A stretch of DNA of 64,000 bases, taken from the NCBI GenBank assembly GCA_025965155.1, contig JAOPXN010000122.1:1-64000 (forward strand), written 5' to 3'. Both the position numbers and the translations under genes were made by a program. Numbering within the stretch: the first letter of the stretch is position 1; each line of letters begins with the position of its first letter. The stretch comes from Propionibacteriaceae bacterium. GTDB taxonomy: Bacteria; Actinomycetota; Actinomycetes; Propionibacteriales; Propionibacteriaceae. A model generated the notes under the pieces. That model saw only the letters and a list, made by a program, of their open reading frames with translations. It was not told the DNA's origin and did not search any database. This document shows positions 1-64,000 of this stretch, in pieces.

Positions 1-603
1 ATTGCCTCGACGTTCGACCGCCCGGCGTCCGACCACACCATGGTTGCCGAGCTGGCCATCGAGCGGGCCAAGCGGCTCGTCGAGCTCGGTCACGACGTGG
101 TCGTGCTGCTGGACTCGATCACCCGCCTCGGCCGCGCCTACAACATCGCCGCCCCGGCCAGTGGTCGCATCCTCTCCGGTGGTGTCGACTCCGCGGCGCT
201 GTACCCGCCGAAGAAGTTCTTCGGTGCCGCCCGCAACATCGAGCACGGCGGCTCACTCACCATCCTGGCCACTGCCCTGATCGAGACCGGCTCCAAGATG
301 GACGAGGTCATCTTCGAGGAGTTCAAGGGCACCGGCAACATGGAGCTGCGGCTCCGCCGCGAGTACGCCGATCGGCGGATTTTCCCCGCCATCGACGTGA
401 ACGCGTCCGGTACCCGTCGTGAGGAGCTGCTGATGGGCAAGGAGGAGCTCCAGATCATCTGGAAGCTCCGCCGGGTGCTCGCCGGCCTCGAGGGCCAGCA
501 AGGCCTGGAGATGCTGCTCGACCGCCTGCGCAAGACCCAGAACAACGGCGAGTTCATGCAGGCGATCACCAAGACGATGCCAGCCCGCGGCGACGAAGAC
601 TAG
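1..603 (+). CDS. rho: Transcription termination factor Rho, C-terminal part (5' end outside window)
   Basis: Rho is a hexameric RNA-dependent ATPase helicase that releases transcripts at Rho-dependent terminators. The window opens inside the RecA-like motor domain. The visible 200 residues include [11 protein letters not shown], the Walker B region [16 protein letters not shown] and the downstream ERRIFPAID-type region, seen here as [16 protein letters not shown]. The C-terminus ([10 protein letters not shown]) is complete. The reading frame is open from base 1, so the gene is truncated only by the window edge. It is followed by rpmE and prfA, as in Mycobacterium (Rv1297-Rv1299), which supports the assignment. 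The N-terminal RNA-binding domain cannot be judged. Confidence 0.97.
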
Positions 604-908
604 CCGGTGGGTTGACCCGCTGATCGGCCCGATGCCGTCTGGTCAGAGTCCAGGAACCAGCCCCTCGTCGCCGGCGCCCGATGCGACACGCGGACATGAC
701 GCCGTGGAGCAACGATGAGGGGCCGATAAATGGAATGGGGTCCGGCGATGTTGCCAGCGGAGCGAGCGGACGACGCGGACTAAATCGGCGGGGGACTGCG
801 TTGTGCATTTTGTGCCGCGGGTAGTTTGCGGCAAAATAATCGGTTGGCACCGGTTCACGTCGGATCAGCAGGTCACGACGACCCGGTGCACAGATACTGA
901 GGAGAATC
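604..908 (+). promoter_or_regulatory. rho-rpmE intergenic region with rpmE leader structures
   Basis: This 305-base stretch has no convincing gene. It holds an imperfect AT-rich hairpin at 807-837 (ATTTTG...GCCGC pairing with GCGGC...AAAAT). Closer to rpmE there is a long-range stem between GCACCGG at 847-853 and CCGGTGC at 883-889. A ribosome binding site GAGGAGA lies just before the ATG at 909. The region probably carries the rpmE promoter. The stem near the start could be a site where L31 or a ribosomal regulator acts on the mRNA, but that is inference. No clean -35/-10 pair could be assigned. Confidence 0.35.
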
Positions 909-1124
909 ATGAAGCCCGACATTCACCCGACTTACGTCGAGACCCAGGTGTCTTGCACCTGTGGCAACACCTTCACCACGAAGAGCACCGCGGCCAACGG
1001 CGTGCTGCGCGCTGACGTGTGCTCGGCGTGCCACCCGTTCTACACGGGCAAGCAGAAGATCCTCGACACCGGTGGCCGCGTGGCCCGCTTCGAGAAGCGC
1101 TACGCCAAGAAGGCCAGCAAGTAG
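909..1124 (+). CDS. rpmE: 50S ribosomal protein L31 (zinc-binding type)
   Basis: A 71-residue large-subunit ribosomal protein. It has the four-cysteine zinc ribbon of the C+ form of L31: CTCGN near residues 16-20 and [12 protein letters not shown] near residues 37-48. The length and the basic C-terminus (RYAKKASK) fit the family. The ATG at 909 follows a GAGGAGA ribosome binding site. Because this copy keeps its zinc ligands, it would be the paralogue used under zinc-replete conditions. Bacteria that remodel ribosomes under Zur control carry a second, cysteine-free copy, which is not in this window. Its place between rho and prfA is the standard actinobacterial order. Confidence 0.97.
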
Positions 1125-1280
1125 CTCTGCTGATACGCCGGGAGGCAGGGGATCCGCCCCTGGCTCCCGGCGTTTCGCATGTCCCCAGCAGGTCTGCCGC
1201 CAGGAGCTTCCGCCATCCTGGGGCAGGTACCACCTCGAGCGAGTCCAGCTCGAGTACCTTTTGAGTCGGAGGCACTGTCC

Positions 1281-2357
1281 ATGTTCGAGTCCGCCCACCA
1301 TCTCCGCGACGAGTTCGCCGAGCTGGAGGCTGCTCTCTCCGATCCAGCCATCCACGCCGATGTCGCCCGGGCCCGCCGAGTTGGCCGCCGGTACGCCGAG
1401 CTGACGCCGATCGTCCGCGGCATGGACGAGTATGAGCGGTTGGCCGATGACATCGCCGCAGCGAAGGAGCTCGCTGCGGAGGACCCGACCTTCGCTGTGG
1501 AGGCGGAACAGCTGGAAGCTCAGCTGAGCGTGGTCACCGAGCGACTCACCAAGCTGCTGGCACCACGGGACCCCAACGACTCCGGCGACGCGCTGATCGA
1601 GATCAAGTCCGGCGAGGGCGGCGAAGAGTCGGCTCTGTTTGCCGGTGACCTGCTCAAGATGTACAGCCGCTATGCCGAGACCCGCGGTTGGAAGGTAGAG
1701 ATCCTCGACTCCCAAGAAACCGACCTCGGCGGCTACAAGTCCGTGACTGCTGCGGTCAAGGCGTCCGGGGTCGGCGAGCCGGACAAGATGCCGTACGGGG
1801 TTCTCAAGTTCGAGGGAGGCGTCCACCGGGTCCAGCGGGTGCCGGTGACGGAGTCCCAGGGCAGGGTGCACACCTCCGCGGCCGGTGTTCTGGTGATGCC
1901 GGAGGTCGAGGAGACCGAGGTCGAGATCGACGACAACGACCTTCGGATCGACGTCTTCCGCTCGTCCGGTCCGGGTGGGCAGGGCGTCAACACGACCGAC
2001 TCCGCGGTACGCATCACTCACCTGCCGAGCGGCATCGTGGTCTCCTGCCAGAACGAGCGGTCACAGCTGCAGAACCGGGAGCAGGCGATGCGGATGCTGC
2101 GCGCCCGGCTGATCACCGCCGCCGAGGAACAGGCTGCTTCTGCCGCCTCCGCCGCCCGCCGTAGCCAGGTCCGTACGGTCGACCGGTCGGAGCGGATCAG
2201 GACCTACAACTACGCGGAGAACCGGATCGCCGACCACCGGATCGGCTTCAAGGCCTACAACCTCGACCAGGTTCTCAACGGCGACATGGCCGCCCTGATC
2301 ACGGCCCTGCAGGAGGCGGACACCGCCGAGCGCCTCTCCCAGATGGGCGAGGCGTGA
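1281..2357 (+). CDS. prfA: Peptide chain release factor 1
   Basis: RF1 recognises UAA and UAG stop codons and triggers peptide release on the ribosome. The product is 358 residues, normal for the family. The catalytic GGQ motif that contacts the peptidyl-transferase centre is present in [17 protein letters not shown]. The C-terminal [16 protein letters not shown] segment is also typical. I chose the ATG at 1281 because it has a GGAGG site at 1268-1272 and the N-terminus [12 protein letters not shown] aligns with known RF1 proteins. The open frame extends further upstream without conservation. prmC, which methylates the GGQ glutamine, follows immediately, so enzyme and substrate are co-expressed. 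Confidence 0.97.
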
Positions 2358-2370
2358 CTCGGAGCACGTG

Positions 2371-3273
2371 GTGACCGCTGCCGGTGCCCACACCATGAAG
2401 TTGCTCAAATCGGCGGCCGCACAGCTGGCCACCGCCGGGGTGGCGAGCCCCGAGGCCGATGCGCGCCAGCTGTTGGCTCATGTGCTGCAGATCGAGCCGA
2501 GCCGGCTGCTCCTGGTCGACCAGGTCGGTCCGGAACGCGGCGCAGCCTTCCAGACCCTGGTGGACCGCCGCGCCGCGCGGGTCCCGCTCCAGCATCTGAC
2601 TGGCACCGCCTACTTCCGGTACGTGCAGCTCCAGGTCGGGCCGGGTGTGTTCGTACCCCGTCCCGAGACCGAGGTGATGACCGGCTGGGCGATCGACCGA
2701 CTGCGTGAGCTGCAGGACCGCGGGCGACAACCGCAGGTAGTGGAGCTGTGCGCGGGCTCCGGTGCCATCTCCAAGGCAATCGCAGCGGAGGTGCCGGGCG
2801 TACGAATCCGGGCGCTGGAGATCTCCGAGGAGGCAACCGCGTGGGCGGAGCGAAACCTGGCCGGTACCGGGGTCGAGCTGCACACCTTGGATCTGGCAAT
2901 GGCTCCGGCGGACTGGGATGCAACGGTGGATCTGGTGATCGCCAACCCGCCCTACATCCCGTTGGATGCCTACGAGTCGGTGGCCCCGGAGGCACGCGAC
3001 CACGATCCGATGGTGGCGCTCTTCTCCGGAGCCGACGGACTGGACGCCATGCGCGAGCTGGCTGCGGTGTCGGCTCGGTTGCTGACCGACGGTGGCCTGG
3101 TCTGCGCCGAGCATGCCGAGGTGCAGGAGCACTCGGCACCCGACGTGTTCGTCAAGCACGGCAGCTTCACGGCGGTCCGGGACCAGCGCGACCTCAGCGG
3201 CCGGCCGCGCTTCGTGACAGCAAGCCGCGTGTCCCGCGCTCCGGCTCGTGTCCCGCACGGTGCCGCTCGGTGA
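2371..3273 (+). CDS. prmC: Release factor glutamine N5-methyltransferase
   Basis: PrmC (HemK) uses S-adenosylmethionine to methylate the glutamine of the GGQ motif in release factors. The 300-residue protein has an N-terminal helical substrate-binding part, the SAM-binding motif I (VVELCAGSGAISKAIA, near residue 120) and the diagnostic NPPY motif (VIANPPYIP, near residue 190). Two adjacent GTG codons at 2368 and 2371 could both start translation. The GGAG at 2361-2364 gives better spacing to 2371. It lies 13 bases after prfA and is surely in the same operon. Motif I has C-A-G-S-G rather than D-L-G-T-G, a variation seen in actinobacterial members. Confidence 0.93.
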   Translation: MTAAGAHTMKLLKSAAAQLATAGVASPEADARQLLAHVLQIEPSRLLLVDQVGPERGAAFQTLVDRRAARVPLQHLTGTAYFRYVQLQVGPGVFVPRPETEVMTGWAIDRLRELQDRGRQPQVVELCAGSGAISKAIAAEVPGVRIRALEISEEATAWAERNLAGTGVELHTLDLAMAPADWDATVDLVIANPPYIPLDAYESVAPEARDHDPMVALFSGADGLDAMRELAAVSARLLTDGGLVCAEHAEVQEHSAPDVFVKHGSFTAVRDQRDLSGRPRFVTASRVSRAPARVPHGAAR

Positions 3274-3302
3274 GCTTTCACGGGTCTGGCAGGATTGGCG
3301 CC

Positions 3303-4352
3303 GTGAGTGACACGGGTGAGCATGACCAGCGAAGCGCCGAGGCTGGAGACGACACCCAACCTCGGATCGCTGAGCCGCTTGCGCCTGAACTGGTGCCCGG
3401 ATCCGACAGCGGGCAGCCGGTAGCCGCCGAGATTGAGCAGGCGCAGGCGGCGATCGAGACAGCCGAGGAGACGGTCCCGGAGCCCGCGGCGCCGGAGGCC
3501 GATGGGCCCGACGAGCTGCCAGCGTCGGAACTACAGGCCGACGAGCCCACCGACCTCTCGGCATCCGCACCCGAGGTGGTCGCGCTGCCGTACCAGCGGT
3601 TCGACTGCACCAGGCCCGACGACGGCGGGGCCGCTGAGGCGGCTCGGCTCGCGGTGGAGCGCGGCGAACTGGTGGTGCTACCTACCGACACCGTCTATGG
3701 CATCGGCGCCGACGCATTCAGCCCTGAGGCGGTCCAGCGTCTGCTGGACGCCAAGGTACGGGGTCGCGATATGCCTCCGCCGGTCCTGATCGCCGACTCC
3801 AGCCTGATCCGCGCCCTGGCGGTCGACATCCCGCCGTCCGCCGAGGCACTGGTGGAGAAGCACTGGCCCGGCCCGCTGACGGTGATCTGCAAGGCTCGCA
3901 GCACGTTGCAGATGGACCTGGGCGAGACGGAGGGGACGGTAGCGCTCCGGGTCCCCGACCATGACCTGGCGCGTGACCTGCTGCGGCGCACCGGTCCGTT
4001 GGCCGTCAGCAGCGCCAATATCAGCGGTATGCCGGCGGCGTTGAGCTGTGACGAGGCAATCGACCAGCTGGGCGGCAGCGTCGCGGTCTATCTGGACGGT
4101 GGCGTGCTGGGCGGACCCGGCGCCGCACCATCCACCATCGTCGACTTCACCAATGACGACCGCGGGGAGGTGCTGCGCCATGGTGCCCTGAGCTTGGCTG
4201 ACCTGCGCGAGACGCTCCCCGAGATGGTGGACCTGGTCGAGCCTGAGCCGGAGCAGGAGACGATCCCGTCACAGGCAGTCGCCGAGGAAGATTCCGGATC
4301 GGATTCATCCGACGGCCCCGTTACGACCGAGCGCCCGCCCGCGGAGCACTAG
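3303..4352 (+). CDS. L-threonylcarbamoyladenylate synthase (Sua5/YciO/YrdC) with long acidic tails
   Basis: The YrdC domain makes threonylcarbamoyl-AMP from threonine, bicarbonate and ATP, the first step of t6A modification of tRNAs that read ANN codons. The domain runs from about residue 95 to 305: LPTDTVYGIGADAF, the KVRGRDMPPPVLI loop, HWPGPLTVI and SSANISG are visible. From the GTG at 3303 the protein has 349 residues, longer than the usual 210-260. The first 93 residues and the last 40 are acidic, rich in Glu, Pro and Ala, and probably disordered. The frame stays open far upstream, inside prmC, without conservation, so 3303 is preferred. A CAGGAT seven bases before the GTG may be a leaderless-type -10. 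Synteny matches Rv1301. Confidence 0.88.
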   Translation: MSDTGEHDQRSAEAGDDTQPRIAEPLAPELVPGSDSGQPVAAEIEQAQAAIETAEETVPEPAAPEADGPDELPASELQADEPTDLSASAPEVVALPYQRFDCTRPDDGGAAEAARLAVERGELVVLPTDTVYGIGADAFSPEAVQRLLDAKVRGRDMPPPVLIADSSLIRALAVDIPPSAEALVEKHWPGPLTVICKARSTLQMDLGETEGTVALRVPDHDLARDLLRRTGPLAVSSANISGMPAALSCDEAIDQLGGSVAVYLDGGVLGGPGAAPSTIVDFTNDDRGEVLRHGALSLADLRETLPEMVDLVEPEPEQETIPSQAVAEEDSGSDSSDGPVTTERPPAEH

Positions 4353-5474
4353 GTGCGCGAGTACCTGCTGGTGCTTCTCGTCGCAGCCGCCACCACCTAC
4401 CTGGTCAGCGGCCTGTGTCGCCGCCTTGCGCTGAAGACGGGGGCGCTGGCGAAGGTCCGCGATCGCGACGTGCACACCGTGGCGATGCCGTACTTCGGCG
4501 GCGTCGCGATGCTGGCCGGAGTTGCCGCGGCCTTTCTGCTGGCCTGGCAGCTGCCGTTTCTTGGTCGCCAGCCGCTGGTGCACCAGGACTCCCGGGCCGT
4601 CCTGATTGCAGCATCGGTGATCTGTCTGGTCGGCGTGTTGGATGACCTCTTCGACCTGAGCGCGCTGGCGAAGTTCGCAGGCCAGGTGCTGGCTGCCGGG
4701 ATTGTGGTGGCGATGGGTGTTCGGATGTTCTGGATACCGCTGCCCAACCAGACGATCTCACTGGACAGCGCCGCCTCGATCGCCATCACCGTCTTTTTCA
4801 TCGTGCTGTGCTCCAACGCCGTCAACTTCGTCGACGGCCTTGACGGCCTGGCCACCGGGGTGGTCGGCATCGGGGCACTGGCGTACTTCACCTACTCCTA
4901 TCTGCTGACGGTAACGCAGGACCTGACCCGTGCCACCACCGCCAGCCTGATCACGGTGGCTATTGCCGGAGTCTGTCTGGGCTTCCTGCCACACAACTTC
5001 TTTCCGGCCCGGATGTTCATGGGTGACTCCGGAGCGCTGCTGCTTGGCTTCCTGCTGGCCACCTCCACCATCAGCCTGACCGGCCAGATCGACACCTCGC
5101 AGCTGGAGACCAGCGGCGGCCTGATTCCCACGGTGCTGCCGCTGGTGCTGCCCCTGGCGATCTTGGCGTTGCCCTTCCTGGACGTGATGCTTGCCTATAT
5201 CCGCCGAACCTATGCGGGCCGTTGGTGGTTCGTGCCGGACAAGCAGCACCTGCACCACCGGCTGCTGGAGCGCGGGCACAGCCAGCGCGGCGCGGTGATC
5301 TTGATGTACGTCTGGTCTGCGCTGGTCTCTTTCGGGGTAATCGCCCTCGGCGGGCTGCGGAGCTGGGCCTCGGTGCTGGTCATCGGCGTACTCGCGCTGA
5401 TCCTACTTCTGGTCACTCTCGGCCGCCCGCTGACGGAACGGCCAGGTGGTCGGAAAGGAGCTGCTTTGCGCTGA
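4353..5474 (+). CDS. wecA: UDP-GlcNAc:undecaprenyl-phosphate GlcNAc-1-phosphate transferase (WecA/Rfe family)
   Basis: A polytopic membrane enzyme that transfers GlcNAc-1-phosphate to a polyprenyl phosphate, starting the linker between peptidoglycan and secondary wall polymers. The 373 residues form about eleven membrane helices. The family's aspartate motifs are visible: VGVLDDLFDLSALAKF, NFVDGLDGLATG and FMGDSGALLLGF, plus the histidine motif HLHHRLLERGHSQRG near the C-terminus. The GTG start at 4353 directly abuts the stop of the preceding gene, implying translational coupling. It corresponds in position to Rv1302 (rfe) of M. tuberculosis, just before the ATP synthase operon. Confidence 0.93.
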   Translation: MREYLLVLLVAAATTYLVSGLCRRLALKTGALAKVRDRDVHTVAMPYFGGVAMLAGVAAAFLLAWQLPFLGRQPLVHQDSRAVLIAASVICLVGVLDDLFDLSALAKFAGQVLAAGIVVAMGVRMFWIPLPNQTISLDSAASIAITVFFIVLCSNAVNFVDGLDGLATGVVGIGALAYFTYSYLLTVTQDLTRATTASLITVAIAGVCLGFLPHNFFPARMFMGDSGALLLGFLLATSTISLTGQIDTSQLETSGGLIPTVLPLVLPLAILALPFLDVMLAYIRRTYAGRWWFVPDKQHLHHRLLERGHSQRGAVILMYVWSALVSFGVIALGGLRSWASVLVIGVLALILLLVTLGRPLTERPGGRKGAALR

Positions 5475-5514
5475 CCGGTGCCCTCGGCGGGTCGATTTCG
5501 GACCCTCCGAGACT

Positions 5515-5532
5515 TTGTGCTAGTTTTCACAA
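5515..5532. promoter_or_regulatory. Candidate Rex operator upstream of the atp operon
   Basis: The 18-base element TTGTG-N8-CACAA (spacer CTAGTTTT) has perfect outer arms. It fits the redox-sensor Rex consensus TTGTGAA-N4-TTCACAA at 16 of its 18 positions. It lies between wecA and the first small atp gene. It overlaps TAGTTT at 5521-5526, which could be a -10 element, with TTCGGA at 5497-5502 as a weak -35. Rex repressors bind such sites when NADH is low, and atp operons are known Rex targets in Streptomyces. Occupation here would block the promoter. The match is sequence-based only. Confidence 0.6.
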
Positions 5533-5613
5533 GCACTTGTTCCACCCCCAAGTCGGCCCTTGGCCGCACCAGTGAAACGGCCTCCCCATGGCCGGACAGG
5601 ACAGCCGCCACCC

Positions 5614-6162
5614 ATGACGACTGAAGGCCAGACCCCACAGCCTGCGGGGCCGATTCGACCGACTCCTCCGGGGTCGGGTCCGACCCGCGAGGCGGCGACC
5701 GAGGCTGCTCATCCGAGCGTCCATGTCGTTCGCGCACGCAAGCTGCTGTACGGCGGCCTGGTCGGTGGTGTCTCGGCGGCCTTGGTGTGCTTGCTCGGCT
5801 TCGGGCTGGCGTACGGCTCCCAGGGGGTTGCTTCGGCTGCGTTCGCCGCTGGGCTGGTGCTCGTCTTCTACGCCGTCGGCCAGTTCGTCATGGTTCTCTT
5901 CGCCGACGCCGGGGCCCGCACCTTGATGATGGTCTCGCTGGGCAGCTACACGATGCGAGTGGTCCTGCTCGGACTGGTTCTGCTCGCCTACAACAACAAC
6001 CGGGCTGACTGGCCACAGTTCGTGCCGGTCGCTGTATTCGTGACCACGATCGCCGTCGTGGTCGGTTGGCTGGCGGTGGAGGTTTTTGTCTTCTCCCGGC
6101 TCCGGATCGGCGTCTACGACACCGAGTACAGTTCCCCGTCCGAACGCGGTGATGCGGAGTGA
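5614..6162 (+). CDS. ATP synthase subunit I-like membrane protein (Rv1303 position)
   Basis: A 182-residue membrane protein directly upstream of the ATP synthase genes. After a disordered Pro/Thr-rich N-terminus of about 45 residues there are four likely membrane helices, starting near LLYGGLVGGVSAALVCLLG and ending in VTTIAVVVGWLAVEVFVF. This layout matches the ATP-synthase I family, thought to help assemble or stabilise the c-ring. Position also matches Rv1303. The ATG at 5614 is chosen because the upstream part of the frame overlaps the promoter region and is not conserved. A smaller AtpZ-like gene follows, so the two may act together. Confidence 0.7.
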   Translation: MTTEGQTPQPAGPIRPTPPGSGPTREAATEAAHPSVHVVRARKLLYGGLVGGVSAALVCLLGFGLAYGSQGVASAAFAAGLVLVFYAVGQFVMVLFADAGARTLMMVSLGSYTMRVVLLGLVLLAYNNNRADWPQFVPVAVFVTTIAVVVGWLAVEVFVFSRLRIGVYDTEYSSPSERGDAE

Positions 6163-6198
6163 CCTACACAACATGCGACTGCTACCGTGTGACTCGCC

Positions 6199-6486
6199 AT
6201 GACGCAGCAGAGGGGTCCGGACTTGCCCATCAAGCCCAAGTCGGACGCGGCCGCAAAGTCGGACGGGATGAACGAGGGCATCACCGTGCTCGCGTATCTG
6301 ATCTCCGGGGTCGCGGTGTATGGCCTGCTCGGCTGGTTGGGGGACCGCTTCTTGCACACGTCCTTCCTGCTACCGATCGGGATCGTGCTCGGTGCCGCAG
6401 CCGGCATCTATGTGATCATCCGGCGGTTCGGCCAGCTCGGGGTAAACCCGAGCGAGGCGGCACCGAAGAAACCGATCGACGAATGA
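6199..6486 (+). CDS. AtpZ/AtpI family small membrane protein
   Basis: A 95-residue protein with two predicted membrane hairpin helices (ITVLAYLISGVAVYGLLGWL and LLPIGIVLGAAAGIYVIIR) joined by a short GDRFLHTSF loop. This is the signature of the AtpZ/AtpI group encoded at the front of F-type ATPase operons, proposed to take part in assembly or in Mg2+/Ca2+ supply. N- and C-terminal tails are hydrophilic. It lies 36 bases after the preceding gene and 22 before atpB, so it belongs to the operon. The ATG at 6199 is the only good start in the frame. Confidence 0.75.
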   Translation: MTQQRGPDLPIKPKSDAAAKSDGMNEGITVLAYLISGVAVYGLLGWLGDRFLHTSFLLPIGIVLGAAAGIYVIIRRFGQLGVNPSEAAPKKPIDE

Positions 6487-6508
6487 CTGAAACGAAGGAG
6501 GAGGAACG

Positions 6509-7315
6509 TTGGGCGGCTTAATACCGGGCCTGGTTCCGATGGAGGCGCCGAGCGAGGGGTTCGAGGCCCCGGGCGTCCACAGTTTTGATCTCCCGCCGAT
6601 TTTCGACTCGGTCCCGTGGCTCGACAAGCCCATGCTCCAGGCGGCCCTGTCGATCATCTTGATCTTGGCTTTCTGGATCCCGATGTCGCGGAAGACGGCG
6701 CTGGTGCCGAGCAAGAGCCAGTTCCTGGGAGAGTCGGCGTACTTCTTCCTGCGCAACAGCATCGGTCGCGACATCATCGGTCATGACTACCGCAAGTACC
6801 TGCCGTACCTGATCGCTGTCTTCTCCTTTGTGCTGGTCAACAACCTGTGGGGTGTGTTCCCGCTGTCGTTGTTTCCGACCGCTTCGCACATCGGATGGGC
6901 CTACGGGCTAGCGCTGGTGACGTGGGTCTTGTACAACGGCGCCGGCATCGCAAAGCATGGGTTCGGCGGCTATGTGAAGCGCACAGTGCTGCCGCCTGGC
7001 GTGCCGTGGTTCATGTGGCCGCTGGTCATCCCGATCGAGTTCGTCTCCAACATCTTGGTGCGGCCGATCACGTTGTCGCTGCGACTCTTCGCCAACATGT
7101 TCGCCGGGCACCTGCTGGTGCTGGTGTTCGTGTTGGGTGGGGAGTACCTGCTGCTGCACAGCGACTCCCTCTTCAACAAGGTGGCCGGTGCCGCCTCGTT
7201 GATCTTCAGCCTCGCGATCTTCGGCCTCGAGATCGTCGTGCAGTCGCTGCAGGCCTACATCTTCACCGTCCTGAGTGCCCAGTACGTCTCTTCCTCCATC
7301 GCAGAAGAGCACTGA
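6509..7315 (+). CDS. atpB: F1Fo ATP synthase subunit a
   Basis: Subunit a forms the two proton half-channels against the c-ring. The 268 residues contain five to six membrane helices and the conserved helix LRLFANMFAGHLLVLVF with the essential arginine (SLRLFANM), followed by FGLEIVVQSLQAYIFTVL. The start is a TTG at 6509 preceded by a strong AAGGAGGAGG site at 6493-6502; no ATG gives comparable spacing. The N-terminal extension before the first helix (about 35 residues) is usual in actinobacteria. It begins the structural part of the operon, in the order a, c, b, delta, alpha, gamma, beta, epsilon. Confidence 0.96.
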   Translation: MGGLIPGLVPMEAPSEGFEAPGVHSFDLPPIFDSVPWLDKPMLQAALSIILILAFWIPMSRKTALVPSKSQFLGESAYFFLRNSIGRDIIGHDYRKYLPYLIAVFSFVLVNNLWGVFPLSLFPTASHIGWAYGLALVTWVLYNGAGIAKHGFGGYVKRTVLPPGVPWFMWPLVIPIEFVSNILVRPITLSLRLFANMFAGHLLVLVFVLGGEYLLLHSDSLFNKVAGAASLIFSLAIFGLEIVVQSLQAYIFTVLSAQYVSSSIAEEH

Positions 7316-7331
7316 ACCTCCCCCAAAATAG

Positions 7332-7598
<267 letters not shown>

Positions 7599-7609
7599 GC
7601 GTCGTCGTC

Positions 7610-8158
7610 ATGAACACGTTTCTGGTTCCGATGGCCGAGAATCCGCTTATCCCCGCCTGGGGAGAGCTGATTGTCTCCATCGTCTTTATCCTGATCTTGA
7701 CGTACGCGATCGCTAAGTTCGTCGTACCGATGTTCGAGAAGACGTACAGCGAGCGCACTGCAGCGATCCAGGGCGGTCTGGAGAAGGCGGAGAAGGCACA
7801 GGCGGAAGCCGACGCCGCCTTGACCGAGTATCGGGCCCAGCTGGCCGAGGCTCGGGGCGAGGCAGCCAAGATCCGTGAGGACGCCAAGACCCAGGGCGCG
7901 CAGATCATTGCCGAGATGCGTGAGCATGCGCAGGCAGAGGCGGCCCGGATCGCAGCCAGCGCTCGTGCGCAGCTGGAGGCGGAGCGTTCGCAGGTTGTGC
8001 ACCAGCTGCGTACTGAGATCGGAAGCCTGGCAACCACCCTGGCCGGGCGGATCGTCGGCGAGTCGCTGGAAGATGACGAGCGGGCCCGCCGCACGGTAGA
8101 CCGGTTCCTTGCCGACCTCGAGGACAGTGACGACGCCACTTCGGTTGGCCGATCATGA
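7610..8158 (+). CDS. atpF: F1Fo ATP synthase subunit b
   Basis: Peripheral-stalk subunit that holds the catalytic head against subunit a. The 182 residues have one N-terminal membrane helix (ELIVSIVFILILTYAIAKFVV) and then a long charged, alanine-rich coiled coil from about residue 45 to 150, as expected for a b-dimer. The ATG at 7610 is 11 bases after atpE. The stop overlaps the atpH start by four bases (ATGA), so b and delta are translationally coupled. There is no fused b-delta protein here, unlike in mycobacteria, where the two are joined. Confidence 0.95.
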   Translation: MNTFLVPMAENPLIPAWGELIVSIVFILILTYAIAKFVVPMFEKTYSERTAAIQGGLEKAEKAQAEADAALTEYRAQLAEARGEAAKIREDAKTQGAQIIAEMREHAQAEAARIAASARAQLEAERSQVVHQLRTEIGSLATTLAGRIVGESLEDDERARRTVDRFLADLEDSDDATSVGRS

Positions 8159-8994
8159 GTCTCGGTGCCGAAGCACGGCTGAGTGCGCTGGATTCCGTGC
8201 TGGACGAGGAGGTACGCAAGTCGACCGGGCTGGTGGATCGTCTGCTGGGCCACACCGGTCCGGACGCCACGCTGGCCAGTGAGCTGTTTGGGGTGGTCGA
8301 CCTGCTCGACTCCACGCCGGCGCTGCGGCGCGCACTGACCGACCCGGGCAGGCCCGAGTCGGCCCGCAAGGAGATGGTCCACTCGCTGCTGGACGGAAAG
8401 ATCTCCACGGCGGCCGTGAACGTGGTCGCCGAGGCCGTTGCCATGAGATGGCCGGGACCAAACACGTTGGTTGCGGCGATCGAGCGGCAGGCGGTCCGTG
8501 CGGAGCTGCTCCGGGCGGACACGCGCGACCAGCTGGAGAACACCGAGGACGAGCTGTTCCGCTTTGCCCGGCTGGTCAAGTCCACGTCGGCTCTGCGCGA
8601 CGCGCTCGCGGATCGGTCCGTGGAGCTCGACAAGCGCCAGCAGGTGATTGAGGAGCTCTTGGCCGGCAAGGCGACGGACACCACGATCACGTTGGCCAAG
8701 CGTGCAGTGGTGGCTCGGGACCGCACCGTCGACCACACCCTCGAGGGGTACGTGACGATCGCCGCGGATCTGAAGAACCGGGTGATCGCAACGGTTCGGG
8801 TGGCCAGGCCGCTTACCGAGGGCCAGGTCGAACGGTTGCAGACGGCGCTCAGCCGCCAGGCCGAACGATCGGTCTTTGTTCAGGTCATCGTCGACGAGCA
8901 GGTGCTCGGCGGTGGCCGAGTCGAACTGGGCGACGAAGTGATCGAAGGCACTGTGGCTGCCAGGCTCGAGAATGCGCGACGGCTCTTTTCCTGA
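8155..8994 (+). CDS. atpH: F1Fo ATP synthase subunit delta
   Basis: The delta subunit (OSCP) joins the top of F1 to the b stalk. At 279 residues it is about 100 longer than the E. coli protein, which is normal for Actinobacteria. Its C-terminal segment, with RLQTALSRQAERSVFVQVIVDEQVLGGGRVELGDEVIEGTV, split here across the conserved VxLxVxxDxxLiGG-type region, identifies the family. It overlaps atpF by four bases. Ninety-four bases separate it from atpA, the largest gap inside the operon, and that gap contains a short perfect hairpin. Confidence 0.94.
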   Translation: MSLGAEARLSALDSVLDEEVRKSTGLVDRLLGHTGPDATLASELFGVVDLLDSTPALRRALTDPGRPESARKEMVHSLLDGKISTAAVNVVAEAVAMRWPGPNTLVAAIERQAVRAELLRADTRDQLENTEDELFRFARLVKSTSALRDALADRSVELDKRQQVIEELLAGKATDTTITLAKRAVVARDRTVDHTLEGYVTIAADLKNRVIATVRVARPLTEGQVERLQTALSRQAERSVFVQVIVDEQVLGGGRVELGDEVIEGTVAARLENARRLFS

Positions 8995-9019
8995 AGTGTC
9001 CTCGCTGCCGTGACTAAAC

Positions 9020-9036
9020 GTCGTCGCTACGACGAC
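9020..9036 (+). other. Hairpin in the atpH-atpA gap
   Basis: GTCGTCG at 9020-9026 and CGACGAC at 9030-9036 are perfect inverted repeats around a three-base CTA loop. This is a tight seven-base-pair stem in the only sizeable gap of the atp operon. It has no T-run, so it is unlikely to stop transcription fully. An mRNA processing or stability element that adjusts the subunit ratio is more plausible (inference). Confidence 0.4.
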
Positions 9037-9088
9037 TGAAACTGACGTTCTACCCACTGATTGAGATACGAGAGCAGGGAGCAAGGCG

Positions 9089-10723
<1,635 letters not shown>

Positions 10724-10760
10724 TCTGTCCATGCCAGCTAGCAGGAGCGGAGTGAGTTAA

Positions 10761-11672
10761 ATGCCCGCAAGTTTGCGCGAACTCCGGCAGCGGAAAACGA
10801 CGGTCTCTACGACCAAAAAGATCACCCGCGCCATGGAGCTCATCGCTGCGTCCCGGATCATCAAGGCGCAGCACCGAGCCCAGTCAGCGGCGCCCTATGC
10901 ACGGGAGCTGACTCGCGCGGTGTCCGCAGTGGCGACGTTCTCCAACGTCGATCACCCGCTGACCACGGAGAAGCCCAACCCGAGCCGGGCGGCGGTGCTT
11001 CTGATCACCTCCGACCGCGGTCTCGCCGGTGCCTACTCCTCGTCGGTGATCAAGGAAGGGGAGCAGCTGACCCAGCTGCTGCACAGCGAGGGCAAGGAGG
11101 TTCGCCCGTACCTGGCCGGACGGAAGGCGGCTGCCTTCTACGGCTTCCGACGCCGCGACGTGGCTGCGGCCTGGGACGGTTTCTCCGACTCGCCCAGCTA
11201 CGCCAACGCTCGGGAGATTGCCGACGCCCTGATCGAAGCCTTCCTGACCCCGACCGAAGAGGGCGGCGTGGACGAGATTCACGTCGTCTACACCCGCTTC
11301 GTCTCGATGCTGACCCAGAAGCCGGAGATCATCCGGCTGCTGCCGCTCGAGGTGGTCGAGGGTGAGGAGGCGCCGGACGACGAGGAGCTGCTGCCGCTGT
11401 ATGAGTTCGAGCCGGACGCGGAGACGGTGCTGGACGAGCTGCTGCCGCTGTACGTGGCCAGCCGGATCCAGTACTGCCTGCTGCAGTCCGCGGCCTCAGA
11501 GCTCGCCAGCCGGCAGAAGGCGATGAAGTCGGCAACTGACAACGCCCAAACACTGATCGAACGACTGACCCGGGAGGCCAACCAGGCCCGGCAGGCGGAG
11601 ATCACACAGGAAATCAGCGAAATCGTCGGTGGCGCCAGCGCGCTGGCCGAGGCAACCGCCCAGAACGACTAG
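10761..11672 (+). CDS. atpG: F1Fo ATP synthase subunit gamma
   Basis: The central rotor shaft that drives conformational change in the alpha-beta ring. The 303 residues begin with the conserved N-terminal helix [29 protein letters not shown] and end with the partner helix [18 protein letters not shown] followed by [13 protein letters not shown], which together form the antiparallel coiled coil. The central alpha/beta domain carries [16 protein letters not shown]. An acidic insert around residues 195-230 ([21 protein letters not shown]) resembles the extra gamma loop found in actinobacterial enzymes, which in mycobacteria helps prevent ATP hydrolysis. The role here is inferred. Confidence 0.96.
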
Positions 11673-11689
11673 GCGCCGAGAGTGAGTGA

Positions 11690-13153
<1,464 letters not shown>

Positions 13154-13183
13154 TGGCTCAGCCACGCATGGAAGGGAGCAGCA

Positions 13184-13585
13184 ATGGCTGAGCCCATGCA
13201 GGTCGAGGTGGTCTCGGCCGACCAGGTTGTCTGGTCGGGAGAGTCCACCAACATCATCGCCAAGACGGTGGAGGGCGACATCGGCATCTTGGCCGGTCAC
13301 TCGCCGGTCCTGGCCGTGCTGGTTCCCAGCGCTGTCGAGATCGTGACACCAGATGGTGTTCGCGAGATCGTCGCGGTCGATGGTGGGTTCATGTCGGTGG
13401 CGCAGGGAAGAGTGTCCATCCTCAGTGAGTACGCTCGGATGGCGGGCGAGATCAGCCTGTCGGCAGCAGAGCGGGAGCTGGCGGAGGCTCAGGCGCGGTT
13501 GGATGCAGGCGAGGACGACGACGAGACTCGCCAGCATTTTGTCCGGGCCAGTGCGCAGGTGAAGGCGGCTCAGAAGGCGGGCTAG
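13184..13585 (+). CDS. atpC: F1Fo ATP synthase subunit epsilon
   Basis: The epsilon subunit links gamma to the c-ring and can inhibit ATP hydrolysis. The 133 residues show the N-terminal beta-sandwich (MQVEVVSADQVVWSGES, GDIGILAGHSPVLAVL) and a C-terminal helical hairpin (ISLSAAERELAEAQARLD then ETRQHFVRASAQVKAAQ). The start at 13184 follows AGGGAGCAGC. It is the last structural gene of the atp operon, with the DUF2550 gene 45 bases further on in the same direction. Confidence 0.95.
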   Translation: MAEPMQVEVVSADQVVWSGESTNIIAKTVEGDIGILAGHSPVLAVLVPSAVEIVTPDGVREIVAVDGGFMSVAQGRVSILSEYARMAGEISLSAAERELAEAQARLDAGEDDDETRQHFVRASAQVKAAQKAG

Positions 13586-13629
13586 TACCCGGCCTCAGCC
13601 ATCCGAAGACACAAGGGGACGCGCATTAC

Positions 13630-14070
13630 ATGGAGGGCTGGGAGGGCGTCGCGGGGATCGTCGTGCTCTGCGCCGTTGTGCTGGTCCTGCCGTTCGTACT
13701 GCTGGCCACTCGTCGTCGGTGGCTGGCCCGGCAGGGCGGGACGTTCGAGTGCAGCCTGCGGCTGCGCTCCACCACCCCAGGCGCGGGGTGGGTGCTGGGT
13801 GTCGGACGATACAACGAGGAGAATCTGGAGTGGTTCAGATTCTTCTCGTTCTCGTTAAAGCCCCGCCGCTCCTTCGTGCGGACCGCGGTGTCGGTGTCGG
13901 AGATCCGCGAACCGGACCCGGTCGAGGCTGTCTCGCTCTACGCCGGTCAGGTGATCGTGCGACTCCATGGCACGACCAGCACAGGGGAGTGGCAGCTAGC
14001 CATGGAACCCGACTCGCTGACAGGCATGCTCAGCTGGCTTGAGGCGGCGCCGCCGGGCGCCAAATACTGA
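13630..14070 (+). CDS. DUF2550 family single-pass membrane protein
   Basis: A 146-residue protein with one N-terminal membrane helix (GVAGIVVLCAVVLVLPFVLLATRRR) and a cytoplasmic domain of beta character. The segments GTFECSLRLR, GWVLGVGRYNEENLEWFRFFS and WQLAMEPDSLTGMLSWLEAAP match the DUF2550 family, which sits directly after atpC in many Actinobacteria (Rv1312 in M. tuberculosis). No molecular function is known. Constant linkage to the ATP synthase suggests a role near that complex, but this is inference. The ATG at 13630 is the only reasonable start. Confidence 0.85.
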   Translation: MEGWEGVAGIVVLCAVVLVLPFVLLATRRRWLARQGGTFECSLRLRSTTPGAGWVLGVGRYNEENLEWFRFFSFSLKPRRSFVRTAVSVSEIREPDPVEAVSLYAGQVIVRLHGTTSTGEWQLAMEPDSLTGMLSWLEAAPPGAKY

Positions 14071-14145
14071 GCCCAAAGGTCAGGTACTGAACCAGGCATG
14101 CTGCGGGCGCCGGTCCGCCGCGGCCGAGCCGGCGCCGGCTTCGCC

Positions 14146-14167
14146 GACCCCGACGCCAGCTGGGGTC
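14146..14167. terminator. Possible bidirectional terminator between convergent genes
   Basis: GACCCC at 14146-14151 pairs with GGGGTC at 14162-14167 around a ten-base loop. It lies where the plus-strand DUF2550 gene meets the minus-strand small gene whose stop codon starts at 14166. It is preceded by a GC-rich stretch with more self-complementarity (GCCGGCGCCGGC). No T-run follows, so the call is tentative. Confidence 0.3.
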
Positions 14168-14405
14168 AGAGCTTATGGAGCTTGAGATAGGGAGCCTTCA
14201 CCCGCATCACGCCGGCCGAGGTACGAAAGTCCACGGTCACGGCGCTATCGCCTTCCAGACCCACAATCCGGCCCAAGCCGTAGCGGTCGTGACTGACGAG
14301 ATCGTCGACGGCGAATTCTTTTCGCGGAGCCGCAGCGGCTGGCTTGAAGGGGCTGTTGGCAAGGGGGCGCCGGGATCCGGCAGGAGGAGTCACGCTTCCG
14401 ATCAT
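14166..14405 (-). CDS. Small conserved actinobacterial protein of unknown function
   Basis: I do not know a function. From the ATG at 14405 the product has 79 residues. The first 30 are Pro/Ala/Arg-rich. The last 50 form a compact beta-rich unit (EFAVDDLVSHDRYGLGRIVGLEGDSAVTVDF then VMRVKAPYLKLHKL), which resembles the Tudor/SH3-like barrel of CarD-type RNA-polymerase-binding domains: HDRYGLGRI compares with the HPxHGxGxI pattern of CarD. The frame stays open upstream to 14567, but that part is low-complexity and contains a palindrome, so the shorter start is favoured. It is transcribed away from the desaturase gene. Confidence 0.6.
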   Translation of the reverse strand: MIGSVTPPAGSRRPLANSPFKPAAAAPRKEFAVDDLVSHDRYGLGRIVGLEGDSAVTVDFRTSAGVMRVKAPYLKLHKL

Positions 14406-14418
14406 CCTCTTCAAGCTG

Positions 14419-14444
14419 CCCGGAGCCAAGTTCAAGGCTCCGGG
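14419..14444. promoter_or_regulatory. Perfect 9-bp inverted repeat between divergent genes
   Basis: CCCGGAGCC at 14419-14427 and GGCTCCGGG at 14436-14444 are exact reverse complements separated by AAGTTCAA. The element lies just upstream of the minus-strand small gene (ATG at 14405) and about 170 bases before the desaturase. It could be an operator for either gene or a hairpin in the mRNA leader of the minus gene. A TAGACT at 14534-14539 is a candidate -10 for the desaturase. Confidence 0.4.
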
Positions 14445-14611
14445 CGGGGGGAGCGGCCTCGTCGAGGTGCCGATCCGGACTCGATGGAGACCGGCTGCTC
14501 GCCGCCTGGGGAGGACTCCTGTCCGGAGCCGGGTAGACTGGGCGGCAGCTGGCACACCTTCGTGCACCTCGCGATCGTGGCTCGGTCGAAACCGGATCGA
14601 AAGTTGCGCCT

Positions 14612-15691
14612 ATGCCGACCACAACGCTGGCTCCTCCCGCCGCACCGCACAGTCAGCGGCCGACGAGTGACTTCTCCACCCTGCTGAACGAGGTCCGTGA
14701 CGCCGGGCTGATGGGCCGGCGCAGGTCGTACTACCTGGTGAAGATGGCGGTGACCCTGGTTGTGGTCGGGCTCGCCTGGGCCTGCGTGGTGGTCTTCGGG
14801 CACGGCTGGTACCAGCTGGGTGCGGCTGCCGTACTGGGCATTGCGGTGACCCAGCTCGCCTTCATCGGCCATGAGGCGGCACATCGCCAGATCTTCGCCT
14901 CCGGCCGCGCGAACGACTGGCTGGGCATGGTGATCTCCAACCTCGCCGTTGGCCTGAGCTTCTCCTGGTGGCTCAACAAGCACAACCGTCATCATGGCAA
15001 CCCGAACACCATCGGCAAGGACCCGGACCTGCTCGACCCGGTGATCGCCTTCACGGCGGACCAGGCCGCCGAGCGTTCTGGCGTGATCGGCTGGATCAAC
15101 CGGCGCCAGGGATATCTGTTCTTCCCGCTGCTGACGCTGGAAGGCATCAACCTCTACCGGGACGCCATCAAGACCGTGCTGGGCCGGCGACCGGTGAAGA
15201 GACGTGGGCTGGAGATTGCGATGCTCTCGGTCCGTCTCCTCGGCGGCACCGCTGTGCCGTTTCTGCTGCTGCCGCCCGGCATGGCGGCCGCTTTCCTCGG
15301 TGTGTTCCTGGCCGTCTTCGGCGTCTACATGGGCTCGTCGTTCGCGCCGAACCACAAGGGAATGCCGTTGATCGAGGAACAGTCCTCGATCAACTTCCTG
15401 AACCGCCAGATCCTCACCTCCCGAAACATCCGCAGCAACCCGGTGATCGACTGGATGATGGGCGGCCTGAACTTCCAGATCGAACACCATCTCTTTCCCA
15501 GCATGCCTCGTCCGCACCTGAAGGCGGCACAGCGGCTGGTTCGGGACTACTGCGTGAACCGCGGCATTCCCTACACCGAGGTCGGGCTGTTCCGCTCGTA
15601 CGGCATCGTCGTGCAGTACCTCAACCGGGTCGGCCTAGGGCAGCGCGACCCCTTCGACTGCCCGCTGGCCGCCAGTATCCGGCCTCGCTGA
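14612..15691 (+). CDS. Membrane fatty acid desaturase (acyl-CoA/acyl-lipid type)
   Basis: A di-iron membrane desaturase that introduces a double bond into a fatty acyl chain. The 359 residues have four main membrane helices and the three histidine boxes that bind the iron pair: HEAAH (near residue 90), HNRHH (near 128) and IEHHLFP (near 294). The spacing and the last box fit the front-end/linoleoyl-CoA desaturase-like group, which includes mycobacterial DesA3. No ferredoxin reductase or cytochrome b5 domain is fused or adjacent, so the electron donor must be elsewhere. It is a single-gene unit that diverges from the small CarD-like gene. Confidence 0.88.
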   Translation: MPTTTLAPPAAPHSQRPTSDFSTLLNEVRDAGLMGRRRSYYLVKMAVTLVVVGLAWACVVVFGHGWYQLGAAAVLGIAVTQLAFIGHEAAHRQIFASGRANDWLGMVISNLAVGLSFSWWLNKHNRHHGNPNTIGKDPDLLDPVIAFTADQAAERSGVIGWINRRQGYLFFPLLTLEGINLYRDAIKTVLGRRPVKRRGLEIAMLSVRLLGGTAVPFLLLPPGMAAAFLGVFLAVFGVYMGSSFAPNHKGMPLIEEQSSINFLNRQILTSRNIRSNPVIDWMMGGLNFQIEHHLFPSMPRPHLKAAQRLVRDYCVNRGIPYTEVGLFRSYGIVVQYLNRVGLGQRDPFDCPLAASIRPR

Positions 15692-15711
15692 GAACCGCTC
15701 CTGCGCGCCGC

Positions 15712-16470
15712 TCAGCTGTGCAGTGCCTGAATGGCCTTCATCTGGACCAGCAGGGACTGGGTGAGCTGCTGAGAGGCAGTGGGGTCGTAGGCGCCGCGGG
15801 CGTAGTCGTAGCGGTACTGCCAGGTCACCGTGTTGTTGAGCTGGAACACCTGGGTGGCGAACCGGCCACGGTCGCGTGGGTTCTGGCTGACATAGGCCAG
15901 CTGGGGTGGCGAACCCCGGTCGGCTGCGGTCGCAAGCTGTCGAAGCCGCACCGGCTGCCGGTTGACCATGACCGAGCCCGCTGAGATGCAGCCGGGCAGG
16001 GCGTCGCTGAGGCTGCGGTACTCCCGCTCGGCAGTCTTGGTATCGGCATACCGGTAGGTGAAGAGCGAGATGCTGACCGGGCCTTCGTTGAGCCAGTAGG
16101 TGGACACTCCGTCGATCGCCGCGGCCGGGAACGCGTTGCCCTCCGTCTGGGCGAACAGGACGGTGCAGCTGGCCGGGGACACGGTAAGCCTGGACGGGTG
16201 GGTGTTGGTCCGGTCCAGGGTCGATACCTCGTTCTGCCCGTCGGAGCGGACCATGCCCGCGTACACGCCGCTGAGATCCTCGGCGGTGAAGTCCGCGGGG
16301 CGCGCCGGGAGCAGTCGCCATACCCCCAGGCCCGCCAGGACCACCCCCAGCACCACCCCGACCAAGGCCGACGTCCGCCGTCGGTTCGGCGTAGGCGCCT
16401 TCGGTCCGAAGGACAGTACCTCCGGTTCGACCGGCGGCTCAGGCCGGATCTGCGCACCGGTGGAGGGCAT
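15712..16470 (-). CDS. Membrane-anchored protein with PknH-like ectodomain (paralogue 1)
   Basis: A 252-residue protein with a cytoplasmic Pro-rich N-terminus, one membrane helix (TSALVGVVLGVVLAGLGVWRLL, about residues 35-57) and an extracellular domain of about 190 residues. Two cysteines, in PASCTVLF and LPGCISA, are placed as in the neighbouring paralogue and could form a disulfide. The fold resembles the PknH-like sensor domain found in mycobacterial lipoproteins and kinases; this is a tentative match. The ATG at 16470 is preferred, with TAGACT five bases upstream. It ends convergently with the desaturase, 20 bases apart. The ligand is unknown. Confidence 0.6.
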   Translation of the reverse strand: MPSTGAQIRPEPPVEPEVLSFGPKAPTPNRRRTSALVGVVLGVVLAGLGVWRLLPARPADFTAEDLSGVYAGMVRSDGQNEVSTLDRTNTHPSRLTVSPASCTVLFAQTEGNAFPAAAIDGVSTYWLNEGPVSISLFTYRYADTKTAEREYRSLSDALPGCISAGSVMVNRQPVRLRQLATAADRGSPPQLAYVSQNPRDRGRFATQVFQLNNTVTWQYRYDYARGAYDPTASQQLTQSLLVQMKAIQALHS

Positions 16471-16540
16471 GGGTGAGTCTAACCTTGGTGCCGCCTCTGG
16501 TGGTGTCTTCGGCAGAGCCCCGCCCGGGACTTCTGGTAGC

Positions 16541-17302
16541 TCACCAGCCGCGCGCCACCGACCGCATCCGGGACAGCAGGGCATCCGCGGCGGCATCGGC
16601 GTCCTGACCGGTGACCGCCGTGCCGCGTTCAGCGTTGCGGGTCTGCCAGGAGACCGTGTTGCCGAACCGGAGTCCGGTCAGCGTGGAAATCTGGTCGTAG
16701 CCCACTGACGCGGTGCTGATCAGGTAGTGCACGCGGTCGCCGCCGAGCCTGCTTGTCTGAGGTGCTGCGCCGCTGATCGTGATCACTACGGTGCCGTACT
16801 GCAGCGGCAGGGTGACCTGCTGACAACCGTCCAGGTTGGCGACACTGGCGTCGAACGCGGCACGGGCCGCATCCTGGGTGCGGAACCGGGCGGTGGAGGA
16901 CACGCCCCAGCGCTCGTCCGAGGCTGATCCGAACTGGGCGAGATATCCGTCGCTAGCCCCGGCTGGCAGGTAGTTGAACAGCGCCGACGCCGAGTTCTGA
17001 CAGCTGGTCGACCGGAGCTGTGCGACCGTACCGGAGGTCTGGGCCGGCCGCACCGACATCGGTACCGGCGGATCCCAGGCCACGCCGATCTCCGGCGGTG
17101 GGTCGTACAGCATCCGCACCTGGCCGTTGCTGAACGTCGGCGAGACCGCCTGTCGCAGCAACCACCCGGCCACGGCGCAGAGCAGCAGGGCTCCCACCAC
17201 TGCACCTAAACGGCCGAGCCTACGATGGCTGCGACGCGACGGTGGCGGGCCGAAGGACAGCTCGTCCAGCAGCGGGTCCGCTGGTCGACCCGGCTCAGCC
17301 AT
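16541..17302 (-). CDS. Membrane-anchored protein with PknH-like ectodomain (paralogue 2)
   Basis: A 253-residue paralogue of the preceding protein. Both share a short cytoplasmic motif (LDELSFGPPP here, EVLSFGPKAP there), an arginine-rich stop, one membrane helix (AVVGALLLCAVAGWLL) and an ectodomain with two conserved cysteines (STSCQNS and LDGCQQV). The C-terminal part (YDQISTLTGLRFGNTVSWQTRNAERG) parallels the end of the partner (QVFQLNNTVTWQYRYDYARG). The two genes lie 70 bases apart in one direction and look like a tandem duplication. A TACGCT lies six bases before the ATG at 17302, so the mRNA may be leaderless. Function is unknown. Confidence 0.62.
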   Translation of the reverse strand: MAEPGRPADPLLDELSFGPPPSRRSHRRLGRLGAVVGALLLCAVAGWLLRQAVSPTFSNGQVRMLYDPPPEIGVAWDPPVPMSVRPAQTSGTVAQLRSTSCQNSASALFNYLPAGASDGYLAQFGSASDERWGVSSTARFRTQDAARAAFDASVANLDGCQQVTLPLQYGTVVITISGAAPQTSRLGGDRVHYLISTASVGYDQISTLTGLRFGNTVSWQTRNAERGTAVTGQDADAAADALLSRMRSVARGW

Positions 17303-17308
17303 GATCGG

Positions 17309-17314
17309 AGCGTA
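17309..17314 (-). promoter_or_regulatory. Leaderless-type -10 element for gene starting at 17302
   Basis: On the minus strand TACGCT is followed by six bases and then the ATG at 17302. Transcription would therefore start at, or within one base of, the start codon. No -35 was recognised. Confidence 0.45.
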
Positions 17315-17374
17315 CCAAGGGACCCCCCGGTCCGACCCCCGCGCAGGCCGGCGTCCACCGCCCGCGAAGGCCCG

Positions 17375-18436
17375 TCAGTCTTTGGTGGCGAACGCTGCGT
17401 CGAAGGCGGCCGTCGGGGGAGTGATGCCGTTCAGCTTCCGGACGAACTCCAGCGCCTCCGGTGCACCATCCAGGCGGTCCATGCCGGCGTCCTCCCACTC
17501 GATCGAGATGGCCCCGTCGTAGCCGATGGAGTTGAGCATCCGGAAGATGTCCTCCCACTCGGTGTCGCCGCGGCCGGTGGAGATGAAGTCCCAACCGCGC
17601 CGGGGGTCGGCCCACGGGAGGTGCGAGGACAGCCGGCCGTTACGGCCGTTGACCATGCGCACTTTGGTGTCCTTGCAGTCCACGTGCAGGATCTTGTCCT
17701 TGAAGTCCCACAGGAAGCCTACGTAGTCGAGGCCCTGCCAGACCATGTGGGACGGGTCGAAGTTGAGCCCGAAGGCGTCCCGGTGCCCGATGGCGTCCAA
17801 GGTGGCGACCGTGGTCCAGTAGTCGTACGCGATCTCAGACGGGTGCACCTCGTGGGCGAACTTGACCCCGACCTCGTCGAAGACGTCCAATATCGGGTTC
17901 CAGCGGTCGGCGAAGTCGGCGTAGCCGGCCTGGATGACGTCGTCGGAGACCGGTGGGAACATCGCCACGTAGTGCCAGATGGAGGACCCGGTGAAACCGA
18001 CCACGGTGTCGACACCGAAGGCGCGGGCGGCCCGCGCGGTGGTCTTCATCTCCTCAGCCGCCCGCTGTCGTACTCCTTCGGGATTGCCGTCGCCCCAGAC
18101 CCGCGGGTTCACCATGTTCTTGTGCCGATCGTCGATCAGGTCGCAGACCGCCTGACCGTTCAGGTGGTTCGAGATGGCCCAGCACCCCAGCCCGTACTTA
18201 GCCAGGGTGTCTCTCTTGGCCTGCACGTAGGACTCGTCCTCGGCAGCCTTCGCTACGTCGAAATGGTCGCCCCAGCAGGCAATCTCCAACCCGTCGTAGC
18301 CCCATCCTGAGGCAAGCTTGCACACCTCCTCGAAACCTAGATCGGCCCATTGGCCGGTGAAGAGCGTCACCGGCCGATCCTGCTTCGGCTGAGCGCTGCC
18401 AGTGGCCTCTGCGAGGGTACGAGCTCCGTCGGTCAT
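17375..18436 (-). CDS. Sugar phosphate isomerase/epimerase family protein (xylose isomerase-like TIM barrel)
   Basis: A 353-residue TIM-barrel protein. Metal-binding and catalytic residues typical of the family are visible: a glutamate in [24 protein letters not shown] and HVDCKDTK in the middle, and the late glutamate in [10 protein letters not shown]. Members isomerise or epimerise sugars or inositol derivatives; the substrate cannot be read from the sequence. The ATG at 18436 has a strong AGGAGAAGG site. It overlaps the end of the adenosyltransferase gene by four bases, so the two are translated together, which is unusual company for a sugar isomerase. Confidence 0.82.
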
Positions 18437-19086
18437 GCCTTCTCCTGATCTTCGTCTGGTACGGGTCCTTGGTGGACCGACCTGGGATTGCGCTCCCCAC
18501 CCGGCACCCACAACACCTCGCTGGAGGTGCCGTTGACCACCCGGGTGAGGATGAACAGCAGGTCGGACAAGCGGTTCAGATACTTCACGGCTAGCAGGTT
18601 GACCCCACCTGGATGGTCCTCGGCTGCGACCTCGGTGCCGTACTCGGCCACCGCGGCCCAGGCCGAACGCTCCGCCCGGCGGGTGACGGTGCGGGCGATG
18701 TGCAGGTACGCCGCGGCGGGCGTGCCGCCGGGCAGGATGAACGACCGCAGGGCGGGCAGCGGGCCGCCGAAGTCGTCGCACCACTGCTCGAGCCGGTCGA
18801 TGTAGTCCTGCGTGACGCGGAGCGGATCGTACGGCGGGTCGGCGGCCATCGGGTTGCTCAGGTCCGCGCCGAGGTCAAACATCTCGTTCTGGATCCGACC
18901 GAGCACGCTGGCCACCTCGGCCGACATCTCGCCGGTGGCTAGGGCGACTCCGATGGCCGAGTTCGCCTCATCGACGTCGCCGTACGCGAGGACCCGCGGG
19001 TCGGTCTTGCCGGTCACCGACATGTCGGACAACCTGGTCTGACCGCCATCTCCCGTACGGGTGTAGATGCGGGTCAAGTTCACCAT
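18433..19086 (-). CDS. Cob(I)alamin adenosyltransferase, PduO/MMAB type
   Basis: Transfers the adenosyl group of ATP to cob(I)alamin to make coenzyme B12, needed by mutases such as the IcmA encoded at 31984. The 217 residues begin with the ATP-binding motif [10 protein letters not shown], followed by [12 protein letters not shown]; the characteristic RRAERS (residues near 147) and [11 protein letters not shown] motifs complete the active site between subunits of the trimer. The ATG at 19086 is chosen over a TTG two codons earlier because TAGGGT lies exactly six bases upstream, implying a leaderless mRNA. The same gene lies after the atp operon in M. tuberculosis (Rv1314c). Confidence 0.93.
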
Positions 19087-19092
19087 GATCAA

Positions 19093-19098
19093 ACCCTA
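19093..19098 (-). promoter_or_regulatory. Leaderless-type -10 element for the cobalamin adenosyltransferase gene
   Basis: TAGGGT on the minus strand is followed by six bases (TTGATC) and the ATG at 19086. This matches the TANNNT spacing of leaderless actinobacterial promoters and explains why no ribosome binding site is visible. It also supports 19086 as the true start. Confidence 0.5.
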
Positions 19099-19164
19099 CG
19101 GGGGCGCGGCCGTGGCGCGCGGTCGGGTCCGCGGGATCGCGCAGACCTGTGGCACGCTGGCCGG

Positions 19165-19857
19165 GTGAAGATCACCGTCCCTCAGCTACGTGTCCTGCTG
19201 TGTCTGCTGCTGGTGGGCTTACCCGCGGCCTGTGGCACGGTGCCGTCTGAGGACTCTTCCGGACAGCGCGAGGACTGTGAGTACGTGGCCACCGGGCAAG
19301 CCGCCAAGCCGGTCACCCTGCCGAAGTCGACCGGAGTGCCCGTGACCGGCACCGTCACCTTCGTGCTGAAGACCACCGAGGGCGATGTCGCCATCACCAT
19401 GGACCGGGTGAAGGCCCCGTGTACGGTGAACTCCTTCGAGTCGCTGGCGGCTCAGGGCTACTTCGACAAGACCAGCTGTCATCGACTGGCCGACTCGGGC
19501 ATCTTCGTCCTCCAGTGCGGTGATCCCACCGGGACGGGCACGGGCGGCCCCGGGTACTCGTTCGCGGACGAGACGGACGGCAGCGAGTCCTACACAGCCG
19601 GTGTGGTGGCGATGGCGAACGCGGGCCCGAACACCAACGGCTCCCAGTTCTTCCTGGTCTGGGACGACTCGACTCAGCTGGACGCCATGCCGAACTACAC
19701 CATCTTCGGCCGGATGGACGAGACCTCGCGTGGCATCGTGGCCACCATCGCGCGCGAGGGCCAGGACGGCAGCAACCCCGACGGAACCGGCAAGCCGAAC
19801 AACCCGGCTGAGATCTTCGGTGTGACGAAGATCGCTGAGCGCGACGGAAATGGCTGA
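19165..19857 (+). CDS. Cyclophilin-type peptidyl-prolyl isomerase, lipoprotein
   Basis: A 230-residue secreted foldase. The N-terminal signal peptide ends in the lipobox LPAAC (Cys23), so the protein is likely anchored to the outer face of the membrane. The cyclophilin domain runs from about residue 65. It shows FESLAAQGYFDKTSCHRL, the conserved FVLQCGDPTGTGTGGPGY and the active-site stretch ANAGPNTNGSQFFLV. The usual catalytic arginine segment FHRVI is SCHRLAD here, as in other actinobacterial members. The start is GTG at 19165. It is convergent with the small membrane gene at 19864, only six bases away. Confidence 0.92.
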   Translation: MKITVPQLRVLLCLLLVGLPAACGTVPSEDSSGQREDCEYVATGQAAKPVTLPKSTGVPVTGTVTFVLKTTEGDVAITMDRVKAPCTVNSFESLAAQGYFDKTSCHRLADSGIFVLQCGDPTGTGTGGPGYSFADETDGSESYTAGVVAMANAGPNTNGSQFFLVWDDSTQLDAMPNYTIFGRMDETSRGIVATIAREGQDGSNPDGTGKPNNPAEIFGVTKIAERDGNG

Positions 19858-19863
19858 ACGGCG

Positions 19864-20061
19864 TCAACGGCGCCGCTTCGGGTTCCTGTTCAGCAAGATC
19901 ATCAACCCGATGATGAGTCCCAGCGCCACAATGCCGGCGACCAGCCCGGCCGCGAAACCGTTGCCCTGATCCGGGTACACCCAGCCGTCGGCCCGTCCGG
20001 GCAGACCTCCCTCGAGGGCAGCGGTCACCAGAACACCGATCGTCACCGAGCGCAGATACAT
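19864..20061 (-). CDS. Small membrane protein of unknown function
   Basis: A 65-residue protein I do not recognise. It has a short hydrophobic N-terminus (YLRSVTIGVLVTAALEG) that could be a signal peptide or first membrane segment, a loop with DGWVYPDQGNG, and a strong membrane helix (FAAGLVAGIVALGLIIGLMILL) followed by a positively charged tail (NRNPKRRR). The start at 20061 is supported by a perfect AAGGAGG site five bases upstream. Translation signals of this quality suggest a real, well expressed small gene. Confidence 0.65.
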   Translation of the reverse strand: MYLRSVTIGVLVTAALEGGLPGRADGWVYPDQGNGFAAGLVAGIVALGLIIGLMILLNRNPKRRR

Positions 20062-20154
20062 TGATCCTCCTTCGAGTGCGGCGCCGTTGAAGGGCTCCGG
20101 TGATCTTCGTCGGTTCATCCGGCATTGGATGCATGCGGGCGCGGAGGTCAGCCG

Positions 20155-20979
20155 TCAGCGGCCGGGTCCCGGGGCCGCGGCCAGGAACCGGCGCAGTGCG
20201 CTCAGGAAGACCTCGGGCTGTTCGGAGTGCACCCAATGGCCGGCGTTCTTCACCGTCACGGTGATCAGCCGTGGGAAGTACCGCCGCATGAGCGGCGCGT
20301 ACTCCGCGGTGATGTAGTTCGACTCCGCGCCCGCGATCCACAGCACAGGGCCCGGGTACGGCTCGGCGTCCGGCTCCGACCAGTCGCCCAGGTCGTCCAG
20401 GTGGTCCCCCAGCAGGTCAAGGTTCATCTGCCAGCGCCAGCCACCGTCGACGCGGCGCAGGTTCTGCAGCAAGAAGCTGCGGACCACCGGGTCCGACACT
20501 CGAGGTTTCAGCCGCTCGTCAGCCTCCGCACGCGTCGTCAGTCCGGCAAGGTCGAGCGACCGCATGCCGCGCACGTACTCGGTGAAGCTGCTGGGGCCCG
20601 GGTATCGGACGGGCGCGATGTCGACCACGCAGAGTCGCTCCACCAGGTGCGGCCGCTGCAGGGCCAGAGTCATCGACACCTTGCCGCCCATCGAGTGGCC
20701 GACCAGAGCGAACGGCGCGCCACCGGTACGCTCCGCCACCACGTCCCCGACGGCCCGGGCCATCTCCTGATAGCTGACTCGATCGGTCCAGGCGGACCGG
20801 CCGTGGTTCGGCAGGTCGATCAGCAGGCAGGTGTAGTCATTGCTGAGGCTTTTCGCAACCGAGGTCCAGTTCTTGCCCTGACCGAACAGCCCGTGGCAGA
20901 AGACCACCACCGGACCCCCCGCGCCGATCTCGGTGACGTGCAGGGCCCGGCTGTCGGACTCCGCCTCGACCCCCGTCAT
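20155..20979 (-). CDS. Alpha/beta-fold hydrolase (esterase YbfF-like)
   Basis: A 274-residue single-domain hydrolase. The oxyanion-hole motif HGLFGQGKNW is near residue 34, the nucleophile elbow GHSMGGK near residue 93, and the catalytic histidine in AGHWVHSEQPE near residue 245. HGLFGQGKNW and DLPNHGRS are characteristic of the YbfF/ABHD11-like esterases. The natural substrate is unknown; thioesters or small acyl esters are typical. The ATG overlaps the stop of the zinc-ribbon gene by four bases, so the two form an operon. Confidence 0.85.
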   Translation of the reverse strand: MTGVEAESDSRALHVTEIGAGGPVVVFCHGLFGQGKNWTSVAKSLSNDYTCLLIDLPNHGRSAWTDRVSYQEMARAVGDVVAERTGGAPFALVGHSMGGKVSMTLALQRPHLVERLCVVDIAPVRYPGPSSFTEYVRGMRSLDLAGLTTRAEADERLKPRVSDPVVRSFLLQNLRRVDGGWRWQMNLDLLGDHLDDLGDWSEPDAEPYPGPVLWIAGAESNYITAEYAPLMRRYFPRLITVTVKNAGHWVHSEQPEVFLSALRRFLAAAPGPGR

Positions 20980-21248
20980 GGCCGCCGCTGCCAGCAGCTC
21001 GTGTGCCAGTGCCGGCGCTCATCCAGCCCGCTGCCGGAGGTCAGCATCGGCACGTCGGGCCAGACGACCACGTGCGGTGTTCCAGGGGTGACGGTCTGGT
21101 TGCAACCGGGGCACCGGTACGCCTTGGTCGCGGCCGCACCGGCGATACTGCGCACGATCCACCGACCGTCCCGCTTGGTGGCACCGGTGGAGTGCCCGAA
21201 TCCCAGGGGACGTGCCGGGCGGGTGTGCTTGCTAGGTCGACGGGCCAT
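20976..21248 (-). CDS. Small putative zinc-ribbon protein
   Basis: A 90-residue basic protein, starting MARRPSKHTRPARPLG. A likely metal site is formed by CPGCNQTV near residue 51 and the C-terminal RRHWHTSCW near residue 82, which resembles HNH/zinc-ribbon treble-clef arrangements. Between them lies PGTPHVVVWPD. Proteins of this type are common and conserved in Actinobacteria, but I know no function. It is translationally coupled to the hydrolase gene. Its ATG at 21248 lies five bases after the stop of a truncated dehydrogenase remnant. Confidence 0.65.
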   Translation of the reverse strand: MARRPSKHTRPARPLGFGHSTGATKRDGRWIVRSIAGAAATKAYRCPGCNQTVTPGTPHVVVWPDVPMLTSGSGLDERRHWHTSCWQRRP

Positions 21249-21253
21249 CTGCG

Positions 21254-21403
21254 TCAGTTCTCTACTGTCATCCGGGTCTGTGCCGCCGCGTCGGTTTCCA
21301 CGCCCACCACCGGCTGACCGCTCCGCGCGAACACCTCGGCGATCCCGGCACCCATGGCGCGGAGACCGACGACGGCGACGGTGGCGTCGCAGGAGAGGGG
21401 CAC
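21254..21403 (-). pseudogene. Truncated 3-hydroxyacyl-CoA dehydrogenase (N-terminal Rossmann remnant)
   Basis: Reading the minus strand from the GTG at 21403 gives 49 residues and a stop at 21254. The peptide contains ATVAVVGLRAMGAGIAEVF, then ARSGQPVVGVETDA, which is the first beta-alpha-beta unit of the NAD-binding domain of 3-hydroxybutyryl/3-hydroxyacyl-CoA dehydrogenases. The usual GLGTMGAGIA has its second glycine replaced by arginine (GLRAMGAGIA). Normal proteins have about 280 residues or more, so over 80 percent is missing. From memory, a dehydrogenase of this class lies near nucS in Streptomyces, which would make this a deletion relic of a syntenic gene. Expression as a short peptide cannot be excluded. 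Confidence 0.7.
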
Positions 21404-21540
21404 GGGGTCGATTCTGACAGACGGATCCGCTCCTCACCGAGGGCGGCTTGGCAGATTAGACGGCGAGCCAGCCCTGCTGAGGACGGCCGCTGACGCTGAC
21501 CACCGTCGCTGGCAAGGGGGGCTGGGCGGCAGAAGTTGGG

Positions 21541-21546
21541 TACGGT
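21541..21546 (+). promoter_or_regulatory. Leaderless-type -10 element for nucS
   Basis: TACGGT is followed by six bases (AGGGCG) and the GTG start at 21553. The spacing places the transcription start on the start codon. There is no ribosome binding site, in agreement with leaderless translation. Confidence 0.5.
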
Positions 21547-21552
21547 AGGGCG

Positions 21553-22260
21553 GTGCGTTTGGTGATTGCCCGTTGTCAGGTTGACTACGCCGGTCGGTTG
21601 ACCGCTCATCTGCCGATGGCCAAGCGCCTGATCCTGGTGAAGTCGGACGGGTCCGTATCGGTCCACGCCGACGACCGGGCGTACAAGCCGCTGAACTGGA
21701 TGAGCCCGCCGTGCTCGATGACCGAGCTGCCAGCGCCGTCGCCCGACGCCGATGCCGTCCCTGGTCTGGAACCGCTGACGGCCGTCTGGGAGGTCAAAGG
21801 CAAGGACGGCGACACCCTGCAGATCTCGCTGGCCGAGGTGTTCCACGACTCGAGTCACGAGCTGGGGATCGATCCGGGCCTGCAGAAGGACGGGGTGGAG
21901 GCGCACCTGCAGGCCCTGCTGGCCGAGCACCCGGAGACCTTCGGGGCGGGCTGGTCCCTGGTTCGACGTGAGTACATGACCGCAATCGGCCCGGTGGACC
22001 TGCTCTGCCGGGATGAGACGGGCCGCTACATCGCGGTCGAGGTGAAGCGACGCGGCGACATCGACGGCGTCGAGCAGTTGACCCGCTATCTCGAGCTGAT
22101 GCGTCGGGACCCGCTGCTCGGAAAGGTGCACGGCGTTTTTGCCGCGCAGCAGATCAAACCTCAGGCAAGAGTCCTGGCCGCCGACCGAGGAATCACCTGC
22201 GTCACGGTGGACTACGACGCATTGCGTGGCATGGACGATCCCACCGAGCGGCTGTTCTAG
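21553..22260 (+). CDS. nucS: Endonuclease NucS/EndoMS
   Basis: NucS cuts double-stranded DNA at mismatches and provides non-canonical mismatch repair in Actinobacteria that lack MutS and MutL. The 235 residues begin [16 protein letters not shown] and carry an N-terminal DNA-binding domain and a C-terminal RecB-like nuclease domain. The nuclease core is visible as [34 protein letters not shown], split here by the D-E-x-K metal ligands and the following QxxxY motif. The C-terminus ends PTERLF; similar tails in archaeal and actinobacterial NucS bind the sliding clamp. The GTG at 21553 appears leaderless. Confidence 0.96.
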
Positions 22261-22273
22261 TCCGCCTTTTGTT

Positions 22274-22294
22274 CCGGTCACCTTAGGTGGCCGG
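22274..22294 (+). terminator. nucS: Hairpin after nucS
   Basis: CCGGTCACC and GGTGGCCGG form a nine-base-pair stem (one G-U pair) with a TTA loop, 14 bases after the nucS stop codon. There is no clear T-run after it, so it may be a Rho-assisted or stabilising hairpin rather than a full intrinsic terminator. Confidence 0.45.
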
Positions 22295-22709
22295 CGCAGC
22301 GCATTGGTGACCTCTGCCCAATAGCGGGGCGCGACCTGAGGTGGCGTCCGTTATCTACGGGCATTCCTGGCCACGCCGATCGACCTGCACATAGCGTCGT
22401 GCGACGTATCCACCACAACTCGGCAGGAATTCTTGCGGGCCAGATATCGCCGAGCAGCGACGCGATCGGTGGCATCGGATACGGCGGGTCGATTGAGGCG
22501 TGTTCCAGCCAGACCTGAGGGAGACATCACTAAGCCGTCGTGCCGCCTTTCGAAAAACGGCGCAGCAGCGCCTCATCGCCTAGCATCGTGATCTTGGCCA
22601 GAACAATCCTAAGAATGCATCAAGAAGCCGCGCCACTACTTTGTTAAAACCATACCGCGGATACTCTTGGGTCGAAGTACTCACCGATTCTCGCCGAATA
22701 GGACCCACA
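22295..22709 (+). promoter_or_regulatory. AT-richer intergenic region upstream of lsr2
   Basis: About 415 bases without a supported gene. Base composition drops towards lsr2: 59 of 120 bases between 22621 and 22740 are G or C, about 49 percent, against clearly higher values in neighbouring genes. A weak promoter candidate is TTGTTA at 22641-22646 with TACTCT at 22662-22667 (15-base spacer, shorter than ideal). Lsr2 binds AT-rich DNA, so autoregulation through this region is plausible (inference). Short open frames here have no coding character. Confidence 0.45.
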
Positions 22710-23033
22710 ATGCAAAGAGTAGTAACTGAACTGGTTGACGACCTCGACGGCACCGATGCCGACGAGACCGTGACCTTCTCAATCGATGGGGTCTCATACG
22801 AGATCGACCTGGCGTCTCATAATGCCGAGTCGCTACGTAAGGGCCTCGAGGACTATGTCACCAACGGACGGCGTATTGGCGGCCGTGCCAAGCGCTCTGT
22901 CATTAGCGCGGCTCATCGCGATGTCTCAGACACCCGCACGGTCCGAGAGTGGGCCGAGCAGAACGGCTACGCCGTGTCGGCCCGCGGCCGCATACCGTCA
23001 GCCATTCTTGAGGCATACGAGGCCGCTCACTGA
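22710..23033 (+). CDS. lsr2: Nucleoid-associated protein Lsr2
   Basis: Lsr2 is the actinobacterial counterpart of H-NS: it oligomerises on AT-rich DNA and silences foreign genes. The 107 residues have the N-terminal dimerisation domain (MQRVVTELVDDLDGTDADETVTFSIDG, then VSYEIDLASHNAESLR) and the C-terminal DNA-binding domain VREWAEQNGYAVSARGRIPSAILEAYEAA, whose RGR loop enters the minor groove. The ATG at 22710 matches the known N-terminus; the frame is open upstream without conservation. Early codons are unusually AT-rich compared with neighbours. A good intrinsic terminator follows. Confidence 0.95.
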   Translation: MQRVVTELVDDLDGTDADETVTFSIDGVSYEIDLASHNAESLRKGLEDYVTNGRRIGGRAKRSVISAAHRDVSDTRTVREWAEQNGYAVSARGRIPSAILEAYEAAH

Positions 23034-23051
23034 GCGGTTGTTAACGGGGCA

Positions 23052-23087
23052 GGGGAGTCGGGGTCGGGCCCGGCTCCCCTTTCTTCT
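23052..23087 (+). terminator. Intrinsic terminator after lsr2
   Basis: GGGGAGTCGGG at 23052-23062 pairs with CCCGGCTCCCC at 23069-23079 (11 base pairs with one G-U) around a six-base loop. It is followed by TTTCTTCT. It starts 18 bases after the lsr2 stop. It is the clearest Rho-independent terminator in the window and may also serve the convergent gene ending at 23126. Confidence 0.85.
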
Positions 23088-23125
23088 GCCCGGTACTGCT
23101 CGAGCACACCGAATCTGGTGCTGGC

Positions 23126-24529
23126 TCAGCTTCGGTCGGAGCTCGGGCGGGTCACCGTGGGGTGGTCGTACTCATCATCGCCGCCCGGTTCGGCGGAAGG
23201 CCCGCCTAGATGGATGTTTCCCGCTGGGGGCAGATCCGTGACGGGCACTCGTACGGTGGCGTCGGGGTCATAGTCCTCACGACTGGCTGCCGGTCCGCGG
23301 CCGGTACCCCTGGCACTGTGAACGACTGTGTCCTCGTGGTTGCGGTCGGGCTCCTCGGTCGCGTTCGCGTCGGCCGGACCGGCTGAGCTGTCCGGCCCCT
23401 CCGTGTTGTCGGGCACCTTGGAGTTCTCTGACGGGTCGAGGCCCTCGGACCGGTGGCCGTGGCCGGTCGGGAAATCGTCCAGGTCCTCAAGCTCGGGGAA
23501 GTTCTGCGCCGTCTGCTCCGCCAGCGCCGAGAGGCTGGCGAGCTGGTTCAGCACCGCCTGCTTGCGCTGGCTGAGCAGGTCGGTGTCGCGACGCAGCTGC
23601 TGCTTGCGCCAGGCGAACTCTTGCTGGGTTCGCTCGTTGATTGCCGCAGCCTGCTTGGTGGCCAGCGCGATCCGCTCCTCTGTTTCCTGCATTGCCGCAA
23701 GTCTGGCCTGCTCGGCCTCCGCGAGGGCATCTGCACGGATCCTGGCGGCCTCGGCCACCTCGGCCTCCAACCGCTCCCGTGACTGCGTGGCCTGTTGGGT
23801 CGCCTCGCTCAGCATCGCCGCCGTGGCGGCGACCGCATCCTCGTGGACCCGACGTAGCTGGGCAATCGCCTGCTCACGTTCCACGGCGACTTGCTGCCTC
23901 ACTGCCGCAGCCTCGGTCTCGGCGTGACGCCGCAGCGTCTCCGTGTCCAGGTAGGTCGTCTCCCGTAGCGTCTGCGCGTGCTGGTCCGCCTCCCGGCGCA
24001 GCGACTCGGCTTCCCGACGCGCCGCGGCGAGGACGGTCGCGGCCTCCGCGGCCGCCTTCTCGAGCTGGTTCTTGGCGTCCTGCTGGCCGCGCGCCCGCAG
24101 CTGCTGGATCTCGGCAAGCCCGCTGGTCTTGATCTCGCGCGCCTTGCGTTCCGCGGACAACCGGGTGTTGTCGGCCTCGCGGCGGGCAGACTCCTTGATC
24201 TTCTCGGCGTCGACGTTGGCCCGGTCGATGACCTCGCGCGCCTGCTCCTCGGCTAGCCGGAGGATGTCGGTGGCACGACCGCCAAGGTTGGCGTAGTTGA
24301 GCTCCTCTGCCGCCGCTTTCGCGTGAGCCTCGTCGAGCTGCTCCTGCAAACCGGCCAGCTGTTCATCAAGGCCGTAGATCTGGCGGCGGGCCGCGACCAC
24401 CGTCGACTCCAGTGAGCGGACGTAGTCATCAACGGCCGACCGGTCGTAGCCACGCAGAGCGTAAGGAAAGTTCCCGGCCGCGCTGGCGGTCTCGTCGAAC
24501 AGGTTCAGCCCGGTCTCTTCGTTTGCCAC
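23126..24529 (-). CDS. DivIVA-domain coiled-coil cytoskeletal protein (Scy/FilP-like)
   Basis: A 467-residue protein built almost entirely of coiled coil. The N-terminus (LNLFDETASAAG, then FPYALRGYDRSAVDDYVRSLE) is a DivIVA-type membrane-curvature/polarity motif. From about residue 35 to 340 the sequence is a continuous charged coiled coil rich in Ala, Glu, Arg and Gln. The last 120 residues are acidic and disordered. In Streptomyces the Scy/FilP genes lie next to the methylmalonyl-CoA epimerase and thiolase genes, the same order as here. Scy and FilP organise polar growth; this protein is much shorter than Scy (over 1200 residues). The start is taken as GTG at 24529, which has AGAGGA seven bases upstream. 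Confidence 0.8.
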   Translation of the reverse strand: MANEETGLNLFDETASAAGNFPYALRGYDRSAVDDYVRSLESTVVAARRQIYGLDEQLAGLQEQLDEAHAKAAAEELNYANLGGRATDILRLAEEQAREVIDRANVDAEKIKESARREADNTRLSAERKAREIKTSGLAEIQQLRARGQQDAKNQLEKAAAEAATVLAAARREAESLRREADQHAQTLRETTYLDTETLRRHAETEAAAVRQQVAVEREQAIAQLRRVHEDAVAATAAMLSEATQQATQSRERLEAEVAEAARIRADALAEAEQARLAAMQETEERIALATKQAAAINERTQQEFAWRKQQLRRDTDLLSQRKQAVLNQLASLSALAEQTAQNFPELEDLDDFPTGHGHRSEGLDPSENSKVPDNTEGPDSSAGPADANATEEPDRNHEDTVVHSARGTGRGPAASREDYDPDATVRVPVTDLPPAGNIHLGGPSAEPGGDDEYDHPTVTRPSSDRS

Positions 24530-24625
24530 AATCAAGTCCTCTCGTACTTACACCAACCGTAGCGTCTCCGAGTCGGACCGGCCGGGCCCAGCGGGCGGCG
24601 CGTCCCGTGTCGGACCGGCGACTCC

Positions 24626-25090
24626 CTAGCGGGGGTGTCGGGGTAGTTCCACTAGCTCGATCAGTACCCCGCCAGCGTCCTTGGGATGCACAAAGTTGAT
24701 CCGAGATCCTCGGGTGCCATGTTTGGCCGACTCGTAGAGCAGCCGCAGTCCCCGCTTCCGTAGTGCGGCCGACGCCTCATCCACATCACTCACCCGGTAC
24801 GCGAGCTGCTGCAGGCCGGGACCGGAACGCTGCAGGAACCGGGCTATCGCCGACTCCGGTGTCAGCGGCGCCAGCAGCTGGAGCTGAGTGCTGCCCGGGG
24901 ACGCACCCCGTGGCCCCAGCATCGCCTCAACGACCCCTTGCTCGGCGTTCTCCTCCCGATGCAGCAGCTCCAGCCCGAACGTCTCTACCTGAAAGGAGAC
25001 CGCTGCGTCGAGATCGGCCACCGCCAGTCCGACATGGTCAATGGCCTCGACGAATGGCCCGAGGATGTCACCGGGCGTGGGGGTGCTCAC
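24626..25090 (-). CDS. mce: Methylmalonyl-CoA epimerase
   Basis: Interconverts (2S)- and (2R)-methylmalonyl-CoA in propionate metabolism. The 154-residue vicinal-oxygen-chelate protein has two paired beta-alpha-beta-beta-beta modules. Metal ligands are visible as the histidine in [14 protein letters not shown], the glutamine in STQLQLLAP, the histidine-containing RINFVHPKD and the final glutamate in [10 protein letters not shown]. The start is GTG at 25090. It is divergent from the thiolase gene with a 92-base gap that holds an eight-base inverted repeat. B12-related genes meaB and icmA are in the same window. Confidence 0.92.
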
Positions 25091-25103
25091 GGCTTCCAGC
25101 GTG

Positions 25104-25141
25104 CCAGACTGGCGCTGTCGACGCGGATCGCGGCAGTCTGG
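25104..25141. promoter_or_regulatory. Inverted repeat in the mce-thiolase divergent promoter region
   Basis: CCAGACTG at 25104-25111 and CAGTCTGG at 25134-25141 are exact reverse complements with a 22-base spacer, in a 92-base region that must hold both divergent promoters. The wide spacing fits a looped or two-dimer operator better than a single small palindrome. No regulator is assigned. Confidence 0.35.
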
Positions 25142-25182
25142 TTCGGGTCGTCGGTGGCATCAGTCGGAGAGGAAGGGTCGTC

Positions 25183-26388
25183 ATGGGATCGGTGATCGTC
25201 GGTGGGGCGCGTACCCCGATCGGGAGGCTGCTCGGCGGTCTGAAGGACCTGTCGGCCACCGATCTCGGCGGCATTGCTATTGCCGCAGCCTTGGAGCGGT
25301 CCGGGGTCAGCGGGGACCGGGTCGACTACGTCGTGATGGGCCAGGTGCTGCAGGCGGGTGCCGGTCAGCTTCCCGCCCGCCAGGCGGCGTTCAAGGGTGG
25401 GGTGCCGCTGAGCGTGCCGGCGCTCACCATCAACAAGGTGTGCCTGTCAGGACTGAACGCCGTCGCGCTCGCCGACCAGCTGATCCGGGCCGGCGAATGC
25501 GACATCGTCGTCGCCGGCGGGATGGAGTCGATGACGCAGGCTCCTCATCTCCTGCCCAAATCGCGGGCCGGTTTCAAGTACGGCGACGTGACCATGGTGG
25601 ACTCGATGGCGTACGACGGACTGTGGGACATCTTTACTGACCAGGCGATGGGATCACTCACCGAGAGCTGTAACCGGGGCAGCGGCCAGGTCAGCCGGGA
25701 GGACCAGGACGCTTTCGCTGCACGGTCCCATCAGCGAGCTCATGCAGCTACCAAGACCGGACTCCTGGCGCAGGAGATCGTCGAGGTACGTGTGCCACAA
25801 CGGGGCGGCGGCGACATTGTCGTCAGCACCGACGAGGGGGTCCGGTCCGGGGTGACGGCGGACTCGCTGAGCGGGCTGCGGCCCGCCTTCAATCCACAGG
25901 GCTCCATCACGGCAGGATCCTCCAGTCCGATATCTGACGGCGCCGCCGCGCTCGTGGTTGCCAGCCGGACGGCCGCCGACCGGCTGGGCCTGAATGTGCT
26001 GGCCGAGATCGGCGCGTACGGGCAGGTGGCGGGACCGGACTCCTCGCTTCAGCTGCAACCGGCGAATGCCATCCTCCGCGCCTGCACCAAGCAGGGGCTG
26101 TCGGTGGCCGACCTGTCGTTGATCGAGATCAACGAGGCGTTCGCGGCTGTCGGTGTGGCCAGTGCCCGCGCCCTCGGACTGACAAAGGCCCAGACCGACG
26201 AGCGGGTCAATGTCAACGGCGGTGCGATCGCCATGGGCCATCCGATCGGCGCCTCGGGCGCGCGGCTGGTGCTCCACCTGGCCCTCGAGCTGGGTCGCCG
26301 CGGCGGCGGTACGGGAGTCGCCGCGCTCTGTGGCGGCGGCGGCCAGGGTGATGCACTGATCCTGACGGCTCCGGCGCGGGCGAGCTGA
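25183..26388 (+). CDS. Acetyl-CoA C-acetyltransferase (thiolase)
   Basis: Condenses two acetyl-CoA to acetoacetyl-CoA or cleaves 3-ketoacyl-CoA. The 401 residues carry all thiolase signatures: the nucleophilic cysteine in [10 protein letters not shown] (Cys88), [21 protein letters not shown] with the catalytic histidine, and the second cysteine in ALCGGGGQG. Length is typical of the biosynthetic/degradative acetyl-CoA acetyltransferase group. The ATG at 25183 follows GAGAGGAAGG. meaB begins ten bases after its stop. Which direction it works in cannot be judged from sequence. Confidence 0.94.
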
Positions 26389-26397
26389 GCCGGCGCG

Positions 26398-27345
26398 GTG
26401 GCGTACGAGAACCTGGAGGACCTGGTGGAGGCGGTCCGGGCCGGTCGGCCGCGGGCGGTCGGTCGGATGATCTCCCTGGTCGAGAACGAGTCTCCGGCGC
26501 TGCGGGAGGCGATGCGTGCGCTGGCGCCGAGCACCGGGCGGGCCCAGGTGATCGGGCTGACCGGCTCGCCGGGGGTCGGCAAGTCCACCACCACCACGGC
26601 TCTGGTGGCAGCGTTGCGTGCCCGCGGGCAGCGGGTCGGCGTGCTCGCCGTCGACCCGTCCTCGCCGTACTCCGGAGGTGCCCTGCTGGGTGACCGGGTA
26701 CGGATGCAGGCGCACGCGCTTGACGGCGAGGTCTTCATCCGCTCAATGGCCACCCGCGGCCACCTTGGCGGGCTGTCGGTGGCGGCACCGCAGGCGCTCC
26801 GTGTCTTCGACGCCGCCGGATGTGACACCGTTGTAGTGGAGACGGTGGGCGTGGGCCAGTCGGAGGTCGAGATCGTCGATGCCGCCGACACCACGGTGGT
26901 GCTGCTGGCGCCCGGCATGGGCGACGGGATCCAGGCCGCCAAGGCCGGCATCCTGGAGATCGGCGACGTGTTCGTGGTGAACAAGAGCGACCGGGACGGC
27001 GCTCAGGCGTTGATCCGGGAGCTGCGGAACATGATCGCGCTCGGCGACTACTCCGGGCACCGATGGAAACCGCCGATCGTACCCACCGTCGCATCCCAGG
27101 GGCAGGGCATCGACGACCTGCTCGCCGCCCTTGATCGACATCGGGCGGCCGGGGAGCAGACGGGGGAGTGGCAGCGACGACGACTGCGCCGGGCCCGTGC
27201 CGAGGTGGAGGCGCTGGCGCTGGCGATGGTACGGGCCACCTTCACTCTGGGCGGTGCGGACGGTGTCGAGGCTCTGGCTGAGGCGGTACGCGACGGACAG
27301 CTCGACCCGTACACCGCCGCTGACCGGGTGGTGGCCGACCGGTGA
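26398..27345 (+). CDS. meaB: Methylmalonyl-CoA mutase-associated GTPase MeaB
   Basis: A G3E-family GTPase chaperone that loads and protects B12 in acyl-CoA mutases. The 315 residues have the P-loop GSPGVGKST (near residue 60), the Mg-binding segment AVDPSSPYSGGALLGDRVRM, the switch-III region with RGHLGGLS, VVETVGVGQSE, and the guanine-binding NKSD. The start is GTG at 26398, directly after the thiolase gene. Its likely client in this window is the IcmA-type mutase at 31984, or a methylmalonyl-CoA mutase outside the window. Confidence 0.94.
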   Translation: MAYENLEDLVEAVRAGRPRAVGRMISLVENESPALREAMRALAPSTGRAQVIGLTGSPGVGKSTTTTALVAALRARGQRVGVLAVDPSSPYSGGALLGDRVRMQAHALDGEVFIRSMATRGHLGGLSVAAPQALRVFDAAGCDTVVVETVGVGQSEVEIVDAADTTVVLLAPGMGDGIQAAKAGILEIGDVFVVNKSDRDGAQALIRELRNMIALGDYSGHRWKPPIVPTVASQGQGIDDLLAALDRHRAAGEQTGEWQRRRLRRARAEVEALALAMVRATFTLGGADGVEALAEAVRDGQLDPYTAADRVVADR

Positions 27346-27442
27346 ACCGCGGCCGGTCCGGCGTGCCTAGCGGCGCGGCTGCTTAAATGAGGTAGAAATG
27401 ACGAGTTCTGTGTCTGCAGAGGTCGTTCGAGGGAGGTACAGC

Positions 27443-27607
27443 ATGAAGTGGGTCAAGAAGATCCTTCTGATCATGGTTGTGACCTTTGCTGTCTTCTACC
27501 TGGTGACTCAGCCCACGGCTGCGGCCGGGGCCGTGCGTGGGGTCTTCGACGCCATTGCGACCGCGTTCGCCTCCATCATCACGTTCTTCACCACGCTCGC
27601 GGGGTAG
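27443..27607 (+). CDS. Small single-pass membrane protein
   Basis: A 54-residue protein of unknown function. It starts MKWVKKILLIMVVTFAVFYL, a positively charged end followed by a membrane helix, and has a second apolar stretch (AIATAFASIITFFTTLAG). The ATG at 27443 has a clear GGGAGG site at 27431-27436. An earlier in-frame ATG at 27398 has no such site. Its stop is two bases before the start of the PH-domain membrane protein, so the two are co-translated. The pair recurs in Actinobacteria as far as I recall, but without a known role. Confidence 0.7.
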   Translation: MKWVKKILLIMVVTFAVFYLVTQPTAAAGAVRGVFDAIATAFASIITFFTTLAG

Positions 27608-27609
27608 TC

Positions 27610-28155
27610 GTGTTCGGCAGCCTCAGCCGGGTCATCGACCCTCATGTCGAGCAGTACCTGCTGGCGGCTGAGGGCGAGCGGATCGTGGACGAGGTACGCC
27701 GCCACTGGGCCGCCGTCGCACTTCCGGTGCTCCGCATCGTCGGGGCCGTCGTGATCTTCTTCGCCTCATTGTTCCTGGACGTGCGCATCGCCTGGCTGCC
27801 GATGGTGTTGGCCCTGGGGATTGTGCTGCAAGGGGCGTGGCGGATCGTCGAGCAGCACATGGACCGATTCGTCATCACCAATATGCGGGTCTTCCGGGTA
27901 CACGGGATCTTGGCGCAGCACCGGGCCACTATGCCGATGTCCCGCATTCTTGACATCACGGTGGAGAAGCCGTTCCTCGGACGAGTGTGCGGGTACGGGC
28001 ACTTCGTCTTCGAGTCGGCGGCCCAGGACCAGGGGCTGCGTGACATCCGGTACGTCGGTCGCCCCGACGAGCGGGACGCCACGATTCAGACTGTCATCCA
28101 GCGGGCGGGTCTGCGTGCAAGCATCCGCAGCTTTGTGGATGATGGTCAGTCGTGA
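27610..28155 (+). CDS. PH (bPH2/YdbS-like) domain membrane protein
   Basis: A 181-residue membrane protein. After about 38 residues come two membrane helices (VLRIVGAVVIFFASLF and AWLPMVLALGIVLQGAW) and then a C-terminal bacterial PH domain: RFVITNMRVFRVHGILAQHRATMPMSRILDITVEKPFLGRV is the characteristic strand pattern, followed by GHFVFESAAQDQGLRDIRYV. Such proteins sit in the membrane and are of unknown biochemical role. The GTG start at 27610 follows the small membrane gene by two bases. The stop overlaps the MarR gene by four bases (GTGA). Confidence 0.82.
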   Translation: MFGSLSRVIDPHVEQYLLAAEGERIVDEVRRHWAAVALPVLRIVGAVVIFFASLFLDVRIAWLPMVLALGIVLQGAWRIVEQHMDRFVITNMRVFRVHGILAQHRATMPMSRILDITVEKPFLGRVCGYGHFVFESAAQDQGLRDIRYVGRPDERDATIQTVIQRAGLRASIRSFVDDGQS

Positions 28156-28715
28156 GCAACAACGCAGTGCGGTCCGAGAGGGACGAGACCGGAGGCAGCC
28201 AGCCCGCTCGTGCGGCGAACGAGCGACACCGGCTGCCGTTCGACCCGATTGAGGAGGCGGCCCGGCAGTGGTCGCTGCGTTGGGGCGAGACACCGCGGAT
28301 GCGGGCGGTGACGTCGCTGATGCGGGTGCACCAGCTGGTACTGACCGAGCTGGACGAGCTGCTCCGTCCCCTCGGGCTGACCTTCGCCAGGTATGAGGTG
28401 CTGGTGCTGCTGTCGTTCTCCCGTCGCGGTGCCCTGCCGCTGGGGAAGATCGGTGAACGGCTCCAGGTCCACGCCACCTCGGTGACCCCGCTGGTGAAGC
28501 GGCTGGAGCAGGCCGACCTGATCAGGCGTACCCCGCACCCGGAGGACGGACGTGCCGTGCTGGCCTCCATCACCCCGCAGGGCCGGGCCGTGATGGAGCA
28601 GGCAACTGAGGCGATCGTGTCTGCCCAGTTCGCCCTGTCGGCATTGAGCGAGGAAGAGTGCGAGACCCTGACCGGTCTGCTGACTTCGCCGCGGGCGGCC
28701 GCCGGAGACTTCTGA
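28152..28715 (+). CDS. MarR family transcriptional regulator
   Basis: A 187-residue DNA-binding regulator of the MarR winged-helix family. After a polar N-terminus of about 30 residues, the helices VHQLVLTELDELLRPLGLTFARYEVLVLL, the recognition region LGKIGERLQVHATSVTPLVKRLEQADLIRR and the wing HPEDGRAVLASITPQGRAVME are in the expected order. The ligand is unknown. It overlaps the PH-domain gene by four bases, and the DUF6716 gene begins directly after its stop, so it may control this short membrane/glycan operon. No palindromic operator was obvious. Confidence 0.9.
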   Translation: MSNNAVRSERDETGGSQPARAANERHRLPFDPIEEAARQWSLRWGETPRMRAVTSLMRVHQLVLTELDELLRPLGLTFARYEVLVLLSFSRRGALPLGKIGERLQVHATSVTPLVKRLEQADLIRRTPHPEDGRAVLASITPQGRAVMEQATEAIVSAQFALSALSEEECETLTGLLTSPRAAAGDF

Positions 28716-29918
28716 GTGCGGGCGCTGGCGGTCGCCGACTCGGATTCCTACCTGAAGTGGAGTGCCGCGACGCTTGCCGCACTGCCCACCGGCTGGCAGA
28801 CCGAGCAGGTCGTGATCAAGAACCCGATCGCCCCGTCCCAGGCTCAGATGCACGCCGCCGTCGGTCGCCCCATCGCGACGTTGAGCCTGCCAAAGTTGAT
28901 CATGAAGGTCCTCCGCGAACGGCCGGACGTGCTGGTTCTCGGGTGTACCGGCCCGGTCGTGCGCGCGCTGGTCGAGCTGCCATTGTTCCGGCTGCGCCGT
29001 CGTCCGATCCTGCTCACCGGACTACCTGGCATCAGCATCCCGGCCACTGAGCGCGCGGTCGCGCTGCGCTCCGGCTGCGATCTGCTGGTGGTACACAGCC
29101 ATCGAGAGCGGGCCGAGTTCGCCGAGCTCGCCGCCGAGCTGGCTCCCCAGCTGCAGATCGGGCTGGCTCGACTGCCCTTCCTCGACCATGATCCTCAGCT
29201 GGATGCAGCCGCCGGGCCGACGCCTCGAACACCCGCGGAGCCTCCGGCGGACGTGGTTTTCGCCGCCCAGGCGAAGGTGCCGGCTTCGTGGGGGCATCGT
29301 CGACTCGTTCTGAGCACCCTGGCGCGCCTGCCGTCGGGAATGCACCCGGTGGTCAAGCTGCGCGCCGATGCCGGTGAGGAACAGACCCACCGCGAGCAGT
29401 TCCCGTACCCGGAGGTCTACGCGGCCCTGCTGGCCCGCGGAGAGCTGCCGGAAGACCGAACACAACCCGTCCGGTTCAGCTCCGGAGCCATGTCAGTGGC
29501 ACTGGCCTCCGCAGCCGGGTTCGTCACCGTGTCGTCCACGTCCGCCCTGGAGGCGATCAGCCATGGTGTCGACGTCGTGATCTTGTCCGACTTCGGTGTG
29601 TCAGCCGAGACGATCAATGTCGTGTTTGAGGGCTCGGATTGCCTCGGCACGTTGGACGACGTCGCGAACGGCCGGTTCTTCCGCCCCGATCAGATCTGGA
29701 TGCGACAGAACTACTTCCATCCCGAGGCCGACTCCGACTGGCTGGAGAAGCTCTGGGAGCTGGCCGAGCAGCGCCGGGCCGGTGGGCTCCCGGTGAGCCG
29801 GGTCAGACCGTCCGGCTCGGCTGCGAGCCGGTGGCGCCGGCTGCTTCGGCTGCTGCTACCGGAGGCTGCCTGGTCGGTGCTGCGAAGGGTGCGGAGCTCG
29901 CTGCCTCGGCATCGTTGA
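28716..29918 (+). CDS. DUF6716 putative glycosyltransferase
   Basis: A 400-residue protein resembling the DUF6716 family, predicted GT-B glycosyltransferases often found beside nonulosonic (sialic) acid genes. N-terminal VADSDSYLKWSAATLAALP and the later VSSTSALEAISHGVDVVILSDFGVSAETIN are the best conserved pieces; the latter is the sugar-nucleotide-binding loop expected in such enzymes. The C-terminus is basic (RRLLRLLLPEAAWSVLRRVRSSLP). The GTG start abuts the marR stop. Its last 116 bases overlap the 3' end of the convergent neuA-like gene. Donor and acceptor sugars are unknown; CMP-nonulosonate is a guess from the neighbour. Confidence 0.7.
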   Translation: MRALAVADSDSYLKWSAATLAALPTGWQTEQVVIKNPIAPSQAQMHAAVGRPIATLSLPKLIMKVLRERPDVLVLGCTGPVVRALVELPLFRLRRRPILLTGLPGISIPATERAVALRSGCDLLVVHSHRERAEFAELAAELAPQLQIGLARLPFLDHDPQLDAAAGPTPRTPAEPPADVVFAAQAKVPASWGHRRLVLSTLARLPSGMHPVVKLRADAGEEQTHREQFPYPEVYAALLARGELPEDRTQPVRFSSGAMSVALASAAGFVTVSSTSALEAISHGVDVVILSDFGVSAETINVVFEGSDCLGTLDDVANGRFFRPDQIWMRQNYFHPEADSDWLEKLWELAEQRRAGGLPVSRVRPSGSAASRWRRLLRLLLPEAAWSVLRRVRSSLPRHR

Positions 29919-31119
29919 GCCGTCGGGTGTTCATCACCAGGTCGCACAGCTCGCGGACCGCCCCTTCGCCGCCGCGCCGGGACAGCACCAGCCGGGCCGC
30001 AGCTAGCGCCGCCGGGTGGGCGTCGGCCACGGCGACGGCCCAGCCGACGGCCGCCATCGCACCGAGATCGTTGACGTCGTTACCGAGGTAGGCGGCTCGG
30101 GCCGGCTCAACCGCCTGCCGGTGCAGCCACTCGCGGACGGCCGGCTCCTTGTCGTCGATCCCTTGCAGTACGTCGATCCCGAGCTTCTGCGCCCGCGCCG
30201 TGACCACCGGGTTCCGTTCCTTCGACACGATCAGCATCGGTACGCCGGCTGCCCGCAGCGCCGCGATGCCCAGTCCGTCGCTACGGCTGACCCGGACCGA
30301 CTCCTGCCCGGTCTGGTCCAGGTACGCGGTGTCCGGGGTGTGCACGCCGTCGAAGTCGGTGATGACCGCGTCCACGTCGACCCGGGCCGCTTCAGGTTCC
30401 TCCACCAGCGTCGCGACCGCCTGAGCCAGGGCCAGCTCGTCGACGGTGTCGATCTCCATCGCCGTCAGCTCGGCCACCTCGATCACCGTGGTGCGTCCGA
30501 AGAACCGGTGTCGATGGCTGCGGAAGCCGGCAACGCTCATGGCATAGAAAGCGCCGGTCTCGCGAAAGTCGGGCCGACGGTCCTGCCGGCGCGGGCGGTA
30601 CGCGGCGTCGTGGTTCTGTCCGACCACCGACCGACTGCCTGGCGCACTCAGCGGGTGGACGTCGCGCCAGAGGAACTGGTAGCTGGCGACGCCGGCGAAG
30701 GCAGAGTCGGCCCGCTGCTCCAGGATCGCTGCGACCGCCGCATCGAGGTCGCAGGCGTCGATGAACGGGCTGGTGCACTGAACGAAGACGAGTACCTGCG
30801 GGTCGGCCTGGTTCGTGCGGCTGGCCAGGGTGTCCAGACCGTGCAGCAGCGCCGACTCGGAGGTGGCCAAGTCACCGGCCAGCTCCGCCGGCCGGCGGAT
30901 CACCCCGGCGCCGGCCGTGCGGGCCTCGGCGGCGATGGCCTCGTCGTCGGTGGAGACGAAGACGGCGTCGATCAGGTCCGCGCTCAGGCAGGACCGCACC
31001 GCCCGGGCAACGAGGCTGACACCGCCGACCGTACGGAGGTTCTTGCCCGGCACCCCCTTGGATCCGCCCCGGGCCGGAATGATGGCGACGGTGCGCGGAG
31101 CTCGCTGAGAGTAGGCCAT
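29803..31119 (-). CDS. CMP-nonulosonate (N-acylneuraminate) cytidylyltransferase fused to KdsC-like HAD phosphatase
   Basis: A 438-residue two-domain protein. Residues 8-230 are a cytidylyltransferase that activates a nine-carbon sugar acid with CTP: IIPARGGSKGVPGKNLR, VFVSTDDEAIAAEA, VFVQCTSPF, and the conserved TGAFYAMSV and AMEIDTVDELALA. Residues 245-400 are a HAD phosphatase of the KdsC type with intact motifs: DFDGVHT, IVSKE, DDKEP and GNDVNDLGAM, then LSRRGGEGAVREL. The same order occurs in animal CMAS. The tail overlaps the convergent gene by 116 bases. The ATG at 31119 has TAGGTT seven bases upstream and no ribosome binding site. No neuB or neuC is in the window. Confidence 0.87.
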   Translation of the reverse strand: MAYSQRAPRTVAIIPARGGSKGVPGKNLRTVGGVSLVARAVRSCLSADLIDAVFVSTDDEAIAAEARTAGAGVIRRPAELAGDLATSESALLHGLDTLASRTNQADPQVLVFVQCTSPFIDACDLDAAVAAILEQRADSAFAGVASYQFLWRDVHPLSAPGSRSVVGQNHDAAYRPRRQDRRPDFRETGAFYAMSVAGFRSHRHRFFGRTTVIEVAELTAMEIDTVDELALAQAVATLVEEPEAARVDVDAVITDFDGVHTPDTAYLDQTGQESVRVSRSDGLGIAALRAAGVPMLIVSKERNPVVTARAQKLGIDVLQGIDDKEPAVREWLHRQAVEPARAAYLGNDVNDLGAMAAVGWAVAVADAHPAALAAARLVLSRRGGEGAVRELCDLVMNTRRLNDAEAASSAPFAAPTRQPPVAAAEAAGATGSQPSRTV

Positions 31120-31126
31120 GGGCCAG

Positions 31127-31132
31127 AACCTA
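31127..31132 (-). promoter_or_regulatory. Leaderless-type -10 element for the cytidylyltransferase gene
   Basis: Minus-strand TAGGTT is followed by seven bases (CTGGCCC when read to the ATG) and the start at 31119. This places transcription initiation at the start codon. Confidence 0.45.
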
Positions 31133-31238
31133 GGGCGCTCAGCTGTCCTACGGATGAACGGTGGATGACGGCCGCCTTGCCGCCAGGCATGGGCTGGCCG
31201 AACCCGCACGCCCCACAGCTGCGCGTGCTATCCGCCTG

Positions 31239-31406
31239 CTTATCCGCCTGCGCGCTGCCGCGCGTGCTTATCCGCCTGCGCGCTGCCGCGCGTGCTTATC
31301 CGCCTGCGCGCTGCCGCGCGTGCTTATCCGCCTGCGCGCTGCCGCGCGTGCTTATCCGCCTGTGCGCTGCCGCGCGTGCTTATCCGCCTGTGCGCTGCCG
31401 CGCGGT
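31239..31406. repeat. 28-bp tandem repeat, six units (minisatellite)
   Basis: Six head-to-tail copies of a 28-base unit, beginning at 31239, 31267, 31295, 31323, 31351 and 31379 with CTTATCCGCCTG. A shortened copy precedes them at about 31221-31238. Units one to four carry CCTGCGCG, while units five and six carry CCTGTGCG; otherwise they are near identical. Each unit contains GCGCG-CTGC-CGCGC, a small hairpin. The array lies between the UspA-like gene and the cytidylyltransferase gene, both read leftwards. The last unit supplies the final codons and the TAA stop of the UspA-like gene. Copy number is likely to vary between strains. Confidence 0.95.
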
Positions 31407-31832
31407 GACCACGCTGACCGGAAGGTGGGTCTTGCGTTCCAGCTTGTGCGGCAGGTCCTGCCCCAGCCAGCGGGAGACACCACTGGGCAGGGTCGACAAG
31501 ATGATCTCGTCGAACTGCTGCCGAGCGAGAATCTCCTGGACGGCCTTCAGTGGGTCCGGGTCACCGACGGAGCCGTTGACGGTGGCGCCCAAGCGGCGCA
31601 GGGCGCTGAGTCCCTGCTCCAGTCGATTCCGAGCCTCGGCATAGTCGCCGTCCTCGGTGTCAAACGGCGCGTTGATGCCGGGAACCGGTGCGTCCGGATT
31701 GCGGTGGGCGCGCGGAGTGGCAGGGACCAGCAGCGTGAGCTCGCACGGGTCTTTGGCCATTCGCGCGGTGACGAACTCCAGCAGATCGTCGCCTCCGACA
31801 GTCTGGTTGGCGACCACGAGCACACGGGACAT
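31380..31832 (-). CDS. UspA-like (universal stress protein fold) protein
   Basis: A 150-residue alpha/beta protein starting MSRVLVVANQTVGGDDLL, a nucleotide-binding-type first strand and loop. Later come LTLLVPATP, LEQGLSALRRLGATVNG, SVGDPDPLKAVQEILARQQFDEIILST and LPHKLERKTHLPVSVV, which follow the secondary-structure order of universal stress proteins. The typical G-2x-G-9x-G-S/T ATP motif is not evident, so it may not bind ATP. The ATG at 31832 has GGAGG eight bases upstream. Its last codons (RQRTGG) and stop are encoded by the 28-bp tandem repeat. Confidence 0.68.
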   Translation of the reverse strand: MSRVLVVANQTVGGDDLLEFVTARMAKDPCELTLLVPATPRAHRNPDAPVPGINAPFDTEDGDYAEARNRLEQGLSALRRLGATVNGSVGDPDPLKAVQEILARQQFDEIILSTLPSGVSRWLGQDLPHKLERKTHLPVSVVTARQRTGG

Positions 31833-31983
31833 CGCGTTACCTCCACGTTGAGTTGGCTTTTTCACACTATCGACCAGGCGTCCCCTTGTCACTGGCCGCG
31901 TACCGGCGCCGGTTTCCCGGCTGCGGGTCGTCTGAAGGGCACGGGCTCGAACCGACGTCCTAGGATCGAGCCAGGAGGTAGCG

Positions 31984-33687
31984 ATGATGCCCACTGAGAG
32001 CACCGGTCGGCAGCGCTGGGAGGCTGCGTTCGCGGCTGCCCGCGAGCGGGGCCAGGTCCGAGACGCTGACTTCAGCACGCTGTCGGGGATGGAGGTCGAC
32101 CCGGTCTACGGACCGGCCGATGAGGCCGCGGATGCCAGGATGGAGCGGATCGGCTGGCCGGGGGAGTTCCCGTACACGCGTGGCCTGTACCCCACGGGCT
32201 ATCGCGGCCGACCATGGACCATCCGTCAGTTCGCGGGCTTCGGCAACGCGCGGCAGACCAACGAGCGCTACAAGATGATCTTGGCCGCGGGTGGGGGCGG
32301 CCTCAGCGTCGCCTTCGACATGCCCACTTTGATGGGCCACGACTCCGATGACGCGGTCAGCCTGGGAGAGGTCGGGCACTGCGGAGTGGCGATCGACTCG
32401 GCCGCCGACATGGAAGAGCTGTTCGCCGGCATCGACCTTGGTGCGGTGACTACCTCGATGACCATCTCGGGGCCGGCGGTGCCGGTGTTCTGCATGTACG
32501 TGGTCGCCGCCGAGCGCCAGGGTGTCGACGTGGCCGGCTTGAACGGGACCCTGCAGACCGACATCTTCAAGGAGTACATCGCACAGAAGGAGTGGCTGTT
32601 CGGGCCGGAGCCACACCTGCGGCTGATCGGTGACCTGATGGAGTACTGCAGCGCCACGATTCCGAACTACAAACCGCTCAGCGTCTCCGGCTACCACATC
32701 CGTGAGGCCGGATCGACCGCGGTACAAGAGCTGGCCTTCACGCTCGCCGACGGCTTCGGCTACGTCGAGCTCGGGTTGTCCCGCGGCCTCGACATCGACG
32801 CGTTCGCACCCGGGCTCAGCTTCTTCTTCGACGCGCATATCGACTTGTTCGAGGAGATCGCCAAGTTCCGGGCGGCCCGCCGGATCTGGGCCCGCTGGCT
32901 CCGGGACCGTTACGGTGCTACCACCGCTCGGTCCCAGTGGCTGCGCTTCCACACCCAGACCGCGGGGGTGTCGTTGACCGCGCAGCAGCCCTACAACAAC
33001 GTCGTACGGACGGCCATCGAAGCGATGTCGGCCGTACTGGGCGGCACCAACTCGCTCCACACCAACGCACTGGACGAAACCCTGGCGCTGCCGACCGAGG
33101 AGTCCGCCGAGATTGCCCTGCGAACGCAGCAGGTGATCGCCGAGGAGACCGGCGTGACCAACGTCGCCGACCCGCTCGGCGGCTCCTGGTACGTCGAGGC
33201 GCTGACCGACCGGATGGAGGCCGAGGCGGAGGCCATCTTCACCAAGATCATCGAGATGGGCGGCGGCGAGAATGTCGAGCACCCGATCGGCCCGGTGACC
33301 TCGGGCCTGCTGCGCGGCATCGAGGACGGCTGGTTCACCGGTGAGATCGCCGAGGCAGCATTTGCGTACCAGACCCAGCTGGAGAAGGGCGACAAGCGCG
33401 TGGTCGGGGTCAACTGCCATACCGCCTCCGTCACCGGTGAGCTGGAGATCCTCCGGGTGAGCCACGAGGTGGAGGTCGAGCAGCGGCGTGCGCTGACCGA
33501 GCGTCGAGGGAGGCGGGACGACGCCGCTGTGCAGCGGTCCCTGACAGCCCTGGTTCAGGCGGCACGATCGGCGGACAACATGATCGAACCGATGCTCGCC
33601 GCCGTACGGGTGGAGGCGACGCTCGGTGAGATCTGCGACGTGCTCCGCGCCGAGTGGGGGACATACACCGAGGTCGCCCAGTTCTAG
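31984..33687 (+). CDS. icmA: Isobutyryl-CoA mutase large subunit (IcmA-type)
   Basis: An adenosylcobalamin-dependent carbon-skeleton mutase subunit that interconverts isobutyryl-CoA and n-butyryl-CoA. The 567-residue length equals IcmA (566 in Streptomyces) and lacks the C-terminal B12-binding domain found in methylmalonyl-CoA mutase. The two substrate-selecting residues, Tyr89 and Arg207 in Propionibacterium methylmalonyl-CoA mutase, are Phe83 (TIRQFAGFG) and Gln201 (KEYIAQKEW) here; the 118-residue distance is conserved. This is the ICM pair. A small IcmB subunit should supply the B12 domain but is not in the window. AGGAGGT at 31973-31979 precedes the ATG. It is divergent from the UspA-like gene. 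Confidence 0.85.
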   Translation: MMPTESTGRQRWEAAFAAARERGQVRDADFSTLSGMEVDPVYGPADEAADARMERIGWPGEFPYTRGLYPTGYRGRPWTIRQFAGFGNARQTNERYKMILAAGGGGLSVAFDMPTLMGHDSDDAVSLGEVGHCGVAIDSAADMEELFAGIDLGAVTTSMTISGPAVPVFCMYVVAAERQGVDVAGLNGTLQTDIFKEYIAQKEWLFGPEPHLRLIGDLMEYCSATIPNYKPLSVSGYHIREAGSTAVQELAFTLADGFGYVELGLSRGLDIDAFAPGLSFFFDAHIDLFEEIAKFRAARRIWARWLRDRYGATTARSQWLRFHTQTAGVSLTAQQPYNNVVRTAIEAMSAVLGGTNSLHTNALDETLALPTEESAEIALRTQQVIAEETGVTNVADPLGGSWYVEALTDRMEAEAEAIFTKIIEMGGGENVEHPIGPVTSGLLRGIEDGWFTGEIAEAAFAYQTQLEKGDKRVVGVNCHTASVTGELEILRVSHEVEVEQRRALTERRGRRDDAAVQRSLTALVQAARSADNMIEPMLAAVRVEATLGEICDVLRAEWGTYTEVAQF

Positions 33688-33689
33688 CC

Positions 33690-35708
33690 TCAGCTGGTGA
33701 AGCGGCTTCCGGACAGGCTTGTTGGCAGCGTCTGAGCCGGCTGCAGCCGACCGGCGCCCGCACCCGCGTAGAGCACGAGCTGGTCGCTGGAGTCCCGTGC
33801 GAGCAGGTCCGCGACGCCGTCACCGCTGAAGTCGCCCACCGAGGCAAGATCCGCCGATGCTGCGAGGCTGTCGTCCAGGCGGACGGGACTGCCGAACGAG
33901 TTCGCCGCGCCCGGGTGGAGGTAGACCGCTGACCCCTGGCGAGTCACAAGATCGGGTCGTCCGTCACCGGTCATGTCGCCCGGGCTGCGGAACCCGTGCC
34001 GGTCCGACCATCCCGCGGCCAGCTGGGCGAAGCCGGTGTAGCCAAGGGCGCCGTTGCCGTGGACGACGTACAGGTTGCCGGCGACGCTGAGCACCACCAG
34101 GTCCGGACGGCCATCGCCGTTGAGGTCGCCGATGCCGGTGACCTCGGTGTGGTTGCTTCGCAGTCCCAGGTCCACCCCGGCCAGCAGAGCGGTCGAGGCG
34201 GTTCCCCGGAACAACAGCAACCGTTCCCCGGGAGTGCGGGCGATCACGTCCTGGAAACCGTCACCATCCCAGTCACCGACGTTGACCACGTGGGTGAACG
34301 GAGCGAACCCGGTCCGCAGCGTCCGTGGCAGCGACACCATACCGGTCGATGAGACCGGGTACCGCACCAGCGTGTCGGCCCGCACCGCCAGCAGGTCCGC
34401 GGCCGAGCTGGAGTACCGGCGCGGGAACGCACCGTACGCGGGGTTCGGTGAGCCGGACACCGTGAACAGGGCGGACCGCAGCCCGAAGGCGAACCGGAAC
34501 GCCGGCCCGGTGACCGTGCTGGCACCGGTACTTCCGATGATCTTGATCGAGGTGACCCGGCCACCGAACCGGCCGAATCCGTCGCGGCTGAGAACCTGGA
34601 GCTGGCGGATGGTGCCGAGAGTGGGGTAGGCCTGCTTGACCATGGCGGTGGTCAGCGCGACGGACCACGACTGGGATTTCGCGACCCCGTCCCACGGGTC
34701 CGGCTGCGCCGTCAGATACGGCAGCGACCCCGGTGCGGAATGGCCGCCGTTGGAGGAGGAGAACTGGGTCAGCGCGATCTGGCCGGCGTGGCTGAGAATC
34801 TTGCCGCTGGTGGCTTGGACCGCGGCCGAGCCGGCAGCCGTCTCGTGCACCGTCCGGATGCCGGCGGTGGTGGTGGCGAAGCCGCGGTACACCTGACAGG
34901 CCACGGTGTCGCAGACATCGAAGAAGGCACCGGCGCCGGTCTGGGACTGGAGACGGGCGGCGAAGGTCCGAGCGGCCACCGCCTGAGCCTGCACTGCCTG
35001 GGCCGGCCACGACGTCGGCATCTCGGACGGAACCACCGACCGGAGGTAGTCCTCCATAGTCAGCCGGTTGGTGGTGATGGCGCCGCCACCGGACCTGATC
35101 AAGGACACCTGGGACCGGAGCTCCTGACGGACCCCACCGGGCAGCCGGATCTTGATCATCTTGGCGGTGTTCTCGTACGTCCAGATCGCGGTCGGGCTCA
35201 GCGGTGGGGTGATCGCGACCCAGGTCCCGGACGGGTTGAGGTAGCGGAGCCCGTACCCGGTGCTGGTCCGGACCGTCCGCCACCGGGTGTACTTGGCACC
35301 GACGGGGAGCGGATAGGTCCTACCGCTGGCGCGGTCGTTGAGCCGTAGGCCGGCGGAGGGATAGACCTGGAGGTCGTTGTCGTTGTCGGCGGTGATCTGG
35401 ACCCGGATGGTCCGTCCTGGATCCCGGCTGGTCACCGTGGTGCCGGGGTAGTAGAAGCCCATCATCTGCTGCCAGGTCTTACCCAGCGTGGCTGCCCCGT
35501 ACGCCCCGTACTGCGACATGCCGATCCCGTGCCCGTAGCCGGCCCCGGAGACGGTGAAGACGCCCCGCGTTGGCCACACCGGCTGGGCTGCCCCGGCCGG
35601 TGACCAGCCCGGCGGGCCGGTCAGCAGGAAAGCGGCGACGAAGGTGCCGAGCACCGCCGCTGGAAGGAGCCGACTCCGGTGCGAAGCCCGGTCTGCGTTG
35701 GTGACCAT
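33690..35708 (-). CDS. Secreted SpoIID-domain protein with FG-GAP/VCBS repeats
   Basis: A 672-residue exported protein. A signal peptide (LLPAAVLGTFVAAFLLTG, cleavage near AGAAQP) is followed by the SpoIID-associated motif GAGYGHGIGMSQYGAYG and, near residues 215-250, the SpoIID core MEDYLRSVVPSEMPTSW then AQAVQAQAVAARTFA. SpoIID domains act on, or stimulate amidases acting on, peptidoglycan. From about residue 450 to the end are several repeats with the calcium-loop pattern DWDGDGFQD, DLNGDGRPD, DMTGDGRPD and DFSGDGVAD, forming a likely beta-propeller. The organism class is not known to sporulate by endospores, so a wall-remodelling role is inferred. It ends two bases from icmA, convergently. 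Confidence 0.85.
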   Translation of the reverse strand: MVTNADRASHRSRLLPAAVLGTFVAAFLLTGPPGWSPAGAAQPVWPTRGVFTVSGAGYGHGIGMSQYGAYGAATLGKTWQQMMGFYYPGTTVTSRDPGRTIRVQITADNDNDLQVYPSAGLRLNDRASGRTYPLPVGAKYTRWRTVRTSTGYGLRYLNPSGTWVAITPPLSPTAIWTYENTAKMIKIRLPGGVRQELRSQVSLIRSGGGAITTNRLTMEDYLRSVVPSEMPTSWPAQAVQAQAVAARTFAARLQSQTGAGAFFDVCDTVACQVYRGFATTTAGIRTVHETAAGSAAVQATSGKILSHAGQIALTQFSSSNGGHSAPGSLPYLTAQPDPWDGVAKSQSWSVALTTAMVKQAYPTLGTIRQLQVLSRDGFGRFGGRVTSIKIIGSTGASTVTGPAFRFAFGLRSALFTVSGSPNPAYGAFPRRYSSSAADLLAVRADTLVRYPVSSTGMVSLPRTLRTGFAPFTHVVNVGDWDGDGFQDVIARTPGERLLLFRGTASTALLAGVDLGLRSNHTEVTGIGDLNGDGRPDLVVLSVAGNLYVVHGNGALGYTGFAQLAAGWSDRHGFRSPGDMTGDGRPDLVTRQGSAVYLHPGAANSFGSPVRLDDSLAASADLASVGDFSGDGVADLLARDSSDQLVLYAGAGAGRLQPAQTLPTSLSGSRFTS

Positions 35709-35821
35709 GACACGCCATCTCCCTTGATGCGATGTCTGAAGTGTGACACCAGCGCGGAGCTCCGGTGAGCGGATCGAATCTCAGATCGGTATCGATAACC
35801 GTTTCCAGCAAGCCATCCCCA

Positions 35822-35892
35822 CTTCCGCCGACGCGTCACCTCCGCGCCCTCCTCGGCGGCGTGTCGCAGCAGAGCTGACGCGTCGGCGGAAG
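35822..35892. terminator. Perfect 17-bp inverted repeat downstream of the pitA operon
   Basis: CTTCCGCCGACGCGTCA at 35822-35838 and TGACGCGTCGGCGGAAG at 35876-35892 are exact reverse complements, separated by 37 bases. The element lies 59 bases after the stop of the DUF3349 gene on the minus strand and 114 bases before the SpoIID-protein gene. It may end the pitA operon as a large hairpin, although no T-run follows. A long-range operator is the alternative. Confidence 0.5.
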
Positions 35893-35950
35893 GCAGGAAT
35901 CCCGGCCGTCCATGCCGTCGCGGCGGCTACCGTGGCGGGGTCGCAGGAGG

Positions 35951-36250
35951 TCAGAAATGCGGGTCGGCCAGCGGCCAGCCGGCCAGCGCAAGGCGGGACC
36001 TGACCCGCCGCACATCCTCTTCCCGAGGAAGCTCGTTCGTGATCGTGGTGATCAGGACCGCGATATCGACGTTGCCGATCGGAAGCCTGCCGTCCCCGGC
36101 GAGGCGATCGGCTACCGCGGTGACCTCCTCACTGCTCAACCGACGGCTCAGCACGGCGACCAGCGGGATGTAGTCCTGCTCGGGAACGCCGTCTGGATAG
36201 CCAGCCCGCAGCCAGCCCACAATCTTGTCGATCAGCGGCGAGAAGATCAT
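35951..36250 (-). CDS. DUF3349 family protein (Rv0543c-like)
   Basis: A 99-residue helical protein starting MIFSPLIDKIVGWLRAGYPDGVP, with DYIPLVAVLSRRLSSEEVTAVADRL and ELPREEDVRRVRSRLALAGWPLADP. These are the hallmarks of DUF3349, a small actinobacterial family encoded next to pitA (Rv0543c in M. tuberculosis). Function is unknown; linkage to a phosphate transporter suggests an accessory role. The ATG at 36250 has an AAAGGAAG site. It is the last gene of a three-gene minus-strand operon. Confidence 0.85.
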   Translation of the reverse strand: MIFSPLIDKIVGWLRAGYPDGVPEQDYIPLVAVLSRRLSSEEVTAVADRLAGDGRLPIGNVDIAVLITTITNELPREEDVRRVRSRLALAGWPLADPHF

Positions 36251-36279
36251 CGCCGCTTCCTTTGCGCTGCCGCCATCCG

Positions 36280-36543
36280 CTAGCCGAACAACTGCTTGCC
36301 GAAGATGATCACGATGATCCCGAAGGCCACCGCCAACCCCAGGATGGCGAAGCACACGACGGCACCGGTGAGTCCCAGCGCACTGGCCTTGCTCTGTGGT
36401 GCCGGCCCCTCGGTCACCACGACCCGGCCGCTGCTCAACGACCGCAACCCGAGCGCGAACAGGGCCGGCAGGCCCGCTCCGAGCAGCAGACCGACCGCGA
36501 GCACCTGCCACAGAGCAACGAACGACTTGGTCAGAATCTCCAT
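36280..36543 (-). CDS. Small two-helix membrane protein (Rv0544c-like)
   Basis: An 87-residue membrane protein with two helices (FVALWQVLAVGLLLGAGLPALFALG and GLTGAVVCFAILGLAVAFGIIVIIF). The loop SSGRVVVTEGPAPQSKASALG lies between them. The position between pitA and the DUF3349 gene matches Rv0544c. The ATG at 36543 has GAGGAGA upstream. A companion of the phosphate transporter is the simplest view; no activity is known. Confidence 0.75.
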   Translation of the reverse strand: MEILTKSFVALWQVLAVGLLLGAGLPALFALGLRSLSSGRVVVTEGPAPQSKASALGLTGAVVCFAILGLAVAFGIIVIIFGKQLFG

Positions 36544-36556
36544 TATCAGTGTCTCC

Positions 36557-37750
36557 TCAGACCAGGACCTTGGCCGGTTCGGTCGTCGCCGGCGCGAGAC
36601 CGTCCTGCCATTCGTCATTGACATTGGCGGCGTCGATCGGCGCCTTGCGGGAGTGCTGGAAAATGGCGACGGCGGCGGCCAGCAGGATCACGAAGACCAC
36701 AGCGACGCCGAGTGCGCCGCTGATCGTGTCAGCCAGGAACCAGCAGAGCGCTCCGACCAGGGCCGCGGCCGGGAGAGTGATGACCCAGGCCACCACCATC
36801 CGCCCCGCGACGGCCCACCGTACGGCTGCACCCTTCCGGCCGACGCCGCTGCCGAGGATGGATCCGGTGGCCACGTGAGTGGTGGACAGGGCCATCCCCA
36901 GATGGCTGGAGGACAAGATGATGGCGGCCGAGGACGCCTCAGCCGCCATGCCTTGCGGGGAGGCGATCTCGACCAGACCCTTGCCGAGGGTGCGGATGAC
37001 ACGCCAGCCACCGACATAGGTTCCGGCGGCAATTGCCACGGCGCAGGCGCCCTTCACCCAGAAGGGGACCGCGTGGAGGTCGGTCCAGCTGCCGTACGCG
37101 ATCAATGCCAGCGTGATCACGCCCATCGTCTTCTGTGCGTCATTGGTGCCGTGCGCCAATGACACCAGCGAGGCGGAGCCGATCTGGCCCCAACGGAAGC
37201 CCTGCTCCCGCCTCTGGTCCGGGACGGTGGCGGCAATCCGGTAGATCAGCCAGGTGCCGACTGCAGCCACCAGTCCGGCGACGATAGGTGCCGCGACCGC
37301 GGGGATGACGATGGAGGAGATGACTCCGTCCCACTTCACACCATCGGTGCCGAGGGCGGCGATCGCCGCTCCGATCAGCCCGCCGAACAGAGCGTGGGAT
37401 GAGGAGGAGGGTAGCCCGAGCAGCCAGGTGGCAAGGTTCCACAGGATGCCACCGACCAGTCCGGCGAACACGATGGTCAAGATGGGGACGCCCATCAACG
37501 CGGTCACCGGGCTGCCGTCAGCCCCTTGGATGTTGACTACCTTGTTGCTCACGGTGAGCGCTACCTCGATCGAGAGGAAGGCGCCGACCAGGTTCAACAC
37601 TGCGGAGAGCGCAACGGCCACCTTCGGCCTCAGCGCACCGGTGGCGATCGAGGTCGCCATGGCGTTCCCGGTGTCGTGGAAGCCATTGGTGAAGTCGAAG
37701 GCGAGTGCAGTCACGATGACAACCGCCAGGATGAAGAACGCTTCGGTCAC
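36557..37750 (-). CDS. pitA: Low-affinity inorganic phosphate transporter
   Basis: A proton/metal-phosphate symporter of the PiT family. The 397 residues form about ten membrane helices. The duplicated PD001131-type signatures are present as FDFTNGFHDTGNAMATSIATGAL in the first half (split across DFTNGFHD and NAMATSIATGAL) and SLAHGTNDAQKTMGVITLAL in the second. The GTG at 37750 is chosen from alignment of TEAFFILAVVIVTALAFDF with known PitA; there is no ribosome binding site. A four-unit PHO-box-like repeat lies 61-101 bases upstream, so phosphate control is likely. Two small genes follow in the operon. Confidence 0.93.
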   Translation of the reverse strand: MTEAFFILAVVIVTALAFDFTNGFHDTGNAMATSIATGALRPKVAVALSAVLNLVGAFLSIEVALTVSNKVVNIQGADGSPVTALMGVPILTIVFAGLVGGILWNLATWLLGLPSSSSHALFGGLIGAAIAALGTDGVKWDGVISSIVIPAVAAPIVAGLVAAVGTWLIYRIAATVPDQRREQGFRWGQIGSASLVSLAHGTNDAQKTMGVITLALIAYGSWTDLHAVPFWVKGACAVAIAAGTYVGGWRVIRTLGKGLVEIASPQGMAAEASSAAIILSSSHLGMALSTTHVATGSILGSGVGRKGAAVRWAVAGRMVVAWVITLPAAALVGALCWFLADTISGALGVAVVFVILLAAAVAIFQHSRKAPIDAANVNDEWQDGLAPATTEPAKVLV

Positions 37751-37810
37751 ATTACAAGCGTGAGGCAGCGTGGGCTGCGCCGTTGACCAACGGAAGGTTC
37801 GCCCGGCTAA

Positions 37811-37851
37811 GTTCATCCAGAGTTCATCTGTCGCTATCCAGGTGTACATCT
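37811..37851 (+). promoter_or_regulatory. PHO box (PhoP direct-repeat site) upstream of pitA
   Basis: Four eight-base units are spaced exactly 11 bases apart on the plus strand: GTTCATCC (37811), GTTCATCT (37822), GCTATCCA (37833) and GTACATCT (37844). Streptomyces PhoP binds direct repeats of GTTCACCC-like units with an 11-base period, so units one and two are close matches and three and four weaker ones. The site is 61-101 bases upstream of the pitA start, a usual position for activation. No other PHO box was noticed in the window. Confidence 0.7.
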
Positions 37852-37859
37852 GGATAGCG
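37832..37859. promoter_or_regulatory. 28-bp near-perfect palindrome overlapping the PHO box
   Basis: CGCTATCCAG at 37832-37841 and CTGGATAGCG at 37850-37859 are exact reverse complements around GTGTACAT, whose core TGTACA is itself palindromic. It lies 17 bases after the stop of the sigma-like gene on the minus strand. It could be that gene's terminator hairpin or an operator for a second regulator of pitA that competes with PhoP. Confidence 0.5.
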
Positions 37860-37876
37860 CCGCGATGTGGGCTCAG

Positions 37877-39448
37877 CTACCTCGGAAGGCCTTGCTCGGC
37901 GGGTATCCAGGCCTCTGCTGCGTCGAGATCGTGGACGAAACCGACTGCTTCGGCGGTTGCTGTGAGGGATGCGGTGGCCGATCCTGGCACCGGCCCGGTA
38001 CGGCGGCCGTTGTCGCTTCGCCAGTACGCCGAGACACAGACAGGTCGCGCCTGCACCTCAAAGCACAAGGTAGGGAGGTCGGGATCCTTGGACAGCACGG
38101 CAGTCCGTCCGCCGACCGTGACCCGCTCCGGGTCGACGACGCGGCGTTGTCGGAGGTCGGCCGGGACGGAGAGCCACACCGATACATCGGAGGTTGCCAA
38201 ATCAGAGGTGGTCGCCTGGTGGACCGCCAGGACCAGCGATGTGGGTCCGTCGGTCTGCACGGTAACGGACTGGACCCGATAGCCCTGAGGTAGTCGGCCG
38301 ACCGTGAAGGGCAGTTGGACCACGGACCGTCGGAAGCGCACGCCGTCGGCCAGCGCGACCAGCTCGGCCCGGGACGGGTCGGGGGTCCAGGTCGTTCCCA
38401 GCCAGTCACAGTGAACCCAGGCCCAACCGTCGTCGGAGTACCGCCAGGCCACGTACGGCCCGCCTTGCGGACGATCGGTCTTGCTCTCGCTGTAGAAGCC
38501 CGGGCGGCCGCGGACTTTGATCGCGTCGTCAGTGGGGGTGAAGCTGTCCGTCGAGGGAAGCGACACACTAACCACGCAGTCGCGGGCATCCCAGCCGGTT
38601 CCGTTCGTTAGCTCGGTGCTCTCCTCGAAGGCCGTCAGCGACCGGGCCACCACCCGCCACCCTTCCGGCGGGCTGACGGTATGCATGAAGGTCCACTGAC
38701 CCGGCTGGCGGATGAACATCGGAAGCCGGGGGACCACCACGGTCGGGGTGACGGCGATCGCCGCTGCGACGGTGAGAGCCGCCACTGTGACGAGGGCGGC
38801 TCGTCGGCGACGCCGGACGATGGCCCGGGACCGCCGGTCAAGCTCGGCGTGGGCTACCTGGACAGTCGGCGCTTGACCGGCGAGGGAACGCAGCGCCGCC
38901 GCCAGCTCGGCCTGGTCCATCCCCGGGACGGCCCGGGCCAGCACCTGACCGGCCTCGGCGAAGTCGCGTACGACGGCCGTCCTGGGCCGATCCAGGACGG
39001 AGCCGATCTCCGCCTGTGTCAGCTGCGAGAGATGGCCGAGCACCACCACAGCGCGGAGGCGGCCCGGGAGCTGGTCCAGCGCCGCCAGCAGCGCGTCCAG
39101 GCGAGTAGGGCCAGCCCTGCTGGCGGTTGGATCTGCCGGCCGGACCGGGCCGGCGGCCGGATCCGTCGACCGCACCGTACCGGTGGGCGCAGCCGACGGG
39201 GACGTGCCGACCGCGGTCCGTGGTCTCCTCCTGAGGTATTCCAGGACGACCAGCCTCCGAAGCTCCTCTGCTGGCGAGGTCAGACTTCGGCGGCGAGCCC
39301 GGCTGCGACCGGCTCTGGCCAGCGCGGTCCCGACCAGGGCCGCCGCCTGGTCGGCAGCGCCGGTCAGCACCGTCGCGAGCGGCAGCAGCTGGTCGAGGTG
39401 GTCGTCGATCTCGTGGTCGAAGGCTGCTCGCGCTCCGGTCGACCACAC
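37877..39448 (-). CDS. Sigma-70-like domains fused to a membrane anchor and ectodomain
   Basis: A 523-residue protein with an unusual order. Residues 20-80 (LLPLATVLTGAADQAAALVG..., ending VVLEYLRRR) resemble region 2 of short SigE-type ECF sigma factors. Residues 118-172 (LDALLAALDQLPGRLRAVVVL, QLTQAEIGSVLDRPRTAVVRDFAEAG) resemble region 4 with its helix-turn-helix. Arginine-rich residues 205-216 precede one membrane helix (ALVTVAALTVAAAIAVTPTVVV). Residues 241-523 form an extracellular domain of unknown fold with a few cysteines. Short sigma factors are usually separate from their membrane anti-sigma; here both seem to be one chain. The start is GTG at 39448, six bases after pgm. The ligand and activity are unknown. 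Confidence 0.7.
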   Translation of the reverse strand: MWSTGARAAFDHEIDDHLDQLLPLATVLTGAADQAAALVGTALARAGRSRARRRSLTSPAEELRRLVVLEYLRRRPRTAVGTSPSAAPTGTVRSTDPAAGPVRPADPTASRAGPTRLDALLAALDQLPGRLRAVVVLGHLSQLTQAEIGSVLDRPRTAVVRDFAEAGQVLARAVPGMDQAELAAALRSLAGQAPTVQVAHAELDRRSRAIVRRRRRAALVTVAALTVAAAIAVTPTVVVPRLPMFIRQPGQWTFMHTVSPPEGWRVVARSLTAFEESTELTNGTGWDARDCVVSVSLPSTDSFTPTDDAIKVRGRPGFYSESKTDRPQGGPYVAWRYSDDGWAWVHCDWLGTTWTPDPSRAELVALADGVRFRRSVVQLPFTVGRLPQGYRVQSVTVQTDGPTSLVLAVHQATTSDLATSDVSVWLSVPADLRQRRVVDPERVTVGGRTAVLSKDPDLPTLCFEVQARPVCVSAYWRSDNGRRTGPVPGSATASLTATAEAVGFVHDLDAAEAWIPAEQGLPR

Positions 39449-39454
39449 CTCAGG

Positions 39455-41089
<1,635 letters not shown>

Positions 41090-41185
41090 AGCCCTCATTC
41101 TGCCCATATCCACGCCGGTCGGGCCAGGATGGACCGAGATGTCCCAAGTTCGCCGACCGGCCGCGGCTTTGACAGGATGGACGGC

Positions 41186-42103
41186 ATGAGTGCCTCAAGT
41201 TTCAGCCGTCCAGGAGCCATGGATCTATCCCAGCTGGCTCAGCGCGCGCAGTCCGCCGCCGCACCCGCGGCGGGCGCCGCAGGCTCCTATGTGATTGAGG
41301 TGACCGAGCAGACCTTCGACACGGAGGTGATGCGCCGGTCGATGCAGCATCCGGTGGTAGTGGAGTTCTACTCCGACCGGGTCACCACCGGTCAACAGCT
41401 CTCCGACATCCTGGCCGCCGAGGCGGCTGAGGCCGGCGGCAAGTTCCTGGTCGCCCGGATCAATGTGGATACCTCCCCGCAGATCGTGCAAGCGCTCGGC
41501 CTCCAGGCCGTGCCTACGGTGATCGCCGTCATCGGAGGGCAGATCGCGCCACTGTTCCAGGGCGTACTGCCTCGGGAGCAGGTGAAGGCCTACCTGGATG
41601 AGCTGCTCAAGGCCGCCGTGGCCAACGGCATCGTCGGCCGGGCGGAGCCGGTCGGCGGACCTCCGGCCAGCGATGACGTCGAGCAGGGGCCCGACCCGCG
41701 GTTCGCCGAGGCAGATGCGGCGCTGGAACGGGGCGACTTCGCCGCGGCGCGGGACGAGTTCGACAAGCTGCTGCAGGCCAACCCCTCGGATGCGGAGGCA
41801 TCGGCCGGGCGCGCCCAGGCGGGTCTGCTGGCCCGCACGGCGACGCTCAACCCCGAGGAGGTGCTGGCCAGGGCCGCGGAGCCAGGCGCCGACCTCCAGT
41901 CCCAGTTCGACGCTGCCGATGTCGAGCTGCTGACCGGTACGCCTGAGGCCGCGTTTGACCGGCTGATCAAGGCCATCCGCAACCAGTCCGGCGAGGACCG
42001 CAACCAGGCCCGGCTCCGGCTACTCGAGCTGTTCGAGACCCTGGGCAATGCCGACGAACGGGTCCTGAAGGCGCGCCGCGACCTGATGACCGCCCTCTTC
42101 TGA
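41186..42103 (+). CDS. Thioredoxin-fold/TPR co-chaperone (YbbN/CnoX-like) lacking the CXXC
   Basis: A 305-residue cytoplasmic protein. Residues 45-145 have a thioredoxin fold (VVVEFYSDRVTTGQQLSDILAAEA, ARINVDTSPQIVQALGLQAVPTVIAV with the cis-proline). The WCXXC active site is replaced by DRVTTGQ, so it cannot be an oxidoreductase. From about residue 175 it has TPR-like helices (DPRFAEADAALERGDFAAARDEFDKLLQANPSDAEA). Homologues (YbbN/CnoX) hold client proteins and work with chaperonins. The ATG at 41186 is used; another at 41219 has AGGAG close by and is possible. A CAGGAT seven bases before 41186 may be a -10. Confidence 0.85.
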   Translation: MSASSFSRPGAMDLSQLAQRAQSAAAPAAGAAGSYVIEVTEQTFDTEVMRRSMQHPVVVEFYSDRVTTGQQLSDILAAEAAEAGGKFLVARINVDTSPQIVQALGLQAVPTVIAVIGGQIAPLFQGVLPREQVKAYLDELLKAAVANGIVGRAEPVGGPPASDDVEQGPDPRFAEADAALERGDFAAARDEFDKLLQANPSDAEASAGRAQAGLLARTATLNPEEVLARAAEPGADLQSQFDAADVELLTGTPEAAFDRLIKAIRNQSGEDRNQARLRLLELFETLGNADERVLKARRDLMTALF

Positions 42104-42127
42104 GGCAGGTCCTGAGCCCGTTGGCTG

Positions 42128-42214
42128 ACGCTGAGCCTCCATCGCTTTGTTGAGCCCCCTGCTGCGGGCTCAGCGTGGGAGGAGAGGGCTCAGCGTGGGG
42201 CATAGGGCTCAGCG
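42128..42214. terminator. Repeat-rich convergent terminator region
   Basis: GGGCTCAGCG occurs three times, at 42166, 42186 and 42205, each about 20 bases apart. The first two are followed by TGGG. Upstream, ACGCTGAGCC at 42128-42137 is the reverse complement of GGCTCAGCGT in the repeats, and TGAGCCC at 42151-42157 pairs with GGGCTCA at 42166-42172. Several alternative hairpins can form between the convergent YbbN-like and Nudix genes, which fits a two-way transcription end. Confidence 0.5.
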
Positions 42215-42215
42215 G

Positions 42216-43022
42216 TCAGCCGGGGACGGTGCCGTCTTCGGTGTACGCCATCGCGCCGGGCGGGAGGGCGGTGGCGATGGTGAGCCTGCGGTGTGACAGC
42301 GGGGTGACCAGGTCGGCGGCCCGTTCCAAGCCGACCAGCTCGACCTTCATGATCTCGCTTGGCTGCAGGGCGTACCGCTCTATCTCCGCCTGAGTGACGA
42401 CGCCGCCGTCGAAGATCAGCTCGATCGCGTCCTCCCAGCCCAGGTACGGCGGGAGCCAGTCCACCAGCAGCAGTCGCCCCACCTCCAGGTCGATCCCGAG
42501 CTCCTCCCGCACTTCCCGGACCGCGCCATGCCGCGGCGTCTCACCCGGCTCGACGATGCCACCCGGCAGCTCCCAGTCAGGCTTGAACCGGGTCTGGCAC
42601 AACAACACGTTGCCGTGCTGATCCCGCATCAACACGTGCGCGATCAGTCGCTTCTTGGGCAGGGCTGAGTTCATCACCGAGGAGAACCCGTGCGCGCCGC
42701 CGACCTGGTCGCTCGACAGCCGGGCGAAGATCATCTCGTCTGACCAGGACCCGTCCGGCAGCGGCAGCACACTGCGCCGCCGTCCCTCCAGCCTGAATCC
42801 CGACCGCAGCACAGCTCGCCGTGCCTCATGATCATGACTGGGTACCGACACCTCGAGCCGCCGTAGGCCGGCTGAGCCGAGCGCCTCCTCGGCAACCGTG
42901 GTGATCGCCCGGGTCAGCACCGTTGCGGCTCGGCTGCCACCGTCGGCTGCGGCGTCGCGGTCCCAGTCCAGGACCGCGACGCCGTCACCAGTCTCGGTGA
43001 TGCTCAGGCCGAGCTCGGTCAC
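42216..43022 (-). CDS. GNAT-like/Nudix hydrolase fusion
   Basis: A 268-residue protein with two parts. Residues 1-100 resemble the C-terminal half of a GNAT acetyltransferase (EEALGSAGLRRLEVSVPSHDHEARRAVLRSGFRLEGRRR). Residues 120-268 are a Nudix hydrolase with a complete Nudix box GGIVEPGETPRHGAVREVREELGI, written here in pieces as GGIVEPGET and REVREELGI. Nudix enzymes cleave nucleoside diphosphates linked to another group; the exact substrate is unknown. The GNAT part is too short for a full acetyl-CoA site, so it may be a binding module. It lies 15 bases downstream of glgB's tail region in the same direction. Confidence 0.8.
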   Translation of the reverse strand: MTELGLSITETGDGVAVLDWDRDAAADGGSRAATVLTRAITTVAEEALGSAGLRRLEVSVPSHDHEARRAVLRSGFRLEGRRRSVLPLPDGSWSDEMIFARLSSDQVGGAHGFSSVMNSALPKKRLIAHVLMRDQHGNVLLCQTRFKPDWELPGGIVEPGETPRHGAVREVREELGIDLEVGRLLLVDWLPPYLGWEDAIELIFDGGVVTQAEIERYALQPSEIMKVELVGLERAADLVTPLSHRRLTIATALPPGAMAYTEDGTVPG

Positions 43023-43037
43023 TCGCCAACCCCGTCG

Positions 43038-45482
43038 TCAGCTGGTCGGCGTACCAGGTTCGCCCGGCTCAGCCGCCTTCTCCGCCGCAGTGCGCTTGGC
43101 CCCGGTGCGCTTGGCCGGAGCCTTCTTTGCCGCCTTCTTGGCCGGGGGCTGCTCGGCCGCCGGCTCGCCAGACTCTGCCACTGCCTCGGCGATCTTGCCG
43201 GCCGCCTTGGCCACCTTCGACGCCGCCGCCTTGGTTGCCTTGGCGGCGGCCTTCACCGGTACCGTCTCCGACGCCCTCTCTGCTGCCGACGAGGCTTTCT
43301 TGGCCGGCTTCGCGGCCGCCTTGGCTGTCTTGGCCACGGCCGCCTTGGCGGTCTCGGCCGTCTTGGCCGTCTCGGAGGCTGACTTCTTCGACGGGGCTTT
43401 CGCCGGCTTGGACCGGACCTGCGTCTCCGGCGGCACTTCCGCTGCCGACGGCACCTCGACGGCCGCCGCCCGGTTGGTGGCCGGCAGATCGTCGGCAGCG
43501 GTTGACCGGTGCGGCGAGACCTGCTTGGCGGCTGCCCGCATGCCAGCCGACGCCTTCTCCGGCTCGGGCTGCTCTTCGGTGAGCACCGGCTCGAACAGGA
43601 GCCAGACGGCACCCAGCGGCGGGATCGTCACGTTGGCCGATGCAGCGTAGCCGTGCCAGGGGACGGCGGTGGCCTCGACCTGCCCGAGGTTGCCGGTCCG
43701 GCCGGTGCCGTCGTACACCTCGGCATCGGTATTCAAGATCTCCTTCCAGACGCCTTCGGTCGGCAGGCCGATCCGGTAGTCCGGCCGCGGCTCGGCGGAG
43801 AAGTTCACGATGCTGGCGATCATCTGCCCGTCGCCGTCGTAGCGCAGGAAGGAGAAGATGTTGCCGCCCCGGTCATCGGCGTCGATCCAGGAGAACCCGG
43901 CCGGATCGGTGTCGAGCTTGTAGAGCGCGGGGTGCGACTTGTAGATCCCGTTCATGTCCTTGATCAACCGCTGCACGCCGCGGTGACCCCACTGGTTGGT
44001 CAGATCCCAGTCCAGGCTGCGGCTCTCGGCGAACTCCCTGCGCTGGCCGAACTCGGTGCCCATGAAGAGCAGCTGCTTGCCCGGATGGGACCACTGGAAC
44101 GCGTAGAACGCCCGCAGCGTGGCGAACTTGCGCCACTCGTCCTCCGGCGCACGCTCGAACATCGAGCCCTTGCCGTGCACGACCTCGTCATGACTGATCG
44201 GCAGGATGAAGTTCTCCGAGTACGCGTACGCCATGGCGAACGTCATCTCGTGATGGTGGTACTGCCGGTAGATCGGCTCGCGACCGTAGTAACGCAGCGA
44301 GTCGTTCATCCAGCCCATGTTCCACTTGAAGCCGAACCCCAACCCGCCGTGCTCGACGGGGCGGGTGACGCCCGGCCAGGAGGTCGACTCCTCGGCCACC
44401 ATGATGGTGCCTGGCAGCCGCCGGTAGTTGTGGGCGTTGGTCTCCTGCAGCAGCTTCACCGCCTCCAGGTTCTCGTTGCCGCCGTACTGGTTCGGGATCC
44501 ACTGGCCCTCCTCGCGGGAGTAGTCCAGGTAGAGCATGGATGCGACGCCGTCCACCCGGAGGCCGTCGATGTGGTACTCCTTCAGCCAGTAGTAGGCGTT
44601 GGACATCAAGAAGCTCTTCACCTCGTTGCGACCGAAGTTGAAGATGTAGGAGCCCCAGTCCGGATGCCAGCCAAGACGCGGATCCTCGTGCTCGTACAGG
44701 GCGGTGCCGTCGAAGCGCTGCAGCGCCCACGGGTCGGTGGCGAAGTGGCCGGGCACCCAGTCCACGATCACGCCGATGCCGGCCTGGTGCAGCATGTCCA
44801 CCAGGTGCCGGAACTCGTCCGGTGATCCGAACTTCGACATCGGGGCGAAGTACCCGGTGACGTGATAGCCCCACGAGCCCTCGAACGGGTGCTGCGCGAC
44901 CGGCATGAACTCGACATGGGTGTAGCCCTGCCAGGAGCAGTACTCGACCAGCTCCTTGGCAAGATCGAGGTAGGTCAGCCCCTTGCGCCAGGACCCGATG
45001 TGCACCTCATAGACGCTCATCGGCTTGGCGTGCGCCTGGGCCTCTCCGCGGTACCACATCCACTGGTCGTCGCCCCACTCGTACTGGGTGTTGTACACGA
45101 TCGAGGCGGTGTGGGGGGCGGCTTCGGCGAACTGGGCCATCGGGTCGGCCTTCAGCCGCCAGACATCGTCGGCGCCCAGCACCTCAAACTTGTACAGCGA
45201 GCCGGTGCCGACTCCCTCGACGAACAGAGCCCAGACCCCGGCGCCCGGAATCAGGTGCATGTAGGAGTTCTCACCGTTCCACCAGTTGAAGTCGCCGACC
45301 AGCCGTACGGCTTTCGCGTTCGGCGCCCAGACGGAGAAACGGGTACCGGAGACCTCGCCGCGCTCGTCGTCGTGGACCGTCATCTCGCGGGCGCCGAGCC
45401 GCTCCCAGACCTCCGTGTCGTGGCCCTCGTGGAAGCCCGTCAGATCCCAGCCGGTCAGTCCGCCTGTGGGGTCGTAACCCAT
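43038..45482 (-). CDS. glgB: 1,4-alpha-glucan branching enzyme with histone H1-like C-terminal tail
   Basis: Creates alpha-1,6 branches in glycogen. The 814 residues include one CBM48 module ([23 protein letters not shown]), the GH13 barrel with nucleophile in [16 protein letters not shown], the acid/base glutamate in [11 protein letters not shown] and [13 protein letters not shown], and the C-terminal beta domain ending near residue 635. A further 179 residues (43038-43577) are rich in Lys, Ala and Pro, with [20 protein letters not shown] and [16 protein letters not shown], like histone H1 or HupB tails; ordinary GlgB stops before this. The extra N1 module of mycobacterial GlgB is missing. 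The ATG at 45482 has AAGGAG upstream and lies two bases after mak. Confidence 0.95.
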
Positions 45483-45484
45483 TG

Positions 45485-46939
45485 TCACTCCTTGTTTCTC
45501 GACGCCAGAGAGGGCACATCGTCGCCCTCCGGCGTATGGCTCAGGTTCGCTACTGCGGCGAGTGGGATGCTTACCCAGTCCGGACGGTTCCGCACCTCGT
45601 AGACGACTTCGTAGACCGCTTTGTCTGCTTCGTACGCGCGCAGAACGGCGGCATCGGCGGCACTCAGACCGCCACCCGCGTAGCCCTCCAGGAATGCCGA
45701 GCGGCAGGCAGCCGACCAGGCGTCGCTGTGCGGGCCCGGGACGGTCGCGGCGGCGTAGTCGAAGGAGCGCAGCATGCCGGCGATGTCGCGCCAGACGTTG
45801 TCCGGCTCGGCCCGCTCCGCCAGAGCTTTGACCGGTTCTCCCTCGAAGTCGATGATCTTCCAGCCGTCGGGGGTCCGTAATGTCTGCCCCAGATGGAAGT
45901 CGCCGTGCAGCCGCTGGGTGGCCAGGTCAGTTCCGCCCAGGACGTCGAACGCCTGCTCCAGACCCTGCAGATGCGGCTGCAGCGCGGGAGCGATGGCCGC
46001 AGCGCGTTCCAGCCGCTGTTTCATGATCTCCGCAACCCGGTCCCCGGGCACAGTGGAGGTGGGGAAGTGCTCACGCAGGGCAGCGTGGATCTCGGCCAGG
46101 GCGCGACCCAGCTTCCAGGCATCGTCGGCGAAGGTGGACCCGGCCCGGTCGTCCGCGGTGGCTTCGTCTCGCCGTAGTGAGTCAAGTGCGAGGCCCCAGC
46201 CGTCCTCGGCCGCAGGAAGCTTCGCCACCACCATGGCCAGGTCGGAGGTGACGATCTGCGTGCCGGCCTGGCCGGCGAGGCGCTGCGGCCACGACGCCTC
46301 GACCCAGCCGAACAGCTGGGCCACGTCCGCCACACCGGCACGGCTGAGCGCGTCGTGCACCTCGATGTCCAGGTTGTGACCGATCTCGAGCCGCCGGAAC
46401 AGCTTCATCATGGCCACATCGCCGAACATCACCGAGGTGTTGCTCTGCTGCCCGGTGAAGATCTGGGGAACCAGGTCGGCGTCCAGTCCACCGGCGCTGC
46501 TGAGCCGGAACCGAACCGACGTGTCGTCGGCGGCGGCGCGGCGCTCCTCGAGCAGCATGCCAACCAGGTGCTGGCACGCCTCAGGGTCCTGCATCGCGTC
46601 GTACACCACCACCGGCCCAAGGTCTGGATCGGTGAACCGGCCAATCTCGGCGTGTTGAAGGCCCGGCTGCGGCGCCGGCCGATAGGACAGGGCCAGCTGG
46701 TAGAGCTCGTGCTCCTCAGTGCTCGGCTGTTCCGATGGGTCGTCTGGATCTTGGTCCACGGCGTAGCCAATCTCGGCAACTTCGAACCGGACAGCCGGCC
46801 AGGTGGCGACCTCGGTCAGCCAGGGCAGCGGAGTGACCTCGATCAGCTCCGCCAACCGGCCCTTGCCCGCAAACCAGCGCGCACTGGTGATGTAGCTGAC
46901 CAGCTGCTGTGCGGCCTCTCGGTCGGTCGTCGGGCTCAT
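45485..46939 (-). CDS. mak: Maltokinase
   Basis: Phosphorylates maltose with ATP to maltose-1-phosphate, the donor for GlgE. The 484 residues have the N-terminal cap ([10 protein letters not shown]) and a kinase-like C-domain. The catalytic loop [11 protein letters not shown] and the metal-binding IIDFEGEP are both intact, as is [16 protein letters not shown] for nucleotide contact. It sits between glgE and glgB. In most actinobacteria a trehalose synthase (treS) is fused or adjacent; none is here, only a 180-base gap before glgE. The ATG at 46939 is supported by alignment to MSP-type N-termini. Confidence 0.93.
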
Positions 46940-47119
46940 CCGGCGACCTCCCGCAGTCGAGTCAGCTGCTGCGGCTGATCAGGAACGTGTACGGCAGCAG
47001 TCAAGGTGCAGAGCTCCTCAGTCATCGGCTGGTACCTGTGGTTCACCCGGTCCCGGCGCAGCCAGCGACAGGGCAGGGAAGTCCTGTGCTCCCGGCCGGC
47101 TGGGCCGCCTGCAACCGAT
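46940..47119 (-). other. glgE-mak gap where treS would be expected
   Basis: A 180-base gap inside an otherwise tight operon. A 63-codon frame (47127 to 46936, GTG start) overlaps glgE by 8 bases and mak by 4, as a translationally coupled small gene would, but its arginine-rich, low-similarity sequence does not look like a known protein or a treS remnant. I leave it unassigned. Confidence 0.3.
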
Positions 47120-49249
<2,130 letters not shown>

Positions 49250-49397
49250 AACCTAGCGGGACGGGCACCTACCGTGCACGTGATCCCCCCAAGCAACGGA
49301 CAACCGCTGTTGCGGTGGCGGCAGAGCTGCGCGATGCGCTGCCACGACACAAGGTGGACATTGGCGGCTGCGTCTTACGACCGCCGGATTGGGGCGC

Positions 49398-49403
49398 TAG
49401 GTT
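49398..49403 (+). promoter_or_regulatory. Leaderless promoter for glgP
   Basis: TAGGTT is followed by six bases and the GTG at 49410. TTACGA at 49375-49380 sits 17 bases upstream as a weak -35. This predicts a leaderless mRNA and favours 49410 over the GTG at 49404. Confidence 0.5.
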
Positions 49404-49409
49404 GTGCGC

Positions 49410-51989
49410 GTGCGCGCTATCCGTAGATTTACCGTGCGTCCGGTCCTCCCGGACGCCCTCAAGCCCCTGGCCGACCTGGCCCTCAACCTCCGCTGGGCCT
49501 GGCACCACGACACTCAAGAACTGTTCGCCGCGGTTGACCCCGAGCTGTGGGCCTCCACCGGAGGGGACCCGGTCAAGCTGCTGGCGGAGGTTTCGGTCGA
49601 GCGGCTGCAGAAGCTCGCCAAGGACCGCAAGTTCGTGCGGCGGCTGGAGATGGCCCGGGCGGACCTCGCCGAGTACATCAACGGCGACCTCTGGTACCAG
49701 GGCTACGCGGCCGAGACCAAGGACGCACCGAAGGCGATCGGCTACTTCTCGCCCGAGTTCGGCATTACTGAGGTGCTGCCGCAGTACTCCGGGGGCCTCG
49801 GGATTCTGGCCGGTGACCACCTGAAGGCGGCCAGCGACCTCGGCGTACCGATCATCGGCGTCGGGCTGCTGTACCGGCAGGGCTACTTCAAGCAGTCGCT
49901 GAACTCGGCCGGCTGGCAGCAGGAACGGTATCCGCTGCTGGATCCCAACGACCTCCCGCTGAGCCTGCTGCAGGACGAGAACGGCCCGGTACGGATCGAG
50001 CTGCCGCTCGCCGGCCGCACGCTGTACGCCCAGGTCTGGGTGGCGCAGGTCGGCCGGGTGCCGTTGCTGCTGATGGACTCCGATCTGGAGCAGAACTCCG
50101 GGGCGGAGCGGGAGACCACTGACCGGCTGTACGGCGGCGGCATCGACCATCGGCTGGCGCAGGAGGTGCTGCTCGGCATCGGCGGGGTCCGGGCCATCCG
50201 CGAGTACTGCCGGATCACCGGCGCTGCCGCGCCCGAGGTGTTCCACACCAACGAGGGACACGCCGGATTCCTTGGCCTGGAACGGATCCGTGAGTTCATA
50301 GACGCCGGTCTGGACTTCGACACCGCTTTGGAGCGGAGCCGGGCCGGAACTGTCTTCACCACCCATACACCGGTGCCCGCCGGCATCGACCGGTTCCCGC
50401 GCGAGCTGATCATCGACCAGTTCGCCTCCTTCGGCGCGCTGCCGGTGGATCGGGTCCTGGCGCTCGGCGCCGAGGACTATGAGGGCGGCGACAACAGCAA
50501 GTTCAACATGGCGGTGATGGGGTTCCGGCTGGGCCAGCGGGCCAACGGGGTCTCGTTGCTGCATGGCGAGGTGTCGCGGGAGATGTTCCACGGCCTGTGG
50601 AGCTCCTTCGACACCAGTGAGGTGCCGATCGGCTCAATCACCAACGGCGTGCACCACCAGACCTGGGTCCACCATGAGCTGTTGGACCTGCTGGAGAGCT
50701 CGTCCAACAAGGACACGGTGATCGACGGCTACGACTGGGCCGGGCTGTCCTCGGTCGACTCCAAGACCATCTGGTCGCTGAAGCGCCGAATGCGTGCCGA
50801 CCTGATCGCGATGACCCGGACCAGGCTGGCCGAGAGCAGCGCCAACCGGGGCATCTCCTCGGACTGGGTCGGTGGCGCGCTGGACCCGGACGTGGTCACC
50901 TTCGGGTTCGCCCGCCGGGTGCCGTCCTACAAGCGGCTGACCCTGATGCTGCGCGACCCCGAACGGCTCAAGGCACTGTTGACCGACCCGGAGCGACCGA
51001 TCCAGATCGTGATCGCCGGCAAGGCGCACCCTGCCGACGAGGGTGGCAAGGCGCTGATCCAGCAGCTGGTTCAGTTTGCCGACTCAGCGGAGGTCCGCGA
51101 GCGCATTGTCTTCCTGCCGGACTACGACATCGGGATGGCTAAGCCGCTCTACCCGGGCTGCGACGTCTGGATGAACAACCCGCTGCGCCCGTACGAGGCC
51201 TGCGGAACCTCGGGCATGAAGGCCGCGCTTAACGGCGCGGCGAACCTGTCGATCCGGGACGGCTGGTGGGACGAGTGGTTCGACCCGGCGTTCGGCTGGG
51301 AGATCCCGTCGGCGGAGGGGGTCGACGATCCCGACCAGCGCGATGATCTCGAGGCGCGCGCCCTGTACGACATCATCGAGAACGAGATCGTGCCCCGCTT
51401 CTACGACGTGGACAGTAACGGCCTGCCGCAGCGGTGGATCCAGATGATCAGGGACACCGTGGCCGGTCTCGGCCCCAAGGTGCTGGCTTCGCGAATGGTG
51501 CGCGACTACGTCACCAAGCTCTACACCCCGGCGGCTGAGTCCTCGCATGCGATCGACGGCACCCCCGCGGCCGCGGCGGCGCTGGCGGAATGGAAGCACA
51601 AGGTGCGGTCCAGCTGGCACGCTGTCGGCGTCGACCACGTGGAGAGTCTCACCGGTGATGCTGTCGAGGTCGGTACGAAGATCCACGTCAGCGCTCTGGT
51701 CCGGCTCGGCAACCTCAGCCCCGAAGACGTCCAGGTCCAGCTCATCACCGGCCGGGTGGACAGCGAGGACGGGCTGAGCGACACCATTGTCAGCCCGTTC
51801 CCGACCGGCGTTGACCAGGCCGGCGGTCTGCGCCGGTACGAGGGCTGGGTGGAGGCGAATCGCTCCGGCACCATCGGGTACACGGTCCGGGTCGTGCCGC
51901 ACCACGCCGAGCTGGCGAACGTGGCCGAGATGGGACTCTCCGCGGTGCCCTCGGAAGTTCCGGCCCCGCCGTCCGCGTCGCAGAACTGA
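49410..51989 (+). CDS. glgP: Glycogen/alpha-glucan phosphorylase (GlgP, GT35)
   Basis: Releases glucose-1-phosphate from the ends of alpha-glucans using phosphate and pyridoxal phosphate. The 859 residues match the long actinobacterial/archaeal-type alpha-glucan phosphorylase (TIGR02094-like): RFTVRPVLPDALKPLADLALNLRWAWH at the N-terminus, FSPEFGITEVLPQYSGGLGILAGDHLK, VFHTNEGHAGFLGLERIREF, and the PLP/phosphate region RPYEACGTSGMKAALNG with NLSIRDGWWDEWF. The C-terminal 100 residues form a beta domain. Two GTG codons (49404, 49410) are possible; 49410 fits the leaderless promoter. It is divergent from glgE. Confidence 0.94.
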   Translation: MRAIRRFTVRPVLPDALKPLADLALNLRWAWHHDTQELFAAVDPELWASTGGDPVKLLAEVSVERLQKLAKDRKFVRRLEMARADLAEYINGDLWYQGYAAETKDAPKAIGYFSPEFGITEVLPQYSGGLGILAGDHLKAASDLGVPIIGVGLLYRQGYFKQSLNSAGWQQERYPLLDPNDLPLSLLQDENGPVRIELPLAGRTLYAQVWVAQVGRVPLLLMDSDLEQNSGAERETTDRLYGGGIDHRLAQEVLLGIGGVRAIREYCRITGAAAPEVFHTNEGHAGFLGLERIREFIDAGLDFDTALERSRAGTVFTTHTPVPAGIDRFPRELIIDQFASFGALPVDRVLALGAEDYEGGDNSKFNMAVMGFRLGQRANGVSLLHGEVSREMFHGLWSSFDTSEVPIGSITNGVHHQTWVHHELLDLLESSSNKDTVIDGYDWAGLSSVDSKTIWSLKRRMRADLIAMTRTRLAESSANRGISSDWVGGALDPDVVTFGFARRVPSYKRLTLMLRDPERLKALLTDPERPIQIVIAGKAHPADEGGKALIQQLVQFADSAEVRERIVFLPDYDIGMAKPLYPGCDVWMNNPLRPYEACGTSGMKAALNGAANLSIRDGWWDEWFDPAFGWEIPSAEGVDDPDQRDDLEARALYDIIENEIVPRFYDVDSNGLPQRWIQMIRDTVAGLGPKVLASRMVRDYVTKLYTPAAESSHAIDGTPAAAAALAEWKHKVRSSWHAVGVDHVESLTGDAVEVGTKIHVSALVRLGNLSPEDVQVQLITGRVDSEDGLSDTIVSPFPTGVDQAGGLRRYEGWVEANRSGTIGYTVRVVPHHAELANVAEMGLSAVPSEVPAPPSASQN

Positions 51990-52030
51990 CCGGCGTCGCC
52001 GCCGGCTTCTCCCGCCCGCCCGCGGGGACG

Positions 52031-53005
52031 TCAGCGCGGCCGGGAGCTGCCGAGCGTGCCGACGATCTCGGCCACCGCGCGCTCGGCCTCGGGCGCGAGC
52101 CGGGGCATCGAGATGAAGCCGTGGACGGCGTCTGGATAGCTGATCACCCGGTTGGGCACTGCGGCACGGTCCAGCGCCACGCCGTACCGGGTGGCGTCGT
52201 CGCGGAGCGGGTCCCGCCCAGCAGCGATGATCAACGCCGGCGCGCAGTCGGTCAGGTCGTGGTGGAACAGCGGGCTGATCCGGGGATCGTCGAAGGCAAA
52301 GCTGTCCGGCAGGCCCTGCGGCAGGTACTGCCGCCCGTACCAGTCCATGATCGGCCGGGTCAGGATCGGTGCCCGCCCGAGTTCGGCTACCGAGGGTGAG
52401 GACAGGCTGAGGTCGGTGGCGGGGTAGATCAGGATCTGGTGCCTCAGCGGTGCCAGGCCGGGGTCGTCGCGGCACCGGTCCCGGTGGGTGATGGCGACCA
52501 GCGCGGCGAGGTTGCCGCCGGCGCTGGCTCCCATCACCGACACCGCAGCGGCGTCCACGCCGAGGTCGTCGCCGTGCCGGAGCAGCCACTGGGTCGCCGA
52601 CCAGCAGTCCTGGTAGGGGACCGGCGCCGGATGCTCCGGGGCCAGCCGGTAGGAGACCGACACCACCACGACGCCGGCCTGCTCGGCCACCCGGGCGCAG
52701 AGCCAGTCAGTCTGGGAGAGGTTCCCGAAGACGAAGCCGCCGCCGTGGAAGTTGACCACCATCGGCAGCCGCTCGGTCGGGCCAGCTGAGCGTGGCCGGT
52801 AGCTGCGTACCCGGGCCGGACCGTGGTCGCACTCGATCACTCGATCATCGATCCGGACCGCTCCGGAGACGCCGCCGGTGACGAGTCGTACCAGCCGGGC
52901 AGGCCGCGGCTCCGACCGCAGCAGCGCCAGGTACCGCGACGTTGGCGGGTCGGGGTGCGGCAGCCGTCGGGCCACCGCAACCAGCAAGCGCAACCGGCGG
53001 TTCAC
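52031..53005 (-). CDS. Alpha/beta hydrolase of the hormone-sensitive lipase family
   Basis: A 324-residue esterase/lipase. The family's oxyanion motif HGGGFVFGNL (near residue 90), the nucleophile elbow GASAGGN (near residue 160), the acid in AAGRDPLRDD and the histidine in DAVHGFISM complete a catalytic triad. The likely substrates are short-chain acyl esters. Its GTG start at 53005 is nine bases downstream of the glgX stop, so it may be read through from glgX, but no link to glycogen is apparent. It is convergent with glgP. Confidence 0.88.
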   Translation of the reverse strand: MNRRLRLLVAVARRLPHPDPPTSRYLALLRSEPRPARLVRLVTGGVSGAVRIDDRVIECDHGPARVRSYRPRSAGPTERLPMVVNFHGGGFVFGNLSQTDWLCARVAEQAGVVVVSVSYRLAPEHPAPVPYQDCWSATQWLLRHGDDLGVDAAAVSVMGASAGGNLAALVAITHRDRCRDDPGLAPLRHQILIYPATDLSLSSPSVAELGRAPILTRPIMDWYGRQYLPQGLPDSFAFDDPRISPLFHHDLTDCAPALIIAAGRDPLRDDATRYGVALDRAAVPNRVISYPDAVHGFISMPRLAPEAERAVAEIVGTLGSSRPR

Positions 53006-53014
53006 GGCAATGCC

Positions 53015-55177
<2,163 letters not shown>

Positions 55178-55488
55178 GTCGAGCTTTCGGTCGGTCTCAC
55201 TATGCGGTGCAGGACTAGTGGTGAGGAGCGGTCGGTCGGGCGGTTTGGTACTGGTCTGCTGCGGTTCCTACTACGTCATTACATGGGCACAGCCAGATCA
55301 TTGTGCCGCCTTCGGCCGAATTCGCGTCATCGAGTGCCAACACTGTGACCCCGTTGGGTCGGAATGAAACCCGGCGGTGACCCGGTTGGTGCCTCGACCG
55401 CTACCCGCTCGTACTCACATCAACCCAATCCGCACGCCGCACCCTGGCCGCCGATGAGCCGGCACAGGGGTGGCTAGAGTGGCTGGAC
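55178..55488. promoter_or_regulatory. Divergent intergenic region between glgX and enoyl-CoA hydratase
   Basis: A 311-base gap with no supported gene, holding promoters for both sides. A small perfect hairpin GACCC-CGTT-GGGTC lies at 55347-55360. On the right, TAGAGT at 55475-55480 sits eight bases before the ATG at 55489 and could drive a nearly leaderless mRNA. No convincing glgX promoter was found. Confidence 0.35.
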
Positions 55489-56277
55489 ATGAGCCAAGCA
55501 GGTGAGGTCGTCAGACTTGAGGTTGCCGGCGGCGTAGGCACCATCCGGATCGACCGACCTCGGATGAACGCCCTGAACGCTGATATGCAGCGCCGGATCC
55601 AAGTCGCGGCCCAGGAGTGTGGCAGCCGCAGCGACATCGCCGCCGTCGTCATTACCGGCGGGGACCAGGTGTTCGCAGCCGGTGCGGACATCAAGGAGAT
55701 GGCCGGGCTGTCCTACCCGGAAATGGTAGCCCACTCGACGGTCCTGCAGGCGGCATTCAGCGCGGTGGCCCGGATCCCCAAGCCGGTGGTCGCGGCCGTC
55801 AACGGCTACGCGCTGGGTGGCGGCTGCGAGCTCGCGTTGTGCGCCGACATCCGGATCGCCGCGGACGACGCCACCTTCGGTCAGCCCGAGATCAAGCTCG
55901 GGGTGATCCCCGGAGCCGGCGGCACCCAGCGGCTGGTCAGGCTCGTCGGCCCAAGCCGGGCCAAGGAGATCATCTTCACCGGCCGGTTCGTACCGGCCGG
56001 TGAAGCGCTGGCGATCGGCCTGGTCGACCGGGTCGTCCCTGCTGCCGACGTACTGCCGACCGCGACCGCCTGGGCCCGGCAGTTCGTCGGCGGGCCGTCA
56101 CTTGCGCTGCGCGCGGCCAAGGAATGTATCGACAGCGGATCCGAGGTTGACCTCGAGACGGGCCTGAAGATGGAGCGGCAACAGTTCGCCGCCCTGTTTG
56201 CCACCGAGGACCGCACCATCGGCATGACGTCCTTCGTCGAGCAAGGCCCCGGCAAGGCGGAGTTCCGTGGCCGATAG
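55489..56277 (+). CDS. Enoyl-CoA hydratase
   Basis: A 262-residue crotonase-fold enzyme that hydrates 2-enoyl-CoA in beta-oxidation. The oxyanion-hole residues are in AAGADIKEM and ALGGGCELALCADIRIA. The catalytic glutamates are in FGQPEIKLGVIPGAGGTQRL: one in PEIKLG and a glycine-rich second site as in single-function hydratases with GAGGTQR. Length and pattern fit short-chain EchA proteins; in M. tuberculosis there are many paralogues, so the substrate cannot be named. The etfBA operon follows 151 bases later, supporting a fatty-acid oxidation context. Confidence 0.92.
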   Translation: MSQAGEVVRLEVAGGVGTIRIDRPRMNALNADMQRRIQVAAQECGSRSDIAAVVITGGDQVFAAGADIKEMAGLSYPEMVAHSTVLQAAFSAVARIPKPVVAAVNGYALGGGCELALCADIRIAADDATFGQPEIKLGVIPGAGGTQRLVRLVGPSRAKEIIFTGRFVPAGEALAIGLVDRVVPAADVLPTATAWARQFVGGPSLALRAAKECIDSGSEVDLETGLKMERQQFAALFATEDRTIGMTSFVEQGPGKAEFRGR

Positions 56278-56290
56278 TCACAGCGCCGCC

Positions 56291-56320
56291 GACTAGGGTG
56301 TGGGCGCGGACTAGGGTGTG
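56291..56320 (+). repeat. Direct repeat upstream of etfB
   Basis: GACTAGGGTGTG occurs at 56291-56302 and again at 56309-56320, an 18-base period. Each contains TAGGGT, which could be a -10, or the pair could be a tandem operator. It starts 13 bases after the enoyl-CoA hydratase stop. Confidence 0.6.
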
Positions 56321-56342
56321 ATCGGGACGCGCCAAGGTCGGG

Positions 56343-56359
56343 TTACTCACCAGTAATAT
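56343..56359 (+). promoter_or_regulatory. Palindrome overlapping a candidate etfB promoter
   Basis: TTACT-CACC-AGTAA at 56343-56356 is an inverted repeat of five-base arms, and TAATAT at 56354-56359 is a good -10 overlapping it. TetR-family repressors of acyl-CoA metabolism often bind palindromes of this size, so it may control etfBA. The regulator is not identified and no -35 was recognised. Confidence 0.45.
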
Positions 56360-56428
56360 AGGGGTAGCACAGGCCGGAACGGCGTCCCAGCGACGAGCGA
56401 TGGATGCCACGAAAAGATTGCGAGACAG

Positions 56429-57211
56429 ATGAGAATCGTCGTCCTGGTCAAGTACGTTCCGGACGCCACCGGGGAGCGGAGCTTCGCCGCAGACGGCACC
56501 GTTGACCGGGCGGCAGCCGATGGCTTGCTGTCCGAGCTGGACGAGTACGCCATTGAGCAGGCACTGCAGATCGCCGACGAGGGCGACGATGTCGAGGTGG
56601 TCGCCATGACGCTCGGCCCCGACGACGCCGCCGACGCGATCAAGCGGTCGCTGCAGATGGGCGCCTCCGCCGGGATCCACATCAACGATGAGGCTGTGCA
56701 CGGCTCCGACTCGCTGGCCACCAGCACGGTGCTGGCCGCGGCGATCGCCAAGGCTGAGCCCGACCTGGTTGTCTGCGGCATGGCCTCCACCGATGGCGCG
56801 ATGGGCGTGGTCCCGGCGATGATCGCCGAACGGCTCGGCTGGCCCGGCCTTACGTTCGGCGCGACGTTGTCCGTGTCGGGTGACACGGTGTCGATCCGGA
56901 GGGACGGCGATGTCGCCAGCCAGACCATCGAGGCCAGCCTGCCGGCCGTGGTCAGCGTTACCGACCAGTCGGGAGAGGCCCGCTACCCCTCGATGAAGGG
57001 CATCCTGGCCGCGAAGAAGAAGCCGGTCCAGCACTGGGCGCTGGCTGATCTGGGCGTTGAGCCGGCGATCGTCGGCCTGGCCGCCGCGTCCAGCACAGTG
57101 CTGGAGACCACCCCGAGGCCGCCGAAGGAAGCGGGCCGGATCGTGCCCGACTCCGACGGAGCCGGGAGCGCGGCACTGGTCGACTTCCTGTCCGCCGGCA
57201 AGTACATCTGA
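56429..57211 (+). CDS. etfB: Electron transfer flavoprotein subunit beta
   Basis: With EtfA it accepts electrons from acyl-CoA dehydrogenases and passes them to the quinone pool. The 260 residues begin MRIVVLVKYVPDA and contain the AMP-binding region VVCGMASTDGAMGVVPAMIAERLGWP and the later LPAVVSVTDQSGEARYPSMKGILAAKKKP, the EtfB signature. No extra domains are present. The ATG at 56429 follows a weak GAGACAG. etfA starts 14 bases after the stop. Confidence 0.95.
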   Translation: MRIVVLVKYVPDATGERSFAADGTVDRAAADGLLSELDEYAIEQALQIADEGDDVEVVAMTLGPDDAADAIKRSLQMGASAGIHINDEAVHGSDSLATSTVLAAAIAKAEPDLVVCGMASTDGAMGVVPAMIAERLGWPGLTFGATLSVSGDTVSIRRDGDVASQTIEASLPAVVSVTDQSGEARYPSMKGILAAKKKPVQHWALADLGVEPAIVGLAAASSTVLETTPRPPKEAGRIVPDSDGAGSAALVDFLSAGKYI

Positions 57212-57225
57212 GAGGGGACACTGAC

Positions 57226-58173
57226 ATGGCTGAGGTTCTGGTTGTGGTCGAGCAGCTTGACGGCGTCGTCGCCAAGCCCACCTTCGAGCTGCTCACGCTG
57301 GCGCGGCGGCTCGGCGACCCGGTCGCCGTGGTTCTGGGAGCAGGTGCCGACGAAGCCGCCTCGGCGCTCGGGCAGTACGGCGCCGGTACCGTCATCTCCG
57401 TCCAGGATCCCGCCTTCGAGGAGTTCCTGGTCGCTCCCAAGGCGGAGGCACTGGCCCAGGTAGTGCAGTCGGTCCAGCCGGCCGCGGTCCTGCTCACCTC
57501 GACCCTGGAGAGCAAGGAGATTGCCGCCAGGTTGGCGGTCAGGGTCGGTTCCGGTCTGATCACCGACGCGACCGACGTACGCAGCGACGGCAGCACCACC
57601 CAAACGGTCTTCGCCGGGAACTGGAGCGTCACGGCGCAGGTGAGGACCGGCGTGCCGGTGATCACCGTCAAGGCCAACTCCACGGCCGCAGAAGCCGCGC
57701 CGGTGGACGCGGCCGTACGAGAGCTGCCGGTGACCATCTCGGAGGCGTCCCGGACGGCGCGGATCATCAAGTCGGAGCCGAAGAAGGCGAGTGGCCGGCC
57801 GGAGCTGACCGAGGCGGCGATCGTGGTGTCCGGCGGACGCGGCACCGGCGGCGACTTCGGACCGGTGGAGGCGCTGGCCGACGCATTGGGTGCGGCTGTT
57901 GGCGCGTCCCGGGCCGCGGTGGACTCGGGCTGGTACCCACACAGCTATCAGGTGGGCCAGACCGGCAAGACGGTGTCTCCGCAGCTCTACATCGCGGCCG
58001 GGATCTCGGGAGCCATCCAGCACCGGGCCGGCATGCAGACGTCGAAGGCGATTGTGGCGATCAACAAGGATCCCGAGGCGCCGATCTTCGCGCTCGCGGA
58101 CCTCGGCGTGGTGGGGGACCTGCACACCGTGCTGCCGGCGGTCACCGCTGAGATCACTGCCCGGAAGAGCTGA
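57226..58173 (+). CDS. etfA: Electron transfer flavoprotein subunit alpha
   Basis: Carries the FAD of the ETF heterodimer. The 315 residues have an N-terminal domain ([13 protein letters not shown]) and a C-terminal FAD domain: [49 protein letters not shown] (in parts) and [24 protein letters not shown] are all present. The ATG at 57226 is preceded by GAGAGGGGAC. Cysteine desulfurase follows ten bases later, the same order as Rv3029c-Rv3025c in M. tuberculosis. Confidence 0.95.
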
Positions 58174-58183
58174 GGAGCCTCCG

Positions 58184-59356
58184 ATGTCTCGTATCTATCT
58201 CGACCACGCCGCCACCACCCCGATGGTGCCGGCGGCGATTGAGGCGATGGCACGGGAGCTGGCCCGCGTCGGAAACGCATCCTCTCAGCACGGGTCCGGT
58301 CGGGCTGCGCGGCGGGTGGTTGAGGAGTCCAGGGAGGCCATCGCTGCCTGCGTCGGCGCTCGCCCGGCCGAGCTCATCTTCACCTCCGGCGGTACCGAGT
58401 CCGACAACCTCGCCGTCAAGGGCTCCTACTGGTCGGCCCGGAAGGCCGATCCCGGCCGTTCCCGGATTGTCGCCTCCACCATCGAGCACCACGCCGTACT
58501 GGACTCGGTCGGCTGGCTGGCGGAGTCGCAGGGGGCCGTCGTGCAGCTGCTGGAGGTGAACCAGCAGGGTCTGGTCGACCTCGACGACCTCGCGCAGATC
58601 GACGGCAGCGACGTCGCAACAGTGTCGGTGATGTGGGCCAACAACGAGGTCGGCGCCGTTCAGCCGGTGCCTGCCATTGCCGCCTGGGCCGCCTCGGTCG
58701 GTGCCCGCTCGCACTCCGACGCGGTGCAGGCCGTCGGCCGCCTGCCCGTGGACTTCGGCGCCTCCGGGCTGGACCTGCTCACCTTCACCGCGCACAAGCT
58801 CGGCGGTCCGTACGGGGTGGGCGCTCTGCTGGCCAGGCGCGAGGTGTCGCTCACCTCGGTCGCCCACGGCGGAGGTCAGGAGCGGGACGTGAGGTCCGGG
58901 ACCTTCGACGTGGCTGCGATCGCCGGGTTCGCCGCCGCGGTGCAGCACGCAACCGGTCGCCTCGCCGCGGAGTCGGAGCGGCTCCGGGTGCTGCGTCGCC
59001 GGCTGCTGGACGGGGTGCGCGCGGTCGTGCCGGACGCGCTGCCGAACGGCCCGGACGACGACGCCCACACACTGCCCGGCGTGGCCAACGTGACCCTGCC
59101 CGGCTGCGACGCCGATGCGATGCTGATGCTGCTCGACGCTGCCGGAATCGACAGCTCCGCCGGGTCCGCCTGCAGCGCGGGTGTGGCGCAACCGAGCCAT
59201 GTCCTGGTCGCGATGGGTCGGTCGGCGGCGGCCGCGCGCTCGACGCTGCGGTTCTCCCTGGGTCACACCTCGACCGCCGCGGACGTCGAAGCGCTGCTGG
59301 CCGCCCTGCCCGAAGCTGTCCGACGCGCCCGGCTGGCCGGCAGCCTGGCAGGCTGA
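58184..59356 (+). CDS. Cysteine desulfurase (IscS/NifS class V aminotransferase)
   Basis: A PLP enzyme that removes sulfur from cysteine as a persulfide, here most likely feeding MnmA for tRNA 2-thiouridine. The 390 residues show [36 protein letters not shown], the Schiff-base lysine in [16 protein letters not shown] and the active-site cysteine in [15 protein letters not shown]. The ATG at 58184 has GAGGAGCC just upstream. It corresponds to iscS (Rv3025c), which also precedes the tRNA thiolase gene. No iscU or sufU partner is adjacent. Confidence 0.94.
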
Positions 59357-59494
59357 GCTCCGGGCCAGGTCGCAGCCCTCGAGCCGCGCCGGCCCGGCAC
59401 GCATCGGTTTCGTCCGGCCGACTCCGGGCGTTACCGTTGGATGCTGTGGCTAGGCGTGGCCGGCCACTTCGGGCGAGGAACAAGTGAGGAAACG

Positions 59495-60568
59495 ATGAAG
59501 GTTCTGGCCGCGATGTCCGGCGGGGTCGACTCGGCGGTCGCTGCCGCGCGCGCCGTCGATGCCGGTCATGACGTGACGGGCGTCCATCTGGCGCTGTCCA
59601 AGAATCCGCAGTCGTTCCGCAGCGGTGCACGTGGCTGCTGCTCCAAGGAGGACTCCGCCGACGCCCGCCGGGCTGCCGACGTGCTTGGTATCCCGTTCTA
59701 CATCTGGGACCTGTCCGACCGGTTCGCCGATGACGTGGTCGACGACTTCGTGGCCGAGTACGCCGCGGGCCGCACCCCCAACCCTTGCCTTCGGTGCAAC
59801 GAGAAGATCAAGTTCGCCGCCGTCCTGGAGCGCGGCATCGCGCTCGGTTTCGACGCTGTCTGCACCGGTCACTACGCCCGGCTGGTGCGCTCAGACACCG
59901 GCGTAGAGATGTACCGCGCGGTCGATCCGGACAAGGACCAGTCGTACGTGCTCGGGGTGCTGAACTCCCACCAGCTGAGCCGTTCCTTTTTTCCGCTGGG
60001 CGGCTCGCTGAAGTCACAGGTGCGGGCCGAGGCCGAGCGGCGCGGCCTGTCGGTCGCAGACAAGCCCGACAGCCACGACATCTGCTTCATCCCCGATGGT
60101 GACACCGCAGGCTTCCTGTCCCGACGACTCGGGTCCATCCCAGGCGACATCGTGGACACCAACGGCGACACGGTTGGCGCGCACTCCGGCTTCCATCAGT
60201 TCACCGTCGGCCAGCGACGTGGCCTCCGGCTCGGAGTCCCCGCCGACGACGGCAAGCCACGCTACGTACTCGACATCTCCCCGGTCACCAACACCGTCAC
60301 CGTCGGGCCGCAGGAGGCGCTGCAGGTCCGCACCATCGAGGCCGGCGTACCCACCTGGACCGGTGCGGCGGTCGTCGGCGCCTGGCGCGGGCTGGTGCAG
60401 GTCAGGGCGCACGGCAAACCGATGCCGGCCGAAGTGACCGCGGCTGCTGACCAGCTCGAGGTGACCCTGGACGCGGCTGCCGTGGGCATCGCCGCTGGGC
60501 AGGCCGTGGTGCTCTACGACGACGACCGGGTGGTCGGCAGCGCCACCATCACCGGGACCAGGCCGTGA
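59495..60568 (+). CDS. mnmA: tRNA-specific 2-thiouridylase MnmA
   Basis: Adds sulfur to C2 of U34 in Lys, Glu and Gln tRNAs. The 357 residues contain the PP-loop [12 protein letters not shown] at the N-terminus, the first catalytic cysteine in [14 protein letters not shown], the tRNA-binding GHYARL, the second catalytic cysteine in [10 protein letters not shown] and the C-terminal barrel ([11 protein letters not shown]). The ATG at 59495 has GAGGAAACG upstream and matches [10 protein letters not shown] of homologues. An upstream extension to 59441 is open but unlikely. The MetE-like gene overlaps its stop by four bases. Confidence 0.96.
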
Positions 60569-61560
60569 GCACGTCCTCGGAGGTCCGCAGTACCGGAATC
60601 GGGTCCTGGCCGGGCCAGGACATGGCGCAGGCGCTCAAGATCACCTTCGCCGAAAGCCCCGATCTGCCGTACCTGCCGGAGCTTCCGGCGCGCGGCGAGC
60701 ACGCCGGGATGACCGGACGCGCCACCGCGCTGCTGTCCGGGCTGGCGGTGGACCTGCAGCCGGCCGGCTGGCGGCTGACCGATGCGTCCGGCCGTGACCA
60801 TCGGATGGCCAAGTCCACGTTGCGGGAGGATCTCGACCTGCTGGAGGAGATGGCGCAGGGGTACGTCGGGCCGATCAAGTACTCGGTGGCGGGGCCCTGG
60901 ACGCTGGCGGCCATGATGGAGCGACCACGGGGAGACCGGGTGGTTGCCGACCCGGGGGCGCGCCGTGATCTGAGCCAGTCGTTGGCCGAGGGGTTGCTGC
61001 AGCTCGTCGGTGAGATGAGCCGCCGGCTCCCCGACAGCACCGCCGTGGTGCAGCTCGACGAGCCGATGATGCCGGCCGTGTACGCCGGCTCGGTGCACAC
61101 GGCGAGCGGGCTGTCCACGCACCGACCAGTCGACCGTGCCGAGCTCAGTGGTGCGGTGGGCTACATCGTCGATCAGCTTGGGCCCGAGGTCCCGGTGCTG
61201 GTGCACTGCTGTGCACGGGGACTCCCGATCGGGCTGATGCAGGCTGCCGGGGTGCAAGGGATCTTTGTGGACGTCGACCAGCTGTCGACCAGCGACTGGG
61301 ACCTTATCGGGGAAGGCTTTGAGAAGGGTCAGTGGTTCGGCGCCGGCGCCGCACCGACCGGAGCAAACCTCTCCGCGGATCAGGTGGCCGAGCGGGTGCT
61401 CAGACCGGTCCGGGTGCTGGATGTCGACCCGGCCGTCGCCGGGCAGCTGATCATCACCCCGGCCTGCGGCCTCGCCGGCCTGGACCCGGCGGCCGCGCTG
61501 CAGGTGCTGCGTACGGTACGGACCGCCGCCGGCATCGTCACCGAGGAGCTCGCCGAGTAG
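60565..61560 (+). CDS. MetE-like (cobalamin-independent methionine synthase fold) protein, Rv3015c-like
   Basis: A 331-residue protein with the C-terminal MetE/UROD-like barrel. It starts STGIGSWPG and has [42 protein letters not shown] and [12 protein letters not shown], which resemble the zinc- and folate-binding core of methionine synthase II. The usual zinc ligands H-x-C...E...C can be partly seen (HCC, PACGL). It is half the size of true MetE and its reaction is not established. The GTG start overlaps mnmA by four bases. In M. tuberculosis a homologue (Rv3015c) lies next to ligA. Confidence 0.82.
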
Positions 61561-61617
61561 AACTGGGTCACACCCTTCGGGTGCGGGATCGTCCGTGCCG
61601 CGTGCGACTATCGGGTC

Positions 61618-62244
61618 ATGAGCGCCGCCGAGTATGTTCCGACCGGGGCCGACATCGCCACGCTGCGCGAGGCGGCCAGTCGGTGTCGTGGCTGCGAGCT
61701 GTGGGAGCCGGCGACCCAGGTGGTGTTCGGCGCCGGGAACCCACGGGCTCCGCTGATGCTGGTCGGTGAGCAGCCCGGTGATGTGGAGGACCAGCGTGGG
61801 CTGCCGTTCGTCGGTCCCGCCGGCCAGCTGCTCCAACGGGCGCTCGCCGAGGCAGCGATCGCCACCGAGGACGTGTACGTCACGAACGCGGTCAAGCACT
61901 TCCGTTTCACCCTGAAGGGCAAGCGCCGGATCCACGCCACCCCGCTGGTGTCCCACATCAAGGCCTGCGGGCCGTGGTTGGACGCCGAGCTCAGCGAGGT
62001 TGACCCCGAGCTGGTGGTGTTGCTCGGTGCCACCGCCGCCAAAGCACTGCTCGGCAATGACTTTCGGATCACCCGCGACCGAGGCCGGCTGATCGAAGCC
62101 GACGTCGCGGGAGCCACCAGGCGGCTCCTCGCCACTGCCCATCCGTCGGCGGTGCTGCGGGCCACCGACGGTCCCGACCGGGCCAAGGCGTACGCCGAGC
62201 TGGTGACCGACCTTCGGACCGCGGCGTCGCTGGCTGCTGGCTGA
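61618..62244 (+). CDS. Uracil-DNA glycosylase-like protein UdgX
   Basis: A 208-residue member of the UDG superfamily. The R-loop KRRIH (residues 102-106) is diagnostic of UdgX: the histidine, here His106, forms a covalent bond to the sugar after uracil removal, so the protein stays attached to DNA. Motif A is GEQPGDVED and motif B AHPSAVLRA. Iron-sulfur cluster ligands are expected; only three cysteines are present (Cys23, Cys26, Cys117). The ATG at 61618 has GACTAT six bases upstream and could be leaderless. It stands alone between the MetE-like gene and ligA; roles in tolerating uracil or repair blockage have been proposed for the family. Confidence 0.93.
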   Translation: MSAAEYVPTGADIATLREAASRCRGCELWEPATQVVFGAGNPRAPLMLVGEQPGDVEDQRGLPFVGPAGQLLQRALAEAAIATEDVYVTNAVKHFRFTLKGKRRIHATPLVSHIKACGPWLDAELSEVDPELVVLLGATAAKALLGNDFRITRDRGRLIEADVAGATRRLLATAHPSAVLRATDGPDRAKAYAELVTDLRTAASLAAG

Positions 62245-62298
62245 ACGGCTACCGAACGGCGCCGACACCAGGCGTGCCGGACCGTCGGTGGCCGACGC

Positions 62299-64000
<1,702 letters not shown>

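Follow-up and report, generated by a model that had tools for sequence, protein, structure and literature searches.

The results presented here establish that the glycogen branching enzyme (GlgB) encoded in the 64,000-nucleotide stretch of DNA under analysis, hereafter the window, carries a 179-residue C-terminal extension rich in lysine, alanine and proline, and that this tail is coding, weakly constrained and subject to high turnover. Tails of this type are known, and what we describe is a real addition to a common enzyme, with a narrow distribution. By analogy with PhaF and AlgP, we tentatively put forward a reading in which the tail, specific to this lineage, would tether the enzyme electrostatically to DNA, RNA or polyphosphate.

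GlgB and its alpha-glucan gene neighborhood

The glgB gene (43038..45488, minus strand) encodes 816 residues plus a stop codon; it has a GTG start codon and a 4-base overlap with the end of pep2. Its product matches the curated NCBIfam equivalog model for GlgB (NF003811) over the full length of the model, at residues 15-630 and with 917 bits against a cut-off of 741. The body of the enzyme (residues 1-637; 43578..45488, minus strand) comprises CBM48, alpha-amylase and Alpha-amylase_C domains, the last placed by a Pfam search at residues 534-631, and homology to GlgB stops at about residue 630. The gene is found in the company of other alpha-glucan genes, namely those for the maltokinase Pep2 (45485..46939, minus strand; PF18085 Mak_N_cap and PF01636), the maltosyltransferase GlgE (47120..49249, minus strand; PF11896 and PF21702), an alpha-glucan phosphorylase (49404..51989, plus strand; TIGR02094, 748 bits), the debranching enzyme GlgX (53015..55177, minus strand; TIGR02100, 860 bits) and phosphoglucomutase (pgm; 39455..41113, minus strand; TIGR01132, 866 bits). 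Judged by these matches, the surroundings of glgB are a GlgE-type alpha-glucan cluster and GlgB is a normal branching enzyme. Elsewhere in the window, at 33690-35708, a protein combines a SpoIID domain with FG-GAP repeats, a pairing that is unusual to our knowledge.

Composition and layout of the tail

The extension covers residues 638-816 and the stop codon (43038..43577, minus strand) and is set apart from the body by its composition and by AlphaFold2 pLDDT values below 50; the coordinates, strand and length given for it in a first-pass annotation of this DNA were exact. Also as described there, the tail is rich in lysine (14.5%), alanine (31.3%) and proline (10.1%). It further contains 10.1% glutamate and 1.1% aspartate (11.2% acidic residues in all), and these 20 acidic residues bring the net charge down to +13, or 0.07 per residue. 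The body has 2.8% lysine and a net charge of -33, and the whole protein a net charge of -20. With 26 lysines in the 179 residues of the tail and 18 in the 637 of the body, the enrichment is about five-fold (binomial P about 1e-11 for at least 26 lysines of 179 at the body frequency). Most tail lysine codons (24 of 26) are AAG, and the DNA of the stretch has a GC content of 64-72%. Across all stop-to-stop frames of at least 80 residues in the window, the tail alone reaches 8 or more lysines per 60 residues, and the same scan detected no lysine-rich tail on the other alpha-glucan enzymes of the window. Sequence searches with the tail matched neither a Pfam family (E<=0.01) nor a chain in the PDB (E<=1).

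The layout of the tail is uneven. It opens with an acidic-to-helical proximal segment of 23 residues (638-660; 43509..43577, minus strand), delimited by a pattern that recurs in the tails of the genus, continues into a Lys/Glu/Ala zone (704-772; 43173..43379, minus strand) and closes with a short polybasic end of 17 residues (783-799; 43092..43142, minus strand). By eye this last stretch is the most similar to H1 or HupB, and it sits inside the 30-residue span with the highest charge in the tail (+7).

Comparison with histone H1-like tails of the same genome

The first-pass annotation had likened the tail to those of histone H1 and HupB and had described KAAKKAP-type repeats in it. The likeness holds for the Lys/Ala/Pro-rich, low-complexity and probably disordered character of the C-terminus, but fails for the strong, nearly acid-free cationic charge of H1-like tails. 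The description of repeats is generous: the exact KAAKKAP motif occurs once, in a stretch of 12 residues. For regular repeats of the AKKA/KPAA type the picture is equivocal, with one stretch of 11 residues and a degenerate remainder (KAAAK/AKTAK). The genome itself provides the measure: its HupB (L211) has a 181-residue Lys/Ala/Thr-rich tail with a net charge of +42 (0.23 per residue), and the last 65 residues of its TopA (L183), a tail of lysine repeats, carry +21 (0.32 per residue). Since both are far more strongly H1-like, 'histone H1-like' overstates the GlgB tail of the window on compositional grounds, and is a better fit for two of its relatives. All three tails are of the same low-complexity, Lys/Ala-rich type, but those of TopA and HupB are borne by proteins that act on DNA and are almost without acidic residues, whereas the GlgB tail is a polyampholyte. 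The TopA tail itself matches the H1-like HC2 model below threshold (24 bits, cut-off 40), and HU tail length in the genus, as read from L193, L209 and L211, ranges from none through 12 to 181 residues. Lysine repeats of actinobacterial TopA, Ku and HupB are reported to act on DNA.

Descent of the tail from a paralog was considered and set aside, as a query with its last 125 residues matched only itself in the genome, with 150 of 321 candidates scored and low-complexity queries being poorly served by such searches. Under the same restriction, the tail of a relative used as query retrieved the TopA of this genome weakly (E 0.10), so that other lysine-tailed proteins may have escaped both queries.

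The tail is coding sequence under weak constraint

The host belongs to the genus Microlunatus, of which 20 genomes were searched; 19 provide a complete GlgB C-terminus, and L016, which reaches a contig end, was left out. All 19 continue for 24-179 residues past the GlgB body before reaching a stop codon. In the nearest relative (L002) the body is 89% identical and the homologous tail 46% identical, with a tail pN/pS of 0.52. Counted from residue 631 onward, pN/pS of the post-body region is 0.45-0.71, and thus below 1, in all 7 pairs compared, three of which come from one trio, with values of 0.13-0.31 for the bodies; the lengths of tail gaps in these comparisons are uninformative, because proteins were aligned. 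The homologous L002 tail, its pN/pS and the read-through in the relatives together rule out a frameshift or a sequencing or assembly error as the source of the tail, an explanation to which we assign next to no probability. Of the two ways in which the first-pass annotation had foreseen that its claim might fail, a frameshift thus does not apply, and absence from close relatives gives way to presence in part of the genus.

Distribution in and beyond Microlunatus

A search of 40 genomes, including that of the host, recovered GlgB in 39. Within Microlunatus, lysine-rich tails (at least 11 lysines) are present in 7 of the 19 complete members (L001, L002, L004, L005, L006, L010 and L012), and 11 of the 19 have a basic patch, defined as a 30-residue span with a net charge of at least +6; it is made up mainly of arginine in L009 and L019 and mainly of lysine in some others. 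L005, which we take to be M. phosphovorus NM-1, and L012 carry 0.27-0.28 net charges per residue over their last 60 residues, like the HupB and TopA tails of the host genome, and their repeats are clearly regular by eye. At the other end of the range, L014, L015, L018 and L020 have short tails of 24-35 residues, the tail of M. parietis (L015/L031) being a stub of 24 residues. The tails of L003, with its SPD repeat, and L017 are strongly acidic overall, and L008, which groups with full support as sister to the lysine-tailed L006 and L010, has an 80-residue tail with a net charge of -5. The proximal segment, roughly E..EP..vEAGtRAAAKqaSP, was found in 13 of 19 members by a loose pattern count, and GlgB of L015 and L020 terminates at its end.

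When 30 GlgB bodies are placed on a maximum-likelihood tree, some of whose deeper forks are weak, the lysine-rich state requires at least four changes over the 29 scored rows, and the lysine-rich pairs L001/L002 and L005/L012 lie apart.

Outside the genus, nearly all sampled relatives are without a Lys/Ala-rich GlgB tail. In the other genera of the family, a basic patch occurs in 1 of 52 complete tails (L132), from a set of 53 loci picked by score or, in most cases, for the length of their open frame among 166 matching non-genus genomes; L133 (open) was excluded from this set, and L139 (a duplicate of L023) had been removed before the count. Among tails of at least 50 residues, the patch is present in 11 of 15 within the genus versus 1 of 6 in the other genera of the family. 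Additional family contigs (L032-L034, L036 and L037, with L035 open) showed no basic patch; at least two of these, L033 and L034, duplicate contigs that were already counted as L156 and L174. Beyond the family, none of 78 complete tails has a basic patch (80 loci, L040 and L071 being open, and the measured 'tail' of L091 taking in part of the C-terminal domain). A sample of the class, 60 loci taken among the better-scoring of 213 matching genomes with the two Microlunatus set aside, likewise contained none (0 of 60), with a highest patch of +3 and a highest lysine count of 1. Species may overlap between the genus, family, beyond-family and class sets.

Several other lineage-specific C-termini were observed. 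One Microlunatus subgroup (L014, L017, L018 and L019) has no proximal segment and shares instead a start of the form EHPV(D/E)(D/N)P..VL.EIAGS(V/I)A or similar. L003 and L032, from two genera, both have SPDSPD-type C-terminal repeats, presumably through independent slippage expansions. In another genus of the family (code g18; L151, L158, L159, L167, L172 and L174, the last being the Propioniciclava sinopodophylli contig L034), an acidic variable linker precedes a near-constant GlgB end; of the 11 g18 loci read, 5 finish with DVEASE and 1 with DVQASE, a possible short docking motif. Lastly, the acidic tails of three actinobacterial GlgBs, L065 (Microbispora rosea), L255 and L257, end in EGLVAE(S/L) after a variable linker, again a lineage-specific peptide.

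Predicted structure and helix phasing

An AlphaFold2 model was computed from a 30-row alignment (mean pLDDT 72.7, pTM 0.74); as the alignment holds no close homolog of the tail, its prediction there amounts to single-sequence evidence. The body is mostly confident, apart from patches of low pLDDT (203-207, 391-395 and 404-421), whereas residues 637-816 are all below a pLDDT of 50, with ten-residue means of 26-46 past residue 640. Together with the sequence comparison, the model indicates that the tail is probably disordered. Weak helices appear in it at 646-655, 704-739 and 746-772. Charged residues gather on one helix face in 704-739 (shuffle p 0.0008) and 746-772 (p 0.0034), segments chosen for this analysis since the model had helices there and hence subject to selection bias; phasing was absent at 646-655 (p 0.15) and over 700-772 taken as one helix (p 0.44). 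The less biased per-tail maximum showed phasing in L001 (shuffle P 0.020), L004 (0.002), L006 (0.002) and L010 (0.006), and none in L002 (P 0.19), L005 (0.87) and L012 (0.59). There thus seem to be two sorts of lysine-rich tail, a helix-prone polyampholyte that includes the tail of the window and an unphased KKTPAKK polycation in L005 and L012.

Possible functions of the tail

Polyanion binding by the GlgB tail is plausible in view of proteins whose lysine-rich tails have roles at storage granules (AlgP, PhaF, HBHA) or on DNA (TopA, HupB, HBHA). In Pseudomonas aeruginosa, the KPAA C-terminus of AlgP is reported to be needed for even spacing of polyphosphate granules (PMC9239181). This storage-polymer protein has a Lys/Ala/Pro-rich, predicted disordered C-terminal domain similar in length to the GlgB tail (195 aa, including a 154-aa repeat region); it differs in its net charge of +55 and its many regular KPAA repeats, and that source does not present it as an enzyme (PMC9239181). 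PhaF of Pseudomonas putida, a carbon-store protein, has a lysine-rich tail that binds DNA and is disordered when alone (PMC3574117; reviewed in PMC13052382), but it coats hydrophobic polyester granules and has an amphipathic N-terminal helix in place of an enzyme; its counterpart in P. aeruginosa has a net charge of +35 (PMC9239181). In the mycobacterial, and hence actinobacterial, heparin-binding hemagglutinin (HBHA), a helical part leads into a tail that is rich in Lys, Pro and Ala, contains AKKA motifs and is reported to be required for lipid inclusions (PMC6176652) and for DNA binding (PMC10665949); the protein has 198 residues and a methylated tail, and is not expected to be homologous to GlgB. 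PhaM, PhaF and AlgP have been reviewed together as nucleoid tethers, in a review on granule positioning in which the word 'glycogen' does not occur (PMC13052382). Of the two contacts that such a tether makes, the one with the storage polymer follows for GlgB from its enzyme family, and the one with the nucleoid would be made by the tail.

From these analogies we infer polyanion binding by the tail, its partner and its effect on the position of glycogen, which together make up the likeliest single function, at less than even odds. The tail's Lys/Ala helices, together with its polybasic end, would bind polyanions (nucleoid DNA, RNA or polyphosphate) weakly and with no sequence preference, and the avidity of many GlgB molecules per glycogen particle would keep growing glycogen near or among them, much as the lysine-rich tails of PhaF and AlgP are supposed to do on granules of PHA and polyphosphate, respectively. 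Selection would then retain net basicity and flexibility rather than sequence. PPK1 is present in 20 of 20 genus genomes, which makes polyphosphate a possible ligand; being there irrespective of the tail, it does not single polyphosphate out, and a link between tail and polyphosphate capacity was dropped as non-discriminating.

Several results count against such a tether. The tail of the window carries only 0.07 charges per residue on a protein of net charge -20, and its identity to the nearest relative falls from the 89% of the body to 46%. As reconstructed on the tree, the changes in the lysine-rich state also tell against it, as do the net-negative tail of L008, the acidic tail of L003 and the stub of M. 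parietis. The placing of glycogen through polyanion binding, as proposed in the first-pass annotation, is thus supported in part: with a polyampholyte tail much weaker than those of HupB and TopA, a protein that is net negative and several species whose tail is short or acidic, the evidence stops short of a conserved role. Because not all of the genus keeps a lysine-rich tail and that of the window is only modestly charged, the possibility that the tail is a loosely constrained disordered arm with no dedicated partner, having an entropic or solubility role, growing by repeat slippage and drifting in charge by lineage, follows closely, as a serious if also doubtful alternative. The fast turnover, stubs and acidic tails inside the genus, the acidic tails of other genera, the higher pN/pS of the tails and low-complexity repeats such as DQVGDQVG (L019), SPDSPD (L003) and EVKETAGKAVD (L006) are all in line with this explanation; lysine enrichment within a GC-rich stretch, the concentration of basic patches in Microlunatus among the longer tails and helix-phased charge in 4 of 7 lysine-rich tails argue against it.

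The same phasing would fit an arrangement, which we regard as unlikely, in which helices of the Lys/Glu/Ala stretch, amphipathic or coiled-coil in nature, oligomerize GlgB or dock it on another protein or a surface, the basic end being secondary. The model helices at 704-739 and 746-772 and the 11-residue repeats of L006 point the same way, but the helices are of low confidence and three of the seven lysine-rich tails lack phasing. Less probable again is that the function lies in the proximal segment, as a docking helix for, e.g., GlgE or glycogen synthase, with the variable lysine-rich part as a by-product: the segment recurs in most of the genus and GlgB of L015 and L020 stops right behind it, yet it is missing in L007, L009, L014 and L017-L019, and model confidence there is low.

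Significance

Given its very fast change between species, the tail could also do little. A lysine-rich tail on GlgB was not found in the open-licence literature, including passages of a review on alpha-glucan enzymes (PMC11046441), and although nucleoid tethers with histone-like tails are described there for some bacterial PHA and polyphosphate granules, none was found named for glycogen. In E. coli, glycogen condensates and the nucleoid are reported to exclude each other (PMC12706056). If the tether to polyanions extends, in part of Microlunatus, to a GlgB that also anchors glycogen on the nucleoid or on polyphosphate granules in the manner of PhaF or AlgP, a more specific proposal that we consider rather improbable, glycogen would not be pushed off the DNA as in E. 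coli (PMC12706056), and carbon and phosphate stores would be held together. A basic-tailed GlgB in Microlunatus, to which the polyphosphate accumulator M. phosphovorus belongs, forms together with its tail-less orthologs a natural set for asking whether cells control the position of glycogen.
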